DNA from: Thalassovita autumnalis
GTDB lineage: Bacteria > Pseudomonadota > Alphaproteobacteria > Rhodobacterales > Rhodobacteraceae
Assembly: GCF_001458255.1 (NCBI RefSeq)
Contig: NZ_CYSB01000009.1
Location: forward strand, 1 to 64,000
Reading direction: 5' to 3'
Length of the DNA: 64,000 nucleotides
Positions 1 to 64,000 of this stretch are shown piece after piece. How positions within the stretch are numbered: the stretch's first letter is position 1; each line of letters opens with the position of its first letter. The notes beneath the pieces are model-generated. The model made no database searches. It was not told the DNA's origin and saw only the letters and a list, made by a program, of their open reading frames with translations. The position numbers and the translations under genes were made by a program.

Positions 1-1
1 G

Positions 2-214
2 ACATCTAGCAGGCACTCCATCACGCCGTCAGAGCGGGGACACCGGACGGATACGAAAGAGCAAAAACATTTGGATATTCAAAATGGTTTATTCAAAGAG
101 GTTCTGCCGCTTGTCGCAAAAGCATCAAAGTATTGGCGCGTGTTGGACGACGAACACCGCGATTTCTTGAATGCGGTAAGGTTCGCCATCGAAGAAGGGA
201 AGCGATGGGAATAA
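2..214 (+). CDS. 3' fragment of an unidentified gene
   Basis: A reading frame is open from the left edge of the window and ends at TAA 212-214, giving the last 70 residues of a protein whose start lies outside. The peptide is charged and probably helical, with segments such as KEVLPLVAKASKYWRVL and EEGKRWE at the end. I do not recognise the family. It sits in the same AT-rich block as the Xis-like and integrase genes and converges on the former, so it is probably cargo of the integrated element. The absence of internal stops over 210 bases is the main support. Confidence 0.45.
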   Translation, partial: TSSRHSITPSERGHRTDTKEQKHLDIQNGLFKEVLPLVAKASKYWRVLDDEHRDFLNAVRFAIEEGKRWE

Positions 215-237
215 AAAAGCAGGTGATTTACACCTGC
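213..237 (-). terminator. Rho-independent terminator of the Xis-like gene
   Basis: Reading the minus strand, a perfect 7 bp stem (GCAGGTG / CACCTGC, loop of 5) is followed directly by six T. It lies just after the stop of the Xis-like gene and also separates it from the converging gene fragment on the plus strand. Confidence 0.7.
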
Positions 238-241
238 CCAT

Positions 242-436
242 TCATCGATTCACGAAAGACTTCACTTTCTCAAAATCATAAAACACACGTCCGCCAATAA
301 ACTTTTTCTCAAAATACTCCTCATGCTTTCCAGATGAGTTCCAGGTCGCCAGCGTGTTTGGTTTAAACCCCAAATACTTCGCCGCATCGTTTCTTGAAAT
401 CAAACCACACGGCAAGACTCTAATATTTTCCATCAT
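242..436 (-). CDS. AlpA/Xis-like helix-turn-helix DNA-binding protein
   Basis: This 64-residue protein has the layout of small MerR-like winged-helix regulators of the AlpA/excisionase group: an N-terminal helix-turn-helix region (SRNDAAKYLGFKPNTLATW, about residues 14-32) and a short wing ending in FYDFEKVKSFV. Such proteins act as recombination directionality factors or prophage regulators beside tyrosine integrases. Here it is transcribed divergently from the integrase across a spacer holding repeated operator-like sites. The start ATG is preceded by an AGAGGAGA Shine-Dalgarno. Excisionase versus repressor cannot be decided from sequence. The DNA is clearly AT-richer than the chromosome downstream. 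Confidence 0.7.
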   Translation of the reverse strand: MMENIRVLPCGLISRNDAAKYLGFKPNTLATWNSSGKHEEYFEKKFIGGRVFYDFEKVKSFVNR

Positions 437-510
437 TACATTCTCCTCTAATAACCTCCTTGCAACAGTATAGAACTATTGACTTTTCGGTATAATTGAT
501 TTATGATTAA

Positions 511-585
511 GTCACTTGGAGCAATAACAAAAACTATATTGCCTCAAGTGACACAAATCATATCACATTATAGAAGTTGAGGCAA
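511..585. promoter_or_regulatory. three operator-like repeats between xis-like gene and integrase
   Basis: GTCACTTGGAGCAAT (511-525) and ATTGCCTCAAGTGAC (538-552) form an inverted repeat matching at 13 of 15 positions, and TTGAGGCAA recurs at 577-585. The three share a TTG(A/G)(G/A)GCAA core. They lie in the divergent promoter region, where a repressor or the Xis-like protein could bind. The pattern is visible directly; its function is inferred. Confidence 0.45.
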
Positions 586-632
586 GAAATTATTGCTTGT
601 CTTTATGCATTTCCATACAAAAGGGAGACAGA

Positions 633-1793
633 ATGGTTAATAAAATATCGAAACAAAATTTGCAAAAATTGGAGGTAGGAAAAAGCATTACGGGAGAAGG
701 TTTGGAGGTAAGAAAGACATCAAAAGGATTAGTGTTTTATGCTTCCACCCAAGTCCATGGAAAAAGGTTGCGCGATAAAATTGGCACTGAACAGCATGGC
801 ATGAACCTGACAAAGGCGAGAATAAAATTAAAAGAACTGGCGCTTTCAATCCCTGAGAATATTGATCTGACAGTTGCGCAACCGAACATTACATTCTCAG
901 ACGCGGCAAAAATTTACATTTCCACGTCACAAGAAAGTGGCGGCAAGAATATTCCACAAAAACAACAGCAACTGAACATGCATCTCGTTCCATATTTTGG
1001 AAAACTGAAGATCAAAAACATTTCCACCCTGTCAGTAGAGAAGTATGGACATCAACGCTTACAGGCAGGTGCTGCTGTTGCCACTGTTAACCGTGAATTT
1101 GCAACTTTGCGTCACATGTTGAATTCACTTTCAGAATGGGGCGTTGCTGAGACAAAGCACATCAAGGTCAAGAACAAGAGTGGCGAGAAGCAACGCGTTA
1201 AGACTTTTTCCACGGAACAGATCGCCAAGATGTTACGTTGTGCTGAAAACGATCACGATAGATACACATACTTTTTTGTCTTGATTGGTTTCCAGACAGC
1301 AATGCGCCACAAAGAAATCTTGAGAATAAGGTTCGAAGATTTTGACTTCGAAAACTTGACGCTGCACATACCTGAAGCAAAAGCAGGTAGCAGAGTTGCA
1401 CCAATACATGAAAGTCTTGCTCAAGTTATACGAGACGAGCAAAGGCGGCGTGGTGTCGAAGCGGGTTACTTGTTTGAAGCAGATAGCGCGACAGGGCATC
1501 GAACTTACATGAAGAAGCAGTTTGAGCGTGTGTTGAACGCCGCAGGACTGTCTGGTCAGGGGTTCACCCCTCACTGTATGCGCCACACCGCCATATCAAT
1601 CACCATGCGGTCAGGCGTGTCTGTTGCGGACGCTCAGGTCATCAGTGGTCACAAATCAACGCAGATGCTGCTGCGCTACACCCACCACAACAATGCATCA
1701 GTGGCGCGTGGTGTTAATGCTCTTGCCAGTGCAACCGCGTGCAACGATGCCAATGCACCGGTTAAGAATCACGTAGGCGGTGATGCTGCGTAA
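633..1793 (+). CDS. tyrosine-type site-specific integrase
   Basis: A 386-residue phage/island integrase that would recombine the element with its chromosomal attachment site. It has an N-terminal arm-binding part, a SAM-like core-binding domain (about residues 85-175) and a C-terminal catalytic domain. The catalytic set is complete: Arg225 in TAMRHKE, Lys250, His314 and Arg317 in HCMRH, His340 in SGHKS and nucleophile Tyr349. I chose ATG 633 rather than the upstream TTG at 597 because AAGGGAGA lies 4 to 5 bases before it. The gene points at the 3' end of tRNA-Thr about 100 bases away, the usual place for the attachment site. Codon use is AT-richer than in the downstream chromosome. Confidence 0.93.
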   Translation: MVNKISKQNLQKLEVGKSITGEGLEVRKTSKGLVFYASTQVHGKRLRDKIGTEQHGMNLTKARIKLKELALSIPENIDLTVAQPNITFSDAAKIYISTSQESGGKNIPQKQQQLNMHLVPYFGKLKIKNISTLSVEKYGHQRLQAGAAVATVNREFATLRHMLNSLSEWGVAETKHIKVKNKSGEKQRVKTFSTEQIAKMLRCAENDHDRYTYFFVLIGFQTAMRHKEILRIRFEDFDFENLTLHIPEAKAGSRVAPIHESLAQVIRDEQRRRGVEAGYLFEADSATGHRTYMKKQFERVLNAAGLSGQGFTPHCMRHTAISITMRSGVSVADAQVISGHKSTQMLLRYTHHNNASVARGVNALASATACNDANAPVKNHVGGDAA

Positions 1794-1819
1794 AGCACCC
1801 AAGTTCACATAAACTACAC

Positions 1820-1857
1820 ACGCGCTCCTCTTCAGAAAGGCGGGGAGCGTGTTTTTG
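1820..1857 (+). terminator. Rho-independent terminator of the integrase
   Basis: A 9 bp stem (ACGCGCTCC paired with GGAGCGTGT, one G-T pair) is followed by a run of T, 27 bases after the integrase stop codon. Confidence 0.75.
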
Positions 1858-1897
1858 TCTATATATAGCGGTTTCGGGGTGGATTTTGTCTATATAT
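1853..1897. repeat. 14-bp direct repeat beside the tRNA-Thr 3' end
   Basis: TTTTGTCTATATAT occurs at 1853-1866 and again at 1884-1897, 31 bp apart. The second copy touches the 3' end of tRNA-Thr. Repeats of this kind next to an attachment site can be arm-type integrase sites. That role is inferred from position alone. Confidence 0.4.
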
Positions 1898-1972
1898 GGT
1901 GCCCCCACACGGACTCGAACCGCGGACCTACTGATTACAAATCAGTTGCTCTACCAGCTGAGCTATAGGGGC
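1897..1972 (-). tRNA. tRNA-Thr (anticodon TGT)
   Basis: The minus strand folds into a complete cloverleaf: a 7 bp acceptor stem (GCCCCTA with TGGGGGC), a D arm with GCTCAGCTGGTAGAGC, an anticodon loop TTTGTAA giving TGT, and a T arm with GGTTCGAGTCC. CCA is encoded at 1899-1897. The gene reads ACA codons. Its 3' end faces the integrase, which makes it the likely attachment site of the element to the left. Confidence 0.95.
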
Positions 1973-1998
1973 ATGACCAGCGCGCTGGTCTGGGTCTT

Positions 1999-2027
1999 GG
2001 ATTAGCCGAGAGGGCAGGGGGGTGCAA
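1999..2027 (-). promoter_or_regulatory. candidate promoter of tRNA-Thr
   Basis: On the minus strand a TTGCAC -35 box (2027-2022) and a TAATCC -10 box (2004-1999) are 17 bp apart, about 26 bases upstream of the mature tRNA-Thr 5' end. Box choice is by eye. Confidence 0.45.
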
Positions 2028-2156
2028 GGGGGCAATGTGATTTGGCGGTGGAAAAATCCGGGCGTCGCGCTGCGCAGTGCAAAGCCCGCAGATAGGCAAC
2101 ACAGGATGCGGTGAGGCCTGTCTGGGATCACATATGTGGTGGTGTGGGTAGTGAAT

Positions 2157-2231
2157 TGGAGCGGGCGAGGCGATTCGAACGCCCGACCCTAACCTTGGCA
2201 AGGTTATGCTCTACCCCTGAGCTACGCCCGC
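2157..2231 (-). tRNA. tRNA-Gly (anticodon GCC), copy farthest from the promoter
   Basis: The minus strand gives a full cloverleaf with acceptor GCGGGCG, anticodon loop TTGCCAA (GCC), T arm GCGTTCGAATCGC and an encoded CCA. It is identical to four neighbouring copies, but its spacer to the next copy differs in sequence and length (49 bases against 39). Confidence 0.95.
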
Positions 2232-2280
2232 TCCGTTGTGAACACTGACGCGGTTCTGACGCCCCCGTTCGGAGAAGATT

Positions 2281-2355
2281 TGGAGCGGGCGAGGCGATTC
2301 GAACGCCCGACCCTAACCTTGGCAAGGTTATGCTCTACCCCTGAGCTACGCCCGC
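2281..2355 (-). tRNA. tRNA-Gly (anticodon GCC), tandem copy
   Basis: Same 75-base tRNA-Gly(GCC) sequence with encoded CCA as the neighbouring copies. It is the first of the units repeating at exactly 114 bp. Confidence 0.95.
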
Positions 2356-2394
2356 TTCCTTTTCGACGGTGGGTGACCGTCATGGGTAACCTAT

Positions 2395-2469
2395 TGGAGC
2401 GGGCGAGGCGATTCGAACGCCCGACCCTAACCTTGGCAAGGTTATGCTCTACCCCTGAGCTACGCCCGC
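2395..2469 (-). tRNA. tRNA-Gly (anticodon GCC), tandem copy
   Basis: Identical 75-base tRNA-Gly(GCC) gene with encoded CCA. It is separated from both neighbours by the same 39-base spacer, which begins TTCCTTTTCGACGG. Confidence 0.95.
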
Positions 2470-2508
2470 TTCCTTTTCGACGGTGGGTGACCGTCATGGG
2501 TAACCTAT

Positions 2509-2583
2509 TGGAGCGGGCGAGGCGATTCGAACGCCCGACCCTAACCTTGGCAAGGTTATGCTCTACCCCTGAGCTACGCCCGC
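2509..2583 (-). tRNA. tRNA-Gly (anticodon GCC), tandem copy
   Basis: Identical 75-base tRNA-Gly(GCC) gene with encoded CCA, third member of the 114-bp repeat series. Confidence 0.95.
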
Positions 2584-2622
2584 TTCCTTTTCGACGGTGG
2601 GTGACCGTCATGGGTAACCTAT

Positions 2623-2697
2623 TGGAGCGGGCGAGGCGATTCGAACGCCCGACCCTAACCTTGGCAAGGTTATGCTCTACCCCTGAGCTACGCCCGC
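2623..2697 (-). tRNA. tRNA-Gly (anticodon GCC), promoter-proximal copy
   Basis: Identical 75-base tRNA-Gly(GCC) gene with encoded CCA. It is the first gene of the array in the direction of transcription, just downstream of a promoter-like sequence. Confidence 0.95.
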
Positions 2698-2714
2698 TTC
2701 CTTAGGTGTGGCGT

Positions 2715-2743
2715 GGAATACAAACACTGGCCGGGGGCCGCAA
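2715..2743 (-). promoter_or_regulatory. candidate promoter of the tRNA-Gly array
   Basis: On the minus strand TTGCGG (2743-2738) and TATTCC (2720-2715) are separated by 17 bp, followed by a GC-rich stretch, 18 bases before the first tRNA-Gly. This is the layout expected for a stable-RNA promoter. Confidence 0.45.
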
Positions 2744-2765
2744 GAGGAAAATGCCAAAGGCGGGC

Positions 2766-2824
2766 AAAAAAACCGGCTAAATTGGTCCGGCCTGCCCGCG
2801 GCCCCTTTTTTACAAAGGGCAGGC
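2766..2824 (-). terminator. possible terminator downstream of the MAPEG gene
   Basis: On the minus strand GCCTGCCC pairs with GGGCAGGC around a 19-base loop, then a short CCGG/CCGG hairpin leads into seven T (2772-2766). The geometry is loose but lies between the MAPEG gene and the tRNA-Gly promoter. Confidence 0.4.
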
Positions 2825-2863
2825 AGGTCCTGCCGCGCCATCGGGTAAGGCCAAAGGCTCATG

Positions 2864-3253
2864 TCAGATCAGGCTGTGGGCGATCAGGCCAAGCGCCGAA
2901 AGCGCCATCATGGCAAAGGTCAGGATCATGCCAGACTTGCGCAGGGGGATGATCTGCGGTGTGCGGCCAAAGCCGATGGCGTGCAGCAGTCGGCCGGCCA
3001 GGAACATCACACCAAGGACATGCACCGCCCAGGTTGGCGCGCCCTGCAGTTCGACCAGCAGCAGCAACAGCAGCGAGATGGGGGCATATTCCGCGCAGTT
3101 GGAATGGGTGCGCATGGCTTTGATCATCGCCTTGTTGGCGCCATCGCCGACGCTGACCTTTTCGGACCGACGGGTGCCGATTACCCGAACCGATAGGTAA
3201 AGGAACAGCAGGGCGGCAAGGCCTGCATATAGCGGTGTGGCGGCGAGGGGCAT
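2864..3253 (-). CDS. MAPEG family membrane protein
   Basis: A 129-residue protein with four hydrophobic segments (about residues 5-24, 55-75, 75-95 and 108-128), as expected for the MAPEG family of small membrane glutathione- and eicosanoid-related enzymes. The stretch RTHSNCAEYAPISLLLL is typical of the bacterial branch, followed by a GRLLHAIGF-type segment. Bacterial members have mostly unknown substrates. The start ATG follows AAAGGA at proper distance. The gene stands alone between a DUF2314 gene and the tRNA-Gly array, all on the minus strand. Confidence 0.85.
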   Translation of the reverse strand: MPLAATPLYAGLAALLFLYLSVRVIGTRRSEKVSVGDGANKAMIKAMRTHSNCAEYAPISLLLLLLVELQGAPTWAVHVLGVMFLAGRLLHAIGFGRTPQIIPLRKSGMILTFAMMALSALGLIAHSLI

Positions 3254-3340
3254 GGGACGGTCCTTTCATTTGGGTTGGGGGAGCCTACGAAGGCTGTGCC
3301 GGTCTTGACCAGCGTCTCGTTGGGTAAGGCCGGAGGGGCG

Positions 3341-3838
3341 TCACTTGGGCAGTGGCGTTTTGGACAGTATCGTCCGCAAGTAGGCCGCTTCATCTTCGGG
3401 AAGATGTGGTAGCATGACCCGCGTTGTGTAATTCCCCCACAGGATGCCCCGGGAGGAGATCGACCAGTCCGCGATCTGCGATTTGGAGAAACGCACCTTG
3501 CTGCCAAGCTTTTTGCCTTGCAGGTGGTTGGGCGTGTTTTCCAGATTGCCGGTGAAACGGCTCCCGGCAATCGGCCGGATTTTTCCAACCCAGATAATCT
3601 CATCCCCGGCCCCGTCGCTGCGGGCCAGGGCGACCTTCAGGGTCAGCGCCTGGTTGTAGGTGCCGTTGTGCAATGGGATCAAAGCGAGGGCTTCGTCGAG
3701 CGTGCTCTGCGCCTCATTCATCGCGGCGTTCATTTTGGGGTCTTCTTGAGCAAACAGCACCATTTTGTCGCCGGCGATCAGGGGCATCGGCAAGGTGACG
3801 GCCAGAAGCAGGGCTGCGAAAGCTGATTTAAAGCGCAT
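3341..3838 (-). CDS. exported DUF2314 (YegJ-like) protein
   Basis: A 165-residue protein with a signal peptide (MRFKSAFAALLLAVTLPMPLIAG) and one DUF2314 domain. Recognisable family stretches are EIIWVGKI, FTGNLENTPNHL, FSKSQIADWS and WGNYTTRVML. The domain occurs in YegJ-like secreted proteins of unknown function, so no activity is claimed. It lies downstream of pyc on the same strand, but a strong terminator separates the two, so it is probably transcribed alone. The region just upstream of its start is AT-rich. Confidence 0.8.
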   Translation of the reverse strand: MRFKSAFAALLLAVTLPMPLIAGDKMVLFAQEDPKMNAAMNEAQSTLDEALALIPLHNGTYNQALTLKVALARSDGAGDEIIWVGKIRPIAGSRFTGNLENTPNHLQGKKLGSKVRFSKSQIADWSISSRGILWGNYTTRVMLPHLPEDEAAYLRTILSKTPLPK

Positions 3839-3855
3839 TTAATAAATCCATAATA

Positions 3856-3885
3856 GAAAAGCCGCAGGCAACCTCGCCTGCGGCT
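3856..3885 (-). terminator. Rho-independent terminator of pyc
   Basis: On the minus strand a 10 bp perfect stem (AGCCGCAGGC with GCCTGCGGCT, loop of 6) is followed by TTTTC. It lies 35 bases after the pyc stop. Confidence 0.85.
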
Positions 3886-3919
3886 TATCGTTTGTCAATT
3901 TGATTGGCTGGCGCGTGGA

Positions 3920-6900
3920 TTACTCCAGCTCGACCAGTAGGTCCTTGGCGTCAATCTGGCCGCCCGGCTGCACATGCACGGCTTTCACAACCGCGTCGCG
4001 TTCAGCGTGGATGCCGGTTTCCATCTTCATCGCTTCGATGGTCAGCAGCAGGTCACCCTCATGCACTTCCTGACCGACTGAGACGCCGACCGAGGCCACA
4101 ACCCCCGGCATCGGCGCACCGATGTGGTTCTGGTTGCCCAGTTCGGCCTTGGGGCGGGCGGCGGTGGCGGATTTCACCAGACGGTTCGGCACACGGATCA
4201 CCCGCGGCTGGCCGTTCAGTTCAAAGAACACCTTCACTTCGCCGTTTTCATCGGTCTCGCCGATGGCCTGCAGGCGGATTTCCAGCGTCTTGCCCGGATC
4301 GATCTCGGCGGTGATCTCATCGCCGGGTTCCATCCCGTAGAAGAAGGTCTTGGTCGGCAGGGTCCGGACCGGGCCGTACTGACGGTGACGGCCCATGTAA
4401 TCCATGAAGACCCTGGGATACATCAGGTAGCCGTTCAGATCCTCATCATCCACCTCAAACCCGTCCAGATCGGCGCTGACCTGTGCCCGGACCTCTTCTA
4501 GATCCACCGGGGCCAGATGCGCGCCGGGGCGGTCGGTATTGGGTGCGTCGCCTTTCAGCGCTTTGGCCACGATACCTGCGGGGAAGCCGCCCGGAGGCTG
4601 GCCCAGATTGCCGCGCATCATGTCCACAACCGAGTCGGGGAAGGCCACGTCTTTGTTCGGGTCTTCGACGTCGGCGCGGGTCAGGCCCTGGCTGACCATC
4701 ATCAGCGCCATGTCACCGACAACCTTGGACGAAGGCGTCACCTTCACGATGTCGCCAAACATCTGGTTGGCGTCAGCATACATCTGCGCCACCTCATGCC
4801 AGCGTTCCTCCAACCCCAGCGAGCGCGCCTGCGCTTTGAGGTTGGTGAACTGACCGCCGGGCATTTCGTGCAGGTAAACCTCAGACGCCGGGGCCGCCAG
4901 ACCGCTTTCAAAGGCGGTGTATTGCGCGCGCACCTGTTCCCAGTAGTTGCTGATCTCCCGAATGCGGCTGATATCGATGCCGGTGTCCCGGTCGGTGTTG
5001 GCCAGCGCTTCGACGATCGAGCCAAGGCAGGGCTGCGATGTCCCGCCCGAGAAGGCATCCATCGCCGCATCCACAGCGTCAACACCCGCATCTGCGGCGG
5101 CCAGAATGGTCGCACCAGCAATGCCCGAGGTGTCATGGGTGTGGAAATGCACCGGAATGGACAACTCTTCCTTCAGCGCTTTGACCAGTTGACGGGCGGC
5201 GGCGGGTTTCAGCAGGCCCGCCATATCCTTCAGGCCCAGCACATGGGCGCCGGCGGCCTCCAGTTCCTTGCCCATGTTGACATAGTACTTCAGGTCATAT
5301 TTGGCGCGGTTCGGGTCCAGAATATCACCAGTATAGCAGATTGTGCCTTCGCAGACCTTGCCCGCCTCATTCACCGCATCCATCGCCACGCGCATGTTTT
5401 CCACCCAGTTCAGGCTGTCAAACACACGGAAGACGTCGATGCCTTTGGCGGCCTCCGCCACAAAGCTCTGCACCACATTGTCGGGGTAGTTGGTGTAACC
5501 CACCCCGTTTGAGGCGCGCAGCAGCATCTGGGTCATCAGGTTGGGCATGCGGCTGCGCAGATCACGCAGACGCTGCCACGGGCATTCCTGCAGGAAACGA
5601 TAGGCCACATCAAAGGTGGCCCCGCCCCAACATTCGACCGAGAACAACTCGGGCAGGTTGGCGGCGTAGCTGGGCGCCACACGGATCATATCGATCGAGC
5701 GCATGCGGGTCGCCAGCAGCGACTGGTGGCCATCGCGCATGGTGGTGTCGGTCAGCAGAAGTTTTTTCTGCGCCAGCATCCAGTCGGCAACGGCTTTGGG
5801 GCCTTCGGCCTCCAACAGGTTGCGGGTGCCGGCCGGGATCTCATCACCGTGGGCGGGCGGTTTCGGCAGTTTCAGATCCTCAGCCGGGGCAGGGCGGCCC
5901 TCAGTCTCAGGGTGACCGTTGACCGAGATGTCGGCGATATAGGTCAGAACCTTGGTGCCGCGGTCGCGCCGTTTCTTGAAGTTGAAGAGATCGGTCGATT
6001 CATCGATGAACTTGGTGGTGTATTCATTGCTGAGGAAAGTCGGGTGCTTCAGCAGGTTTTCCACAAAGGCGATGTTGGTCGACACGCCGCGAATACGGAA
6101 TTCGCGCAGCGCCCGGTCCATCCGGTGGATCGCCGCCTCGGGCGTTGGGGCCCAGGCGGTGACCTTGACCAGCAGCGAGTCATAGTAACGGGTGATAACG
6201 CCCCCCGAATAGGCGGTGCCGCCGTCCAGACGAATGCCCATGCCGGTGGCCGAACGATAGGCGGTGATGCGACCATAGTCGGGGATGAAGTTGTTCTGCG
6301 GATCCTCAGTGGTGATCCGGGTCTGCAGCGCATGGCCGTTCAGACGGATTTCATCCTGACTGTTTTTGCCGGTGGCCTCGGCCAGTGTCTTGCCTTCGGC
6401 GATCTTGATCTGCGCTTGCACAATGTCGATGCCGGTCACTTCTTCGGTGACAGTGTGTTCCACCTGCACCCGGGGGTTGACCTCGATGAAGTAGAATTTG
6501 CCGGTGTTCATATCCATCAGGAATTCAACGGTGCCGGCGCATTCATAGTTCACATGGGCGCAGATCTTGCGGCCCAGATCGCACAGCTCGGTGCGCTGTT
6601 CTTCTGTCAGGTAGGGGGCAGGGGCGCGTTCAACCACTTTCTGGTTGCGGCGCTGGACCGAGCAATCGCGTTCCCAAAGATGGTAAATCTCACCGTGGCT
6701 GTCGCCGAGGATCTGCACCTCAACGTGGCGGGCGCGGGTGATCATCTTTTCCAGATAGCCCTCACCATTGCCAAAGGCCGCTTCGGCCTCACGGCGGCCT
6801 TCCAGCACCTTTTCTTCCAGCTCATCCTCGCTGAGGATCGGGCGCATGCCGCGTCCGCCGCCGCCCCAGCTGGCCTTCAGCATCAGGGGGTAGCCGATTT

Positions 6901-7357
6901 CAGCGGCCTCTTTCTTGGTCGCCTCCATATCGTCGCCCAGCACTTCGGTGGCGGGGATGACCGGCACATCTGCTGTGATCGCAACCTTACGGGCGCTGGC
7001 CTTGTCACCGAGGGCGCGCATGGTTTCGGCCTTGGGGCCGATGAAGGTGATGCCATTGGCGGCGCAGGCATCGACGAAGTCGGGGTTTTCCGACAGCAGG
7101 CCATAGCCCGGGTGGATCGCGTCCGCGCCGCATTCCTTGGCGACGCGGATGATTTCATCAATCGACAGGTAGGCGGCCACAGGGCCCAGGCCTTCACCGA
7201 TGCGGTAAGCTTCGTCCGCCTTGAAGCGATGCAGCCCCAATTTGTCCTCTTCGGCAAAGACCGCCACGGTCTTTTTCCCAAGCTCGTTGGCTGCCCGCAT
7301 GATCCGGATGGCAATCTCGCCCCGGTTTGCGATCAGGATCTTGTTGAACTCAGTCAT
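3920..7357 (-). CDS. pyc: pyruvate carboxylase
   Basis: Biotin enzyme that carboxylates pyruvate to oxaloacetate at the cost of ATP, refilling the TCA cycle. The 1145-residue single-chain form is complete: biotin carboxylase and ATP-grasp (about 1-450, beginning ILIANRGEIAIRI), carboxyltransferase (about 535-805, with TTMRDGHQSLLATRMR), the PYC-OADA conserved region (about 830-1030), and a C-terminal biotinyl domain with EAMKMET, where Lys1111 carries biotin. I chose ATG 7357 over the longer frame because GGGAGGTG precedes it by 6 to 7 bases and the family begins there. It is monocistronic by terminator and upstream gap; a palindrome lies about 90 bases upstream. Confidence 0.98.
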   Translation of the reverse strand: MTEFNKILIANRGEIAIRIMRAANELGKKTVAVFAEEDKLGLHRFKADEAYRIGEGLGPVAAYLSIDEIIRVAKECGADAIHPGYGLLSENPDFVDACAANGITFIGPKAETMRALGDKASARKVAITADVPVIPATEVLGDDMEATKKEAAEIGYPLMLKASWGGGGRGMRPILSEDELEEKVLEGRREAEAAFGNGEGYLEKMITRARHVEVQILGDSHGEIYHLWERDCSVQRRNQKVVERAPAPYLTEEQRTELCDLGRKICAHVNYECAGTVEFLMDMNTGKFYFIEVNPRVQVEHTVTEEVTGIDIVQAQIKIAEGKTLAEATGKNSQDEIRLNGHALQTRITTEDPQNNFIPDYGRITAYRSATGMGIRLDGGTAYSGGVITRYYDSLLVKVTAWAPTPEAAIHRMDRALREFRIRGVSTNIAFVENLLKHPTFLSNEYTTKFIDESTDLFNFKKRRDRGTKVLTYIADISVNGHPETEGRPAPAEDLKLPKPPAHGDEIPAGTRNLLEAEGPKAVADWMLAQKKLLLTDTTMRDGHQSLLATRMRSIDMIRVAPSYAANLPELFSVECWGGATFDVAYRFLQECPWQRLRDLRSRMPNLMTQMLLRASNGVGYTNYPDNVVQSFVAEAAKGIDVFRVFDSLNWVENMRVAMDAVNEAGKVCEGTICYTGDILDPNRAKYDLKYYVNMGKELEAAGAHVLGLKDMAGLLKPAAARQLVKALKEELSIPVHFHTHDTSGIAGATILAAADAGVDAVDAAMDAFSGGTSQPCLGSIVEALANTDRDTGIDISRIREISNYWEQVRAQYTAFESGLAAPASEVYLHEMPGGQFTNLKAQARSLGLEERWHEVAQMYADANQMFGDIVKVTPSSKVVGDMALMMVSQGLTRADVEDPNKDVAFPDSVVDMMRGNLGQPPGGFPAGIVAKALKGDAPNTDRPGAHLAPVDLEEVRAQVSADLDGFEVDDEDLNGYLMYPRVFMDYMGRHRQYGPVRTLPTKTFFYGMEPGDEITAEIDPGKTLEIRLQAIGETDENGEVKVFFELNGQPRVIRVPNRLVKSATAARPKAELGNQNHIGAPMPGVVASVGVSVGQEVHEGDLLLTIEAMKMETGIHAERDAVVKAVHVQPGGQIDAKDLLVELE

Positions 7358-7443
7358 GGGTCGCACCTCCCGCGTTCCGTGAAAATTCTGTGACAGTGCT
7401 TGGCATGTCGCTGCATCGCAGCGCAACAGTTTTGGGCGCTATC

Positions 7444-7460
7444 GGTCACTTTAGGTGACC
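7444..7460. promoter_or_regulatory. palindrome in the pyc upstream region
   Basis: GGTCAC and GTGACC form a perfect 6 bp inverted repeat with a 5-base spacer, about 90 bases upstream of pyc. On neither strand is it followed by T, so it is not a terminator. It could be an operator for a dimeric regulator controlling pyc; the regulator is unknown. Confidence 0.35.
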
Positions 7461-7578
7461 AAAAAAATCATGTTAGCGATAAACTTGCTTGTGTTGACAC
7501 ATTTTGACGTCTTCTATTTTGCATTTATGCATGATCCAATTCCGAATCTGCGAGTCATCTATTGGCAAATGCTGCGGT

Positions 7579-8712
7579 TCAGCGTAGCTGCCGTTGCGGC
7601 AGGTCCGTCAGTGTTTTGGCCCCCATTTGCCCCATGTTGGCCAATAGATCGCGGCGCAGCAGATCCACCAGATGATCCGGTCCTTTTGCCCCTAGTGCCC
7701 CAAGTGCATAATGCCATGCCCGCCCCAACATGACAAAATCTGCGCCTAAAGCGACAGCGCGGCAGATATCCAGGCCCCCTTCGACCCCGCTGTCAAAGAT
7801 CACCGGCAGTTTAGTTTCAGCGCGAATGGCGGGCAGCACATCGATGCTGGCCGGGGCGGCGTCAAACTGGCGCCCGGCGTGGTTTGAGACCCAGATGCCA
7901 TCAACGCCCGCCGCCTCCAGCGGTTTCACGTCACGCGCATTCATCACACCTTTGACCACAAGCGGCCCGTCCCAGGCCTCACGCAGGGCCTGCAGGTAGG
8001 TCCAATCCGGGGAGGTGCGCAGCAGGTAGCCAACATGTTCGGTGGAGCTGAGCCCGGTCGCCTTATCCGCATAGCCATCGATCAGCCGCATCCGCGGCAT
8101 GCCCATTTTCGCCATGCCCATGGCCCAGGCCGGGCAGCGGGCCACCTGCGCCAGCAGACGTGGGGTCAGCCGTGGCGGGCTGGTCAGGCCCGAACGAACC
8201 TGCCGTTCGCGGCGACTGGCCACCGGCACATCCACGGTCAGAACCAAAGTGTTGAAACCCGCATCCCGTGCCCGTTTCAACATATCAGCGCGGATCTCAG
8301 GATCGCGTGGCGGGTAGATCTGAAACCAGCCATTGCCGTCCAGGCAATCGCCAACCTCCTCGGGCGTGCGGCTGGCCACGGTTGACAGCCCATAGGGCAG
8401 CCCGTGCCGGGTGGCCGCCGTGGCCAGCAGCCGTTCGGCGTTGGGCCAGAACAGCCCGGACATGCCAACGGGTGAGACGCCAAAGGGCAGGGGATGGCGT
8501 TGCCCAAAGAGGTCGACCGAAAGGTCCACCTCTTGTTCTCCATGCAGGATCGAGGGCATCAGTTGCACCGCATCCAGCCCCAGACGGTTGCGCAGCTGCG
8601 TGCGCTCCTCCCCGGTGGCGCTGTCGAGGTATTCAAAGACAAACCAGGGCAGGCGTTTTTGCGCCTTTGCTTTCAGGTCAGAGAGGGCGGGGTAGCGTTG
8701 ATGCAGATCCAT
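7579..8712 (-). CDS. FMN-dependent alpha-hydroxy-acid oxidase/dehydrogenase (LldD family)
   Basis: A 377-residue TIM-barrel flavoenzyme of the family that oxidises L-lactate, glycolate, mandelate and similar 2-hydroxy acids to keto acids. Visible motifs are the FMN-binding LVVKGV (Lys254), the active-site SNHAGRQFD (His278, Arg281; the usual form is SNHGGRQLD), and the phosphate-binding stretch ADFVMLGRAW. It lies upstream of pyc on the same strand but with a 221-base gap. Lactate would yield pyruvate, the pyc substrate, yet the substrate cannot be read from sequence. No strong Shine-Dalgarno precedes the ATG. Confidence 0.9.
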   Translation of the reverse strand: MDLHQRYPALSDLKAKAQKRLPWFVFEYLDSATGEERTQLRNRLGLDAVQLMPSILHGEQEVDLSVDLFGQRHPLPFGVSPVGMSGLFWPNAERLLATAATRHGLPYGLSTVASRTPEEVGDCLDGNGWFQIYPPRDPEIRADMLKRARDAGFNTLVLTVDVPVASRRERQVRSGLTSPPRLTPRLLAQVARCPAWAMGMAKMGMPRMRLIDGYADKATGLSSTEHVGYLLRTSPDWTYLQALREAWDGPLVVKGVMNARDVKPLEAAGVDGIWVSNHAGRQFDAAPASIDVLPAIRAETKLPVIFDSGVEGGLDICRAVALGADFVMLGRAWHYALGALGAKGPDHLVDLLRRDLLANMGQMGAKTLTDLPQRQLR

Positions 8713-8804
8713 GCCGGTATTTGCAAAGCTGCGCAGGGGATTGTCCAGACTTGATTGCGCCTTACACGCTTACCTGACGGTGCGCAGTCTGCGCCTTTTG
8801 GGCT

Positions 8805-11090
8805 TTAACGAGCTGCCACATTGCCTGTTTTGCTGCCCTCCTTTTGGTCTGTTGCTGCAGGCTCTGTCTCATCCTCGCTACTTGACCTTTCAGCAACGCT
8901 GGCACGATCTGCGGCCAGATCCTTGTCCCAAGCCTCTGTCAGTGTCTCAGGCAAGGTTTCCGCCAAGGCCTCGCTCAACGGGTCAGGCATTTGCGCAGAA
9001 GGGGCGGTGTTTATCTCAGCGACAGAGGTATCTTCTTCTGACGCCTGGGCCGAGGGATCCCGGGGGCTGGGGGTCACGGTGTTGGCCATTTGGACCTGAT
9101 TGCGCCCTTTGGCCTTGGCGACGTAGAGCGCTTCGTCGGCGCCGCGCATCAGCTCCTGTGGCAGCGTGCCATGCTGCGGATAATGTGCGACACCCAGCGA
9201 TATGGTGACCGTTGGCAGCGTCTTCTCGCCATAGCGCAGCGAGATTGCCTCGACCGCTTTGCGCAGGTGTTCAGCCTTGCGCAGCACATCGTCGTTTTTC
9301 ACCCCGGGCAGGATCAGCGTAAACTCCTCGCCACCCATACGGCAGGCGACCTGGTCGCCATCGCAGGTCTTTTCCAATGCGGTGCCTACGGCGCGCAGGA
9401 TCATATCGCCTGCGTCATGGCCATGGTTGTCGTTGAACTTTTTGAAGTGGTCCACATCCACCGCGATCAGGCTCAGCGGCACGCCGGTGTTCTGACTGTT
9501 GTTGATCGCTTTGCGTAGGCATTCGGTCATATGGCGACGGTTGAACAACCCGGTCAGCGGGTCACGCACCGACTGATCCTGTAGCTGATCCCGCATCCGT
9601 ACATTGGCGATCGCCATGGAGATCTGTTCTGCGCACATGCGGGCCAGTTTCTTGTTGCTGCGAAAGGTCCTTTCATGGGCAGCAGCGGCGCGCAGATGCA
9701 TCAGCCCGACGGTTTCGCCATGTGCCAGAATGGGAAAGCAGTAATAGGGTCGGCCATCATGAGGCTCGGCGTGATTGCAGGTGAAATCCACTTCTGAGGC
9801 ACCGAATTCATAGGTCCGGCCGCGGCGCAAACCCCAGCATTCTTCGGGGTGGATATGTGGTTTCACGGTTCCACCATTCCACTTTGCTGAACCATCCAGA
9901 ACGTCGCGTGAGTTGGAATAGACGTAAAGGCTTCCCTCTGCGTTGGGCAGGATATGGGTCATGAAGCGCGCCACCATCTGAAACAACTCTTCCAGTGAGT
10001 GGCTGGATTGCAGCCACTCATTCAGCTCGCCCAGTAACTGAACCTCTCGGGCGAGTTGCAGCTGCTGGTCGATGATTTCGCGTTCCTTGGTGTTGCGTCT
10101 GTTCAACTGTGCAACGTGGCGTGCGTTGTTGCGGTGCAGCAGCCATCCGGCGGATAGCATTGTGACCAGAACGGCCCCCACAATGACAGACAACAACAGG
10201 CGGGCACGGTTCATGATGCTGGCGCGCATGTCGGTGACATCTGTGTAGAACTCAATTGCGCCATCAAAGTGACCGTTGTGCATAAAGGGCACATAAATTT
10301 CAGCAACATGGCGTAAATCGCTGGAGGCACCCTGTGACAGGTAAGTGGGAAAGCTAGGTGCCGGCGATGGCGGCTGCGCTTGTGCTGTCCCGCTGTCTGC
10401 GGAAACTGGCGCGCCGCTGCCCCCTAGGCCTGCGCTGTGGTCATCATGATCAACGCTTGCGTGGGGGCCATTTTCTCCGGTTATAAGTTGACTTGGGTCA
10501 TGCGGAGGGGCAATTGGCGTTTCGGTCCCGTGATCACTGGGGGTGTCTAAGGCCTGTCCCGATGCGCTGGAGGCAGCAACTTTCCAGGCGGCTTTCTCCT
10601 CGGTTTTGTAGTAAACTTGCCCTTTGGCTACGTTGTTATGGAAGTATTCTCCCTCTTCCATATAGCCGATTTTCGCGCCATCGGTTGACCAAAACACCTC
10701 ACCCTGCTCATTGAACAGATGGAACCGGTAAACATCGGTGGCCTGCACCAACAGATGCAGGAACCGTTGGTCGTGATCGCTGACCTGAGAATTGACAAAG
10801 CTGTACTCGGCGTCATCCAGTTGCAGGACCACCTGTCGTTTCCACAGTTCGGCTTGTGCATGGATGTTGTCGCGCACCAGCCGCTCAGCAATGGGTGCGG
10901 GTGCCCAGACCACCGCAATCAGAGCCGACAGTAACATAACGCTTAATAATGCGATCAGACCTGCCCCTCGTCGCACTGAATTCACAAACTCTGTGAGTAT
11001 GGTGGTCACCGGCCGCCTCCCTGTCATAACCCCGTCGACACCCTGGCTGAAAAAACTTGTCAAAAAGTTAAGAGCGTTGAAACGTGCCAC
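8805..11090 (-). CDS. membrane-bound diguanylate cyclase with periplasmic sensor and GAF
   Basis: A 761-residue signalling protein predicted to make cyclic di-GMP. Order: transmembrane segment (about 43-62), periplasmic sensor (about 65-290) with a Pro/Ser/Ala-rich stretch near 180-250, second transmembrane segment (about 298-318), coiled coil, GAF domain (about 356-495), GGDEF domain (about 505-670) with intact GGEEF at 586-590, and an acidic tail. No RxxD inhibitory site precedes GGEEF. Listed from GTG 11090, which lacks a ribosome site; GTG 11009 (Val28) follows AGGGAGG at 6 bases and may be the true start. Transcribed divergently from uvrD. Confidence 0.92.
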   Translation of the reverse strand: MARFNALNFLTSFFSQGVDGVMTGRRPVTTILTEFVNSVRRGAGLIALLSVMLLSALIAVVWAPAPIAERLVRDNIHAQAELWKRQVVLQLDDAEYSFVNSQVSDHDQRFLHLLVQATDVYRFHLFNEQGEVFWSTDGAKIGYMEEGEYFHNNVAKGQVYYKTEEKAAWKVAASSASGQALDTPSDHGTETPIAPPHDPSQLITGENGPHASVDHDDHSAGLGGSGAPVSADSGTAQAQPPSPAPSFPTYLSQGASSDLRHVAEIYVPFMHNGHFDGAIEFYTDVTDMRASIMNRARLLLSVIVGAVLVTMLSAGWLLHRNNARHVAQLNRRNTKEREIIDQQLQLAREVQLLGELNEWLQSSHSLEELFQMVARFMTHILPNAEGSLYVYSNSRDVLDGSAKWNGGTVKPHIHPEECWGLRRGRTYEFGASEVDFTCNHAEPHDGRPYYCFPILAHGETVGLMHLRAAAAHERTFRSNKKLARMCAEQISMAIANVRMRDQLQDQSVRDPLTGLFNRRHMTECLRKAINNSQNTGVPLSLIAVDVDHFKKFNDNHGHDAGDMILRAVGTALEKTCDGDQVACRMGGEEFTLILPGVKNDDVLRKAEHLRKAVEAISLRYGEKTLPTVTISLGVAHYPQHGTLPQELMRGADEALYVAKAKGRNQVQMANTVTPSPRDPSAQASEEDTSVAEINTAPSAQMPDPLSEALAETLPETLTEAWDKDLAADRASVAERSSSEDETEPAATDQKEGSKTGNVAAR

Positions 11091-11235
11091 CTGAGTAACC
11101 GTAGATTTTCCAAAAATTTGAGCCTTCTAGCCGGGGAGGATGCGACCTGCCGGGGGGATCCATAGCAGTCAAAAGGATGCGAACATTGTGCGAACGTCCC
11201 TTTTCGTGGCGGCTGAATCAGTTTAAGATCGCAGC

Positions 11236-13761
11236 ATGAACGATTTTGACGAATTCGACGCGTTTGAAGGCGCCTCTGGCGGTGGTTCTCTGTCTCAACG
11301 TGCCATGGCCGCGCGTCCCGCCCCTTACCTAGACGAGCTGAACCCGGCGCAGCGTGCCGCGGTGGAGGCGCTGGATGGTCCGGTGTTGATGCTGGCAGGC
11401 GCGGGCACCGGCAAAACCAAGGCGCTGACCACGCGGATTGTGCATCTGCTGAACACCGGGCGCGCCGGCCCGCATGAGATCCTGTCGGTCACCTTTACCA
11501 ACAAGGCCGCGCGCGAAATGAAAGAGCGGGTGGGCCGTTTGCTGGGCCAGACGGTGGAGGGGATGCCCTGGCTGGGCACCTTCCATTCGATCTGTGTGAA
11601 ACTGCTGCGCCGCCATGCGGAACTGGTGACGTTGGACCTAGCGCTGGGCGCGGGGGGCGAGGATCCGCTTGCTGCGGCTCAGACTACGGCTCAGGCGGCG
11701 GCTCAGCAGGATGATGTGTTGGAAGATCTGACGGGGCAGCCTTTTGCCCCGGCCGCGATTCCGAACCATCTGAAAAGTAATTTCACCATTCTGGACACCG
11801 ATGATCAGAACCGTCTGCTGAAACAGCTGATCGAAGCGGCGGGCATGGATGTCAAACGCTGGCCAGCGCGGCAGCTTTCGGGGGTGATTGACCACTGGAA
11901 AAACCGCGCCTGGACACCGGAACAGGTGCCCACCTCTGAGGCGGCGGCCTTCAACAATCGGGGCATTGAGCTGTACAAACAGTATCAGCGCCGCCTGATC
12001 GAGCTGAACGCCTGCGATTTCGGCGATCTGCTGTTGCACGTGGTGTCGATCTTCCAGCGCTACCCGGATCTGCTGGATCAGTATCGCCGCCGCTTCAAAT
12101 ACATTCTGGTGGATGAGTATCAGGATACCAACGTGGCCCAGTACCTTTGGCTGCGGCTTCTGGCAGGCGGGCATAAAAACATCTGCTGTGTGGGCGATGA
12201 CGATCAGTCGATCTATGGCTGGCGCGGTGCCGAAGTGGGCAATATCCTGCGGTTTGAAAAGGATTTTCCCGGCGCCGAAGTGATCCGTCTGGAGCAGAAC
12301 TACCGTTCAACCTCACATATTCTGGCGGCGGCCTCAGGCGTTATTCAGGGCAACTCAAACCGTTTGGGTAAAACCCTTTGGACGGATCAGGGCGACGGCG
12401 AAAAGGTGCGGCTCATCGGCCATTGGGACGGTGAGGAAGAGGCGCGCTGGATCGGAGAAGAGATTGAGGCTGGCCAAAAAGGTGCGCGCGGTGTCCGCCC
12501 ACATGGGTTGGATGAGGTGGCGATCCTCGTGCGCGCCTCACATCAGATGCGCGCCTTTGAGGACCGTTTCCTGACCATCGGCTTGCCGTATCGTGTCATC
12601 GGCGGCCCACGCTTTTATGAGCGGATGGAGATCCGCGATGCCATGGCCTATTTCCGTGTGGTGACCTCACCTGCGGATGATCTGGCGTTTGAGCGGATTG
12701 TGAACACCCCCAAGCGCGGCCTTGGCGATAAGGCACAGCAGAAGATTCAGATGGCGGCGCGTCAGAACGGTGTGCCCTTGGTGGAGGGCGCCCGCCTGCT
12801 GCTGCAGGACAAGGGGATCGGTGGCAAAGGCGCCAAAGAGCTGGCGCTGCTGGTCGACAATATTGACCGCTGGGGCCGTCTGGCCGGGGATGAGGATCTG
12901 AGCCACATCGAATTGGCCGAAATGATCCTGGATGAATCCGGCTACACCACGATGTGGCAGAACGACAAAACGCCCGAGGCGCCGGGCCGTCTGGAAAACC
13001 TCAAGGAATTGGTGAAGGCGCTGGAGCAGTTTGAAAACCTCTCGGGCTTTCTGGAACACGTGGCGCTGATCATGGACAATGACAGCCAGGACGCTGAGCA
13101 GAAGGTTTCGATCATGACGCTGCATGCGGCCAAAGGGTTGGAGTTTCCTGTGGTCTTCCTGCCCGGCTGGGAAGATGGGCTGTTCCCGTCACAGCGCTCG
13201 ATGGATGAAAACGGGGTCAAGGGCCTCGAGGAAGAGCGGCGGCTGGCCTATGTGGGCATCACCCGCGCCGAAGAGGTCTGTACCATTTCTTTTGCCGGCA
13301 ACCGGCGGGTCTATGGCCAATGGCAGGCGCAGCTGCCCTCGCGCTTCATTGACGAAATCCCGGAGGAGCACGTCGAGGTGCTGACCGGATCGGGCTATGC
13401 GGGCGGCGGCTATGGCGGCGGCATGGGCATGGGGGGATTGGGCGGCGTGGCCTCCTCCATCGACAGCCGTGTGGCGGATGCCAATGTCTATAACTCACCA
13501 GGGTGGAAACGGATGCAGGCGCGCAGCCATCAGCGCCCGGTCGGCCAGCCCAAGGAAAGCCTGAAAACGGTGATCGATCTGCAAGCGGTCAGCGCCTACA
13601 CCCTGGGCGAACGGGTGTTCCACCAAAAATTCGGCTACGGCAGCATCACCGGGATCGAAGGCGACAAGCTGGAGATCGATTTTGAAAAAGCCGGGCCCAA
13701 GAAAGTGGTGGCGAAGTTTGTCACCGCGGCCAATGATGCAGGCGGCGATGTGCCGTTCTAA
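11236..13761 (+). CDS. uvrD: UvrD/PcrA-type ATP-dependent DNA helicase
   Basis: Superfamily 1A 3'-5' DNA helicase of 841 residues, acting in nucleotide excision repair and removal of proteins from DNA. Motifs in order: Walker A GAGTGKT (about 55-61), TFTNKAAREM, GTFHSICVKLLRR, DEYQDTN, GDDDQSIYGWRGA, QNYRS, and TLHAAKGLEFP followed by RRLAYVGITRA. The C-terminus has a glycine-rich linker and a Tudor-like end (GERVFHQKFGYGSITGI), as in PcrA/UvrD. The homocysteine S-methyltransferase gene follows after 12 bases, so they are probably co-transcribed. UvrD and PcrA cannot be separated by name alone. Confidence 0.95.
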   Translation: MNDFDEFDAFEGASGGGSLSQRAMAARPAPYLDELNPAQRAAVEALDGPVLMLAGAGTGKTKALTTRIVHLLNTGRAGPHEILSVTFTNKAAREMKERVGRLLGQTVEGMPWLGTFHSICVKLLRRHAELVTLDLALGAGGEDPLAAAQTTAQAAAQQDDVLEDLTGQPFAPAAIPNHLKSNFTILDTDDQNRLLKQLIEAAGMDVKRWPARQLSGVIDHWKNRAWTPEQVPTSEAAAFNNRGIELYKQYQRRLIELNACDFGDLLLHVVSIFQRYPDLLDQYRRRFKYILVDEYQDTNVAQYLWLRLLAGGHKNICCVGDDDQSIYGWRGAEVGNILRFEKDFPGAEVIRLEQNYRSTSHILAAASGVIQGNSNRLGKTLWTDQGDGEKVRLIGHWDGEEEARWIGEEIEAGQKGARGVRPHGLDEVAILVRASHQMRAFEDRFLTIGLPYRVIGGPRFYERMEIRDAMAYFRVVTSPADDLAFERIVNTPKRGLGDKAQQKIQMAARQNGVPLVEGARLLLQDKGIGGKGAKELALLVDNIDRWGRLAGDEDLSHIELAEMILDESGYTTMWQNDKTPEAPGRLENLKELVKALEQFENLSGFLEHVALIMDNDSQDAEQKVSIMTLHAAKGLEFPVVFLPGWEDGLFPSQRSMDENGVKGLEEERRLAYVGITRAEEVCTISFAGNRRVYGQWQAQLPSRFIDEIPEEHVEVLTGSGYAGGGYGGGMGMGGLGGVASSIDSRVADANVYNSPGWKRMQARSHQRPVGQPKESLKTVIDLQAVSAYTLGERVFHQKFGYGSITGIEGDKLEIDFEKAGPKKVVAKFVTAANDAGGDVPF

Positions 13762-13773
13762 GGAATTGAAGAC

Positions 13774-14670
13774 ATGACGAAAATGACCCTTCTTGATGGT
13801 GGGATGAGCCGTGAGTTGGTGGCCTGCGGGGCTGAGTTGAAACAGCCTGAATGGTCGGCCGGTGCGGTGATCGACGCCCCCGAGGCCGTGGTGGCCGCGC
13901 ATCGCAATTTCATCAACGCAGGCGCGCAGGTGGTGACCGTCAACGCCTATGCCTTGGTGCCCTTCCACATCGGCGAAGACCGGTTTGCCGAACAGGGCGC
14001 AGGGCTTGCCGACCGGGCGGGCCGTCTGGCGCGCGAAGCTGCCGGTGACAGCGGGGCCAAGGTGGCGGGCTGTCTGCCGCCGCTCTTTGGCTCTTATGAA
14101 CCGCAGGCCTTTGATGCGGCCCGCGCGCCCGAGATGCTGGCGCAGCTGATCACCGCACAATCGCCGCATGTCGATCAGTGGCTGGTTGAAACGACCTCCA
14201 GCCTTGAGGAGGCGGCAGCTGCAGCCAAGGCGCTGGAAGGGGACACCCGTCCGCTGTGGATCTCCTTCACGCTGCGCGATGACACGGTGGAGGCCCCGAT
14301 GTTGCGGTCCGGCGAAACCGTGGCGGCGGCAGCAGCATTGGCGATGGAGGTTGGGGCAGAGGCCATTCTGTTCAACTGTTCCCAGCCTGAGGTGATGGAA
14401 CAGGCCATCGCGATCGCCCATGGGGCGGCACAGGCTGCAGGATCGGCGATGCGGGTGGGCGTTTATGCCAATGCCTTTGACGATCACAAAGATGACGGCG
14501 ATCAAGGCGCCAACGACAAGATCACCGAATTGCGCAAAGACCTGAGCCCGGAATGCTATGTCACTTGGGCGGATCTTTGGGCCAAGGCAGGCGCCGGCAT
14601 CATCGGCGGGTGCTGTGGCATCGGGTCAGGCCATATCGCGGCGCTGAAGGCGCATTTTCACGACAGTTGA
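13774..14670 (+). CDS. homocysteine S-methyltransferase family protein
   Basis: A 298-residue zinc-dependent methyltransferase of the family that moves a methyl group from S-methylmethionine or betaine to homocysteine, giving methionine. The start TLLDGGMSREL and the zinc ligands (Cys in LFNCSQPE, the Cys pair in GGCCGIG) are present. It resembles MmuM and the small BHMT-like proteins; the methyl donor cannot be told. AAGGA precedes the ATG, 12 bases after uvrD. The combination with uvrD is probably operon convenience rather than shared function. Confidence 0.88.
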   Translation: MTKMTLLDGGMSRELVACGAELKQPEWSAGAVIDAPEAVVAAHRNFINAGAQVVTVNAYALVPFHIGEDRFAEQGAGLADRAGRLAREAAGDSGAKVAGCLPPLFGSYEPQAFDAARAPEMLAQLITAQSPHVDQWLVETTSSLEEAAAAAKALEGDTRPLWISFTLRDDTVEAPMLRSGETVAAAAALAMEVGAEAILFNCSQPEVMEQAIAIAHGAAQAAGSAMRVGVYANAFDDHKDDGDQGANDKITELRKDLSPECYVTWADLWAKAGAGIIGGCCGIGSGHIAALKAHFHDS

Positions 14671-14697
14671 GCAAAACAGCCTGACCCTTCACACCCG

Positions 14698-15099
14698 TTA
14701 GGGTTTGAGGGGCAGGCGTGGCCCGGCCATCAAGGCCGCGCCACCTGCGGGCAGCAGCAGTACCCATTGTGGCAGGGTGATCAGCCCGTAGGCCCCTTCA
14801 AGATGCAGCGCGATGGCGATGAACAACGCGCCCCCCAGCAGGTAGAGCCAGCTGAAATAGCGCGCAGCCGGACCACCCTGCCAAAACACATAAGCAGACA
14901 GGATCAAAAAACCGCTGACCATGTGCCATGCGGCCCAGATGGTGCCGCGCACAAACAGCGGCAGATCAGTCTGCATCACCGGCATCAGCGTATCCATTGT
15001 TCCTAAAATCGTATGGGCGGCGGCAGAAATGCCCGCCAGCCCAACCGCAAACATGCGGGCAAAATGTGGGACGACAACCTGTTTGGAGGTCCGGGTCAT
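14698..15099 (-). CDS. small four-helix membrane protein of unknown function
   Basis: A 133-residue protein with four predicted membrane helices (about 15-33, 48-70, 78-97 and 107-127) and short loops. I do not recognise a named family. It lies 27 bases from the end of the convergent homocysteine methyltransferase gene and just downstream of the CcsR-type RNA array, whose terminator stands between. No enzyme motif is visible. Confidence 0.65.
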   Translation of the reverse strand: MTRTSKQVVVPHFARMFAVGLAGISAAAHTILGTMDTLMPVMQTDLPLFVRGTIWAAWHMVSGFLILSAYVFWQGGPAARYFSWLYLLGGALFIAIALHLEGAYGLITLPQWVLLLPAGGAALMAGPRLPLKP

Positions 15100-15222
15100 A
15101 GGGTCAATCCCTCGAGGTCAAAAGATGCCTTGGAGGCTACTCTTCCTATTCGCGGGCACCATGCGGCATCCGCACCGCGCGACCGTTTGACCCTTTGCGG
15201 CGACTGAGCTTTTGCGGACCTA

Positions 15223-15266
15223 CAAAAACAAAACGGCGACACCCAGGGAGGAGGAGGGTATCGCCG
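15223..15266 (-). terminator. terminator closing the CcsR-type RNA array
   Basis: The last stem-loop of the array on the minus strand runs directly into TTTTGTTTTTG, so this hairpin doubles as a Rho-independent terminator for the transcript that starts at the DUF1127 gene. No comparable T run follows the other seven hairpins. Confidence 0.75.
15234..15266 (-). ncRNA. CcsR/cuckoo-type sRNA hairpin 8
   Basis: Stem CGGCGA/TCGCCG plus ACCC/GGGT around one C-A mismatch, loop TCCTCCTCCCT on the minus strand. It is followed at once by a T run, so it ends the array. Confidence 0.83.
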
Positions 15267-15275
15267 TCTTCTTTG

Positions 15276-15307
15276 CGGCACCCTCAGGGAGGAGGAAGAG
15301 AGTGCCG
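15276..15307 (-). ncRNA. CcsR/cuckoo-type sRNA hairpin 7
   Basis: Stem CGGCAC/GTGCCG plus CTC/GAG around one mismatch, with the loop CCTCCTCCCT on the minus strand preceded by one extra T. It is slightly less regular than the others. Confidence 0.8.
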
Positions 15308-15323
15308 TATCTGGGTCAAGGGT

Positions 15324-15358
15324 GCGGTGACCTCAGGGAGGAGGAGAGAGGCCACCGC
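15324..15358 (-). ncRNA. CcsR/cuckoo-type sRNA hairpin 6
   Basis: Stem GCGGTG/CACCGC plus CCTC/GAGG around one mismatch, with the common loop on the minus strand. One arm equals that of hairpin 2; the other has drifted by one base. Confidence 0.83.
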
Positions 15359-15366
15359 TCTTGACA

Positions 15367-15404
15367 ACGACCTGGGTCTAGGGAGGAGGAGAAGACCCGG
15401 TCGT
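15367..15404 (-). ncRNA. CcsR/cuckoo-type sRNA hairpin 5
   Basis: Stem of 6 plus 6 bp (ACGACC/GGTCGT and GGGTCT/AGACCC) with a single bulged base and the common CCTCCTCCC loop on the minus strand. The spacing to hairpin 4 is the widest in the array. Confidence 0.85.
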
Positions 15405-15434
15405 ATAACGTTGCCCCTTGCGGGGCTGTCAGTT

Positions 15435-15467
15435 GCGGCGCTCTCAGGGAGGAGGAGAGAGCGCCGC
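15435..15467 (-). ncRNA. CcsR/cuckoo-type sRNA hairpin 4
   Basis: A perfect 11 bp stem (GCGGCGCTCTC and complement) closing the common loop TCCTCCTCCCT on the minus strand. It is the most stable-looking stem of the series together with hairpin 2. Confidence 0.85.
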
Positions 15468-15475
15468 GCTTGACA

Positions 15476-15512
15476 ACGAAAGATCTCAGGGAGGAGGAGA
15501 GAGATCCTTCGT
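15476..15512 (-). ncRNA. CcsR/cuckoo-type sRNA hairpin 3
   Basis: Stem of 5 plus 6 bp (ACGAA/TTCGT and GATCTC/GAGATC) interrupted by one A-C mismatch, with the same CCTCCTCCCT loop on the minus strand. Confidence 0.85.
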
Positions 15513-15519
15513 ATTCAGT

Positions 15520-15553
15520 GCGGTGACCTCAGGGAGGAGGAGGAGGTCACCGC
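15520..15553 (-). ncRNA. CcsR/cuckoo-type sRNA hairpin 2
   Basis: A perfect 11 bp stem (GCGGTGACCTC and complement) with the common CCTCCTCCCT loop on the minus strand. Its 5' arm in plus-strand reading is identical to that of hairpin 6, suggesting duplication. Confidence 0.85.
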
Positions 15554-15560
15554 CAGATCA

Positions 15561-15593
15561 CAGAAGCCTCAGGGAGGAGGAGAGAGGCTTCTG
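15561..15593 (-). ncRNA. CcsR/cuckoo-type sRNA hairpin 1
   Basis: A perfect 10 bp stem (CAGAAGCCTC with its complement) holds a loop reading TCCTCCTCCCT on the minus strand. This is the first of eight such units between the DUF1127 gene and a terminator. Stems differ while the loop stays fixed, which points to selection on RNA structure and on the anti-Shine-Dalgarno loop. In Rhodobacter sphaeroides four homologous CcsR RNAs with CCUCCUCCC loops follow a DUF1127 gene in the same way and are made by processing a common transcript. Confidence 0.85.
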
Positions 15594-15606
15594 AACCCGT
15601 TAACTC

Positions 15607-15825
15607 TTATTTGCCGTTGTAGGCGTGTTCCCAAGCAACCGAACGCAGTTGGCTGCGGCTCAGGCCCAGGTCGCGCAGTTCGCGATCACCCAGAGCCGAC
15701 ATTTCGTTCAGGGTGTCACGGAACAGCTTGCGGCGTGCACGGCGTTCCTGCAGGTCCTGGATCAGCGCCGCGAAGCGGTCTGCGATGCCGAAGGTCTCAG
15801 TGCGAAGGATCGATGCGTTTGCCAT
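15607..15825 (-). CDS. DUF1127 small basic protein (CcaF1-like)
   Basis: A 72-residue protein with the DUF1127 (YjiS-like) motif at its C-terminus: LNEMSALGDRELRDLGLSRSQL. In Rhodobacter sphaeroides the homologue RSP_6037/CcaF1 is an RNA-binding protein that affects maturation of the CcsR RNAs encoded just behind it, and the same order is seen here. I chose the ATG of MANASIL at 15825, preceded by AAGAGAGA, over a 126-residue extension whose extra part looks non-coding. Gene and RNA array are very likely one transcript, stress-controlled if the Rhodobacter model holds. Confidence 0.88.
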   Translation of the reverse strand: MANASILRTETFGIADRFAALIQDLQERRARRKLFRDTLNEMSALGDRELRDLGLSRSQLRSVAWEHAYNGK

Positions 15826-15889
15826 TGGTCTATCTCTCTTACGTGCGTCTGTTGCGCCATCGTGGCGCCGTGTCTCGTTTGATGACCCC

Positions 15890-15918
15890 AATATGTGTCT
15901 TTCGCTGCAATTGCACAA
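15890..15918 (-). promoter_or_regulatory. candidate promoter of the DUF1127-CcsR unit
   Basis: On the minus strand TTGTGC (15918-15913) and CATATT (15895-15890) are 17 bp apart, 65 bases before the DUF1127 start. CATATT resembles the -10 of heat-shock-type (RpoH) promoters, which drive the Rhodobacter equivalent. Sigma assignment is inference. Confidence 0.4.
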
Positions 15919-16148
15919 TCGCTGATGCCGCAACGCAGCTATGCAGTAGATGCATATGAAATGCTGACCTATTTTCCCTTGGGTCACTTCATCGCAATTT
16001 TTCGGTTAAGATGTTGTTAATAATTAACTTGTGCCCCTTTAGGGGCATCAAGGGGGCTAAAGGTGCATCGAAAACTCCTCTTGTAAGTGCTGGAATTTGG
16101 GTCACCTTTGCCTGCGAAATTGGCACAAGAATCACGGTGGAGACCGAC

Positions 16149-17231
16149 ATGGCACCCATAGCACCGACCAAAACCGATATTGAAAATGCGCTGACGCAGA
16201 TCGAATTGCCTGACGGCGGCACCTTGGTGAGTCGTGACATGTTGCGGGCGATGCAGATCACCGGCTCTGAGGTGCGGTTTGTGATTGAGGCGCCCAGCCC
16301 CGAAGCGGCCAAGATGATGGAACCGCTGCGCGCCGTGGCGGAACGCTGTGTTGCCGCACTGCCGGGGGTCACCAAAGTCTCGGTCGCACTTACGGCCCAT
16401 GGCCCGGCACCCGCGGCGAAACCGGCGCCCAGCCTGAAAATCGGTGGGCACCCCTCGCCACAGGCCGGCCCGATGCGGCCCGCAGGGGTTGACCGCATTC
16501 TGGTCGTTGGCTCTGGCAAAGGGGGCGTGGGAAAATCCACGGTCTCCTCAAACCTTGCCGTGGCGCTGGCCAAACAGGGCCGTAAGGTTGGTCTGCTGGA
16601 TGCAGATATCTATGGGCCGTCGCAGCCCCGCATGATGGGCACCAGCAAACGCCCCGCCAGCCCGGATGGCAAAACCATCGAACCGCTGCAGGCCCATGGT
16701 GTCACGTTGATGTCCATTGGTCTGATGCTGGACCCGGATAAGGCTGTGGTCTGGCGCGGCCCGATGCTGATGGGGGCGCTGCAGCAGATGCTGGGGCAGG
16801 TGAACTGGGGTGAATTGGACGTGCTGATCGTCGATCTGCCGCCGGGCACCGGCGATGTGCAGCTGACGCTTTGTCAGAAAACGGTTCTGAACGGGGCGAT
16901 CATCGTCTCAACCCCGCAGGATGTGGCGCTGCTGGATGCGCGTAAGGCTATCGATATGTTCAAGACGCTGAAAACCCCGATCCTGGGGCTGGTAGAAAAC
17001 ATGTCGACCTTCCATTGCCCTGAATGTGGGCATGAGGCGCATATCTTCGGCCATGGCGGTGTCGCCAAAGAGGCCAAGGAAATGGGCGTGCCGCTACTGG
17101 CGCAGTTGCCGATTGATCTGGACACCCGCCTTGGCGGCGATGGTGGCGCGCCGGTTGCGCTGGGGGATGGCCCCGTGGCCGAGGCCTACGCCCGGCTTGC
17201 CAAAGGTCTGGTGCAAGGGGGGATGGCCTAA
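16149..17231 (+). CDS. mrp: Mrp/ApbC iron-sulfur cluster carrier ATPase
   Basis: A 360-residue P-loop protein that carries and delivers [4Fe-4S] clusters. It has an N-terminal MIP18/DUF59 domain (about 5-85), a linker rich in Pro and Ala, and a Mrp/NBP35 ATPase domain with the deviant Walker A GSGKGGVGKST at about 121-131. The CPEC motif near the C-terminal third (TFHCPECGHE) provides the bridging cluster site. I chose ATG 16149, preceded by GGTGGAGA, rather than the upstream start, whose 46 extra residues are not part of the family. It converges on the deacetylase gene with only 2 bases between stops. Confidence 0.95.
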   Translation: MAPIAPTKTDIENALTQIELPDGGTLVSRDMLRAMQITGSEVRFVIEAPSPEAAKMMEPLRAVAERCVAALPGVTKVSVALTAHGPAPAAKPAPSLKIGGHPSPQAGPMRPAGVDRILVVGSGKGGVGKSTVSSNLAVALAKQGRKVGLLDADIYGPSQPRMMGTSKRPASPDGKTIEPLQAHGVTLMSIGLMLDPDKAVVWRGPMLMGALQQMLGQVNWGELDVLIVDLPPGTGDVQLTLCQKTVLNGAIIVSTPQDVALLDARKAIDMFKTLKTPILGLVENMSTFHCPECGHEAHIFGHGGVAKEAKEMGVPLLAQLPIDLDTRLGGDGGAPVALGDGPVAEAYARLAKGLVQGGMA

Positions 17232-17233
17232 AC

Positions 17234-17983
17234 CTAGGCCGCTTCCCAGGCTGCCATGGGGGCGGGCTGCTCCGCCGGTCGCACCACCGTGGCGGGGCGG
17301 GACTGGCTGAGCTCGCTCATTGTCACAAAGTCAAAGTTGTAGGCCCGGGCCAGCGCCAAGATCCCTTCCAGATCGTCCGGGCTGCAGCGCATCTTGGGAA
17401 ACTTATTGCCCTCGGTGCCAATGAAGTGGCCACAGGTCACCGCCGCGCCGCCCTCTTGCTGCAGCCACTCAAAGCGATCGGCGAAATAGCTGTTCGAGAG
17501 GCCCATGCCGGTTTTGTCGGTGAAGCAATAGGTGTTCACGGTGCGGCTGCCATAACGCGCGCTGAGCGAGTCGTGAAACTGATCATAGGGCCCTTCCAGG
17601 CGCAGGATCTCAAACCGTTCCAGCAGCGGCGCAATCAGTTTGGGCCGGAACCGGAAGTAGGGGAAAGAGAAGCTTTTGGGGTGAAAGCCCAGATCGGCCA
17701 TCGCGTCCAACCCGCGATCAATCTGATCGTCCAGATAATCCTCCAGCGTGTGGGACAGCAGATATTTGGGCAGGCGCACATGTTCCCGGGTGTGGAACCC
17801 GATCTCATGCCCGCGCGCTTCAATCTCTTGCAATTTGCGCAGTTGCGGCGCGCTGATGCGTTCCGGCCAGCACAGGAAAAACGTTGCCCGCGCGTCGTAT
17901 TTGTCAAAAAGATCAAGGGTGTCATGCCAAGAGTCGACGAAATTGTCGTCAAACGTCAAGCATAGTGCCGGACGGTCCGTCAT
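17234..17983 (-). CDS. polysaccharide deacetylase family protein
   Basis: A 249-residue protein with the NodB-type fold of carbohydrate esterase family 4. Motif 1 LCLTFDDN carries the catalytic and metal Asp pair, motif 2 GHEIGFHTREH gives a metal His, and FSFPYFRF matches motif 3. Family members remove acetyl groups from chitin-like or peptidoglycan sugars; some act on other amide bonds. No signal peptide is visible, so it may act in the cytoplasm. ATG 17983 follows GGAGG at 9 to 10 bases and is preferred over a TTG six codons upstream. Confidence 0.85.
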   Translation of the reverse strand: MTDRPALCLTFDDNFVDSWHDTLDLFDKYDARATFFLCWPERISAPQLRKLQEIEARGHEIGFHTREHVRLPKYLLSHTLEDYLDDQIDRGLDAMADLGFHPKSFSFPYFRFRPKLIAPLLERFEILRLEGPYDQFHDSLSARYGSRTVNTYCFTDKTGMGLSNSYFADRFEWLQQEGGAAVTCGHFIGTEGNKFPKMRCSPDDLEGILALARAYNFDFVTMSELSQSRPATVVRPAEQPAPMAAWEAA

Positions 17984-18136
17984 CTGAATATCTGCCTCCA
18001 AGTCGGCGCTTTTGGCGCGCCGTTCCCTGCAGGGTGAGTCAAATTTAGCTAAAATTCAAGCGTCTGGGCCTTGGACGGGCCGAGCAGATGCTACCTGTGG
18101 TCCTTGGGCCGCAGCTGCCCTTGGGGGCGGTCAAAG

Positions 18137-18167
18137 AAAAGGCCCCGTCAGGAATTGAGCGGGGCCT
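18137..18167 (-). terminator. Rho-independent terminator of the DEAD-box helicase gene
   Basis: On the minus strand AAGGCCCCG pairs with CGGGGCCTT around a 12-base loop and is followed by TTTTCTTTG, 12 bases after the helicase stop codon. Confidence 0.85.
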
Positions 18168-18179
18168 TGTCAGGATCAG

Positions 18180-20405
18180 TTAAGGTTTGCGGCGTGGCAC
18201 CGCGTTGGGGCCACGTTTGGGGCCGCTGTATTTCGGGCGATCGCCCGGTTTGCCAGTTGATTTGCCAGCGGGCTTACCGCCCGGTTTGCCAAACTTGCCG
18301 GCAGGTTTGCCGCCGGGCTTACCCTTGCCTTTGAAATCGCCTTTGGGGCCATCGCGGAAATCGCCCTTGGGTTTGCCTTTGAAGCCGGACTTGCCGGCGG
18401 GTTTGCCCGCCGGTTTTCCCTCGGCCCCACCTTTCTTATGGCGGGGTTTGCGGTCACCATCCTCAGATTTGCGGAACGGGGGCTTTTTGGCGTGGTCATG
18501 CACCTCGGGGTCGCGCTTGGGCTTTTCAAACCGCGGCTTGTCTGATTTGGGTTTGTCGAACTTGGGTTTGTCGTGTTTCGGCTTGTCGTATTGGGGCTTT
18601 TCACGCTTCGGCGCACCGTCGCGGTTGTCTTCCCAATCCTTCGCCATCTGTTTTGGGTTCTTGCGCGCGCCCCAATCCTCACGCTCACCGCGATCTTCGC
18701 GCGGTTTGCGGTCGCGACGTTCCCCGCGATCATCATCGCGGCGCGGACCTTTGCGGTGAGGTTTGCGATCGTCGTCAAACCGTTTGCGCGGTTCGGGCTT
18801 GGGCAGGTCCGGCAGTTCATCCACTGCGGCCACACGCACGCCTTTTTCCATCTCACCACCATCGCCGATCTGGTCCAGGAAGCGCGCACGCGCCTTTTCG
18901 CCCAGTTCCACATAGGTCAGATCGCGGGCCACGCGGATCGCGCCAATCTCATCCTTGGTCAGATCGGCCGAGCGCAGCAGCATCGGCAACAGCCAGCGCG
19001 GCTCGGCCCGTTCTTTGCGGCCAACCGACAGGCTGACCCAGCCGGAGGGGCCCAGTTCAACGCGCGGTTCGCGCTTGCGGTCCTTGCGGTCGGTGACCGG
19101 GGCCAGTTCTTCGGGCGCCGAATGACGGGCCTCATGCAGGGCCAGATAGGCCTGTGCCAGCTGCGCGGCGCTGAATTTCTCGGTCAACTGCGCCACGGCT
19201 TCGTGGCGGTCTTCCTCTGCAACGTCCCAGACGGGATCCTGCAGCATACGTTCCTGATCTGCGGCGCGCACGGCCTCAGCCGACGGGGCATCGCCCCATT
19301 CGGCGCTGAGTTTTGCCCAGCCCAGCAGACGCTCGGCCTTTTTGCGCACTTTCGGCGTGGCGATCAGCACCGACACACCCTTGCGGCCCGCACGACCGGT
19401 CCGGCCCGAGCGGTGCAGTAGCGTTTCCGAGTTGCTGGGCAGTTCGGCATGGACCACCAGATCCAGTTTCGGCAGGTCAATACCACGCGCCGCCACATCG
19501 GTGGCCACACAGACCCGGGCGCGACCATCACGCATCGCCTGCAGCGCGTTGGTGCGTTCCTGTTGGGTCAGCTCGCCTGAGAGCGCCACCACCTGGAACC
19601 CACGGTTTGACAGGCGGGCGGTCAGCCGGGTGACCATTACTCGGGTGTTGCAGAAGACAATGGCGTTTTCCGCCTCATGCAGGCGCAGGGTGTTGATCAC
19701 CGCCGCGTCCACCTGATGCGGCATGACGCTGAAGCCCTTATAGGTAATGTCAGCGTGCTGCGGTGTGTTCGAAATGGTGCGCACGCGCTCTGCATCCGCA
19801 GACAGGAAGTTTTTGGCCAGGCGTTCGATGCCTTTGGGCACGGTGGCCGAGAACATCAGGGTGCGGCGCTCTTCGGGGGCGGAAGAAAGGATCAGTTCCA
19901 GATCCTCGGCAAAGCCCATGTCCAGCATCTCATCCGCTTCGTCCAGAACCACGGCGCGGATTTGGGTCAGGTCGATGCTGCCGCGTTCAATATGGTCGCG
20001 CAGACGGCCGGGGGTGCCGACCACAATATGGGTGCCACGTTCCAGGTTGCGCCGCTCGGTCCGCATGTCCATGCCGCCCACGCAGGATCCCAGACGCGCG
20101 TTGCACTCTCTATAGAGCCATTCAAATTCGCGGCGCACCTGCAGGGCCAGTTCGCGGGTCGGGGCGATGATCAGGGCCAGCGGCGCGCTGGCCGGCGGCA
20201 GGCTGTCGCCCTCTTCCAACAGGGTCGGGGCCAGCGCCAGACCAAAGCCCACGGTTTTGCCTGAACCTGTCTGCGCCGACACCAGCATATCTTTGGTGGC
20301 GCGTTCAGGATCCATCATTTCCTGCTGAACCTGTGTCAGCGTGTCATAGCCGCGTGCGGTGAGCGCGCCGGCCAGCGCCGGGTGAAGTTCTGAGGGCAGG
20401 GTCAT
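18180..20405 (-). CDS. DEAD-box ATP-dependent RNA helicase with long basic tail
   Basis: A 741-residue RNA helicase of the DeaD/CsdA kind, unwinding structured RNA in ribosome assembly and cold adaptation. Core motifs are AQTGSGKT, APTRELALQV, DEADEMLDMGF, SATVP, ATDVAARGIDLP and HRSGRTGRAGRKG (all within about 1-375). A DbpA-like RNA-binding domain follows (about 480-560), then a tail of roughly 170 residues almost free of hydrophobics, with KPK-D and GKPAGK/KPGG repeats. The ATG at 20405 follows AAGGATG; a longer frame of 43 extra residues lacks support. It is divergent from mraZ. Confidence 0.95.
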   Translation of the reverse strand: MTLPSELHPALAGALTARGYDTLTQVQQEMMDPERATKDMLVSAQTGSGKTVGFGLALAPTLLEEGDSLPPASAPLALIIAPTRELALQVRREFEWLYRECNARLGSCVGGMDMRTERRNLERGTHIVVGTPGRLRDHIERGSIDLTQIRAVVLDEADEMLDMGFAEDLELILSSAPEERRTLMFSATVPKGIERLAKNFLSADAERVRTISNTPQHADITYKGFSVMPHQVDAAVINTLRLHEAENAIVFCNTRVMVTRLTARLSNRGFQVVALSGELTQQERTNALQAMRDGRARVCVATDVAARGIDLPKLDLVVHAELPSNSETLLHRSGRTGRAGRKGVSVLIATPKVRKKAERLLGWAKLSAEWGDAPSAEAVRAADQERMLQDPVWDVAEEDRHEAVAQLTEKFSAAQLAQAYLALHEARHSAPEELAPVTDRKDRKREPRVELGPSGWVSLSVGRKERAEPRWLLPMLLRSADLTKDEIGAIRVARDLTYVELGEKARARFLDQIGDGGEMEKGVRVAAVDELPDLPKPEPRKRFDDDRKPHRKGPRRDDDRGERRDRKPREDRGEREDWGARKNPKQMAKDWEDNRDGAPKREKPQYDKPKHDKPKFDKPKSDKPRFEKPKRDPEVHDHAKKPPFRKSEDGDRKPRHKKGGAEGKPAGKPAGKSGFKGKPKGDFRDGPKGDFKGKGKPGGKPAGKFGKPGGKPAGKSTGKPGDRPKYSGPKRGPNAVPRRKP

Positions 20406-20591
20406 GAAGTCATCCTTTGGCCCGCTATCGGGCAGATCGGGCGCGGGCATGCGCGTGTGAAGAACCGGCAGGTATAAGCTTTTACCACAAAGGGAAAGGG
20501 ATTTCTGGGCAAACCAGCCATGCAGCGACGTCACAGCGCGCCACCAGATCTAGGGATCAGGGTGCAGATGGGGCGCCGACGGGGCGCGGCC

Positions 20592-20651
20592 TGGGGAAAT
20601 CTGGGAAACTATGGCCCGTCTGGGAAAACATGGAATCTGACTGGGAAAGCG
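20592..20651 (+). promoter_or_regulatory. distal MraZ box cluster
   Basis: TGG-starting boxes recur at 20592 (TGGGGAAA), 20602 (TGGGAAA), 20612 (TGGCC), 20621 (TGGGAAA), 20631 (TGGAA) and 20642 (TGGGAAA), spaced 10, 10, 9, 10 and 11 bp. MraZ, encoded downstream, is known in other bacteria to bind direct repeats of TGGGN with about 10 bp period in its own promoter. Two members are degenerate. The cluster lies about 140 bp before the promoter-proximal one, and could also act on the divergent helicase gene. Confidence 0.65.
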
Positions 20652-20777
20652 ATAGGGCGCATGCCGCACCCGAATCACTTGCATCGGCATTCAGCCCTGT
20701 TTTTAAGGGTTTTTCGAGAAATTGCGGATCTCAGGCCAAATTCCCGTGCCCGGATCGGCATCAGGCGTGACCCAAAA

Positions 20778-20804
20778 TGGGAAAAAATGGGAAAAAATTT
20801 GGGC
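20778..20804 (+). promoter_or_regulatory. promoter-proximal MraZ box cluster
   Basis: TGGGAAAAAA at 20778 is repeated exactly at 20788 and a third TGGG follows at 20800, overlapping the likely -35 box. Binding of MraZ here would block the dcw promoter, fitting its known role as an autorepressor. Confidence 0.65.
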
Positions 20805-20827
20805 AGAGTATTTTGTCTACATATGGT
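20799..20827 (+). promoter_or_regulatory. candidate dcw (mraZ) promoter
   Basis: TTGGGC (20799-20804) and TATGGT (20822-20827) are 17 bp apart, directly after the proximal MraZ boxes. Transcription would begin near 20834. A weaker pair, TTGCAT (20679) and TTTAAG (20702), lies between the two box clusters. Confidence 0.45.
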
Positions 20828-20833
20828 GATCTG

Positions 20834-21242
20834 TGCGATCACTCATCCCAATTTGTAGTATCTTTTTCGTGAATTTTCGATGGGCCGATTCTCTTTGAGA
20901 GTCAAGTCGGCAGCTAAATCCCAAAAATTCCTGTTGCGTTCCATGCTTTCCCATGCGATTCATGTTTACACGATGAGGACGGGATCAAGGGGCACAAGAC
21001 CCCGCTAAATAAAAAGATCCGAGTCAGGTTTCATACAGGCACCCGCTTCATCGAAATTGAGATCCGGCGCGCGGGCGAGCAGACATCCCCCCAGGTGGCG
21101 CGCGCAGCTGGACAAACCCGCAAAGCGGGACGAGGGCGGCGAATTGGGCAGTGGCAGCAGCTCAATTCGCCGTTTCGCTTTCTGGCCTCGGGGAGGTCAG
21201 GGGCAAAACGCCGAAAGGCAACAGAGAGGACGGGCCAGGACA
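20834..21242 (+). ncRNA. long mraZ leader, possible UpsM-like sRNA region
   Basis: About 400 bases without a supported gene separate the promoter from the mraZ start. Stem-loops are visible: GCCGA/TCGGC enclosing CTCT/AGAG (20884-20911), and GGATC/GATCC enclosing GGGG/CCCC (20982-21020). In Rhodobacter sphaeroides the corresponding leader yields the abundant sRNA UpsM. Position supports the comparison; sequence relation was not tested. The 3' part (after 21057) keeps an open frame in phase with mraZ but lacks family similarity. Confidence 0.4.
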
Positions 21243-21743
21243 GTGGGTCTGAGTTTCAGAGGCGAGTTCAGCCAGAAGGTTGACAGCAAGGGTCGGATGT
21301 CGATCCCTGCTGATTTTCGCCGTGTGCTCGAGGCTGGTGATCCCGCGCATCCTGAAAACCCCAATCCGCGGATGGTGGTCCTTTATGGTCAGCACCTGAA
21401 AAACAAGCTGCAGGCTTACACGATCGAGGATATGGCCGAGATCGAAGCCGACATCAAAAACATGCCGCGTGGCCGAGAGCGCCAGATGGCCAGCCGGATG
21501 ATCCTCGGGAAATCCTGGGAAACCGAAGTGGACCGCGACGGCCGTATCGTCCTGCCCAAAGAACGCCGCACCCAGATTGGTCTGGAAGGTGAGGCGGTGA
21601 TGGTGGCGATGGGCGATCACTTTGAGATCTGGAACGCCGCCACCTACGACGACGTTGAAAATGCTGAGATCGACGCCTTCCTGGATGAAATGCCGGATGA
21701 CTTCGACCCATTGACCCTGTTGGATAATGCTGGAGGGGAATAA
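21243..21743 (+). CDS. mraZ: transcriptional regulator MraZ
   Basis: First gene of the dcw cluster, a 166-residue DNA-binding protein that forms a ring and represses its own operon. It holds two SpoVT/AbrB-like halves, marked by VDSKGRMSIPADFR near the start and DRDGRIVLPKERR in the second half. I chose GTG 21243 because the family begins with the FRGEF-type strand just after it; the frame stays open upstream to 21057 but without homology. The ribosome site is poor (AGGA a few bases before). rsmH follows after 3 bases. TGGGA boxes upstream are its likely operators. Confidence 0.93.
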   Translation: MGLSFRGEFSQKVDSKGRMSIPADFRRVLEAGDPAHPENPNPRMVVLYGQHLKNKLQAYTIEDMAEIEADIKNMPRGRERQMASRMILGKSWETEVDRDGRIVLPKERRTQIGLEGEAVMVAMGDHFEIWNAATYDDVENAEIDAFLDEMPDDFDPLTLLDNAGGE

Positions 21744-21746
21744 ACC

Positions 21747-22739
21747 ATGACCGATGCGGTCCACCCCTCTGATGATGCTCCTCACATTCCGGTTCTGATC
21801 CGCCCCTTGATTGCGGCGGTGTCACCCGTTTCTGGCCTGTGGCTGGACGGCACCTTTGGTGCGGGTGGCTATACGCGCGAATTGCTGAAGGCGGGCGCTG
21901 ACAAGGTCTACGGTGTGGACCGCGATCCGCTGGCCTTTGAACTGGCGGCCCCTTGGGTCGGCGACTATGGCGACCGGATTGAGCTGGTTCAGGGGGTGTT
22001 TTCGCGCCTTGATGACTATGCCAGCGATCTGGACGGTGTTGTGCTGGACCTTGGTGTCAGCTCAATGCAGCTGGATCTGGCGGAACGTGGCTTTTCCTTC
22101 ATGAAGGACGGCCCCCTTGATATGCGCATGTCGCAGGACGGGCGCTCGGCTGCGGATATCGTGAATGAGGCGAGTGAGACGGAGCTGGCTGATATCCTGT
22201 TCCTGTATGGCGAAGAACGCGCCAGCCGCCGGATTGCCAAGGCCATCCTGAAAGAACGCGCCGCTGCGCCGATCACCACCACGCTGCGGCTGGCGGAGAT
22301 CATTGAGGGCTGCCTGCCACGTAAAAAACCGGGGCAGAGCCATCCGGCGACCCGGTCGTTCCAGGCGCTGCGGATCGCGGTAAACGACGAATATGGTGAG
22401 CTGATCAAAGGGCTGGAAGCGGCAGAACGGGCGTTGAAACCCGGCGGGCAGCTGGCCGTTGTCACTTTCCACTCGGTTGAGGACCGGATGGTCAAACGCT
22501 TCTTCCAGCAGCGGTCTGGCGGGGCAAAGACGACCAACCGCTACGCGCCGATGCAAGAAGCCGATCCGGCGCAATTTACGCTGAAATCGAAAAAGGCCAT
22601 TGGGCCGGACGATCAGGAACTGGCGGAAAACCCAAGATCCCGCTCGGCCAAACTGCGGGTGGGAATCCGCACCGACGCCCCGGCCGGTCCTTGTGACCGC
22701 AAAGGTCTGGGCATGCCCATGTTGAAGGGTCAAAAGTAA
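21747..22739 (+). CDS. rsmH: 16S rRNA (cytosine-1402-N4)-methyltransferase
   Basis: A 330-residue SAM-dependent enzyme (formerly MraW) that methylates N4 of C1402 in 16S rRNA, in the ribosomal P site. The SAM site [14 protein letters not shown] (about 28-41), the [11 protein letters not shown] motif, and the C-terminal [12 protein letters not shown] are all present. It begins 3 bases after mraZ and its TAA overlaps the ftsL ATG by one base, the normal tight coupling in this cluster. Confidence 0.97.
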
Positions 22740-23086
22740 TGCGTTCTGTGTTTTATATTCTGACTGCTCTGGCCGTTATGGCCTCGGCCTATTGGGCCTA
22801 CCGCGAAAATTACCGCACCCAGGCCGCCTTGGCCGAAAGCGAAGATATTCAGCGCTCCATCGGGGAGGCGCGGGCGCGTCTTGCGGTGTTGAAGGCCGAA
22901 TGGGCCTATCTGAACCGCCCCGATCGCCTGCGTGATCTGGCGGACATCAACTTTGACCGTCTGGGTCTGTTGCCGCTGTCACCTGAACAGTTTGGCAATG
23001 CCGATCAGGTCAGCTACCCGCCCGAGCCTGCCACCTTGCGCATTTCTGATGCCATCGAGGTGTCCAACATGGAGGCGCTCAGATGA
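22739..23086 (+). CDS. ftsL: cell division protein FtsL
   Basis: A 115-residue single-pass inner-membrane protein of the divisome, partner of FtsB and FtsQ. It has an N-terminal membrane helix (about 4-20), a periplasmic coiled coil (about 28-62), and the short DRLRDLADINFDRLGLLPLSPEQ segment seen in alphaproteobacterial FtsL. Sequence conservation in this family is weak, so the call rests also on its place between rsmH and ftsI. It overlaps ftsI by 4 bases (ATGA). Confidence 0.9.
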   Translation: MRSVFYILTALAVMASAYWAYRENYRTQAALAESEDIQRSIGEARARLAVLKAEWAYLNRPDRLRDLADINFDRLGLLPLSPEQFGNADQVSYPPEPATLRISDAIEVSNMEALR

Positions 23087-24867
23087 TCCGCACGCCGCTG
23101 CGTCCGCTGGCCCAGATCCTTGAAGCGCGCCGGTTGGGGGAAAACCCCGACGCGATTGAGCGGGAAAATATCCGCCAGCGCCATGAGGATATGCGTGACC
23201 GCGCCCGCAGCCGTGCTGAGGGGCGCCTTTTGGTTTTGGGGCTGTTCTTTGCCTGCGCGTTCATGGCGGTTGGCGGCCGGATGGCGACCCTTGCCGCGAC
23301 GGAGCCGAGTGAGCCGCGCGCCAATGCCTCGGGGTCCAGCATCGTGGCGCAACGGGCCGATATCGTGGACCGGCAGGGCCGCATTCTGGCGACCAATCTG
23401 GAAACCTTTTCACTTTATGCCGTGCCGCCGGACATGATTGAGCCGGAACATGCCGCCACCGAACTGGCGCGCATCTTCCCTGAGCTGGAAAAAGAAAAGC
23501 TGCTCAACGCCTTCACCGGCAAAAAGAAATTCCTCTGGGTGCGCAAGACGCTCAGCCCCGAGCAGAAGCAGGCGGTACATGATATCGGCGAGCCGGGGCT
23601 GCTGTTTGGCCCGCGTGAAATGCGGCTTTATCCCAACGGTCGGCTGGCGGCCCATGTCATGGGCGGCACCACCTTTGGCCGCGAAGGCGTGCAGGCAGCC
23701 GAAGTTGTCGGCGTTGCGGGGATTGAACGGCTTTTTGACAAAGAACTGCGCAGCCTTGCCAATGACGGCCAGGCGCTGGAACTGGCGCTAGACCTGACCG
23801 TGCAGGCAGCAGCCGAACGGGTGCTTTACGGCGGTATGAAGCTGATGAACGCCAAAGGGGCGGCATCGATCCTGCTGGATGTGCACACTGGTGAAATCAT
23901 CTCCATGGTGTCGCTGCCGGATTTTGATCCCAATGACCGTCCGCGTCCGCTGGTGGAAGGCAACGCCAGTGACAGCCCGCTGTTCAACCGCGTGGTGCAG
24001 GGCGTCTATGAACTGGGCTCCACCTACAAGATTTTTGCCGCCGCGCAGGCGATGGAACTGGGGTTGGCAAACCCGGACACGGTGTTTGACACCCGTGGTC
24101 CCCTGCGTTGGGGCAAACATAAGATCCGCGATTTCCGTAATTACGGCAATGAGTTGTCGCTGACCAAGATCATCGTGAAATCCTCCAACATCGGCACCGC
24201 ACGGGTGGCACAGCAGATCGGCACCGAACGGCAGAAGGATTTCCTGGGCCGTCTGGGGCTGTTGCAGGCCACCCCTGTTGAACTGACCGAGGCCTCAGGC
24301 GGTAAGCCCCTGTTGCCAAAAAACTGGTCTGAGCTGTCGACCATGACAATCTCCTACGGTCACGGCATTTCGGCCACCCCGATGCATCTGGCCGCCGCCT
24401 ATGCGGCGATTGCCAATGGCGGCACCGTGGTCAAACCGACCCTGTTGAAACAGGACGGGCCGCAAAACGGGGAACGGGTGATGTCTGCCGCCGTGGCCGC
24501 CGCCAGCCGGACCATGCTGCGCAAGGTAGTGACCGAAGGCACCGCCTCCTTCGGCGAGGTGGCAGGCTACGCGGTGGGCGGCAAAACCGGCACCGCGGAC
24601 AAGCCCAAGGAACAGGGTGGCGGCTATTATGAGGATAAGGTGATTGCCACCTTCGCTTCAATCTTCCCGGCGCATGATCCGAAATACGTGCTGGTGGTGA
24701 CGCTGGACGAACCGGTGGAAACCTCGGGCGAAGAACCCCGCCGCACCGCCGGTTGGACGGCCGTTCCGGTGGCCGCCGAAATGATCCGTCGCGTCGCGCC
24801 GCTCCTCGGGATGCGGCCCGAGATTGAACCCACCCCGCTGGCTGATATAACCCTGACGTCGAACTAA
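23083..24867 (+). CDS. ftsI: penicillin-binding protein 3, septal transpeptidase FtsI
   Basis: A 594-residue septal peptidoglycan transpeptidase, working with FtsW. A cytoplasmic part precedes one membrane helix (about 48-66), then comes a pedestal domain (about 85-230) and the penicillin-binding domain with the SxxK motif STYK (Ser313), SSN at 367-369 and KTG at 501-503. All catalytic motifs are intact. It is coupled to ftsL by an ATGA overlap and followed by murE after 38 bases. Confidence 0.97.
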   Translation: MIRTPLRPLAQILEARRLGENPDAIERENIRQRHEDMRDRARSRAEGRLLVLGLFFACAFMAVGGRMATLAATEPSEPRANASGSSIVAQRADIVDRQGRILATNLETFSLYAVPPDMIEPEHAATELARIFPELEKEKLLNAFTGKKKFLWVRKTLSPEQKQAVHDIGEPGLLFGPREMRLYPNGRLAAHVMGGTTFGREGVQAAEVVGVAGIERLFDKELRSLANDGQALELALDLTVQAAAERVLYGGMKLMNAKGAASILLDVHTGEIISMVSLPDFDPNDRPRPLVEGNASDSPLFNRVVQGVYELGSTYKIFAAAQAMELGLANPDTVFDTRGPLRWGKHKIRDFRNYGNELSLTKIIVKSSNIGTARVAQQIGTERQKDFLGRLGLLQATPVELTEASGGKPLLPKNWSELSTMTISYGHGISATPMHLAAAYAAIANGGTVVKPTLLKQDGPQNGERVMSAAVAAASRTMLRKVVTEGTASFGEVAGYAVGGKTGTADKPKEQGGGYYEDKVIATFASIFPAHDPKYVLVVTLDEPVETSGEEPRRTAGWTAVPVAAEMIRRVAPLLGMRPEIEPTPLADITLTSN

Positions 24868-24905
24868 CTGGCACAGGGCCAGAGATCAGCCGGGAAAGGC
24901 ACGCG

Positions 24906-26390
24906 ATGGCAGAGCAGGGCAAAACGCTGACAGATCTGGGGCTGACCGCCGCAGCTGGGCGTAATCCAGTGATTTCAGATGTTTGTGTGGACAGCCGCGC
25001 CGTGTCAGAGGGGGCATTGTTTGTCGCGCTGCCCGGCACGCAGGTGCATGGCGCCCGCTTCATCCCGATGGCGCTGGACCAGGGGGCGGTTGCGGTTTTG
25101 ACCGATGCCGAAGGGGCTGCGATGGCCCGTGATGCGCTGGATGCCGCCGAAGCCGCCGTTGTGATCGCCGAAGACCCGCGCCAGACGCTGGCCTATACCG
25201 CGGCGCTATGGTTCGGCGCCCAACCGGGCACGATGATTGCGGTTACCGGCACCAATGGCAAAACCTCGGTCTCGACCTTTGCGCGCCAGATCTGGATGGA
25301 ACTGGGCGAAGAGGCGGTGAACCTTGGCACCACCGGGGTAGAGGGCGCCTGGACCGCGCCGCTCAACCACACCACGCCAGAGCCGGTGACGCTGCACCGC
25401 ACCCTGGCCAAAGCCGCCGCTGAGGGCATCACCCATGCCGCGATGGAGGCCTCATCCCACGGGCTGGCGCAGCGCCGTCTGGATGGGGTGCAGCTGAAAG
25501 CGGCAGGGTTCACGAACTTCACCCAGGATCATCTGGATTATCACGAGACCTTTGAAGAATACTTTAACGCCAAGGCCGGCCTCTTTACCCGCGTTTTACC
25601 CGAAGAGGGCACCGTGGTTGTCAATGTCGACGACCCGCGCGGGCAGGATGTTCTGGGGCTGGCTCAGGAACGTGGCCAAAAAGTGATCCGCGTTGGTCGC
25701 ACGCCCGGCTGTGATCTGCAGCTGCAGGGGCAGCGTTTTGACGCCACCGCGCAGGAACTGCGGTTTTCCTTCCGTGGCAAGGTGCACCATTGCCGCCTGC
25801 CGCTCATCGGTGGGTTTCAGGCCGAAAACGTCTTGCTGGCGGCGGGTCTTGTGATTGCCTGCGGCGAAGATCCCGATGCGGTCTTTGAAACCCTGCCGCA
25901 TCTGGGCACCGTACGTGGCCGGATGCAGCTGGCCGCCACCCGTGAAAACGGCGCGGCGGTTTTTGTGGACTACGCCCATACGCCGGATGCGGTGGAAACC
26001 GCGCTGAAGGCCCTGCGCCCCCATGTGATGGGCCGGCTGGTGGTGATCGTGGGCGCGGGGGGCGACCGTGACCGCACCAAACGCCCGTTGATGGGGCAGG
26101 CCGCCGCCGAAAACGCGGATCTGGTCATTGTCAGCGATGACAACCCGCGCAGCGAAGATCCCGCCGTTATCCGCCAGGAGGTGCTCCTGGGCTGCCCCAA
26201 TGCAATTGAGGTTGGCGACCGGGCCGAGGCGATCCTGCGCGGCATCGATGCGCTGGGGCCGGGCGATGCGCTGCTGATTGCCGGCAAAGGCCATGAAACA
26301 GGCCAGACCGTGGGCGATGTGGTGTACCCGTTTGATGATGTGGAACAGGCCAGCCTTGCGGTTTCGGCCCTGGATGGAGGTCTGGCATGA
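24906..26390 (+). CDS. murE: UDP-MurNAc-tripeptide synthetase (meso-DAP adding)
   Basis: Cytoplasmic Mur ligase that adds meso-diaminopimelate to UDP-MurNAc-Ala-Glu. The 494-residue chain has the N-terminal UDP-binding domain, the ATP site TGTNGKTS (Lys119), the central domain, and the C-terminal domain with DNPR at 412-415, the signature for meso-DAP rather than lysine. GGGAAAGG lies upstream of the ATG. The stop overlaps the murF start (ATGA). Confidence 0.97.
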   Translation: MAEQGKTLTDLGLTAAAGRNPVISDVCVDSRAVSEGALFVALPGTQVHGARFIPMALDQGAVAVLTDAEGAAMARDALDAAEAAVVIAEDPRQTLAYTAALWFGAQPGTMIAVTGTNGKTSVSTFARQIWMELGEEAVNLGTTGVEGAWTAPLNHTTPEPVTLHRTLAKAAAEGITHAAMEASSHGLAQRRLDGVQLKAAGFTNFTQDHLDYHETFEEYFNAKAGLFTRVLPEEGTVVVNVDDPRGQDVLGLAQERGQKVIRVGRTPGCDLQLQGQRFDATAQELRFSFRGKVHHCRLPLIGGFQAENVLLAAGLVIACGEDPDAVFETLPHLGTVRGRMQLAATRENGAAVFVDYAHTPDAVETALKALRPHVMGRLVVIVGAGGDRDRTKRPLMGQAAAENADLVIVSDDNPRSEDPAVIRQEVLLGCPNAIEVGDRAEAILRGIDALGPGDALLIAGKGHETGQTVGDVVYPFDDVEQASLAVSALDGGLA

Positions 26391-27829
26391 CCCTTTGGAC
26401 CGCAACTGAGGCCGCCGCTGCCACCGGCGGGCAGGCGATTGGCGACTGGCAGGTCACCGGTGTGTCCATCGACACCCGCACCATTCAGCCCGGTGATCTG
26501 TTTGTCGCACTGAAGGCCGCCCGCGATGGCCATGATTTCGTTGCGCAAGCGCTGGAAAAAGGGGCTGCCGCCGCATTGGTCAGTCACCGCCCACCGGGCG
26601 TGGCTGAGGATGCGCCGCTGCTGATCGTTGACGATGTGCTGCCGGGGCTTGAAGCACTGGGGCGCGCCGCGCGCTTGCGCACTGCGGCGCAGGTGGTGGC
26701 CGTCACAGGGTCCGTTGGCAAAACCTCGACCAAGGAAATGCTGCGCGATGTCTTGTCGGCGCAGGGCAAAACCCATGTGGCCGAAGCCAGCTACAACAAC
26801 CACTGGGGCGTGCCGCTGACCCTGGCGCGGATGCCGGCCGACACCGAATTTGCGGTGATCGAAATTGGCATGAACCATCCCGGTGAAATTGCCCCGCTGG
26901 CCCAGATGGCCCGGCCTCATGTGGCTATGGTCACCACGGTTGCCGCCGCTCATCTAGAGGCTTTTGAGAACATCGAAGGCATCGCGCATGAAAAGGCGGC
27001 GATCTTTGACGGGCTGGAGCCGGGCGGCGTGGCCGTCAGCAACGGCGATCTTGATACGGCAGCTGTCCTCGAGGCCAAAGCGGATGAGAGGGCAGCAGAA
27101 ACCCTGCTGTTTGGGGAAGCTGAGCGCAACGCCTATCAGATCACCAAACTGTCGCTGATTGACACCGTCACCGTGGCAGAGGGGCAGGCGGGCGATCTGC
27201 CGGTTCTTTACAAAATCATGGCCGCGGGGCGCCATTTTGCCGTCAACGGCATGGGCGTTTTGGCCGTGGTCGATGCGCTGAAACTTGATGTGGCGCTGGC
27301 CGCCGCCGATCTCGCCCGCTGGGCCCCGCCTGCGGGCCGTGGGCAGCGTGAACGGATCCAGCTGGACCCGGTGCTGAGCGAACAGGCGATTGAGCTGATC
27401 GATGACGCCTTCAACGCCAACCCCACATCCATGGTGGCCGCGCTGGAAGTGCTGGCCGCAGCCAAACCGCAGGACGGTCTGGGCCGGATCGAAAAGGGCC
27501 GCCGCATCGCGGTGCTGGGCGACATGCTGGAATTGGGGCCAGAGGAAATGGCCCTGCATGAGGCGGTGGCGGATCTGCCCTTCCTTGACGGCATTGACCT
27601 TATCCATTGTGTCGGCCCGCGGATGAACCGCCTCTGGGCCAGGTTGCCGGACAGCATCCGTGGCGATTGGGTCGAAGAGGCCGAAACCATGGCCGATCGC
27701 GCCCATAGGTTGATCGATGCCGGCGATGTTGTGCTTGTTAAGGGGTCTAAGGGGGCAAAAGTCTCCAAGGTTGTTGACGCGATAAGAAAACTGGGCCATG
27801 CCGCGCCCCAATCTGAACAAGAGGCCTGA
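26387..27829 (+). CDS. murF: UDP-MurNAc-tripeptide D-Ala-D-Ala ligase
   Basis: Mur ligase adding D-Ala-D-Ala to the tripeptide precursor. The 480-residue protein has the N-terminal domain ([14 protein letters not shown]), the ATP site TGSVGKTS (Lys112), the [10 protein letters not shown] motif, and [11 protein letters not shown] typical of MurF. It overlaps murE by 4 bases and is followed by mraY after 2 bases. Confidence 0.97.
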
Positions 27830-27831
27830 GC

Positions 27832-28914
27832 ATGCTCTATTGGTTGACCGAACTCTCGGACGGTGGCGACTTCTTTAACCTGTTTCGCTACATCACCTTC
27901 CGCGCCGGTGGCGCCTTCATGACAGCGCTGATCTTTGGTTTCCTCTTTGGCAAGCCGCTGATCAACGTGCTGCGCCGCAAACAGGGCAAAGGTCAGCCCA
28001 TCCGCGATGATGGCCCCGAAGGTCATTTTGTAAAGGCCGGCACGCCGACCATGGGCGGGCTGCTGATCGTTGGGGCGCTGTTGACCTCCACCGTGATGTG
28101 GGCGCGTCTGGACAATCCCTTTGTCTGGCTGGTGCTCTTTGTGACCATGAGCTTTGCCGCCATCGGCTTTGCTGATGACTTTGCCAAAGTCTCCAAACAG
28201 AACACCGCAGGTGTGCCCGGTAAGGTGCGACTCTTGTTGGGGTTCCTGATCTCGGGCATCGCGGGCTACTGGGCCACGATGTATCACCCCGAAACGCTGC
28301 AGAACCAACTGGCGCTGCCGGTGTTCAAGGACACGCTGCTCTATCTGGGTTACTTCTTCATTCCCTTTGCAATGATCGTCATCGTGGGCTCCGCCAATGC
28401 GGTCAATCTGACCGATGGTCTGGACGGTCTGGCGATCATGCCGGTGATGATCGCAGCTGGTGCGCTGGGGGTGATCGCCTATGCAGTGGGCCGCGTTGAC
28501 TTCACCAGCTATCTGGATGTGCATTACGTGCCGGGCACCGGGGAGATCCTGATCTTTGTCGCGGGCCTCATCGGCGGGGGCCTGGGCTTCCTGTGGTACA
28601 ACGCCCCGCCTGCGGCTGTCTTCATGGGCGACACCGGCTCGCTGGCCCTTGGCGGTGCCTTGGGCGCAATTGCCGTGGCCACCAAGCATGAGATTGTCTG
28701 GGCCGTGATCGGTGGCTTGTTTGTGGTTGAGGCGCTGAGTGTCATCATTCAGGTGCTCTACTTCAAACGCACCGGCAAACGCGTGTTCCTGATGGCCCCA
28801 ATCCACCACCACTATGAGAAAAAGGGCTGGGCCGAACCCCAGATCGTGATCCGCTTCTGGATCATCGCCCTGATCCTCGCCATGATTGGCCTCGCCACGC
28901 TGAAAGTGCGGTAA
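27832..28914 (+). CDS. mraY: phospho-MurNAc-pentapeptide transferase
   Basis: Integral membrane enzyme that moves phospho-MurNAc-pentapeptide to undecaprenyl phosphate, making lipid I. The 360 residues form about ten helices. The Mg-binding and catalytic stretches GFADDFAKV and [10 protein letters not shown] are present, as is the [11 protein letters not shown] motif. Unlike a typical dcw operon, a strong terminator follows the stop codon at once, so murD needs another promoter. Confidence 0.97.
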
Positions 28915-28918
28915 AAAG

Positions 28919-28943
28919 AAAGCACCCCACGGGGTGCTTTTTT
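28919..28943 (+). terminator. strong Rho-independent terminator after mraY
   Basis: An 8 bp perfect stem (AGCACCCC with GGGGTGCT, loop AC), extended by A-T pairs, is followed by five more T. It starts 4 bases after the mraY stop and splits the dcw cluster into two transcription units. Confidence 0.9.
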
Positions 28944-29058
28944 ATGCGGGGAGGGGGCGCTCGTACGTAACTACCGCGGATCTCCATTTCTGTAACGACT
29001 GTTCAAGCCCAAAGCTGCTTTTGGTCGCGGGTTCTTACTTCTATTATTCAACTCCTCA

Positions 29059-29086
29059 TTGCAGACATCATTTGGGCTAGTATAGC
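29059..29086 (+). promoter_or_regulatory. candidate promoter of the gene inserted after mraY
   Basis: TTGCAG (29059-29064) and TATAGC (29081-29086) are 16 bp apart in an AT-rich stretch, directly before the gene of unknown function. Confidence 0.4.
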
Positions 29087-29115
29087 GTGCGCCTAGATTG
29101 ATGGAGGCAAAGCTA

Positions 29116-29652
29116 TTGAAAAACTACGTGATTGTTGGATTGCTGGGTCTTGTTGCCGCTTTGGTCATCGGCATAGAGCCTGTGCAGCGGACAATAAATG
29201 AGGCAACGCAAAAAGGCACTTTAAAGGGCGTTGAAAGTTGCATGGACTATTCGGATAGTGAACTTCTCTCTGACGATGCAATCCGAACAACATGCGTAAG
29301 CACGTTTCAAAAACGTTTATTTCGACAAGACCACGCGACAGGGCGTGCCGGACCAAGAATGATCGAAGGAAGCTTGGGCTGGGGAGGCACACTTGAAAAC
29401 AAGACACCAGATCATGTCACCACTTGGGTAAAGATTTCGGTAAGTATTTTCGATGAGGAGGGAAAAGAAAATGAACACTTCACAGAAACATCGATATGGA
29501 TTGATCCGTTAGGCAAAACTGAATTCAGTGTAGATCTGCCGGACGTTGAGGCCGAGCAAATTGAGGCCTTCAAGTTTTGCGATCATGATGATGCAGAACC
29601 GAAGGCGTGTTTCACTTGGGGTGTCGCAGATGTGATGGGCCTTACGGTCTAG
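29116..29652 (+). CDS. membrane-anchored protein of unknown function inside dcw
   Basis: A 178-residue protein with one N-terminal membrane anchor (KNYVIVGLLGLVAALVIG) and an acidic outer domain holding four Cys (SCMD, TTCVS, KFCDH, KACFT), which may form disulfides. I recognise no family. The TTG at 29116 follows GGAGG by 8 bases; an ATG at 29101 in the same frame has no ribosome site. The DNA is clearly AT-richer than its neighbours and it lies between a strong terminator and murD, so it looks like an insertion. It is not part of the usual dcw set. Confidence 0.65.
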   Translation: MKNYVIVGLLGLVAALVIGIEPVQRTINEATQKGTLKGVESCMDYSDSELLSDDAIRTTCVSTFQKRLFRQDHATGRAGPRMIEGSLGWGGTLENKTPDHVTTWVKISVSIFDEEGKENEHFTETSIWIDPLGKTEFSVDLPDVEAEQIEAFKFCDHDDAEPKACFTWGVADVMGLTV

Positions 29653-29819
29653 TTTCTGGGTGGTTCGCAAAAAGGTGCGTCCCCAATTTAGAGAGCTTTT
29701 TGCTCTTGGTCCCATTCCGTCCCTCCACCACCCATCCATCCTCCCCCCACACAATCCCCCACTGGCAAAGTTGGGCATAATTCGGTAGCGCTGAACAAAG
29801 CAAGTTTATGGGGGCGTGT

Positions 29820-31223
29820 ATGATTCCGGTATCGGGTTTTGAGGGCAAATCGGTTGCGGTGTTGGGCTTGGGCCGGTCGGGCCTTTCGGCGGCGCGCGCA
29901 TTGGAGGCCGGGGGCGCCACGCCGGTCTGCTGGGATGACAATGCCGCCGCACGTGAACGGGCTGAGGGGGAAGGGTTCGAAATCCGCGATCTCAGCCGCA
30001 ACAGTGCTTTTGAGGGGATCAGCTGGCTGGTGGTCAGCCCCGGTATTCCGCATCTTTACCCCAACCCGAACAAGGTGATCGCCGCCGCCTGGGAGGCTGG
30101 CGTGCCGGTCGACAATGACATCGGCTTGTTCTTCCGCTCCTTCGGGTCAGGCGAATGGGACATGTATGACCAGCCGCCGCGTGTTGTGGCCGTAACCGGC
30201 TCCAACGGCAAATCCACCACCTCAGCCCTGATCCATCATGTGCTGACCGAGGCAGGCAAACCCGCGCAGCTGGCCGGCAACATCGGGCGCGGTGTCCTGG
30301 ATATCGACCCACCTGAGGATGGCGGCGTGGTGGTGCTGGAGCTTTCCAGCTACCAGACCGATCTGGCGCGCGCGCTGACGCCTGACATTGCCGTCTTTAC
30401 CAACCTCAGCCCGGATCATCTGGATCGCCATGCCGGTATGGGCGGCTATTTCGCTGCCAAACGTCGCCTCTTTGCCGAAGGTGGGCCGGACCGCGCCATC
30501 ATCGGCGTGGATGAGGCGGAGGGCCGCTATATGGTCAACCAGCTGACCCATGGCGCGGCGGATGATCGGGTGATCCGGATTTCTGCGGCGGGGAAACTCA
30601 GCGGGCCTGGCTGGAACGTCTTTGCCCGCAAAGGGTTCCTCAGCGAATACCGCAAAGGATGTCAGGCCGGATCCATCGACCTGCGCCAGGTGCCCGGGCT
30701 GCCCGGCGCGCATAACCATCAAAACGCCTGCGCCGCCTATGCCGCCTGTCGCGCCTTGGGGCTGGCGCCGCGTCTGATCGAGGATGCGTTCCACAGCTTT
30801 GCCGGTCTGCCGCACCGCAGCCAGCGGGTGGGCGAAAAAGACGGTGTGTCCTATGTGAACGATTCCAAAGCGACCAATGTCGATGCGGCGCTGAAGGCGT
30901 TGCAGGCCTTTGACAACATCCGCTGGATCTGCGGCGGCTTGGAAAAAGAGGGCGGCCTGGAGGCGCTGCAACCCGCGTTGCGCCATGTCACCAAAGCCTA
31001 TGTCATCGGCCGCGAAGCCGCCAATTTCGCCCTTCAGCTTGAGGGCTGTGAGGCTGAGGTCTGCACCACAATGGCCGAAGCCGTGGCCCGCGCCAGTGCG
31101 GATGCCGAGCCCGGCGATACCGTGCTTCTGGCCCCAGCCGCTGCCAGCTTTGACCAATACGACAGCTTCGAAAAACGCGGTGAGGATTTCATCGCCGAGG
31201 TTGAAAAACAACTATCCCGCTGA
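29820..31223 (+). CDS. murD: UDP-MurNAc-L-Ala:D-Glu ligase
   Basis: Cytoplasmic Mur ligase that adds D-glutamate to UDP-MurNAc-L-alanine. The 467-residue protein has an N-terminal Rossmann-like domain ([10 protein letters not shown]), the ATP site TGSNGKST (Lys131), the LSSYQTDLA stretch, and the [11 protein letters not shown] motif of the C-terminal domain. ATG 29820 is preferred because GGGGGC precedes it; an in-frame ATG 12 bases earlier has no ribosome site. It is cut off from mraY by a terminator and a foreign-looking gene, so its own promoter is expected in the 150 bases upstream. Confidence 0.96.
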
Positions 31224-31304
31224 CCCTGATCGCACTGGGGTGATTTGACAGGTGACCGCTGAGCTGCAAGGCTTTCTCCATTATTTTATGGATTGGAGAA
31301 AGCT

Positions 31305-32099
31305 ATGTTTAAGAAAAGTCTTTCGATCACCTGTGCCCTTTTTCTGGCGGCAACTTCCGCTTCGGCGGAGATGGGGTTCGTCACCATTGATACCGATCAG
31401 ATCGGCATAACAACCCCGCTGACCTGGTGTGAAATGGACCCGGCCTGTGATCCGCTGCCGATGGCCAGTATTGAGGCCTTTGCAAATCGTGCCAAGGACA
31501 ACGCGGCCCTGATCATGTATCGCAGCCCAAATGAAGGCGATGCATCGCAGGAGATGAAGCAACTGATTGCTGACCTGAACACCCATCAGGATGAGACAAT
31601 CAAGGTCTGTATTGAACAGGTCAAATTGGCGGGCGGTCCTGACGCCACACCACCAGACGGTGTTGAATATATGCCCTGTTACGGGCAGGAGTTTCTGCAG
31701 TCTCAGGTCTTTAACTTTGACATGGGGGCAAATGCCGTCGTCCCGACGATCGGGGTTGTCGATATTGCTGCCGGCCGTGGGGACCGTGATTTGGCGGCAA
31801 AGTTCATGGAGCAGTCAGGGTTCAATAAATCGGTTCTGGGAAAACTGGCGGCCGGAACGGATTTCAGCGCAATTTCCAAAGACATCACACTGACCGGGGA
31901 CTGGCGGGATGTTCCTGTTCACGTCGGCACCCAGATCCCCGAGATTTGCACGATGATCCTGTGCCAGCAGACATTGGAGCTCGGCGGTGGTGGGATTTGT
32001 GAACAATGCCTCGGCCAGTCTGCGGCCTATTTCCAGCCGTTGATGACGCCGGATCAGGGCCCGGCCCTCGCGACGGATCTGCTGAAACTTTACGAGTAA
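31305..32099 (+). CDS. secreted Cys-containing protein of unknown function
   Basis: A 264-residue protein with a clear signal peptide (MFKKSLSITCALFLAATSASA, cut before E) and several Cys, mostly paired (CEMDPAC, KVCIE, YMPCYG, ICTMILCQQ, ICEQCLG), so it is probably a disulfide-bonded periplasmic protein. I do not recognise the family. ATG 31305 follows GGAGAAA at the right distance; a TTG start 12 bases upstream is less likely. It lies between murD and an antisense flavoprotein gene, within the dcw region, but nothing in it points to a cell-wall role. Confidence 0.65.
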   Translation: MFKKSLSITCALFLAATSASAEMGFVTIDTDQIGITTPLTWCEMDPACDPLPMASIEAFANRAKDNAALIMYRSPNEGDASQEMKQLIADLNTHQDETIKVCIEQVKLAGGPDATPPDGVEYMPCYGQEFLQSQVFNFDMGANAVVPTIGVVDIAAGRGDRDLAAKFMEQSGFNKSVLGKLAAGTDFSAISKDITLTGDWRDVPVHVGTQIPEICTMILCQQTLELGGGGICEQCLGQSAAYFQPLMTPDQGPALATDLLKLYE

Positions 32100-32120
32100 A
32101 ACTGCGGGGGCGTGGGGCGA

Positions 32121-33314
32121 TCACCCGCGCACCCGGATCGCTGTGCCCGCCGCATGGCCCGATGACCAGGCCCATTGGAAGTTGAAGCCGCCCAGCCAGC
32201 CGGTGACATCTGCAGCCTCACCGATCACGTAGAGGCCGGGGACGGTTTTGCTTTCCATCGTTTTGGAGGACAGACCGTCGGTATCGACGCCGCCCAATGT
32301 GACCTCAGCGGTGCGATATCCTTCGGAGCCTGAGGGCAACAGCCGCCAGTTGGTCAGCTGGTCACACAAGGTCCGCAAAGCAGAATCGGATTGGTCAGCC
32401 AGCCGCGCCTTCAGGCCCAGATCCGCGCTGAGGTGGTCAATCAAACGACCGGGCAGCAGCGGGCTGAGCGCGCTGCTGAGCTGTTTGCGACCGGCCTTTT
32501 GCCGCTCCTGGCGCAGAAAGGTGAAGGGATCGGAGGCTGGCAGCAGGTTCAGTGAAATTTCCTCCCCCTCCCGCCAGTAAGATGAGATTTGCAGGATCGA
32601 CGGGCCGGAGAGGCCGCGGTGGGTGAACAGCAGCGCCTCCTCAAAGCTTTTGCCGCCTGCCGTGGCGCGCACTGGCAGTGAGACGCCTGAAATGTCCGCG
32701 AAGCGTTTGTCAGAAAAGGTCAGCGGCACCAGCCCGGCGCGGGTGTCGGTGACCGCCATGCCGAACTGACGCGCCAGATCATAGGCGAGGCCCGTGGCGC
32801 CCATCTTGGGGATCGACTTGCCGCCCGTGGCCAGCACCAGCGCGTCACAGGTCACGGTCTTGCGCTTGCCTTCGCTTTCGATCCTGAGGGTGAAGCCGCT
32901 TTCGGTTTTGGCAACCTCAGTGATGGTGGTTTTCAGCCACAGCGTGGCGCCAGCCCGGGCCATTTCATCCAGCAGCATAGCGATGATCTGTTTGGCGCTG
33001 TCATCGCAAAACAGCTGGCCCAGCGTCTTTTCGTGATAGGCGATGCCGTGGCGCGCCACCATGTCGATGAAATCCCACTGGGTGTAGCGGGCTAGCGCCG
33101 ATTTGTGGAAATGCGGGTTGCCGCCCAGAAAGTTTTCCGGGCCCGCGTACATATTGGTGAAGTTGCAGCGCCCGCCGCCCGAGATGCGGATCTTCTCGCC
33201 CGGGGCTTTGGCATGGTCCAGCACCAGCGTGTCGGGGCCTGCGTGGATCGCACACATCATACCGGCGGCACCGGCGCCAAGGATCACGGTTTTATAATGG
33301 CTGGATTTCTGCAT
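32121..33314 (-). CDS. FAD-dependent oxidoreductase, HI0933/YhiN family
   Basis: A 397-residue flavoprotein of the HI0933-like family (often described as BaiN/YhiN-like). The N-terminal dinucleotide-binding motif VILGAGAAGMMCA, the family motif GGGRCNFTNM, and the C-terminal GWLGGFNFQWAWSSG are visible. The physiological substrate of most members is unknown. ATG 33314 begins MQKSSHYKTV; the longer frame adds 37 unrelated residues. It is antisense to the dcw genes and lies between murD and ftsW, transcribed away from ftsW. Confidence 0.88.
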   Translation of the reverse strand: MQKSSHYKTVILGAGAAGMMCAIHAGPDTLVLDHAKAPGEKIRISGGGRCNFTNMYAGPENFLGGNPHFHKSALARYTQWDFIDMVARHGIAYHEKTLGQLFCDDSAKQIIAMLLDEMARAGATLWLKTTITEVAKTESGFTLRIESEGKRKTVTCDALVLATGGKSIPKMGATGLAYDLARQFGMAVTDTRAGLVPLTFSDKRFADISGVSLPVRATAGGKSFEEALLFTHRGLSGPSILQISSYWREGEEISLNLLPASDPFTFLRQERQKAGRKQLSSALSPLLPGRLIDHLSADLGLKARLADQSDSALRTLCDQLTNWRLLPSGSEGYRTAEVTLGGVDTDGLSSKTMESKTVPGLYVIGEAADVTGWLGGFNFQWAWSSGHAAGTAIRVRG

Positions 33315-33533
33315 GGGCGCGGGGTGCCTGACTGGGCACAAAATTGCAAGTGATCTGACGCATGGGGAGGGAGGGATAGGAGTATTTATCGGATCATTGA
33401 AAGGGACATCTTGCGCCCACAGCACAGCCTGTGCAGCGCGCGGGAATATCCCTAGCCTGATTGCGGCTTTCGCGGTATCATGCAGTCAGACCCCGAAAAG
33501 GGGCAGTGATCGAGGCAGTAAGAGTAGTATCCC

Positions 33534-34700
33534 ATGACAGCAATGGTGCATGGTTCCACCCCCGTGCGGGAAGGGGAACCGGTTCTTCCGAAGTGGTGGC
33601 GGACGCTGGATAAGCTGACCGTCTCCTGCATTCTGATCCTGTTTGGGATCGGGTTGCTTCTGGGGTTTGCGGCCTCACCGCCGCTGGCGGAAAAAAACGG
33701 GTTTCAGCCCTTTCACTATGTGGAGCGGCAGGCGTTTTTTGGCGGCCTAGCTCTGCTGGTGATGTTTGTCACCTCAATGATGTCGCCGCAGCTGGTGCGG
33801 CGGCTGGCGGTGATCGGCTTTGTCTGCGCGCTGATCGCGGTGCTGGGATTGCCGTTTTTTGGCACTGATTTTGGCAAAGGCGCGGTGCGCTGGTATTCGC
33901 TTGGCTTTGCGTCCCTGCAGCCGTCGGAGTTTCTGAAACCCGGCTTCATTGTGGTGGCCGCCTGGCTCTTGGCGGCCAGTCAGGAAATCAATGGCCCGCC
34001 GGGGCGGCTCTGGTCCTTTTTGCTGACCTTTGGCATTGCGGTGGTGCTGGCGCAGCAGCCTGATTTTGGTCAGGCCTCACTGATCCTGTTTGGCTGGGGG
34101 GTGATGTATTTTGTCGCCGGTGCGCCAATGATGCTGCTGGTTGGTATGGCAGGGCTGGTCATTCTGGGGGGCACCTTTGCCTATCACAACTCAGAACACT
34201 TTGCCCGCCGGATCGACGGTTTCATGAACCCCGACATCGATCCGACAACCCAGATTGGCTACGCCACCAATGCGATCCGCGAAGGCGGCTTCTTTGGTGT
34301 GGGTGTTGGTGAGGGCCAGGTGAAATGGTCGCTGCCGGATGCCCATACCGATTTCATCATTGCGGTTGCGGCTGAGGAATACGGTCTGGTGCTGGTGCTG
34401 ATCGTGATCGCGCTTTACGCGCTGATCGTGATGCGGTCCTTCTACCGGCTGATCAAGGAACGCGATCCGTTCATTCGCCTGGCCGGCACCGGTCTGGCGG
34501 CGATGTTCTCGGTACAGGCGCTGATCAACATGGGGGTGGCGGTGCGGCTTTTGCCCTCCAAGGGGATGACCCTGCCGTTTGTCAGCTATGGCGGGTCTTC
34601 GATCATTGCGGGGGGGATTGCCGTCGGCATGTTGCTGGCCTTCACCCGGACGCGGCCACAGGGGCAGATCGGCGACATTCTGCGTGGCCATCGCCGCTGA
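33534..34700 (+). CDS. ftsW: lipid II polymerase FtsW
   Basis: A 388-residue SEDS-family membrane protein that polymerises glycan strands at the septum with FtsI. About ten helices are visible. Family stretches include GAVRWYSLGFASLQPSEFLKP, FVAGAP, NTHTDFI-like DAHTDFIIAVAAEEYG, and the C-terminal PFVSYGGSSI. No good ribosome site precedes the ATG. It begins a new dcw segment after two unrelated genes and is followed by murG after 138 bases. Confidence 0.96.
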   Translation: MTAMVHGSTPVREGEPVLPKWWRTLDKLTVSCILILFGIGLLLGFAASPPLAEKNGFQPFHYVERQAFFGGLALLVMFVTSMMSPQLVRRLAVIGFVCALIAVLGLPFFGTDFGKGAVRWYSLGFASLQPSEFLKPGFIVVAAWLLAASQEINGPPGRLWSFLLTFGIAVVLAQQPDFGQASLILFGWGVMYFVAGAPMMLLVGMAGLVILGGTFAYHNSEHFARRIDGFMNPDIDPTTQIGYATNAIREGGFFGVGVGEGQVKWSLPDAHTDFIIAVAAEEYGLVLVLIVIALYALIVMRSFYRLIKERDPFIRLAGTGLAAMFSVQALINMGVAVRLLPSKGMTLPFVSYGGSSIIAGGIAVGMLLAFTRTRPQGQIGDILRGHRR

Positions 34701-34838
34701 GGGGAGAGGGCGCTTTCCAAAGGCGCGGCTTTTCTTCTAAAGACAATGCTTCGGGGCCTGCCGACCGATCTGGCAGCGGCCCCAAACGGAATGTGACGGA
34801 ATATCTGGCCCCGTGATGGGCCGGGCAGGAGGCAGAAG

Positions 34839-35951
34839 ATGGCGGCACCGCTTTTGGTGATTGCGGCAGGGGGCACCGGCGGGCACATGTTCCCGGCACA
34901 GGCCCTGGCAGAGGTGATGCTGCGCAGGGGCTGGCGGGTGAAACTGTCGACCGATGCGCGTGGGGCGCGCTATACCGGTGGCTTCCCGCATACGGTTGAG
35001 ATTGAACAGGTTTCCTCGGCCACCTTTGCGCGTGGTGGCGTGCTGGCCAAGGCGCTGGTGCCGTTTCGGATCCTTGGTGGGATTTTGGGCATGTCGGCGC
35101 GGATGCTGCGCGACAAGCCGGATGTGGTGGTGGGTTTTGGCGGCTACCCGTCGATCCCGGCGCTGGCGGCGGCCACTTTGCTGCGGCGGCCCCGGATGAT
35201 CCATGAACAAAACGGGGTACTGGGCCGGGTCAATCAGCTGTTTGCCAAACGCGTCGATGCGGTGGCCTGCGGCACCTGGCCGACCGCGCTGCCTGAGGGG
35301 GTGGAGGGCCACCACGTGGGCAATCCGGTGCGCGGCGCGGTGATGGAGCGGGCAGGGGCCGGCTATATCGCGCCGGGTGATTACCCGATGGAGCTACTGG
35401 TCATTGGCGGCAGCCAGGGCGCACGGATCCTGTCAGATGTGGTGCCCGCGGCCATTGCGGAGCTGCCGGTGGAGATCCTGCGCAACATCCGGGTGGCGCA
35501 TCAGGCGCGCGAAGAAGATCTGGAACGGGTCAGCACCTTTTATGCAGAACATGGCATCGCGGCGGATGTGCAGACGTTTTTCAACGACGTGCCGCGCCGG
35601 ATGAGTGAGGCGCAGCTGGTGATCTCGCGCTCGGGCGCGTCCTCGGTGGCAGATATCAGCGTGATCGGCCGCCCCTCGGTGCTGATCCCCTTTGCCGCGG
35701 CAACCGGCGATCACCAGACCGCCAATGCCCGTGGGCTGGTGGATGCGGGCGCCGCGATCCTGGTGCCGGAAAACCGGCTTGAAGTTGCCGCGCTTTCCGA
35801 GCAGATAACCTTGGTTCTTGGCGATGCAAAAGGCGCCTCGCTGATGGCGCAGGCGGCGCTGTCGCAGGGCAAGCCGGATGCCGCACAAGAGCTGAGCGAA
35901 ATGGTCGAAGCGCTGGCAGAGGCCGGGAAGGCACGGAAAGGCACGTCATGA
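34839..35951 (+). CDS. murG: lipid II synthase MurG (GlcNAc transferase)
   Basis: Peripheral inner-membrane glycosyltransferase (family GT28) that adds GlcNAc to lipid I to make lipid II. The 370-residue protein has the N-terminal loop [12 protein letters not shown] (about 9-20), the [10 protein letters not shown] stretch, [10 protein letters not shown], and the UDP-GlcNAc-binding region [28 protein letters not shown] precedes the ATG. It overlaps murC by 4 bases. Confidence 0.97.
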
Positions 35952-37345
35952 ATGCAGCAACCAAACTCCCCGTTGATGTGGGCGCGATCCATTTTGTTGG
36001 CATCGGCGGCATTGGCATGTCGGGCATCGCCGAGGTGTTGCTGAACCATGGCTACACAGTGCAGGGCAGTGATCTGAAGGCCTCAAAAATCACCGATCGC
36101 CTGTCTGAGATGGGCGCAAAGATCTTTGTTGGGCAGAAGGCGGAAAACCTGGCGGGCGCGGAGGTCATTGTGATCTCCTCCGCGATCAAACCGGGCAACC
36201 CGGAACTGGATGAGGCCCGCCGTCTGGGCCTGCCGGTGGTGCGCCGCGCTGAAATGCTGGCCGAGCTGATGCGGTTGAAATCCAACGTTGCGGTTGCCGG
36301 CACCCACGGCAAGACCACAACGACCACCATGGTAGCGACGCTGCTGGATGCGGGCGGGGTGGATCCGACCGTGATCAATGGCGGCATCATCCACGCCTAT
36401 GGCTCAAACGCGCGTGTCGGCACCTCGGACTGGATGGTGGTTGAGGCAGATGAAAGCGACGGCACCTTCAACCGTTTGCCAGCAACCATCGCCATCGTCA
36501 CCAATATCGACCCGGAACATATGGAACACTGGGGCACCGAAGAGGCGCTGCATCAGGGGTTCTATGAATTTGTCTCGGGCATTCCTTTTTACGGGCTGGC
36601 GATCTGCTGCACCGATGATGCGGATGTGCAGGCGCTGGTGGGCAAGATCACCGACCGCCGCGTTGTGACCTACGGGTTCAACGCGCAGGCCGATGTGCGT
36701 GCGATCAACCTGCGCTATGAAAAAGGCGCTGCGATTTTCGATGTGGCGCTGCAGGGCGAAGATGTGGTCATCGAGGGCTGCACCCTGCCGATGCCGGGCG
36801 ATCACAATGTATCCAATGCCTTGTCTGCCATCGCTGTGGCCCGCCATCTGGGCATGAAGGGCGATGAGATCCGCGAGGCGCTGGCCGGGTTCAAGGGGGT
36901 GAACCGTCGCTTCACCCGCGTGGGTGAGGTGAACGGGGTCACCGTCATTGATGACTATGGCCATCACCCAACCGAAATCGCCGCCGTTCTGAAGGCCGCC
37001 CGTCAGGCGACCGAGGGCCGCGTGATCGCAGTTCATCAGCCGCATCGCTACACCCGGTTGAGCCATCACTTTGAGGAGTTCTGCTCCTGCTTCAATGAGG
37101 CGGATGTGGTCGGCATTGCCGAGGTCTTCGCCGCCGGTGAACAGCCGATCGAAGGCGCCAGCCATGAAGATCTGGTTGCCGGTCTGATCCGCCATGGCCA
37201 TCGTCATGCCCGCAGCGTCTTGTCTGAGGATGATCTTGAGCGTCTGGTGCGCGAACAGACGCAGCCGGGCGATATGGTTGTCTGCCTTGGCGCCGGTACG
37301 ATTTCCGCCTGGGCCAATGGTCTGCCGGCCCGTTTGCAGGGCTGA
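35948..37345 (+). CDS. murC: UDP-MurNAc L-alanine ligase
   Basis: First Mur ligase of the pathway, adding L-alanine to UDP-MurNAc. The 465-residue protein has the N-terminal [17 protein letters not shown], the ATP site AGTHGKTTT (Lys122), a DEYGHHP-like [10 protein letters not shown], and HQPHRYTRL. It is coupled to murG by an ATGA overlap. A permease gene instead of murB comes next, after 158 bases. Confidence 0.97.
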
Positions 37346-37503
37346 TCTCCGGGCTGATTGCAGCACCGGGGCTGACTAACAATTGACAGGGCGGTCTATT
37401 TTGGCTGCTCTGTCGCGCGAAACTGGTACTGATGCGCCCAATCTTTGGGTGAGTCGTGTTTTGAGTATTTAAGAAACAGTGAAATTGCAGCGGGAGGCCG
37501 GCG

Positions 37504-38721
37504 ATGGCTGACGCTTTGAAACGACGGATTGGGTTGCCATTGCTCACCGCCTATGGGGTGGGGGTGATGGTGGGCGCTGGCATCTATGTGCTGGTGGGCG
37601 CGGTTGCAGCCGATGCCGGGATCTGGGCCCCTCTGGCCTTTCTGTTTGCGGGGCTGGTGGCTGCCCCAACCGCCCTGTCTTATGCCGAGTTTTCCACCCG
37701 CTTGCCCGAAGCCGGCGGTGAGGCGGTTTTTGTGTCCGAGGGGCTGGGGCTGCAATGGCTGGGCGTTCTGGTGGGGCTGGCTATTGTTGTGACCGGCACG
37801 GTCTCGGCCGCGGCAGTGTTGCGGGGCGGCGCGGGCTATCTGACCAGCGTGGTGCCTCTGCCGATGGCGGCAACCATTGTCGTCATGGGGCTGAGCCTGA
37901 TCGCGGTTGCTATCATTGGTGTGTTGGAAAGCCTGACGCTGGCCGCGATCTTCACTGCAGTGGAGCTGATCGGCCTTGCCTTGGTGATCTGGGCCGGGCT
38001 GGCCGCGGATCCGTCGCCGGATCTGACCGTTGCGGCGCCGCCGGTTTGGGCGGGGATCGGGGCTGGCGCGGTCTTGGCGTTTTTCGCCTTCATCGGGTTT
38101 GAAGACATCGTCAACATGGCCGAAGAGGTGACTACACCGGAAAAGACCCTGCCGCGCGCCATCCTCTATTCGCTGATGATCACCTCGGTGATCTATGCGC
38201 TGGTGTCTTATGCCGCGGTGCGGGTTGTGCCGTTGGCTGAGCTGACCAGCAGCAAACAGCCCTTGGTTCTGGTCTGGCAGCAGGCGCAGGGTGGATCGGT
38301 GGCGTTTTTGTCGGTGATTGCGGTGGCCGCAGCCCTGAACGGTGTGCTGGCGCAGATCGTCATGGCGGCGCGGGTGCTGTTTGGGCTGGGTCGGCGCACC
38401 GCCGGGCTGGCCACGTTTCATCACAGCAGCGCCCGTTTCGGCACCCCAACGCTGGCCACGGTGCTGATTGGCACCGCAGTGGTGATCGGCGCGCTGACCC
38501 TGCCGGTGGCCACATTGGCGGAAGGCGCATCAACCTTGCTGTTGACCATCTTCGTGATCGTCAATATTGCCCTTATTCGGCTGAAAACCAGCGTGCCGGA
38601 GGCCCCGTTCAGGGTGCCCATGGCGGTGCCAGTCTTTGGTTTACTGGCTGCACTTGCAGCGCTGGCGATCAACTTCGGGGCGCTTGCGTTCCTGACTGAG
38701 GCCCCGGGAGGCCCGCTATGA
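37504..38721 (+). CDS. APC-family amino acid permease
   Basis: A 405-residue membrane transporter with 11 or so helices. The first helix motif GVGVMVGAGIYVLVGAVAA and the FFAFIGFEDIVNMAEEV segment are those of the amino acid-polyamine-organocation family. The substrate cannot be assigned. It lies between murC and the DUF2484-murB pair and its stop overlaps the DUF2484 start by 4 bases, so it is co-expressed with murB. GGGAGG lies upstream of its ATG. A permease here is not part of the usual dcw set. Confidence 0.9.
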   Translation: MADALKRRIGLPLLTAYGVGVMVGAGIYVLVGAVAADAGIWAPLAFLFAGLVAAPTALSYAEFSTRLPEAGGEAVFVSEGLGLQWLGVLVGLAIVVTGTVSAAAVLRGGAGYLTSVVPLPMAATIVVMGLSLIAVAIIGVLESLTLAAIFTAVELIGLALVIWAGLAADPSPDLTVAAPPVWAGIGAGAVLAFFAFIGFEDIVNMAEEVTTPEKTLPRAILYSLMITSVIYALVSYAAVRVVPLAELTSSKQPLVLVWQQAQGGSVAFLSVIAVAAALNGVLAQIVMAARVLFGLGRRTAGLATFHHSSARFGTPTLATVLIGTAVVIGALTLPVATLAEGASTLLLTIFVIVNIALIRLKTSVPEAPFRVPMAVPVFGLLAALAALAINFGALAFLTEAPGGPL

Positions 38722-38981
38722 CCCTATCAATCCTTTTGGCCTGCAGCTGGTTTGTGCTGGCCAATATCCTTGCCATGATGCCCTCCAAACGCCGCCACTG
38801 GCCGCAGGCCTGGGTGCTGATCACAATCGGAATTCCCATTCTGGGGTATGTGGTCTATGAACACGGGCCTTGGCTGGGCTTGCTGATCATGGCAGGCGCC
38901 ATGTCGATGCTGCGCTGGCCGGTGATCCACCTGCTACGACGTGTGAAGAAAATGGTGAGACGACACGATGGAACTGCCTGA
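38718..38981 (+). CDS. DUF2484 small membrane protein
   Basis: An 87-residue protein with three hydrophobic segments (about 3-19, 31-47 and 51-70) and a basic C-terminus ([10 protein letters not shown]). It matches DUF2484 proteins found just before murB in Rhodobacteraceae. Function is unknown; the constant position suggests a link to cell-wall synthesis. It overlaps the permease stop by 4 bases and the murB start by 14 bases. Confidence 0.75.
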
Positions 38982-39915
38982 GACACTGGCTGAGATCCTG
39001 CCTGAATTGCGCGGCCGGTTGAGCCATGCCAAAGACCTGAGCAGCCTGACATGGCTTCGGGTGGGTGGCCCGGCGGATCTGTTCTTCCAGCCGGCGGATG
39101 TGGCAGATCTGCAAGCGTTTTTGCAGGCGCTGCCAGCAGATGTGCCGGTGTTCCCGATGGGGGTTGGCAGCAACTTGATCGTGCGGGATGGGGGGCTGCG
39201 TGCGGCGGTGATCCGTATGGGGCGTGGCTTCAACCATATCGAAATTGACGGAAACCGGGTGACCACCGGTGTTGCCGCATTGGATGCCCATGTGGCGCGC
39301 AAAGCGGCTGAGGCGGGGGTTGATTTGACCTTCCTGCGGACGATTCCCGGCTCCATCGGTGGGGCCGTGCGGATGAATGCGGGCTGTTACGGATCCTATG
39401 TGGCCGATGTGTTTGTCAGCGCCAAGGCAGTGACGCGCGAGGGGCAGCTGGTGACGCTGAGCGCCGAAGATCTGCAATTCCAATATCGCCAGACCGAACT
39501 GCCCGAAGGCTGGGTCATCGTGGAGGCGACGCTGGAAGGGCCTGCGGGTGATGCGCAAGAGCTTGCCGATCGTATGGCGGCGCAATTGGCCAAGCGTGAT
39601 GAAACCCAGCCCACCAAAGACCGCAGTGCGGGCAGCACCTTCCGCAATCCGGCAGGCTTTTCTTCAACCGGGCAGGCCGACGATGTGCATGATCTAAAGG
39701 CCTGGAAGGTCATTGATGATGCGGGCATGCGGGGCGCGCGAAAGGGCGGCGCACAGATGAGTGAGAAGCATTCAAATTTCCTTATCAATGCGGAAAATGC
39801 CACCGCAGCGGACCTCGAAGGCCTTGGTGAAGAGGTCAGAAAAAAGGTTTACGAAAATAGCGGTATCACGCTACAGTGGGAAATCATGCGCGTCGGCGAA
39901 CCGGCGGCTGAGTAA
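38968..39915 (+). CDS. murB: UDP-N-acetylenolpyruvoylglucosamine reductase
   Basis: FAD enzyme that reduces UDP-GlcNAc-enolpyruvate to UDP-MurNAc with NADPH. The 315-residue protein shows [13 protein letters not shown], the FAD-binding [13 protein letters not shown], the [18 protein letters not shown] stretch, and the C-terminal [11 protein letters not shown]. The Ser of GSTFRNP is the usual proton donor. It starts inside the end of the DUF2484 gene. Confidence 0.96.
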
Positions 39916-40003
39916 GAGCGCTAAAACGCGCCAGCAGGCAGGGCAAACTGGCCCTTATTACATGTAAACGACCGCAAAGACGGTCGAGATTTTGAGGCAC
40001 AGC

Positions 40004-40924
40004 GTGGGTATGTCGAGCAGGGCAACCCCTCTGGTCATGGTCCTGAAAGGTGGCCCCTCTGCGGAACGCGAGGTGTCGCTTAGCTCAGGGCATGAATGCG
40101 CAAGAGCGCTAGAGGGTGAGGGATTCCAGGTGGTTGAGGTCGATGCCGGCCCCGATCTAGCCGCGCGTCTTGCCGAGATTAAGCCGGATATTGTTTTTAA
40201 CGCGCTCCACGGTCGCTGGGGCGAAGATGGCTGTGTGCAGGGCATTCTGGAATGGATGCAGATCCCCTACACCCACTCCGGCGTTTTGGCCTCGGCCTTG
40301 GCGATGGACAAGGAACGCTCGAAACAGGTTTACGCCGCCGCCGGGTTGCCCATCGCAGACAGCAAACTTGCCGATAAAGACGCAGTAGAGGCGGATCATG
40401 TTTTGCCGCCGCCCTATGTGGTGAAACCCTATAATGAGGGGTCATCAGTAGGGGTCTATCTGGTGCATGAGGCCGCCAACGGCCCGCCGAAACTGTCAGC
40501 CGAGATGCCGCAGACCGTGATGGTCGAAGCCTTTGTGCCCGGGCGTGAAATGACCGCCTCGGTCCTGGGGGATCGTTGCCTAGGGGTGACCGATATCCTG
40601 ACCGATGGCTGGTATGACTACGATGCGAAATACAAAACCGGGGGCTCCCGCCATGTGGTGCCCGCCGATATCCCGGCTGAGATTTATGCCGCCTGCGAAG
40701 ATTTCGCCCTACGTGCCCATCAGGCCCTGGGTTGTCGCGGGCTGAGCCGCACCGATTTCCGTTGGGATGAGGCCAAGGGGCTAGAGGGGTTGATCCTGCT
40801 CGAAACCAACACCCAGCCGGGGATGACGCCGACGTCGCTTAGCCCCGAACAGGCTGCGTTGCAGGGGATGAGCTTTGGCCAGCTCTGCGCCTGGCTGGTG
40901 GAGGATGCCTCATGCAACAGATGA
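40004..40924 (+). CDS. ddl: D-alanine-D-alanine ligase
   Basis: ATP-grasp enzyme joining two D-alanines for the pentapeptide. The protein of about 306 residues has the N-terminal [14 protein letters not shown], the HGRWGEDG loop, the ATP-binding [13 protein letters not shown], and the metal-binding [14 protein letters not shown] 40004 is chosen since GAGG lies 6 bases before it; ATG 40010 is the close alternative. Its end overlaps ftsQ by 13 bases. Confidence 0.95.
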
Positions 40925-41850
40925 GCACCTATCCGGAAATGGAGCCGCCGATCGAACAGATCCCCGGGCTGGCCGCGCCCCGCCGGGAAGCGCCGCGCGC
41001 CAAGGCCGATCCGGCGCCGTCTCGCTGGGCTTACCGGTTTCAGCGCTTGATGCTGACGCCGATCTTCCGTCTGTTGCTGAAGGTTGGCTTGCCGATGGGT
41101 GCCGCCTTTGCCGGTGGGATGCTTTACTTTTCGGATCAGGACAACCGCGATGCGCTGCGTCTGTGGGTCGTCGAGATCAAGAATGAGATCCAGACTCGGC
41201 CGGAGTTCATGGTCAACCTGATGCGGATCGACGGCGCCGCGCAAAGCGTATCTGAAGACATTCGGGAAATCCTGCCGATCGATTTTCCTGTCAGCTCCTT
41301 TGATCTGAACCTTGATGACATGCGCCGCACCATCGCGGAGCTGCCAGCGGTCAAAGATGTGACCCTGCGGGTGACGCCGAAGGGTGTGCTGCAGGTCAAT
41401 GTGACGGAACGGGTGCCGGTGATCCTGTGGCGGACCCGGGATGGGCTGGCGCTGCTTGATGAACATGGCAACTACGTTGGTCAGGCAGAGAAGGGCGCAG
41501 ATCATCTGCGCCTGCCGCTGATTGTGGGTGATGGCGCCGATATGGCGGTGCCGGAGGCGCTGCAACTGATTGCGGCGCTCGGCCCCTTGGCGCCGCGCAC
41601 CCATGGGATCGTGCGCATGGGCGAGCGGCGCTGGGATGTGGTGCTGGATCGTGGTCAGCGGATCCTGCTGCCGGAAACCGGCGCGGTGCAGGCGCTGGAG
41701 CGGGTGATCGTGCTGCATCAGGCACAATATGTAATGGACCGGGATCTGGCGCATGTGGACATGCGGCTGGGCCAGCGGCCCACTATTCGAATGAACGAAG
41801 CGGCCGTCGACCATTGGTGGCGGAAAATCAAAAGCGGTTTCGGGGACTAG
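40912..41850 (+). CDS. ftsQ: cell division protein FtsQ
   Basis: A 312-residue bitopic divisome protein that links FtsB/FtsL to the rest. A proline-rich cytoplasmic part precedes one membrane helix (about 62-78), followed by a POTRA domain (about 118-190, [20 protein letters not shown]) and the FtsQ domain with [10 protein letters not shown]. The gene starts inside the ddl end and is followed by ftsA after 3 bases. Confidence 0.95.
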
Positions 41851-41853
41851 AGT

Positions 41854-43188
41854 ATGTTTGATTTGTATGACAGCCAGCGCGCCATGCGCGGCATGCGCAA
41901 AGCCGCAATGCAACGCGGCGTGGTGGCCATTCTTGATGTAGGCAGCTCCAAAATGGCCTGTCTGGTGCTGCGCTTTGATGGCACCTCGGGCAGCTTTGAG
42001 GCCGAAGGCGTCGGTTCCATGGCGGGGCAGGCCGGGTTCCGGGTGATCGGTGCGGCAACCACGCGGTCGCGCGGGGTGAAGTTTGGCGAAATCACCGCGA
42101 TGGGCGAAACCGAACGTGCCATCCGCACTGTGCTGCAACAGGCGCAGAAGATGGCCAACATCCGTGTTGATCACGTGATTGCCTGTTTCTCCGGTGCGGA
42201 ACCGCGCAGCTATGGGCTGACAGGGGCCATTGATCTGCAGGGGCAGATCGTGACCGAACAGGATATCAGTCAGGTGTTGGCGGCCTGTGATGTGCCGGAT
42301 TACGGCCATGGCCGCGAGGTGCTGCACGCACAGCCTGTGAACTTTGCGCTGGATCACCGTTCGGGTCTGGGCGATCCGCGCGGCCAGCTGGGCAACCGGC
42401 TGTCGACTGATCTGCATATGCTGACGGTGGATGCCGCCGTGGTGCAGAACCTGGCGCATTGCGTGAAGCGCTGCGATATGGAACTGGCCGGTGTGGCCTC
42501 CTCAGCCTATGTCAGCGGCATTTCCGCTTTGGTTGAGGATGAGCAGGAGCTGGGGGCCGCCTGTATCGACCTGGGTGGCGGGTCCACCTCGATCTCGATC
42601 TTTATGAAGAAACACATGATCTATGCCGATGCGGTGCGGATGGGCGGCGAACATGTGACCGGCGACATTTCGATGGGCCTCTCGGTGCCCCATGCCACGG
42701 CGGAGCGGATCAAGACCTTCTACGGGGGCGTTGTTGCCACCGGCATGGATGACCGTGAGATGATCGACATCGGTGGCGACACCGGCGATTGGGAACATGA
42801 CCGCCGGTCGGTCAGCCGGGCCGAGCTGATCGGCATCATGCGGCCGCGGGTGGAGGAAATTCTGGAAGAGGTGCGCGAACGTCTGGATGCGGCAGGGTTT
42901 GACCATATGCCCAGCCAGCAGATCGTGCTGACCGGTGGTGGCAGTCAGATCCCCGGCCTTGACGGGCTGGCCAGCCGTATTCTGGGCCAGCAGGTGCGTC
43001 TGGGTCGCCCCTTGCGGGTACATGGCCTGCCGCAGGCGGCCACAGGTCCGGGTTTTGCCTCGGCCGTAGGGATGTGCCTGTTTGCCGCCCATCCGCAGGA
43101 TGAATGGTGGGACTTTGAGCTGCCGGTCGATCGCAGTTCGGCCCGCACCTTCAAGCGTGCGGTGCGCTGGTTCAAGGAAAACTGGTGA
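41854..43188 (+). CDS. ftsA: cell division protein FtsA
   Basis: Actin-like ATPase that ties FtsZ filaments to the membrane. The 444-residue protein shows the phosphate-1 motif ILDVGSSKMACLV, the SHS2 (1C) region near 100-170, the phosphate-2 motif CIDLGGGSTSISIF, and the adenosine motif VLTGGGSQIPGL. The C-terminus KRAVRWFKENW forms the amphipathic membrane-targeting helix. The gap of 400 bases after it separates ftsZ. Confidence 0.96.
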   Translation: MFDLYDSQRAMRGMRKAAMQRGVVAILDVGSSKMACLVLRFDGTSGSFEAEGVGSMAGQAGFRVIGAATTRSRGVKFGEITAMGETERAIRTVLQQAQKMANIRVDHVIACFSGAEPRSYGLTGAIDLQGQIVTEQDISQVLAACDVPDYGHGREVLHAQPVNFALDHRSGLGDPRGQLGNRLSTDLHMLTVDAAVVQNLAHCVKRCDMELAGVASSAYVSGISALVEDEQELGAACIDLGGGSTSISIFMKKHMIYADAVRMGGEHVTGDISMGLSVPHATAERIKTFYGGVVATGMDDREMIDIGGDTGDWEHDRRSVSRAELIGIMRPRVEEILEEVRERLDAAGFDHMPSQQIVLTGGGSQIPGLDGLASRILGQQVRLGRPLRVHGLPQAATGPGFASAVGMCLFAAHPQDEWWDFELPVDRSSARTFKRAVRWFKENW

Positions 43189-43588
43189 TGCGAGAAACCC
43201 GGTGAATTTCGGGTGATTTTCCGCGCCCTCCGCAAGAAGCAGGGTGACGCGGGAGAACTTTGGGGATAAACTGTGGATAACCGCTGGGCGTTCAGGCGCA
43301 ACATGGCGGAGATTTGAGGATCGGGGCAGCGCCCTTCCATATTGAGAAAGCCACATGCACGTGCCGGGACAGGGTGCGGACCGCATGGCCATAGGTGTGG
43401 CGTGCTATCAGCCCGCTAGATCTGCGCGGATCGGCAAGATCCCGCAGGTTTGATCGGTGTTTGCCCCATATTTCGTGGCTTTTTTGCGTTTTTTTGATGA
43501 CGCATGGGTTGGTTCTCGCTACCATCGAAGGTAATAGGCAGAAAAACATCCGCGAAATGCGGGTCAACGATATCAGGCGGACAGTTCC
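43189..43588 (+). other. 400-base ftsA-ftsZ spacer
   Basis: No open frame with any family resemblance is seen here. The spacer holds a promoter-like pair near its end and short GC-rich inverted stretches. I looked for a CtrA-type TTAA-N7-TTAA site, known before ftsZ in Caulobacter, and did not see one. It probably serves as the ftsZ control region. Confidence 0.5.
43509..43537 (+). promoter_or_regulatory. candidate ftsZ promoter
   Basis: TTGGTT (43509-43514) and TAATAG (43532-43537) are 17 bp apart; transcription would begin near 43544, about 45 bases before the ftsZ ATG. Confidence 0.45.
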
Positions 43589-45283
43589 ATGACATTGAAC
43601 CTTTCGGTGCCCGGGCACGACGATTTGAAACCCCGTATCACTGTCTTTGGCGTCGGTGGGGCCGGCGGCAACGCTGTGAATAACATGATCGAAAAAGACC
43701 TCACCGGGGTCGATTTCGTGGTGGCCAACACGGACGCTCAGGCGCTGCAGCAGTCCAGCGCGCAGGCCCGCATCCAGCTGGGTGTGAAAGTAACCGAGGG
43801 TCTGGGCGCAGGGGCCCGTGCCACGGTTGGCGCCGCCGCTGCCGAAGAAAGCATTGAACAGATCGTAGATCACCTGGCGGGCGCTCACATGTGCTTCATC
43901 ACCGCCGGGATGGGCGGCGGCACCGGCACTGGTGCAGCCCCGATCATCGCACAGGCTGCCCGCGAGTTGGGCGTGCTGACTGTGGGTGTGGTGACCAAAC
44001 CCTTCCAGTTCGAAGGCGCAAAACGCATGCGTCAGGCGGAAGAGGGGGTTGAGACCCTGCAGAAGATGGTCGACACTCTGATCATCATTCCAAACCAGAA
44101 CCTGTTCCGTCTGGCCAATGAGAAGACCACCTTCACCGAGGCCTTCTCGATGGCGGATGACGTTCTGTACCAAGGCGTCAAAGGTGTGACCGATCTGATG
44201 GTCCGTCCCGGCCTGATCAACCTCGACTTTGCCGATGTGCGCGCCGTGATGGACGAGATGGGCAAAGCGATGATGGGCACCGGCGAGGCCATGGGCGAAG
44301 ATCGCGCCATTCAGGCTGCTGAGAAGGCCATTGCCAACCCGCTGCTGGATGAAATCAGCCTGCGCGGTGCGAAGGGCGTTCTGATCAACATCACCGGCGG
44401 TCATGATCTGACCCTGTTTGAACTGGACGAAGCCGCCAACCGCATCCGCGAAGAGGTGGATCCGGAAGCCAACATCATCGTTGGCTCGACGCTAGACACC
44501 GAGCTGGACGGCGGCATGCGCGTCAGCGTTGTGGCCACCGGCATCGACGCCTCGGAAATGGTTCAGGACATCCCTGTGCCGCGCCGCTCGATGGCTGCGC
44601 CGCTGACCCAGACCACCAGCGTGGAAGAGGCCAAGGCCGCACCGGCGCCTGCTCCGGCCCCTGCCGCGGCAGCCCCGGATGCGCCAACCATCGAAACCGT
44701 CGCACCCGTTGCAGCAGCCCCTGCCGCACCGGTTCAGCCCGAAGGCCCAGCTGAGCCCAGCCTGTTTGGTGAGTTCGACGCGCAGGAAGCGGCGGCTCAG
44801 GATCAGATGGAAGATATCTTCGAAGAAGAGACCGGCAGCGATGTGCCGCCCCCGGCCTATCAGCCGCAGCAGGCACAACAGCAGTTCCAGCCGCAGCCCG
44901 ATGCCTATCAGGCACAGCCGGAAGAAGCTGCAGCCAACTTCCTACCGCCACAGCCGCGCCCTGCCGGTCAGCCTTCGCCTGAGGCGCAGGCCCGTCTGCG
45001 CGCCGCCGTTGAGAACCAGCCAAAGGCACAGCCCGCGGCCCAGCCGGTGCAGCAGCAACAACCCGCGCCTGAGCAGGAGCGTTCGCGCTTCGGGCTGGGG
45101 TCGCTGATCAATCGGATGTCAGGCAGCGGCCATGAGCAGCAGCCCGCCCCGCGTCAGCAGCCGCCGATGCAGCAGTCAATGCACGGGCAGCAGCAAGCAC
45201 AGCAGGTGCATCAGGAATATGAGGATGAGGTCGAGCAGGACCGCATCGAAATTCCCGCCTTCCTGCGCCGTCAGGCCAATTAA
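43589..45283 (+). CDS. ftsZ: cell division GTPase FtsZ
   Basis: Tubulin-like GTPase that forms the Z ring. The 564 residues comprise the GTPase domain ([11 protein letters not shown] near 25, the tubulin signature [12 protein letters not shown] near 108-119), the C-terminal domain to about 325, a long disordered linker rich in Ala, Pro and Gln (about 335-545), and the conserved end peptide EIPAFLRRQ that binds FtsA and others. The linker makes it longer than E. coli FtsZ (383), as usual in alphaproteobacteria. The gene has its own promoter region and a terminator. Confidence 0.98.
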
Positions 45284-45350
45284 GGCTGTAACATCTGTTG
45301 CAATCCGTGTGAGATACGCGGCATGACGCTAGGTCAGAAATCATAGTTTG

Positions 45351-45380
45351 GAACCGCCTTCGGGCGGTTCTTTTCTTTTT
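45351..45380 (+). terminator. Rho-independent terminator of ftsZ
   Basis: Stem GAACCGCC with GGCGGTTC around the tetraloop TTCG, followed by TTTTCTTTTT, 67 bases after the ftsZ stop. Confidence 0.9.
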
Positions 45381-45535
45381 ATTACAATTGTTTGCAATGG
45401 ATGTGAGCGGATTTCGGCGCATTTCTAACAGCCATGTTTCAGAGCGTTACAAAGATTGAGTTGTGACTGTGAACACCCGGTTGTACCAAGATCGCGCACT
45501 GCCGCTGACGTGGTGTCAAGCATCTGGGGACGATC

Positions 45536-46459
45536 TTGCAGACAACTGTTAATGGGCCGGTGAAATTCACTGGTGTAGGACTGCATTCTGGTAAACCAGT
45601 ACGGATGACCGTACTGCCGGCAACGCCGGATCATGGCATTTGGTTCCGTCGAACCGATGTCACCGATCGGGATGCGCTTATTCCTGCCCGTTTTGACGTT
45701 GTGAACCAATCGCCCCTGTGCACCAAACTGCTGAATGAGGCCGGCACCGATGTGTCGACAGTGGAGCATATCATGGCCGCTCTGGCGGGCTGTGGCATCC
45801 ACAACGCCTTGATTGACATCGACGGTCCCGAAGTGCCGATCCTTGATGGCAGCTCGGCCCAGTTTGTGAAGGCTCTCTTGTCACGTGGTCTGCGCCAGCA
45901 GGGGGAACCGGTGCGGGTTCTGCAGATCCTGAAACCGGTTGAAGTGCGCAAGGGCGAAGCCTGGGCGCGGCTGACCCCGGCCGATGAGCTGCGGATCGAT
46001 TTCCACATCGATTTTGTCGACGCCGCGATTGGCGTTCAGGAAAAAGGCCTGCAAATGGCCAATGGCGCCTTTGTGCGTGAGTTGAGCGACAGCCGCACTT
46101 TCTGCCGCCGTTCCGATGTGGAGTGGATGCAGGCCAACGGTCTGGCCCTCGGCGGTGTGCCGGGGGAAAACGCTGTGGTGTTTGACGGTGCGCTGGTCGA
46201 AAGCGGCAAAGGTCTGCGTCACGCGGATGAGCCCGTGCGCCACAAGATGCTGGATGCCCTGGGGGATCTGGCTCTGGCAGGGGCCCCGATTCTGGGCCAT
46301 TACACCGGTTACCGCGCCGGCCATGCGATCACCAATGATCTGCTGCGGGCGCTATTTGCCCAGCCTGATGCCTATCGTCTGGTAACCTGTGATGACAGCA
46401 TGCTGGCCCGTTTGCCCGGCGTTGGCGTGCATTTGAACGAGATTCCGGCGGTCGCCTGA
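45536..46459 (+). CDS. lpxC: UDP-3-O-acyl-GlcNAc deacetylase
   Basis: Zinc hydrolase of the committed step of lipid A synthesis. The 307-residue protein has zinc ligands His78, His236 and Asp240, with catalytic Glu77 (TVEHIM) and His263 (GYRAGHAITN). These match the E. coli positions within two residues. It starts with TTG, supported by GGGGAC six bases upstream and by the family N-terminus QTTVNGPVKFTGVGLHSG. It forms its own unit between the ftsZ terminator and another terminator. Confidence 0.97.
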   Translation: MQTTVNGPVKFTGVGLHSGKPVRMTVLPATPDHGIWFRRTDVTDRDALIPARFDVVNQSPLCTKLLNEAGTDVSTVEHIMAALAGCGIHNALIDIDGPEVPILDGSSAQFVKALLSRGLRQQGEPVRVLQILKPVEVRKGEAWARLTPADELRIDFHIDFVDAAIGVQEKGLQMANGAFVRELSDSRTFCRRSDVEWMQANGLALGGVPGENAVVFDGALVESGKGLRHADEPVRHKMLDALGDLALAGAPILGHYTGYRAGHAITNDLLRALFAQPDAYRLVTCDDSMLARLPGVGVHLNEIPAVA

Positions 46460-46492
46460 TCAGGGTTTTGACACTTGTGGAAACAACGCGCA

Positions 46493-46513
46493 GGGGCACT
46501 TCGGTGCCCTTTT
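46493..46513 (+). terminator. Rho-independent terminator of lpxC
   Basis: Stem GGGCAC with GTGCCC around the TTCG tetraloop, followed by TTTTC, 34 bases after the lpxC stop. Confidence 0.85.
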
Positions 46514-46641
46514 CACGTTTCTGTACGGCTGACGGGCGAAAACCTGCCAAAGACGTTTTGCCTTGGATTATTCTGTGCTAGGACCACGGGAAGCACCGCG
46601 TTATCAATGCGGTGGAAGTCCAGACAAGGGTGAGACAGCAC

Positions 46642-47490
46642 ATGACAGGCATCGGGTCGCGTAAACGGGGGATCGCGGGTCTTCTTTTTGCTACAGCTTT
46701 GGCCGCCTGCGGGACCAACGCCGCATTGGAACGTGGTGAGGTGCCTCTGGAAAACTACACGGCCGAACAGATCTTTGGTCGGGCCGAGTTTGAGCTGGAA
46801 CGGCGCAAACCGGATCAGGCCGCCTTCTACTTCTCTGAAATTGAACGGCTTTACCCTTATTCGGAATGGGCAAAACGTGGCCTGATCATGCAGGCCTTTT
46901 CCTATCACAAAGACAAAGACTATGAGAACAGCCGCGGTGCGGCGCAGCGCTACATCGACTTCTACCCGCTGGAAGAAGACGCAGCCTATGCGCAATACCT
47001 GCTGGCGCTCAGCTATTACGATCAGATTGACGAAGTGGGTCGCGACCAAGGGGTGACCTTTGATGCGTTGCAGGCGCTGCGGGTGGTGATTGAGCGCTAT
47101 CCTGACAGCGAATATGCCCGTTCGGCGATCCTGAAATTCGACCTGGCTTTTGACCACCTGGCTGGCAAGGAAATGGAGGTCGGCCGTTATTATCTGCGCC
47201 GTGAACATTACCCTGCTGCGATCAACCGCTTCCGCGTGGTTGTTGAAGAGTTCCAAACCACCACCCACGCTGCCGAGGCGCTGCACCGTCTGGTCGAAGC
47301 CTACCTGTCCTTGGGTCTGAACGAACAGGCCCAGACAGCGGGCGCGATCCTGGGGCATAACTTCCGCTCCACCGATTGGTATGAGGACAGCTACAAGCTG
47401 CTGACCGGTCGCGGGCTGGAATTGGAAGCGGCAGGGGATGGCTGGCTGAACCAGATCTATCGTCAGACCCTGCAGGGCAAATGGCTCTGA
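46642..47490 (+). CDS. bamD: outer-membrane assembly lipoprotein BamD
   Basis: Lipoprotein of the BAM complex that inserts beta-barrel proteins into the outer membrane. The 282-residue protein has a lipobox (LAAC, lipid-bearing Cys23) and five TPR-like repeats over about 40-260, with FYFSEIERLYPYSEWAKRG typical of BamD. ATG 46642 follows AGGGTGAG by about 8 bases and gives a normal signal peptide; a start 30 bases upstream does not. recN follows after 28 bases. Confidence 0.95.
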   Translation: MTGIGSRKRGIAGLLFATALAACGTNAALERGEVPLENYTAEQIFGRAEFELERRKPDQAAFYFSEIERLYPYSEWAKRGLIMQAFSYHKDKDYENSRGAAQRYIDFYPLEEDAAYAQYLLALSYYDQIDEVGRDQGVTFDALQALRVVIERYPDSEYARSAILKFDLAFDHLAGKEMEVGRYYLRREHYPAAINRFRVVVEEFQTTTHAAEALHRLVEAYLSLGLNEQAQTAGAILGHNFRSTDWYEDSYKLLTGRGLELEAAGDGWLNQIYRQTLQGKWL

Positions 47491-47518
47491 CGCAGGTCAG
47501 ATCGGGTAGGGGCCTCTG

Positions 47519-49174
47519 ATGCTGCGCGCGCTGGAAATCCGCGACATGCTGATCATCGACCGGTTGGATCTCGACTTCCAGCCGGGACTGAACGTGCTGA
47601 CCGGGGAAACCGGGGCGGGCAAATCTATCCTGTTGGATTCGCTGGGGTTTGTCCTTGGTTGGCGGGGGCGTGCCGAATTGGTGCGCGCTGGCGCAGAACA
47701 GGGTGAGGTGGTTGCCGTCTTTGACCTGCCCGCCGATCACGCCGCCCATCAGGTGCTGGAAGAGGCCGGACTGCCCTCCGACGGGGAGGAACTGATCCTG
47801 CGCCGTGTGAACCGCAAAGATGGCCGCAAGACCGCTTGGGTCAATGACCGCCGGTGTTCGGGTGAGGTGCTGCGGCAGCTGTCAGAAACCTTGATTGAGC
47901 TGCATGGCCAGCATGATGACCGTGGCCTGCTGGATGCCAAGGGGCACCGTGGGCTGCTGGATGCCTTTGGCAGCTATGAGCGCCTGCAGGAGAAAACCCG
48001 CAGCAGCTGGCGCGCCCTGTCTGCCGCACGCCGGGATCTGGCCAAGGCCGAAGCCGCGATTGCCGAAATCCGCGCCGAAGAAGAGTTTCTGCGCCATTCG
48101 GTGGCTGAATTTGATGCGATGGATCCGCAGCCCGGCGAAGAGGCGGCGTTGGATGTGAAACGCCGCCAGATGCAGGGGGCCGAAAAGGTCCGCGAAGATG
48201 TGGCCCGCGCGTTTCAGGCGCTGTCTGGTGACGGGGCCGAGGGCGCGATGGGCGATGCCATGCGCTGGCTGGAAGATGCCGCGCAGCAGGTCGAGGGGCT
48301 GCTCGATGCGCCGATTGATGCGCTTGGCCGCGCCTTCGCCGAATTGGGCGATGCGGTACAGGGGGTTGAGGGCGCGCTGGATCAGCTGCGCTTTGACCCG
48401 CATGAGCTTGAGACCTGCGAAGAGCGCCTGTTTGCCATGCGCGGTCTGGCCCGCAAACACAGCATCGTGCCGGATGATCTGGCCAAATTTGGCGAAGATC
48501 TGCGCCTGCGCTTGAAAACCCTGGATCAGGGGGAGGGCGATCTGGCCGATCTGACCGTCGCCGTGAAAGAGGCCGAGGCCGCTTATGACAGCGCCGCCAC
48601 CGCCCTGACCGAGGCCCGCAAGACAGCCGCCGCCAAGCTGGACAAGGCCGTTTCTGCTGAACTGGCGCCCTTGAAGATGGAGCGCGCGGAGTTCTGCACC
48701 GGTGTGGATCTGGGCGACCCCGGTCCTGAGGGACGCGATGAGGTGGCCTTTACCGTGGCCACCAATCCCGGCGCACCCGCGGGCCCCTTGGGCAAGATTG
48801 CCTCGGGCGGTGAACTCAGCCGTTTCCTGCTGGCTTTGAAGGTCTGCCTCAGTCAGACCCAATCGGGCATCACCATGATCTTTGATGAGATTGACCGCGG
48901 CGTTGGCGGCGCAACCGCAGATGCTGTGGGCCGTCGTCTGTCCGCGCTGTCTGAGGGCGGTCAGGTTCTGGTCGTGACCCATTCGCCGCAGGTGGCCGCC
49001 CTTGGCGCGCATCACTGGCGGGTGGAAAAGCGGGTTGAAAACAACGTCACCACCTCACGCGTTGTGCCTTTGGATGATAATGAGCGGGTCGATGAGATTG
49101 CGCGTATGGTTTCCGGTGATCGCATCACCGAGGAAGCCCGCGCCGCAGCGAAATCCCTGCTGGCCGCGCGCTAG
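47519..49174 (+). CDS. recN: DNA repair protein RecN
   Basis: SMC-like ATPase for double-strand break repair. The 551-residue protein has Walker A TGETGAGKS near 28-36, long coiled-coil parts (about 150-380), the ABC signature ASGGELSRFLLALK, Walker B IFDEIDRGVGG, and the D/H-loop VVTHSPQVAALG. Placement after bamD is common in alphaproteobacteria; they are probably co-transcribed. Confidence 0.96.
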   Translation: MLRALEIRDMLIIDRLDLDFQPGLNVLTGETGAGKSILLDSLGFVLGWRGRAELVRAGAEQGEVVAVFDLPADHAAHQVLEEAGLPSDGEELILRRVNRKDGRKTAWVNDRRCSGEVLRQLSETLIELHGQHDDRGLLDAKGHRGLLDAFGSYERLQEKTRSSWRALSAARRDLAKAEAAIAEIRAEEEFLRHSVAEFDAMDPQPGEEAALDVKRRQMQGAEKVREDVARAFQALSGDGAEGAMGDAMRWLEDAAQQVEGLLDAPIDALGRAFAELGDAVQGVEGALDQLRFDPHELETCEERLFAMRGLARKHSIVPDDLAKFGEDLRLRLKTLDQGEGDLADLTVAVKEAEAAYDSAATALTEARKTAAAKLDKAVSAELAPLKMERAEFCTGVDLGDPGPEGRDEVAFTVATNPGAPAGPLGKIASGGELSRFLLALKVCLSQTQSGITMIFDEIDRGVGGATADAVGRRLSALSEGGQVLVVTHSPQVAALGAHHWRVEKRVENNVTTSRVVPLDDNERVDEIARMVSGDRITEEARAAAKSLLAAR

Positions 49175-49182
49175 GCGCATGT

Positions 49183-49217
49183 GCAGGGCCGGATCCGGCC
49201 CTGCTGAGCACCTTTTT
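49183..49217 (+). terminator. probable terminator of recN
   Basis: A long perfect palindrome (GCAGGGCCGGA and its complement) lies 8 bases after the recN stop, with five T following after 8 further bases. The gap to the T run is longer than usual. Confidence 0.55.
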
Positions 49218-49221
49218 CAGG

Positions 49222-50595
49222 TCAGTTGCCCCGCACCAGCTTGCCGGGGTTCATCAGGTTCTGCGGGTCCAGCGCCTGTTTGATATCCCCCATCACATCC
49301 CATCCGGCGCCATGTTCGGCCTGCATGTACTTCTTCTTGCCCAGGCCGATGCCATGTTCGCCGGTGGCGGTGCCGCCAAGCGCCAGTGCCCGTTCGACCA
49401 TGCGGTGCGACAGATCATTGGCCGCCTGAACCTCCGCCTCATTGGCTTCATCAAACAGCAGGATCGCGTGGAAGTTGCCGTCGCCAACATGGCCCAGGAT
49501 CGGTCCTTCGATGGGCGAGGCCGCGATATCAGCGCGGGTCTGCTCCACCGCCTCCGCCAGGTTTGAGATCGGCACGCAGATGTCGGTGACCAGCGCCTTG
49601 CAGCCCTGCCGGGATTGCACAATCGCCCAATAGGCATGATGGCGCATGGTCCAGAGCGCTTTGCGCTCCTCCGGCTTCTTGGCCCATTCAAAGCCTTTTG
49701 CGCCAAACTCCTCAACCACTTCACCGAAAAGCGTTGCCTGCTCTTCCACTGCAGAGTCCGAGCCGTTGAATTCGATCAACAGATGCGGGCAAAGCGGCAG
49801 ATCCATTTTGGAATAAGCATTCACCGCGGCCACGGTCGCTGCATCCACAAATTCGATCCGCGCCATGGGGATGCCCATCTGGATGGTCATCTGCACCGCG
49901 CTGACCGCCGCCTCAATATCGTCAAAGGCACAGACGGCTGAGGTCACTGCCTCAGGCTGGCCATGCAAGCGCAGGGTCAGGGCGGTGATCAGGCCCAGCG
50001 TGCCCTCCGCGCCCACAAACAGCGCGGTCAGATCGTAGCCGGCCGAGGATTTGCGCGCCCGCGTGCCTGTCTGAATGATGCGCCCATCGGCCAGCACCAC
50101 CTCCAGCCCCAGAACATTGTCACGCATGGTGCCATAGCGCACCGCCGTGGTGCCGCTGGCCCGGGTTGAGGCCATGCCACCGATTGAAGCATTGGCGCCG
50201 GGATCCACCGGGAACATCAACCCGGTGGCGCGCAGCTCCTCGTTCAGCACTTCGCGAGTGATGCCGGGCTGGACGGTCACATCCATATCCTCAGCCCCGA
50301 CATGCAGCACCGCCGCCATATCGCGGAAATCCACAACCACGCCGCCCTGAACCGCCAATGTCTGCCCCTCCAGCGAGGTGCCAGCGCCAAAGCCCACCAC
50401 CGGGCAGTGGTGACGGGCGCAGATCTTGACGATCGCGCTCACCTCTTCGGTGTTTGCCGGATAGGCCACCGCATCGGGCGGTGTCAGGGCAAAATGCGTC
50501 TCAGAGGTGCCATGTTGATCAAGATCAGACTTGGAGCGGCTAAGCCGTTGTCCTAGAAGGGTAGAAAGCTCTTCGATTGCCGCGTTTATCGACAT
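49222..50595 (-). CDS. FAD-linked 2-hydroxy-acid dehydrogenase (GlcD/D-lactate type)
   Basis: A 457-residue flavoprotein of the vanillyl-alcohol-oxidase fold. The N-terminal FAD domain has VGFGAGTSLEGQ and PVDPGANASIGGM; the C-terminal domain has GHVGDGNFHA and a GTATGEHGIGLGKK end. This is the pattern of cytochrome-linked D-lactate dehydrogenases and of GlcD. No GlcE or GlcF gene lies nearby, which favours the D-lactate form. GGAGGACCCC precedes the ATG. It is divergent from the ClC gene. Confidence 0.9.
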   Translation of the reverse strand: MSINAAIEELSTLLGQRLSRSKSDLDQHGTSETHFALTPPDAVAYPANTEEVSAIVKICARHHCPVVGFGAGTSLEGQTLAVQGGVVVDFRDMAAVLHVGAEDMDVTVQPGITREVLNEELRATGLMFPVDPGANASIGGMASTRASGTTAVRYGTMRDNVLGLEVVLADGRIIQTGTRARKSSAGYDLTALFVGAEGTLGLITALTLRLHGQPEAVTSAVCAFDDIEAAVSAVQMTIQMGIPMARIEFVDAATVAAVNAYSKMDLPLCPHLLIEFNGSDSAVEEQATLFGEVVEEFGAKGFEWAKKPEERKALWTMRHHAYWAIVQSRQGCKALVTDICVPISNLAEAVEQTRADIAASPIEGPILGHVGDGNFHAILLFDEANEAEVQAANDLSHRMVERALALGGTATGEHGIGLGKKKYMQAEHGAGWDVMGDIKQALDPQNLMNPGKLVRGN

Positions 50596-50730
50596 GGGGT
50601 CCTCCGTCTTATTTGGGGCATCCTGCGCGCTCCGGCGTATCCCGCCGTGGCCGCAACGCCCTGAATTGCGCGCACCCTATGCGATCCGGCAAGGAGGAGC
50701 CAGAGACAGGCCCTGCGGCAGGAGATCACA

Positions 50731-52419
50731 TTGTCCAATGGCATGCGCACCCACCTGATCCGGCTGACCCGGGATTGGCTGCACTCCTTTGTGGAGGCCT
50801 ATCAGCTGATGCGCCGTCAGGGGCCCTCGCAGGTGCAGTTCTGGCTGATCGCTGCGGCCATCGGTACCGGTGCAGGGTTTGCCGCCTTAGGCTTTCGCAA
50901 AGGGATCGAAAGCCTGCAGGCTTTCCTCTATGGCACTGATGATGTGGCGCGGCTTCATAGCTTTGCCGAAACCCTGCCGTGGTACTGGATCCTGCTCTTG
51001 CCCATTGTGGGCGGGTTTCTGACTGGTTGGATCCTGCACCTTTTTACGCCGGACGGGCGGGTGCGTTCGGTGGCCGATGTGATCGAAGGCTCGGCCATGC
51101 ACAACGGGCGTGTGGAATATAAGGCCGGCTTTGCCTCGGCCTTTGCCTCGCTGATCACGCTGTCCTCGGGGGGCTCAACGGGGCGCGAGGGCCCGGTGGT
51201 GCATATGGCGGGCATGATTGCCTCACGTGTCAGCGATGAGATCCGCGCCGATGGCATCACTGGCCGTGACCTCTTGGGCTGCGCCGTGGCGGCGGCGGTT
51301 TCGGCCTCTTTCAACGCGCCCATTGCCGGGGCGCTTTTTGCGCTTGAGGTGGTGCTGCGCCATTTTGCGGTGCATGCCTTTGCCCCGATTGTGATCGCCT
51401 CAGTCGCGGGCACCATCATCAACCGGCTGGAATATGGCGGCGTGACTGAGTTTTTGCTGCCCAAAGCCAATGTGTTGGAATTCTACATCGAGCTGCCCGC
51501 CTTTATCCTTTTGGGTCTGCTCTGCGGTCTGGTGGCAACGGTGCTGATGCGCTCGGTCTTTTATGCCGAGGATTTTGGCAACCTCGTGCAACAACGCACT
51601 GGCATGCCCCGCTGGCTACGGCCGACGATTGCAGGGGCGCTTCTGGGCCTTCTGGCTATCGCCTTTCCCCATATCATTGGGGTGGGCTATGAAACCACTT
51701 CGGCAACGCTGACCGGGCAGATCCTGCTGTGGCAGGCGGTGCTTTTTGCGGTGATCAAGGTGATTGCCGTGGCGATCACCATGGCGGGGCGTATGGGTGG
51801 CGGCATGTTCTCCCCCTCACTGATGATCGGGGCGCTCACGGGGCTGGCCTTCGGATTGGTGGCAACCAGCGTCTTCCCTGAGGTTTCCGGCGCCCATACT
51901 CTATACGCCTTGGCTGGCATGGGGGCGGTGGCCGCCGCCGTTCTGGGCGCGCCGATTTCCACTACGATGATTGTGTTTGAGCTGACCGGCGACTGGCAGA
52001 CCGGTCTGGCGGTGATGGTGGCGGTGTCCCTCTCGACCGCTTTGGCGTCCCGTCTGGTGGACCGCTCCTTCTTCCTGACCCAGCTGGAGCGGCGCGGCGC
52101 CTGTGTGGCAGCGGGACCGCAGGCCTATCTGCTGGCGATGTTCCGCGCCGCCTCGGTGATGCGCGCGCCCGGCGATCCCGGCGCGGCGGATCCGGTGCGC
52201 TGCGCCGAAATGGTTGAGGATGGTATCTTCCTGACGCCTGAGGCCACCCTGCAAGAGGCGATGCCGCTGTTTGACAAGGCCGGCGTGCCCTTCATCCCCG
52301 TTGTGGGTGACGCAGAGGAGGATGGCCAGCGCCCGGTCCATGGTGCATTGTTCCATGTGGATGCGCTGAAAACCTACAACCGTGCGCTGGCGGCCACCGC
52401 GGCTGAGGAACACAGCTGA
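50731..52419 (+). CDS. ClC-family chloride channel/antiporter with CBS region
   Basis: A 562-residue ClC protein with about 16 membrane segments up to residue 450 and a partial CBS-like cytoplasmic part. The gating glutamate lies in GGSTGREGP (about 147-155), and the GGGMFSPSL motif forms part of the filter. The first filter motif GSGIP is not seen; PDGRVRSVADVIEG stands in its place, so ion choice may differ from classical chloride/proton exchangers. TTG start supported by AGGAG 6 bases upstream. Confidence 0.9.
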   Translation: MSNGMRTHLIRLTRDWLHSFVEAYQLMRRQGPSQVQFWLIAAAIGTGAGFAALGFRKGIESLQAFLYGTDDVARLHSFAETLPWYWILLLPIVGGFLTGWILHLFTPDGRVRSVADVIEGSAMHNGRVEYKAGFASAFASLITLSSGGSTGREGPVVHMAGMIASRVSDEIRADGITGRDLLGCAVAAAVSASFNAPIAGALFALEVVLRHFAVHAFAPIVIASVAGTIINRLEYGGVTEFLLPKANVLEFYIELPAFILLGLLCGLVATVLMRSVFYAEDFGNLVQQRTGMPRWLRPTIAGALLGLLAIAFPHIIGVGYETTSATLTGQILLWQAVLFAVIKVIAVAITMAGRMGGGMFSPSLMIGALTGLAFGLVATSVFPEVSGAHTLYALAGMGAVAAAVLGAPISTTMIVFELTGDWQTGLAVMVAVSLSTALASRLVDRSFFLTQLERRGACVAAGPQAYLLAMFRAASVMRAPGDPGAADPVRCAEMVEDGIFLTPEATLQEAMPLFDKAGVPFIPVVGDAEEDGQRPVHGALFHVDALKTYNRALAATAAEEHS

Positions 52420-52483
52420 GCGCTTTCAATGATCTGAAAATACTCACGTCGCAGACATCTCGGCAGCCACAACGCTCGCGCGG

Positions 52484-52951
52484 TCAAAACACCGGTCGCG
52501 TCAGCATCAACCACAAGATCGCCAGAACGGCAAAAAACGCCGGAAACCCGCAGGCAAACCAGATCCGGTAAAGCCGCTGGTAACGCGCCGGCAGGGCGGT
52601 ATTGTCGGCAACAGCCTGTCGGGCCAGATCGCGCATCTTGATCTGGATCCAGACCACCGGCAGCCAGAACATCCCGACAAACACATAAAGCACCAGCGAC
52701 AGCACCACCCAGGGCTCCATCAGGTCATAGCCAACCTCACGGATCAGCAGATAGCCGGTGATCGGCTGGAAAAGGGCCGCCGTGGCGGTAAAGACCGTGT
52801 CGGCCAGCACAACGATACCGGCAACATGGGCGATCAAGCGCGGCTCCTGTGTGCGGTGTGAGATGACCATGAAAAACGCAATGCCCGCGCCGGTGCCCAA
52901 GAGGACGCTCGCGCCGATCACATGCAGGAAGCGCAACAGCTCATAGCTCAT
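52484..52951 (-). CDS. DUF2269 membrane protein
   Basis: A 155-residue protein with four membrane helices (about 5-28, 44-66, 80-100 and 130-150), matching the DUF2269 family. The stretch LHVIGASVLLGTGAGIAFFM is typical of its N-terminus. Function unknown. ATG 52951 follows GGAGG at 7 bases and overlaps the SDR gene stop by 4 bases, so the two are translationally coupled. Confidence 0.83.
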   Translation of the reverse strand: MSYELLRFLHVIGASVLLGTGAGIAFFMVISHRTQEPRLIAHVAGIVVLADTVFTATAALFQPITGYLLIREVGYDLMEPWVVLSLVLYVFVGMFWLPVVWIQIKMRDLARQAVADNTALPARYQRLYRIWFACGFPAFFAVLAILWLMLTRPVF

Positions 52952-54264
52952 CGCGTGTCCTCCAGCGCCAATGGGATCAGTGCCAGCACTGCGGCGGGCA
53001 GGGTTTTCACAAACGGCCCCAGCGGATCTGCCCAAAGGTCGGGCGCCACCAGCGTGCCAGCGCCCAGATACCCCAATGTGACCGCGATCATGCCGAGGCA
53101 GGCAGGCCGCAGTCCCCGTCGCCACAGCACCATGAGGCCAAGCGCCAGATCCAGAAAGATACCAGCCGCCACCGCCACGGTGGCCAGTCCGGCGCTGCCG
53201 CCGCGGGAGGTCAAAACCTCAACCGCGGCAGGGAACTGCGCCAGACCGATTAGGCCAGAGGCCAGCCAAAACAGCGACAGCGTTGCAATCACCAGCGGGA
53301 ACAGCAGAAAGAGGCGTGAAAACCAGCGTTCCTGCACCGTTGTGGGCAGATCTGACAATGTATCGTTCAACGCGCGGCAGGGTCGGCCACCGGCGGCCAG
53401 CCAGTGGGTAGGATCCCCGGTGATCCCATCCGACAGTGCGGTAAGCGCCGTGCTGCGCAGCGGCGAGCGCCAGCCAAACAGACCCAGCAGATCAGCCCCT
53501 TTCCCCACCAGTGACAGCATAAATCCGGGTAGCGGCAGGGACAGCCCTGGCGCCGGCAGGCCTTGCCAGTGGCGCAAATCGCGGATCAGTTCAGGGAAGG
53601 GGCGGGCCTCGGCCTCGGTCAGGTCGGCGATGGTGCCTGCGGCGATATCGCCTTTGGCCGCCGTGACAATGGCCGCTGTCAGATCGCTCAGCGCGATGGT
53701 TTGAACCGGCGTATCCTCTAGTATTCGCCAGTCGATCAAGGGCAAAGCCGCCACCGCGCGCAATAGGGCGGTGCCCCCATAGGCCGCCGCACCGATCACC
53801 AATGTTGGGCGTAGGATCACATGGTCGATGCCGGCCGCAACGATCGCCGCGTCCCCCCGCGCTTTGGTGCGGAAAAAGGCGGTGCTGGCCTCCTCGGACA
53901 CACCCGCGGCAGAGATTTGGATCAACCGCGTGTCGCTGCCGACAAGCGCCGCGCTTAACCGTGCAGGCAACGTGGTGTGGATCGCCGCCAGATCGGTGCC
54001 GCCACCGTCTTGCAACGCCCCGGCAGCGTTTACCACCACATCCACATCTGCACAAAGCGCCTGCCAGTCTGTGGTGCTGAGCGTTGTGACATCGGCAAAA
54101 TGCCATCTGGCCTGTGGCAAAACACGACGGGCGGCCGTTTCCGACCGCCCGACGCCTGTGACCTCAAAGCCCGCTGCCATCAGCGCCCGCATCGCGGCGG
54201 CACCGATCAACCCGTAGCCGCCCAGAACCAGGGCACGCGGTGGGGTGGGGGCAGGGGCAGTCAT
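52948..54264 (-). CDS. SDR/NAD(P)-binding protein fused to a DoxX-like membrane domain
   Basis: A 438-residue two-part protein. Residues 1-290 form an atypical extended SDR (epimerase-like) domain with ALVLGGYGLIGAAA as nucleotide site. Residues 305-435 hold four membrane helices resembling DoxX-like domains. Such fusions occur in proteobacteria without a proven substrate. It is coupled to the DUF2269 gene downstream, suggesting a joint membrane redox role, which is inference. No good ribosome site precedes its ATG. Confidence 0.8.
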   Translation of the reverse strand: MTAPAPTPPRALVLGGYGLIGAAAMRALMAAGFEVTGVGRSETAARRVLPQARWHFADVTTLSTTDWQALCADVDVVVNAAGALQDGGGTDLAAIHTTLPARLSAALVGSDTRLIQISAAGVSEEASTAFFRTKARGDAAIVAAGIDHVILRPTLVIGAAAYGGTALLRAVAALPLIDWRILEDTPVQTIALSDLTAAIVTAAKGDIAAGTIADLTEAEARPFPELIRDLRHWQGLPAPGLSLPLPGFMLSLVGKGADLLGLFGWRSPLRSTALTALSDGITGDPTHWLAAGGRPCRALNDTLSDLPTTVQERWFSRLFLLFPLVIATLSLFWLASGLIGLAQFPAAVEVLTSRGGSAGLATVAVAAGIFLDLALGLMVLWRRGLRPACLGMIAVTLGYLGAGTLVAPDLWADPLGPFVKTLPAAVLALIPLALEDTR

Positions 54265-54279
54265 CTAAAGTGCTGTGGC

Positions 54280-54621
54280 TCAGATCCGTTCGACGGCCAG
54301 CGTGTCACTGACGTAGAAGCCCAGGTGATCCTTGATCCGGGCGACGGGGTCATGCGGGGTTTCATAAGACCAGGCCGCATTTTCCAGCGTGGTCGATTTG
54401 GTCACGATGGAGAAATAGCTGGCATCCCCTTTGTGCGGGCAATGGGTGCTGTGATCGGTGGCATCAAGGAAAGCCATGGCAATGTCTTCACGTGGGAAGT
54501 AGATCACCGGCGCCAGTGCGCCCTCAGTCAGTTCCAGAGCGTTTTGGCTTTCGCCCAAAACGGCGCCGCCTGCACGGACAACCCAGGTGCCTTCGGCTTT
54601 GCGGATGGTGATATCGGTCAT
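54280..54621 (-). CDS. DUF427 domain protein
   Basis: A 113-residue single-domain protein of the DUF427 family, beta-rich, with VIYFPREDI, DHSTHCPHKGDASYFSI and the ENAAWSYETP stretch that mark the family. Function unknown. ATG 54621 follows GGGGAGAAG; the longer frame adds 34 residues without resemblance. It lies 15 bases upstream of the SDR-DoxX gene on the same strand and is probably in the same operon. Confidence 0.88.
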   Translation of the reverse strand: MTDITIRKAEGTWVVRAGGAVLGESQNALELTEGALAPVIYFPREDIAMAFLDATDHSTHCPHKGDASYFSIVTKSTTLENAAWSYETPHDPVARIKDHLGFYVSDTLAVERI

Positions 54622-54820
54622 GGTCTTCTCCCCTCGTTTCTTGTTCGCTTCGCTTTGCATGGCGATTGTTACATCAATATGTCGGCCCCTGCCGCCTGAG
54701 GGCGACGGAACGCGACGTTCCATTGACGTGAACAGTCACACCTGCGGGCCTCTCCCAAGGCCAGACATGCGCGGGGGGCCGATCAGCGGCCCCCGGTATC
54801 CACTCCTGGCTGATCTTTTC

Positions 54821-56623
54821 TCAGATCGGCGCGGTTGATTGCGCTAACCATAGCTTGGCTTTCGCGCTAAGCCGAGGGCCGATTTTGTCGCGGCACGCTT
54901 TATGGTAGCTGTTGAGCCATTCGCGCTCGCTCTCACTCAGCATTTCGGCGGCGATCAGGCGGCGATCGATGGGCACATAGGTCAATGTTTCAAAGCTGAG
55001 CATCGCGCGATCATCCGCCCCGCTGAGGGCGGCGGCCTGTTCCACCACAATCAGGTTTTCAATGCGGATGCCAAAGGCACCTTCGCGGTAATAGCCCGGT
55101 TCATTGGACAGAATCATCCCCGGCTGCAGCGGTTCCATGTTGCGGCGGCTGATACCTTGGGGCCCCTCATGCACCGACAGATAGGCGCCAACCCCGTGGC
55201 CGGTGCCATGGTTATAGTCCAGCCCCGCAGCCCAAAGCGGCGCGCGGGCAAAACCATCAATGTCACGTCCCGACAGCCCGGCTGGAAACCGCAGCTGCGA
55301 TACCGCGATCATGCCCTGCAGGACCCGTGTGAAACAGGCGCGTTCTTCCTGTCCGACGTCACCCACAGCCAGCGTTCGGGTGATATCCGTGGTGCCGTCC
55401 TGATACTGACCACCGGAATCCAGCACCAGAAGTTGGCCGTTTTCCAACCGGGCATTGCTGGCCTCGGTCACCCGGTAGTGGATCACCGCGCCGTTTGGGC
55501 CGGTGCCCGAGATGGTGTCAAAACTGATTTCCAACAGCGCCCCGGTGTCCCGGCGGCAGGCCTCCAGCTGGGTGACCACGTCAATCTCAGTCAGAGAGCC
55601 GACGGGCTGTTCATCATACCAGGCCAGAAACTCGCACATGGCGGCACCATCGCGCAGGTGGGCGGCGCGGGCACCTGCGACCTCGGCCGGGTTTTTACAG
55701 GCCTTGGGCAGGATCACCGGATCACGGCCCAGCACAACCTCGGCCGCGCCAGCGTCCAGCGCGCGTTGCAGCGCCAGCGGGGCCGATCCTTTGTCCAGAA
55801 GCACCCGTCCTGTCAGCGCGGTGGCGGCAGCAGCCAGATTTTCTGGCGATTTCAGCGTCACCTCAGATCCCAGATGGGTCCGCACGTCCTCGGGCAGTTT
55901 TTCGGCAGCCATAAACAGATCTACTGCACCGCTATCATGCAGGATGGCAAACCCATGCGGCACCGGATTGCGGGCGATGTCACTGCCGCGGATGTTCAAC
56001 AGCCAGGCGAGCGAGTCGGGCAGGGTGATCACCACCGCCGTCTGCCCCGCCTGACGCAGCCCTGCGGCCAGCCGGGCGCGTTTGTCTGCGTGGCTTTCGC
56101 CGGCTTGTTCCTCCGGCTGGATCGTGACAGCCCCAAGCGGTGCTGCAGGCTGATCCGACCAGACACGGTCCAACAGATTGTCGACCTCCCGCAGGGTGAT
56201 GCCGCTGCCTTGCAGGCGCTGCACCAAGGTGGCCACCTCGCCCACGGTATGAAGCCAGGGATCTATGCCGATCACGCCGCCCTCGGGCAGCTGTTCTTTC
56301 AGCCAGTCCGCCAATTGGGTTTCGGGCCAGGGCACCGGGTTGAAATGCTCGAGGCTTACCTGCGCCTTCACCTGGGTGCGGTAACGCCCGTCAATGAAGA
56401 CCCTCGCCTGATCCAGCAGCGCAGCGCAGAAGCCGGCCGAGCCGGTGAAGCCGGTCAGCCAAGCCAACCGGTCATCGCGTGGGGCAACATATTCGCCCTG
56501 ATGCACATCCGCGCGCGGCACCAGAAACCCGCTGAGCGCTTCGGCACTCAACACTTCGCGCAGTTTGGCCAGACGTCCGGGCCCTTCGGCGGGTGAGGCG
56601 CTTTCTGCAAAACTCTGAAACAT
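54821..56623 (-). CDS. pepP: M24B aminopeptidase P (Xaa-Pro aminopeptidase)
   Basis: A 600-residue metallopeptidase that removes N-terminal residues before proline. It has two creatinase N-like domains (about 15-310) and the C-terminal pita-bread domain with the metal ligands: Asp pair in LDSGGQYQDGTTDITR, His in GTGHGVGAYLSVHEGP, and Glu in LSNEPGYY and IRIENL. The 600-residue, three-domain form resembles the eukaryotic cytosolic enzyme more than E. coli PepP (441). GGGAGACAGGG precedes the ATG. Confidence 0.93.
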   Translation of the reverse strand: MFQSFAESASPAEGPGRLAKLREVLSAEALSGFLVPRADVHQGEYVAPRDDRLAWLTGFTGSAGFCAALLDQARVFIDGRYRTQVKAQVSLEHFNPVPWPETQLADWLKEQLPEGGVIGIDPWLHTVGEVATLVQRLQGSGITLREVDNLLDRVWSDQPAAPLGAVTIQPEEQAGESHADKRARLAAGLRQAGQTAVVITLPDSLAWLLNIRGSDIARNPVPHGFAILHDSGAVDLFMAAEKLPEDVRTHLGSEVTLKSPENLAAAATALTGRVLLDKGSAPLALQRALDAGAAEVVLGRDPVILPKACKNPAEVAGARAAHLRDGAAMCEFLAWYDEQPVGSLTEIDVVTQLEACRRDTGALLEISFDTISGTGPNGAVIHYRVTEASNARLENGQLLVLDSGGQYQDGTTDITRTLAVGDVGQEERACFTRVLQGMIAVSQLRFPAGLSGRDIDGFARAPLWAAGLDYNHGTGHGVGAYLSVHEGPQGISRRNMEPLQPGMILSNEPGYYREGAFGIRIENLIVVEQAAALSGADDRAMLSFETLTYVPIDRRLIAAEMLSESEREWLNSYHKACRDKIGPRLSAKAKLWLAQSTAPI

Positions 56624-56707
56624 CCCTGTCTCCCATGTGCGGCTGGCTGAAACGCCAGCGCTTTGTCCGTTTGTACAAATATCCCGGCCAGAGGCAAAGC
56701 CATGCCC

Positions 56708-56736
56708 AAAACCACAGCGCGCGCCGGTTGGCGCGC
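56708..56736 (-). terminator. possible terminator of cobT
   Basis: On the minus strand a 7 bp stem GCGCGCC/GGCGCGC (loop of 4) lies about 32 bases after cobT, with four T after 7 further bases. The T run is short and offset. Confidence 0.4.
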
Positions 56737-56767
56737 TCTGCTTAGCTCTCAGATCTGAGGTCGGATC

Positions 56768-58648
56768 TTACAATCCGGCCTTTTTCATACCCATGGTGCG
56801 GGCCCGGGCGCGTGGATCGTGATCAAACAGGCCCGCCAGCTGTTCGGTCATGGCGCCCGCCAGCTGCTCCGCGTCGGTGATGGTCACCGCGTGTTGGTAG
56901 TAGCGGGTCACGTCATGGCCGATGCCGATGGCGATCAGTTCCACCTGTTTGCGCTTTTCGACCATGGCAATGACGTCGCGCAGGTGCTTTTCAAGGAAGT
57001 TCTGCGGGTTCATCGCCAATGTTGAATCGTCCACCGGCGCCCCGTCCGAGATCACCATCAGGATTTTGCGCTGCTCAGGGCGGGCCAGCATACGGCGGTG
57101 GGCCCATTCCAGTGCCTCACCATCGATGTTTTCCTTCAGCAGACCCTCTTTCATCATCAGGCCCAGATTGGCCTTGGTGCGGCGCATCGGGGCGTCGGCT
57201 TTTTTATAGATGATGTGGCGCAGGTCGTTCAGGCGGCCCGGCTGTTGCGGGCGCCCCTCGGTCAGCCATTTTTCACGGCTCTGGCCACCTTTCCACGCCC
57301 GGGTGGTGAAGCCCAGAACCTCAACCTTCACGTCACAGCGTTCCAGCGTGGAGGCCAGAACATCCGCACAGATCGCCGCGATTGAGATCGGGCGCCCCCG
57401 CATGGAGCCGGAGTTGTCAAGCAGCAGGGTCACCACGGTGTCGCGGAATTCAGTGTCTTTTTCCACCTTGAACGACAGCGGTGTCGTGGGGTTGGCAACC
57501 ACGCGGGCCAGACGGCCAGCGTCCAGAATGCCCTCTTCCATGTCAAACAGCCAGCTGCGGTTCTGCTGCGCCTGCAGGCGACGCTGCAGCTTGTTGGCCA
57601 GGCGACTGACCGCACCTTTCAGCGGCTCCAGCTGCTGATCCAGATAGGCGCGCAGGCGTTCCAGCTCGGCCGGTTCGGCCAGCTCCTCGGCCATGATTTC
57701 TTCGTCAAATGCGTCATTGTAGACGGTGTAATTCGGATCCGCCTCTGAGGCTGGTGGCGGCGCAGGCGGCTCCAGCGGCGCTTCACCGTCGGGCAGTTCG
57801 CTCTCGTCCGACATTTCCTCTTCGGCCATGTCATCCATCGAGACCTGCGCCTCGGAGCTGTCCTGCTGTTCTTCCTGACTGCGTTCAGGATCGGCTTCGG
57901 CCTCCTGATCTTCCTGATCATCCTTGCCCGAGCTGTCGGGCTCCTGCTGATCATCCTGATCGTCGCTGGCGTCGTCTTCCTGATCCTCGTTTTCCTCATC
58001 AGGATCATCGCCCAGCTGATCGCCGTAGCCCAGGTCCTCAATGATCTGGCGGGCAAACTTGGCAAAGGCCGCCTGATCAGACAGGCGTTCCTGCAGATCC
58101 TCCAGCGTGCCGCCGGCCTGATTTTCGATGAAGCCGCGCCACAGATCCATCACATTGGCAGCTGCAGGCGGCAGGTCGCGCCCGGTGGCCAGATGACGGA
58201 TCAGATAGCCGGCCGCCACGGACAGCGGCGCATCGGCGCTCTGTTTGATCTGGTCATAGCCGGCGCGGCGGGCCTCGGACTCAATCTTGGCGTCGATGTT
58301 ACCGGCGGTGCCGGGCATGTCACGCGCGCCCATTGCCTCGCAGCGGGCCACTTCCATCGCTTCGTAGATCGAACGCGCCATGTCGCCGGGGGGCGCATAG
58401 CGGGCATGGGTGGTCATATCGTGATACTTGCGCTGCATCGCCAAAGCATCAGCGGTGCCGCGGGCCAAGAGAACCTCATCCCGCGTCATCCGGCGGCTGA
58501 CCTGGGGCAGGCGAATGGTGTCGCCCGCCATGCCTGCCGGATCAACCGTGTAGGCGACGTTCAATTCCGGGTCATCGGCCATGACCTTGGTGGCCTCGGC
58601 AAGGGCCTTTTTGAACGGATCAGCGGGGTTGTCGCTTGGTTTTTTCAT
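56768..58648 (-). CDS. cobT: aerobic cobaltochelatase subunit CobT
   Basis: Part of the CobNST complex that inserts cobalt into hydrogenobyrinate diamide in aerobic cobalamin synthesis. The 626-residue protein has an N-terminal CobT domain, a strongly acidic Asp/Glu/Gln-rich stretch (about 215-300), and a C-terminal von Willebrand A-like domain with a MIDAS ([10 protein letters not shown] near 410). ATG 58648 is fixed by the 4-base ATGA overlap with the DUF4240 gene. cobN is not in this window. Confidence 0.96.
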
Positions 58649-59094
58649 TTGGCCCAACCTTCTTTGTTTGAGAAGCTCTCAATATCCACCGATGAATCAC
58701 GCGGAAAGTCGCGACCAGTTTTGTCAAAATAAGCATCGTTTGCCACATACAGCAAATCTTCGAGCCAATTCGATGAACGTTTGGGAAAAGCCCGGGGGGT
58801 TTTCAGAACATCTTGGTATGCATGTTTTCCCTGCGCGACGACCATCAAGCGTGTGTACAGAAAACTATCGGACAATCCTGGAATCCAGCTAAAGCGGCGG
58901 TAGTGTTTTCTCGTGTCCAGTGCATAGGCTTTTTGAGCCAGACACTCATAGAAACCATGAATGTCAGCTTCGGTCATTTTCGAGAGCGCGGCGACAAGCG
59001 GTCCAAAATCGGTTAATTCATCTTGCCGCTTGCAGCCTTCAATTTTCTCGATCAATGACCAAAACTGCGTGTCAATCATGGCATATAAGTTCAC
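58645..59094 (-). CDS. DUF4240 protein between cobS and cobT
   Basis: A 149-residue protein resembling the DUF4240 family: an N-terminal FWSLIEKIE helix, the [12 protein letters not shown] stretch, and LVVAQGK-like [15 protein letters not shown]. Function unknown. The GTG start overlaps the cobS stop (GTGA), an ATG five codons on is the alternative, and the stop overlaps cobT (ATGA), so all three are coupled. Its DNA is AT-richer than cobS and cobT, suggesting later insertion into the operon. Confidence 0.8.
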
Positions 59095-60077
59095 CCCAAG
59101 CTCATGCTGGCTGCGCTTTCGGGCAGCTCTTCGTCAAAGCAGCGCTGGTAGAACTCGGCCACGGTCTGGCGTTCCAGCTCATCACATTTGTTGAGGAAGC
59201 TCAGACGGAAAGCATAGCCCACATTGCGGAAGATCTCAGCGTTCTGGGCCCAGTTGATCACGGTCCGCGGGCTCATCACGGTGGACAGGTCGCCATTCAT
59301 AAACGCGGTGCGGGTCAGATCCGCCAACGTCACCATCTGGCCGATGGTCTTGCGACCGGCCTCGGTGTTGTAATGCGGGTTTTTCGACAGGATGATGTTG
59401 GTTTCCGCGTCATGGCTGAGGTAGTTCAGCGTCGCGACCAGCGACCAACGGTCCATCTGCGCCTGGTTGATCTGCTGCACACCATGATAAAGGCCGGTGG
59501 TGTCGCCCAGACCTACGGTGTTTGCGGTGGCAAACAGGCGGAAATAGGGGTTCGGGGTGATCACTTCGTTCTGGTCCAGCAGCGTCAGCTTGCCGTCCGC
59601 TTCCAGAATACGCTGGATCACAAACATCACGTCGGCGCGGCCCGCATCATATTCGTCAAACACAATCGCGGTCGGGTTGCGCAGCGCCCAGGGCAGGATG
59701 CCTTCGTGGAATTCGGTGACCTGCTTGCCATCACGCAGTTTGATCGCGTCTTTACCGATCAGGTCGATCCGGCTGATGTGGCTGTCGAGGTTCACACGCA
59801 CACAGGGCCAGTTCAGGCGGGCGGCAACCTGTTCGATGTGGGTCGATTTACCAGTGCCGTGGTAGCCCTGCACCATCACACGACGGTTGCGCGAGAAACC
59901 GGCCAGAATGGCCAGCGTGGTGTCCGGGTCAAACTTATAGGTCGGATCGATTTCCGGCACGCGGTCGCTGGCTTCGGCAAAGCCCTTCACGGTCATGTCG
60001 GTGTCGATGCCAAAAACATCGCGAACCGAGATATCTTCGGTGGGTTTTGCGTTCTGCTCCATCATGCCCTCGGCCAT
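59091..60077 (-). CDS. cobS: aerobic cobaltochelatase subunit CobS
   Basis: AAA+ ATPase partner of CobT. The 328-residue protein has an N-terminal DVFGIDTDM-type segment, Walker [10 protein letters not shown] at 71-79, Walker [10 protein letters not shown], and sensor 1 FATANT. ATG 60077 follows AGAGGA at 5 to 6 bases; starts further up lack a site. First gene of the cobS-DUF4240-cobT unit. Confidence 0.96.
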
Positions 60078-60198
60078 GGTCATTCCTCTTCGGTCAGGGT
60101 GGGGTGCCACCCGAAATGCGTCTCACGCAGCAACATATCGACGGAAACGCGAAGGAAAAGGCGAAAAGCGACAGGTGCATGGGAAAAGTGACACTACG

Positions 60199-61269
60199 TT
60201 ACGTGCGCGCCCGTATTTCTGCTGCAAGCTGCGCAATCAGTTGGGCCATCAGCTCCGCGGCGGGCAGGCTTTGGGCGCGGGCAGCCCCGGATCCGGCCCA
60301 ATGGGCGCCATAGCTGTGATCACCTTTGGCCTTGGCGGCGGCATGCAGCGCTTTGCCCGCATCATAGGTGTGCGGGTAGCCGGGGCTGTCATCCTGTCGA
60401 TCTTCCCCCCATGCGGTGAAGGCATTGGGCAGTGCGCGGGCCGGGCGGCCGGAAATCGCACTGGTGAAGCCGGTATGATTGGCCGCATCCGATGCCATCG
60501 CCGCGCGGTAACCCTCATCGGCGGAGGTTTCAGGGCACAGGACAAAGGCGGTGCCCAGCTGCACCATATCCGCCCCAGCCTGCAGGGCGCGCGCGCAATC
60601 CACCCCATCCATCAACCCGCCAGCCGCGATCAAAGGCAGATCGGTGCGTGATTTGATCCGGGCCAGCAGGTCCAGCGTTGGCAACGCCTCATCCGGGGCC
60701 AAGGGGTCAAAAATGCCGCGATGGCCGCCAGCCTCAATCCCCTGCACAACAATCCCGTCCATGCCCGCGCTGACACATGCCTGCGCTTCGGCGACATTGG
60801 TGGCCGATGCCAGCAGCGTGATGCCCGCCTCCTTCAAGGCGGCAATCACGCTGGCGGAGGGCAGGCCAAAGTGGAAGGAGACAACTTCGGGCCGTTCTTG
60901 CAGCAGCATGGCGGGCCGTTCGGGATCGGCGACAAAGGACAGGTAAATTTCGCGCAGCTCATTGGGCGGCGTAGCCTCAAACCGGGCAAACTCGGGCGCC
61001 AGTGCAGCGCACCAGCGCGCCGCCTTGTCGGCTGCCAGCTGTTCTGGGTGATGGCAGAAGAAATTGGCATTCAGACAGGTCGCCCCCAAATCCCGCGCAG
61101 CGCGGATCGCCTTGCGCCCGCCTTCGGCATCAACGGAGCCCAGCCCCAGTGCCCCCATGCCGCCAGCCTTGCACACCTCCGCCGCAAGGGCGGGGGTGGA
61201 CACACCGGCCATCGGGGCCTGAATGATCGGGGTTTTAAGGCCCAGACGGGGCGCCAGAATGCTCTGCAT
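60199..61269 (-). CDS. nitronate monooxygenase family protein
   Basis: A 356-residue FMN TIM-barrel enzyme of the nitronate monooxygenase/2-nitropropane dioxygenase family. IIQAPMAGVSTPALAAEVCKAGGMG at the start and the FMN-binding GIEAGGHRG and AAGGLMDG stretches support this. It detoxifies nitronates in known members. ATG 61269 follows GGAGGACACATC. It lies between the J-domain gene and cobS on the same strand, with a terminator before it and 121 bases after it. Confidence 0.88.
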   Translation of the reverse strand: MQSILAPRLGLKTPIIQAPMAGVSTPALAAEVCKAGGMGALGLGSVDAEGGRKAIRAARDLGATCLNANFFCHHPEQLAADKAARWCAALAPEFARFEATPPNELREIYLSFVADPERPAMLLQERPEVVSFHFGLPSASVIAALKEAGITLLASATNVAEAQACVSAGMDGIVVQGIEAGGHRGIFDPLAPDEALPTLDLLARIKSRTDLPLIAAGGLMDGVDCARALQAGADMVQLGTAFVLCPETSADEGYRAAMASDAANHTGFTSAISGRPARALPNAFTAWGEDRQDDSPGYPHTYDAGKALHAAAKAKGDHSYGAHWAGSGAARAQSLPAAELMAQLIAQLAAEIRART

Positions 61270-61315
61270 GATGTGTCCTCCTGCCGCCAACATGGCCTTT
61301 GGAAGGGAGGGGGAC

Positions 61316-61344
61316 AAACAAAAACCGCGCCCAAAGGGGCGCGG
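61316..61344 (-). terminator. Rho-independent terminator of the J-domain gene
   Basis: On the minus strand CCGCGCCC pairs with GGGCGCGG around a 4-base loop and is followed by TTTTTG, 26 bases after the stop of the J-domain gene. Confidence 0.88.
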
Positions 61345-61369
61345 CTGGTATTTCTACTTACTGCAAATA

Positions 61370-61993
61370 TCACAGGAAGTTGCGGCTGTCCTTCAGCTGG
61401 TCCCAGGCCCACATGACCTCTTGCAGCTGTTCTTCCTGGCTGCGGTCGCCCCCGTTCATATCGGGGTGCAGCACCTTGATGAGCTTCTTGTAGGCTTTGC
61501 GGATTTCAGCCTTGGACATGGTGTCCTGCACGGCCAAAATCTCCACCGCTTTGCGCTCCACCGCGGGCAGGCGACGGCCTGCACCGGCGTTGCGGCCGGG
61601 GTTCTGTGTGGCATTGCCACCCAGAACCTGATGCGGATCTTCGATGCCCAGACGGGCCCAGGCACGGGCTTCGGGATCGGTGGCCTTTTTGGTCTCACGT
61701 TCCCAAACCTTGTCCGAGGAACGCTGGGCGTTCATCTCAGCCTCGGTCTTGCCGTCAAAGAAGCTCCACTTGGCGTTATATTCCTTCACGTGATCCTTGC
61801 AGAACCAGCGGAACTCATCCAACACATCCGGCGCTTTTGGCGCGCGGTATGCCCCGGCTTCGGTGCAGCCGTCATGTTCGCACTGCCGGGTAGAGGTTTC
61901 CGACGCACCGGACATGGTACGGCGGCCACGGGGGTTCTTTTTCTTTGCCGATTTGATCGACATATCGAACCCGAAGGGGTCTGATTTATCCAT
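61370..61993 (-). CDS. J-domain (DnaJ-like) protein
   Basis: A 207-residue protein with a C-terminal J domain (about 145-205) whose HPD motif at 176-178 would activate a DnaK-type chaperone. The N-terminal half holds Cys38, Cys43, Cys65 and His68, a possible zinc site. The place close to cobS is common in Rhodobacterales, but a role in cobaltochelatase assembly is only inferred. AAGGTGATCTC precedes the ATG. Confidence 0.88.
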   Translation of the reverse strand: MDKSDPFGFDMSIKSAKKKNPRGRRTMSGASETSTRQCEHDGCTEAGAYRAPKAPDVLDEFRWFCKDHVKEYNAKWSFFDGKTEAEMNAQRSSDKVWERETKKATDPEARAWARLGIEDPHQVLGGNATQNPGRNAGAGRRLPAVERKAVEILAVQDTMSKAEIRKAYKKLIKVLHPDMNGGDRSQEEQLQEVMWAWDQLKDSRNFL

Positions 61994-62134
61994 GAGATCA
62001 CCTTTTCGACTCGGACCGCCGATAATAGACCAAATCAGGTCAAGTTGAAGGGCAAACTTGCCGCAGGGCAGAAATTCTGTCGCCGCTTGTGCAGGTCACA
62101 GATCGCGCCCGGATCAAGGCGCGGCGCGAGGATT

Positions 62135-62578
62135 TCAGCCGTCTTTTGAGGCGTCCGAACGTTCTGCAGCCTGCGTATCACCCTGTTCCATCAGCTGCGC
62201 CACACGGTCACGCAGAACATCCCCTTCGCCACGCGGGGCCTCAGCGGTTGTTTCTGGCTCAGCAGCGTCCGCCTCACCATCCGCAGGGATATGCGCCTCA
62301 GCCTCAAAGCTTTCGGGCATCGGCTGGAACCCATCATCCTGTGCGGGTTTGGGACGGCGGAAAATCAGGATTGAACGGTAGGCTGTGACCGAGGAGGCAA
62401 TGCCCGAACGCTCTTCGCTGGGCAGGGTTTCGGCACGCTGATATTCCCAGCCCTCAGCGGCCAGATCATTCAGCTGCAATTCCACGGCATTGGCAAAACG
62501 GGCTTCAGCCCCTTTGATCCCCTTGGCCTTCACCCCACGCGCCGGGGCGGGCACAACCTTGTAATCATACTGCGTCAT
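62135..62578 (-). CDS. DUF4177-like protein
   Basis: A 147-residue protein with an N-terminal DUF4177-like domain (about 1-75; YDYKVVPAP, LNDLAAEGWEYQRAETLP) and an acidic, disordered-looking C-terminus. Function unknown. ATG 62578 is the likely start; a TTG codon just before it has no support. It stands alone between the J-domain and thioesterase genes, all on the minus strand. Confidence 0.72.
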   Translation of the reverse strand: MTQYDYKVVPAPARGVKAKGIKGAEARFANAVELQLNDLAAEGWEYQRAETLPSEERSGIASSVTAYRSILIFRRPKPAQDDGFQPMPESFEAEAHIPADGEADAAEPETTAEAPRGEGDVLRDRVAQLMEQGDTQAAERSDASKDG

Positions 62579-62650
62579 CAAAGAGATCCCTGTTTTAAAC
62601 GCGGCGCAGGCTAACAGCAGCGGCGCCCCGGTTCAATCCGTTGCGCCCTC

Positions 62651-63142
62651 TTATCCCCGTCGCAGCCCAAGGGGCAAGCCAACAAAATCCGGTTTCGGGA
62701 AGGCGGCATGGGCCGTCTGCATCGCGGCAACCTTTTCAGCCACATCCGCCGGGTAGGGCGCAACCTTGGGGCCAGACATGTCGATGTGCAGCCCAACACC
62801 TTCACCGGTGGCCGAGAGCCAGCCCTCTTCATGCAGGAGCCACTGACAGAAATGGAAGCTTTTGTCGGTGCTGTCGAGCAATTGGAACCCCACGCGCACC
62901 CGGTCGCCTTCGTGAATCTCCCGCAGGTAGCGCAGCCGGAAATCGGCGCTATAGGTCGTCATCTGACGGCTGCTGGCATAATCGGGGCCAAAACCCATTG
63001 CGGCAAACGCCTCATCCGCGCCGGTGTCAAACAACACGTTGTAATAGGCCATGTTGAGGTGGCCATTGTAGTCAATCCATTCCGGTAGAACGGTTTTCAC
63101 CTCTGAGAGGAAGGGGATTTGGCTTTGGAGCAGCTCGGACAT
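62651..63142 (-). CDS. hotdog-fold acyl-CoA thioesterase family protein
   Basis: A 163-residue protein of the 4HBT thioesterase family, related to the domain found with carnitine dehydrogenase. The WIDYNGHLNMAYYNVLFD stretch carries the usual Asp of the active site, and ADFRLRYLREIHEGDRV follows. It would hydrolyse an acyl-CoA of unknown kind. GAGG lies 6 to 7 bases before the ATG. It is downstream of gatB, after a gap and terminator. Confidence 0.87.
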   Translation of the reverse strand: MSELLQSQIPFLSEVKTVLPEWIDYNGHLNMAYYNVLFDTGADEAFAAMGFGPDYASSRQMTTYSADFRLRYLREIHEGDRVRVGFQLLDSTDKSFHFCQWLLHEEGWLSATGEGVGLHIDMSGPKVAPYPADVAEKVAAMQTAHAAFPKPDFVGLPLGLRRG

Positions 63143-63273
63143 TTTGTGCCTCGGGTTGGGTCAGTGCAGTTAGGTCGGTTGCGCCCAAGCTGCCAAGCGG
63201 GCCGCGAAAAGGAAAGGGCGGATGCCTCCGGTGGGAGTTTTTTAGAACATTGAAAGGGAGGGCACAGCGTAAA

Positions 63274-63297
63274 GAAAAACGCGCCCGAAGGCGCGTT
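63274..63297 (-). terminator. Rho-independent terminator of gatB
   Basis: On the minus strand an 8 bp stem AACGCGCC/GGCGCGTT around the TTCG tetraloop is followed by five T, 25 bases after the gatB stop. Confidence 0.88.
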
Positions 63298-63322
63298 CTG
63301 TCTGCCGGGGCTGTGGTGGGGC

Positions 63323-64000
63323 TCAGCTGCCGAGCTTTTGCGCCACCAGCTGGTTCACCGCTTTCGGGTTGGCCTTGCCGCCGGTGGCTTTCATCACCTG
63401 CCCGACGAACCAACCGGCCAGTTTCGGGTTCACCTTGGCCTTTTCCACCTGCGCCGGGTTGGCGGCGATGATTTCATCCAGAGCGGCCTCAATGGCGCCG
63501 GTGTCCGTCACCTGCTTCATGCCTTCGGTTTCTACGATCTCTTCCGGATCGCGGCCCGTGGTATAGGCGATTTCAAAGACGTCCTTGGCGATCTTGCCCG
63601 AGATGGTGTCGGCCTTGATCAGCTTGATGATGCCACCCAGCGCGGCGGGCGACAGCGGGCTATCACTGATGTCTTTCTCATCCGCTTTCAGGCGGCCGAA
63701 CAATTCGTTGATGACCCAGTTGGCGGCCAGTTTGCCGTCTTCACAGGATGCAACCACACCTTCGAAGAAACCGGCCGAGGTGGTGTCGGCGGTCAGAACC
63801 GAGGCGTCATATTCAGTCAGGCCATAGTCGCCCATGAAACGCGCTTTCTTGGCGTCGGGCAGTTCCGGCAGCGAGGCGGCGATGTCATCAACCCAAGCCT
63901 GTTCAATCTCCAGCGGCAGGAGGTCAGGGCAGGGGAAGTAGCGGTAATCATGCGCCTCTTCTTTGGAGCGCATCGAACGGGTTTCGTTCTTGTCCGGATC
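63323..64000 (-). CDS. gatB: Asp/Glu-tRNA(Asn/Gln) amidotransferase subunit B, 3' part
   Basis: C-terminal 225 residues of GatB, which with GatA and GatC converts mischarged Glu-tRNA(Gln) or Asp-tRNA(Asn) to the amide form. [17 protein letters not shown] ends the catalytic cradle, and the helical and YqeY-like tail ([16 protein letters not shown], ending [10 protein letters not shown]) binds the tRNA. The frame runs through the right edge, so the start is outside the window. Confidence 0.96.

Follow-up and report, generated by a model that had tools for sequence, protein, structure and literature searches.

A small DUF1127 gene of Thalassovita autumnalis is followed by a run of stem-loops. 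This raises the question of what kind of locus it is, and whether its number of hairpins marks an expansion in this lineage. We addressed both points in a window of 64,000 nucleotides, the whole stretch of DNA that was analysed, and in related genomes. The array is a further example of the stress-RNA locus known from Rhodobacter.

The hairpin array and its locus

Eight hairpins lie on the minus strand between 15593 and 15228, each with an exact CCTCCTCCC in its loop (5' bases at plus-strand coordinates 15580, 15540, 15497, 15455, 15389, 15344, 15295 and 15254), as the first-pass annotation had described when it reported eight minus-strand stem-loops with a common anti-Shine-Dalgarno loop. Pieces of 54 nt folded at -18.0 to -32.8 kcal/mol, with CCTCCTCCC in the loop of every stem. 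This 9-mer occurs 31 times in the genome; eight copies fall within the 335 bases of the array, where by our arithmetic about 0.001 copies would be expected by chance, and 23 lie elsewhere in 4.36 Mb. On a gap-free count, seven of the array hairpins have 11-18 pairs, and hairpin 5 has 7 because of a bulge. Among the 22 of 23 other copies that were read, one reaches at least 10 pairs (L015, with 11), the next being L022 (9) and L028 (7), and no second array was found. L015 (G000:C11:21678-21686, minus strand) is a lone hairpin outside the array.

The array can be read as four units on the minus strand, each of an A- and a B-type hairpin. In unit 1, hairpin 1 (15561-15593, A type) and hairpin 2 (15520-15553, B type) are placed by their folds and lie inside a match to the Rfam model ar14 at 15475-15600. 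Unit 2 comprises hairpin 3 (15476-15512, A type), placed by fold and within a match to the CcsR1 model at 15430-15516, and hairpin 4 (15435-15467, B type), placed by fold and covariation, whose outer helix reaches 15425-15477. In unit 3, hairpin 5 (15368-15404, A type) has one bulge and lies in a CcsR1 match at 15319-15409 (47.3 bits), and hairpin 6 (15324-15358, B type), supported by fold and covariation, has the outer helix GTCAAG/CTTGAC. Unit 4 has hairpin 7 (15276-15307) at the A position, placed by fold and within a CcsR1 match at 15228-15312, and hairpin 8 (15228-15268, B type), which is followed by TTTTGTTTTTG. A terminal hairpin with a T run is present, as had been annotated, but it is hairpin 8 itself and not an additional one.

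Directly upstream of the array, at 15607-15825 on the minus strand, lies the annotated DUF1127 gene. It is ccaF1-like and encodes a product of 72 aa that scored 33.0 bits with PF06568 (cut-off 23.3), and it was matched in all nine same-genus genomes. The mrp gene is upstream and divergent in the window, as it is at 73 of the 80 DUF1127 loci compared, so that gene, array and synteny follow the ccaF1-CcsR arrangement. At least one exact-motif hairpin lies behind the gene at 77 of the 80 loci (just one in 5 of these 77), a count that overstates the linkage because the query was built from array-linked proteins. Of the three loci without a motif hairpin, one has sequence for just 165 bases past the gene before it is cut. 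Arrays are absent from four further DUF1127 loci of same-genus genomes (L070-L073), one of which belongs to the genome of the window.

Past the array, a 133-aa ORF (14698-15099, minus strand) has no Pfam match and was not found at the 80 DUF1127 loci. Elsewhere in the window, five identical tandem tRNA-Gly(GCC) genes lie at 2157-2697 on the minus strand, with a tRNA-Thr gene nearby at 1897-1972.

A predicted promoter block spans 15890-15919 on the minus strand, with ATTGTGCA (15919-15912) and a -10-like CACATATT (15897-15890). ATTGTGCA was found in 74 of the 80 regions upstream of the DUF1127 start; at a fixed distance after it, GCAGCA is present in 69 of these 74, CATGTT in 37 and CCCCAT in 34, and the conserved block is common to the window and Cereibacter. 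It resembles the RpoH promoter consensus and is a putative RpoH-type promoter. An RpoHI/RpoHII promoter has been reported for the ccaF1-CcsR operon of R. sphaeroides (PMC10253847). Upstream of the promoter, a palindrome-like block, GCTGCGTTGCGGCATC (15924-15939, minus strand), emerged from the consensus over the 74 upstream regions; the relatives' consensus is near GCTGCATnGCAGCATTG, and the block is perhaps a regulator site.

Family membership and stem pairing

The array has the traits of the cuckoo RNA family, which is reportedly owed to Reinkensmeier and Giegerich (2015): its hairpins are adjacent, each loop carries CCUCCUCCC, and the stems are not conserved. The linkage of a short DUF1127 gene with CcsR-like RNAs has been named the CIN1 locus (PMC10253847). 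The family is described as having 2-4 hairpins (PMC4504443); there are eight here, which may be read as four two-hairpin motifs.

Covariance models pointed to the same family. The ar14 model (RF02344) scored 60.1 bits at 15475-15600, above its gathering score of 58.8, and two further stretches scored 42.7 and 38.3 bits, below it. The window shares the loop and the hypervariable stems of ar14/NfeR1, but NfeR1 is reported to have three hairpins and its own sigma-70 promoter (PMC7143759). The CcsR1 model (RF02791) matched hairpins 3-4, 5-6 and 7-8 with E values of 6.7e-10, 2e-07 and 4.4e-07; the scores of 47.3, 38.9 and 37.8 bits are all under the gathering score of 65.3, and no match was listed for hairpins 1-2. 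The genome-wide CcsR1 count for this genome is four, given without positions, and in a genome of the same genus (G076) four matches span all four hairpin pairs. Three of the four units of Cereibacter johrii also fall below the CcsR1 cut-off and one passes. Across the family, CcsR1 matched 243 of 295 genomes at E <= 0.001, with 10 of the 295 above the cut-off; 1 of 14 control genomes was matched, below the cut-off.

The annotated CcsR/cuckoo assignment, and its ccaF1-type locus, is thus borne out by the ar14 score, the three low-E CcsR1 matches and the mrp synteny. With the CcsR1-4/ccaF1 locus of Rhodobacter sphaeroides the window shares the DUF1127 gene, the position divergent from mrp, the two-hairpin CCUCCUCCC units, the promoter block, and four units with eight hairpins, as in two close relatives of that species; it differs in the letters of stems and linkers and in its sub-threshold unit scores.

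The stems differ among hairpins yet keep pairing, as had been proposed. Across 712 hairpins the arms scored a mean of 9.8 with their own partners, 5.7 when swapped and 4.1 when shuffled, and the loop is conserved while the stems vary across the arrays compared. In an alignment of 14 B-type hairpins of the genus, whose rows mix two array positions, 96.5% of cells were paired (31-59% in slid controls), and 7 of 15 pairs had changes on both sides, a value as high in 1 of 500 shuffles; compensatory changes are therefore present among relatives. Further pair types in this alignment showed no excess: 497 of 500 shuffles equalled or surpassed the observed value. In the cross-pairing matrix, hairpin 5 scored 6.0 with its own partner when the bulge was disallowed, below some foreign partners, and cross-pairing was seen among the B-type arms of hairpins 2, 6 and 8 and between hairpins 4 and 7.

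Hairpin number and the repeated unit

The first-pass annotation had read eight copies, set against the four CcsR RNAs of R. sphaeroides, as an expansion in this lineage. That comparison placed hairpins beside RNAs. The CcsR1 model is 83 nt long with two hairpins and two CCUCCUCCC loops; one CcsR is therefore a two-hairpin unit, and four CcsR RNAs correspond to eight hairpins, the number in the window. Two species close to R. sphaeroides, C. johrii (L134) and Luteovulum azotoformans (L136), each have eight hairpins, spaced in pairs, with four CcsR1 matches. R. sphaeroides itself probably has eight, judging from these two relatives and the two-hairpin Rfam model, strain 2.4.1 being absent from the loci compared. 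With this misreading corrected, the window has four units of two hairpins each, like the Rhodobacter relatives.

Counts in related genomes speak against the claimed expansion as well. The 77 arrays, among which some contigs are cut and two loci come from one C. johrii assembly, have a median of nine hairpins: 11 have exactly 8, 43 have more and 23 fewer. Exact-motif hairpins number 7-10 in each of the nine same-genus genomes and 0-16 over the 80 DUF1127 loci. Lineage expansion was accordingly rejected, eight being near the median and typical of the genus and of the R. sphaeroides relatives; it is a usual number.

The near-identity of hairpins 2 and 6, a second sign of expansion in the earlier reading, was confirmed (92% across 26 flanking bases) but does not serve that purpose. 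In the window it falls to 80% over 40 bases and 73% over 60 (gapped). Over 26 bases the identity is 0.88, 0.92 and 0.88 in G300, G076 and G299, and over 60 bases it is 72-73% in these genomes and the window. Since the likeness is common to the four genomes compared, it did not arise recently in the lineage of the window, and a recent duplicate is unsupported. An older, hairpin-confined likeness fits a common B-type stem or hairpin-level conversion better than a recent expansion. Over 40 flanking bases, identity between two hairpins of one array reaches 90% or more in 35 of 82 arrays, and 44 of 82 have a pair more similar than hairpins 2 and 6, the window's best at 80%.

Among 73 arrays of six or more hairpins, the greatest likeness fell at lags 1, 2, 3 and 4 in 2, 55, 7 and 9 arrays, respectively, when gaps were allowed, and in 3, 47, 9 and 14 arrays without gaps. 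Odd-to-even steps were short in 295 of 341 cases and even-to-odd steps long in 186 of 287. This alternation of spacing, together with the lag-2 likeness, indicates that the usual unit is a hairpin pair.

Predicted action and candidate targets

The sequence of the window shows a DUF1127 gene with a conserved block upstream of it and, in its 3' UTR, eight hairpins in four A-B pairs, of which the final hairpin is the terminator. The relatives offer a model for its action. CcsR1-4 are reported to be co-transcribed with ccaF1 and processed by RNase E (PMC10253847); RNase E cuts them from the ccaF1 transcript, and they are described as degraded by PNPase and Hfq-dependent (PMC7866481). The flhR mRNA is reported as a target of these RNAs, which also influence the PDH complex (PMC8307010), and Sinorhizobium NfeR1 is reported to silence ntrB and two ABC-transporter mRNAs via three redundant CCUCCUCCC loops (PMC10746234). 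By analogy, we infer that the window array works like these relatives. Under RpoH-type stress one transcript of the DUF1127 gene and the array would be made, and RNase E, with the DUF1127 protein, would cut the linkers to give about four two-hairpin sRNAs. Their loops would pair with extended Shine-Dalgarno sites, GGGAGGA(G), and block initiation on mRNAs for nutrient uptake and acetyl-CoA supply (e.g. dctP, acs), so that carbon uptake would be lowered during stress. The multiple loops would be redundant copies that raise the dose, and the stems would count as folds rather than as letters. We consider it probable that the locus is an ordinary ccaF1-CcsR/cuckoo locus (CIN1 type) of a Rhodobacteraceae bacterium and acts by this processing and Shine-Dalgarno blocking. 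Judged from the published relatives, direct mRNA pairing appears better supported than the graded pool or sponge suggested at first.

The leaders in the genome give weak evidence of such targets. GGGAGGAG followed by ATG occurs at 25 sites, compared with 4 for the reversed pattern. Eighteen of the 25 open an ORF of 100 aa or longer, the start being unsure in three (L220, L231 and L235, whose frames are open for at least 92 codons upstream), and 8 of the 18 encode parts of uptake transporters, 6 of them substrate-binding proteins. One control set, TAAGGAGA, gave 21 sites; 16 have an ORF of that length, and 2 of these 16 encode transporter ATPases. The difference for uptake genes (8/18 vs 2/16) has a Fisher p of 0.06 and that for substrate-binding proteins (6/18 vs 0/16) a p of 0.02, both comparisons having been made after the lists were seen. 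In a further genome, G296, 20 of 25 GGGAGGAG sites were fetched and 17 open such an ORF; 5 of these encode uptake parts (FadL-like, DctP), and 7 encode acetyl-CoA synthetase, other AMP-binding enzymes, acyl-CoA dehydrogenase, thiolase, or a dehydrogenase E1 component (taken as PDH).

The leader of dctP, a candidate target of the array loops, has GGGAGGAG in all eight same-genus genomes with the gene; dctP was unmatched in the ninth, which is 83% complete. A search of 22 genomes from other genera matched dctP in 9; of five leaders read, four have GGGAGGA and one GGGAGGAG. Three of five acs leaders read have GGGAGGAG. The pdhA leader has it in just 3 of 9 genomes, the window's own not among them, and pdhA was rejected as a conserved target. 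A strong Shine-Dalgarno sequence at such leaders may be retained for translation alone.

A different role, in which the hairpins chiefly act on the DUF1127 protein as its binding sites, a decoy or a feedback element in its own 3' UTR, seems unlikely. It would suit the gene-array linkage at 77 of 80 loci, though that count carries the query bias noted above, and the distance of 15-30 bases from the stop codon to the first motif, seen at 47 of the 54 loci with an ORF found, and CcaF1 is reported to bind RNA and to alter CcsR maturation and half-life (PMC10253847, PMC8307010). However, the loop letters contain the anti-Shine-Dalgarno sequence of the 16S tail, and the same loops base-pair in NfeR1, an RNA with a sigma-70 promoter of its own (PMC7143759, PMC10746234).

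That shared sequence, CCTCCT in both the loop and the 16S tail GGATCACCTCCTTTC (letters of sister genome G300, the window's draft having given no match to a longer pattern), and the many loop copies would also fit a general damper or ribosome mimic, which titrates Shine-Dalgarno-bearing mRNAs or 30S factors and has no specific targets. We hold this to be quite improbable, since the full loop prefers GGGAGGAG sites over TAAGGAGA sites: it pairs more strongly than the 16S tail in all 18 GGGAGGAG leaders whose ORF has 100 aa or more (mean -19.5 vs -13.9 kcal/mol) but in 12 of 20 control leaders, and published relatives have defined targets. Finally, a merely stabilising 3' UTR or multiple terminator, to which the strong stems and terminal T run would conform, is very hard to credit when the loop is conserved while the stems vary and when 36 of the 77 final hairpins, compared with 12 of 567 internal ones, are followed by a strict T run.

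At least one adjacent motif pair is present in 218 of 295 family genomes, and the maximum of 25 belongs to L241 (G165), a 26-hairpin array behind a DUF1127 gene. This satellite-like array is built of 6.5 copies, at 97% matches, of a 140-bp higher-order unit that holds three hairpins; L242 has a similar 142-bp unit in 3.5 copies at 89%. The hairpin counts in three records of Salipiger bermudensis are 14, 10 and 8. A literature search on Roseobacter, sRNA and DUF1127 together found nothing, and hairpin counts or long arrays may still be in print.

The analysis yields a family-wide array count, a common promoter block and a short list of candidate targets. Because the number ranges from 0 to 16 at the 80 loci and reaches 26, with a 140-bp three-hairpin repeat, in L241, we tentatively entertain the possibility, on balance doubtful, that such arrays act like regulatory satellites. 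Units of two (or three) hairpins would be gained, lost and homogenised, and hairpin number would be a heritable dosage dial for a regulon defined solely by the extended Shine-Dalgarno site GGGAGGA(G) that couples stress to carbon uptake across Rhodobacteraceae. If hairpin number does set dose, natural array variation could reveal how sRNA copy number tunes a regulon.
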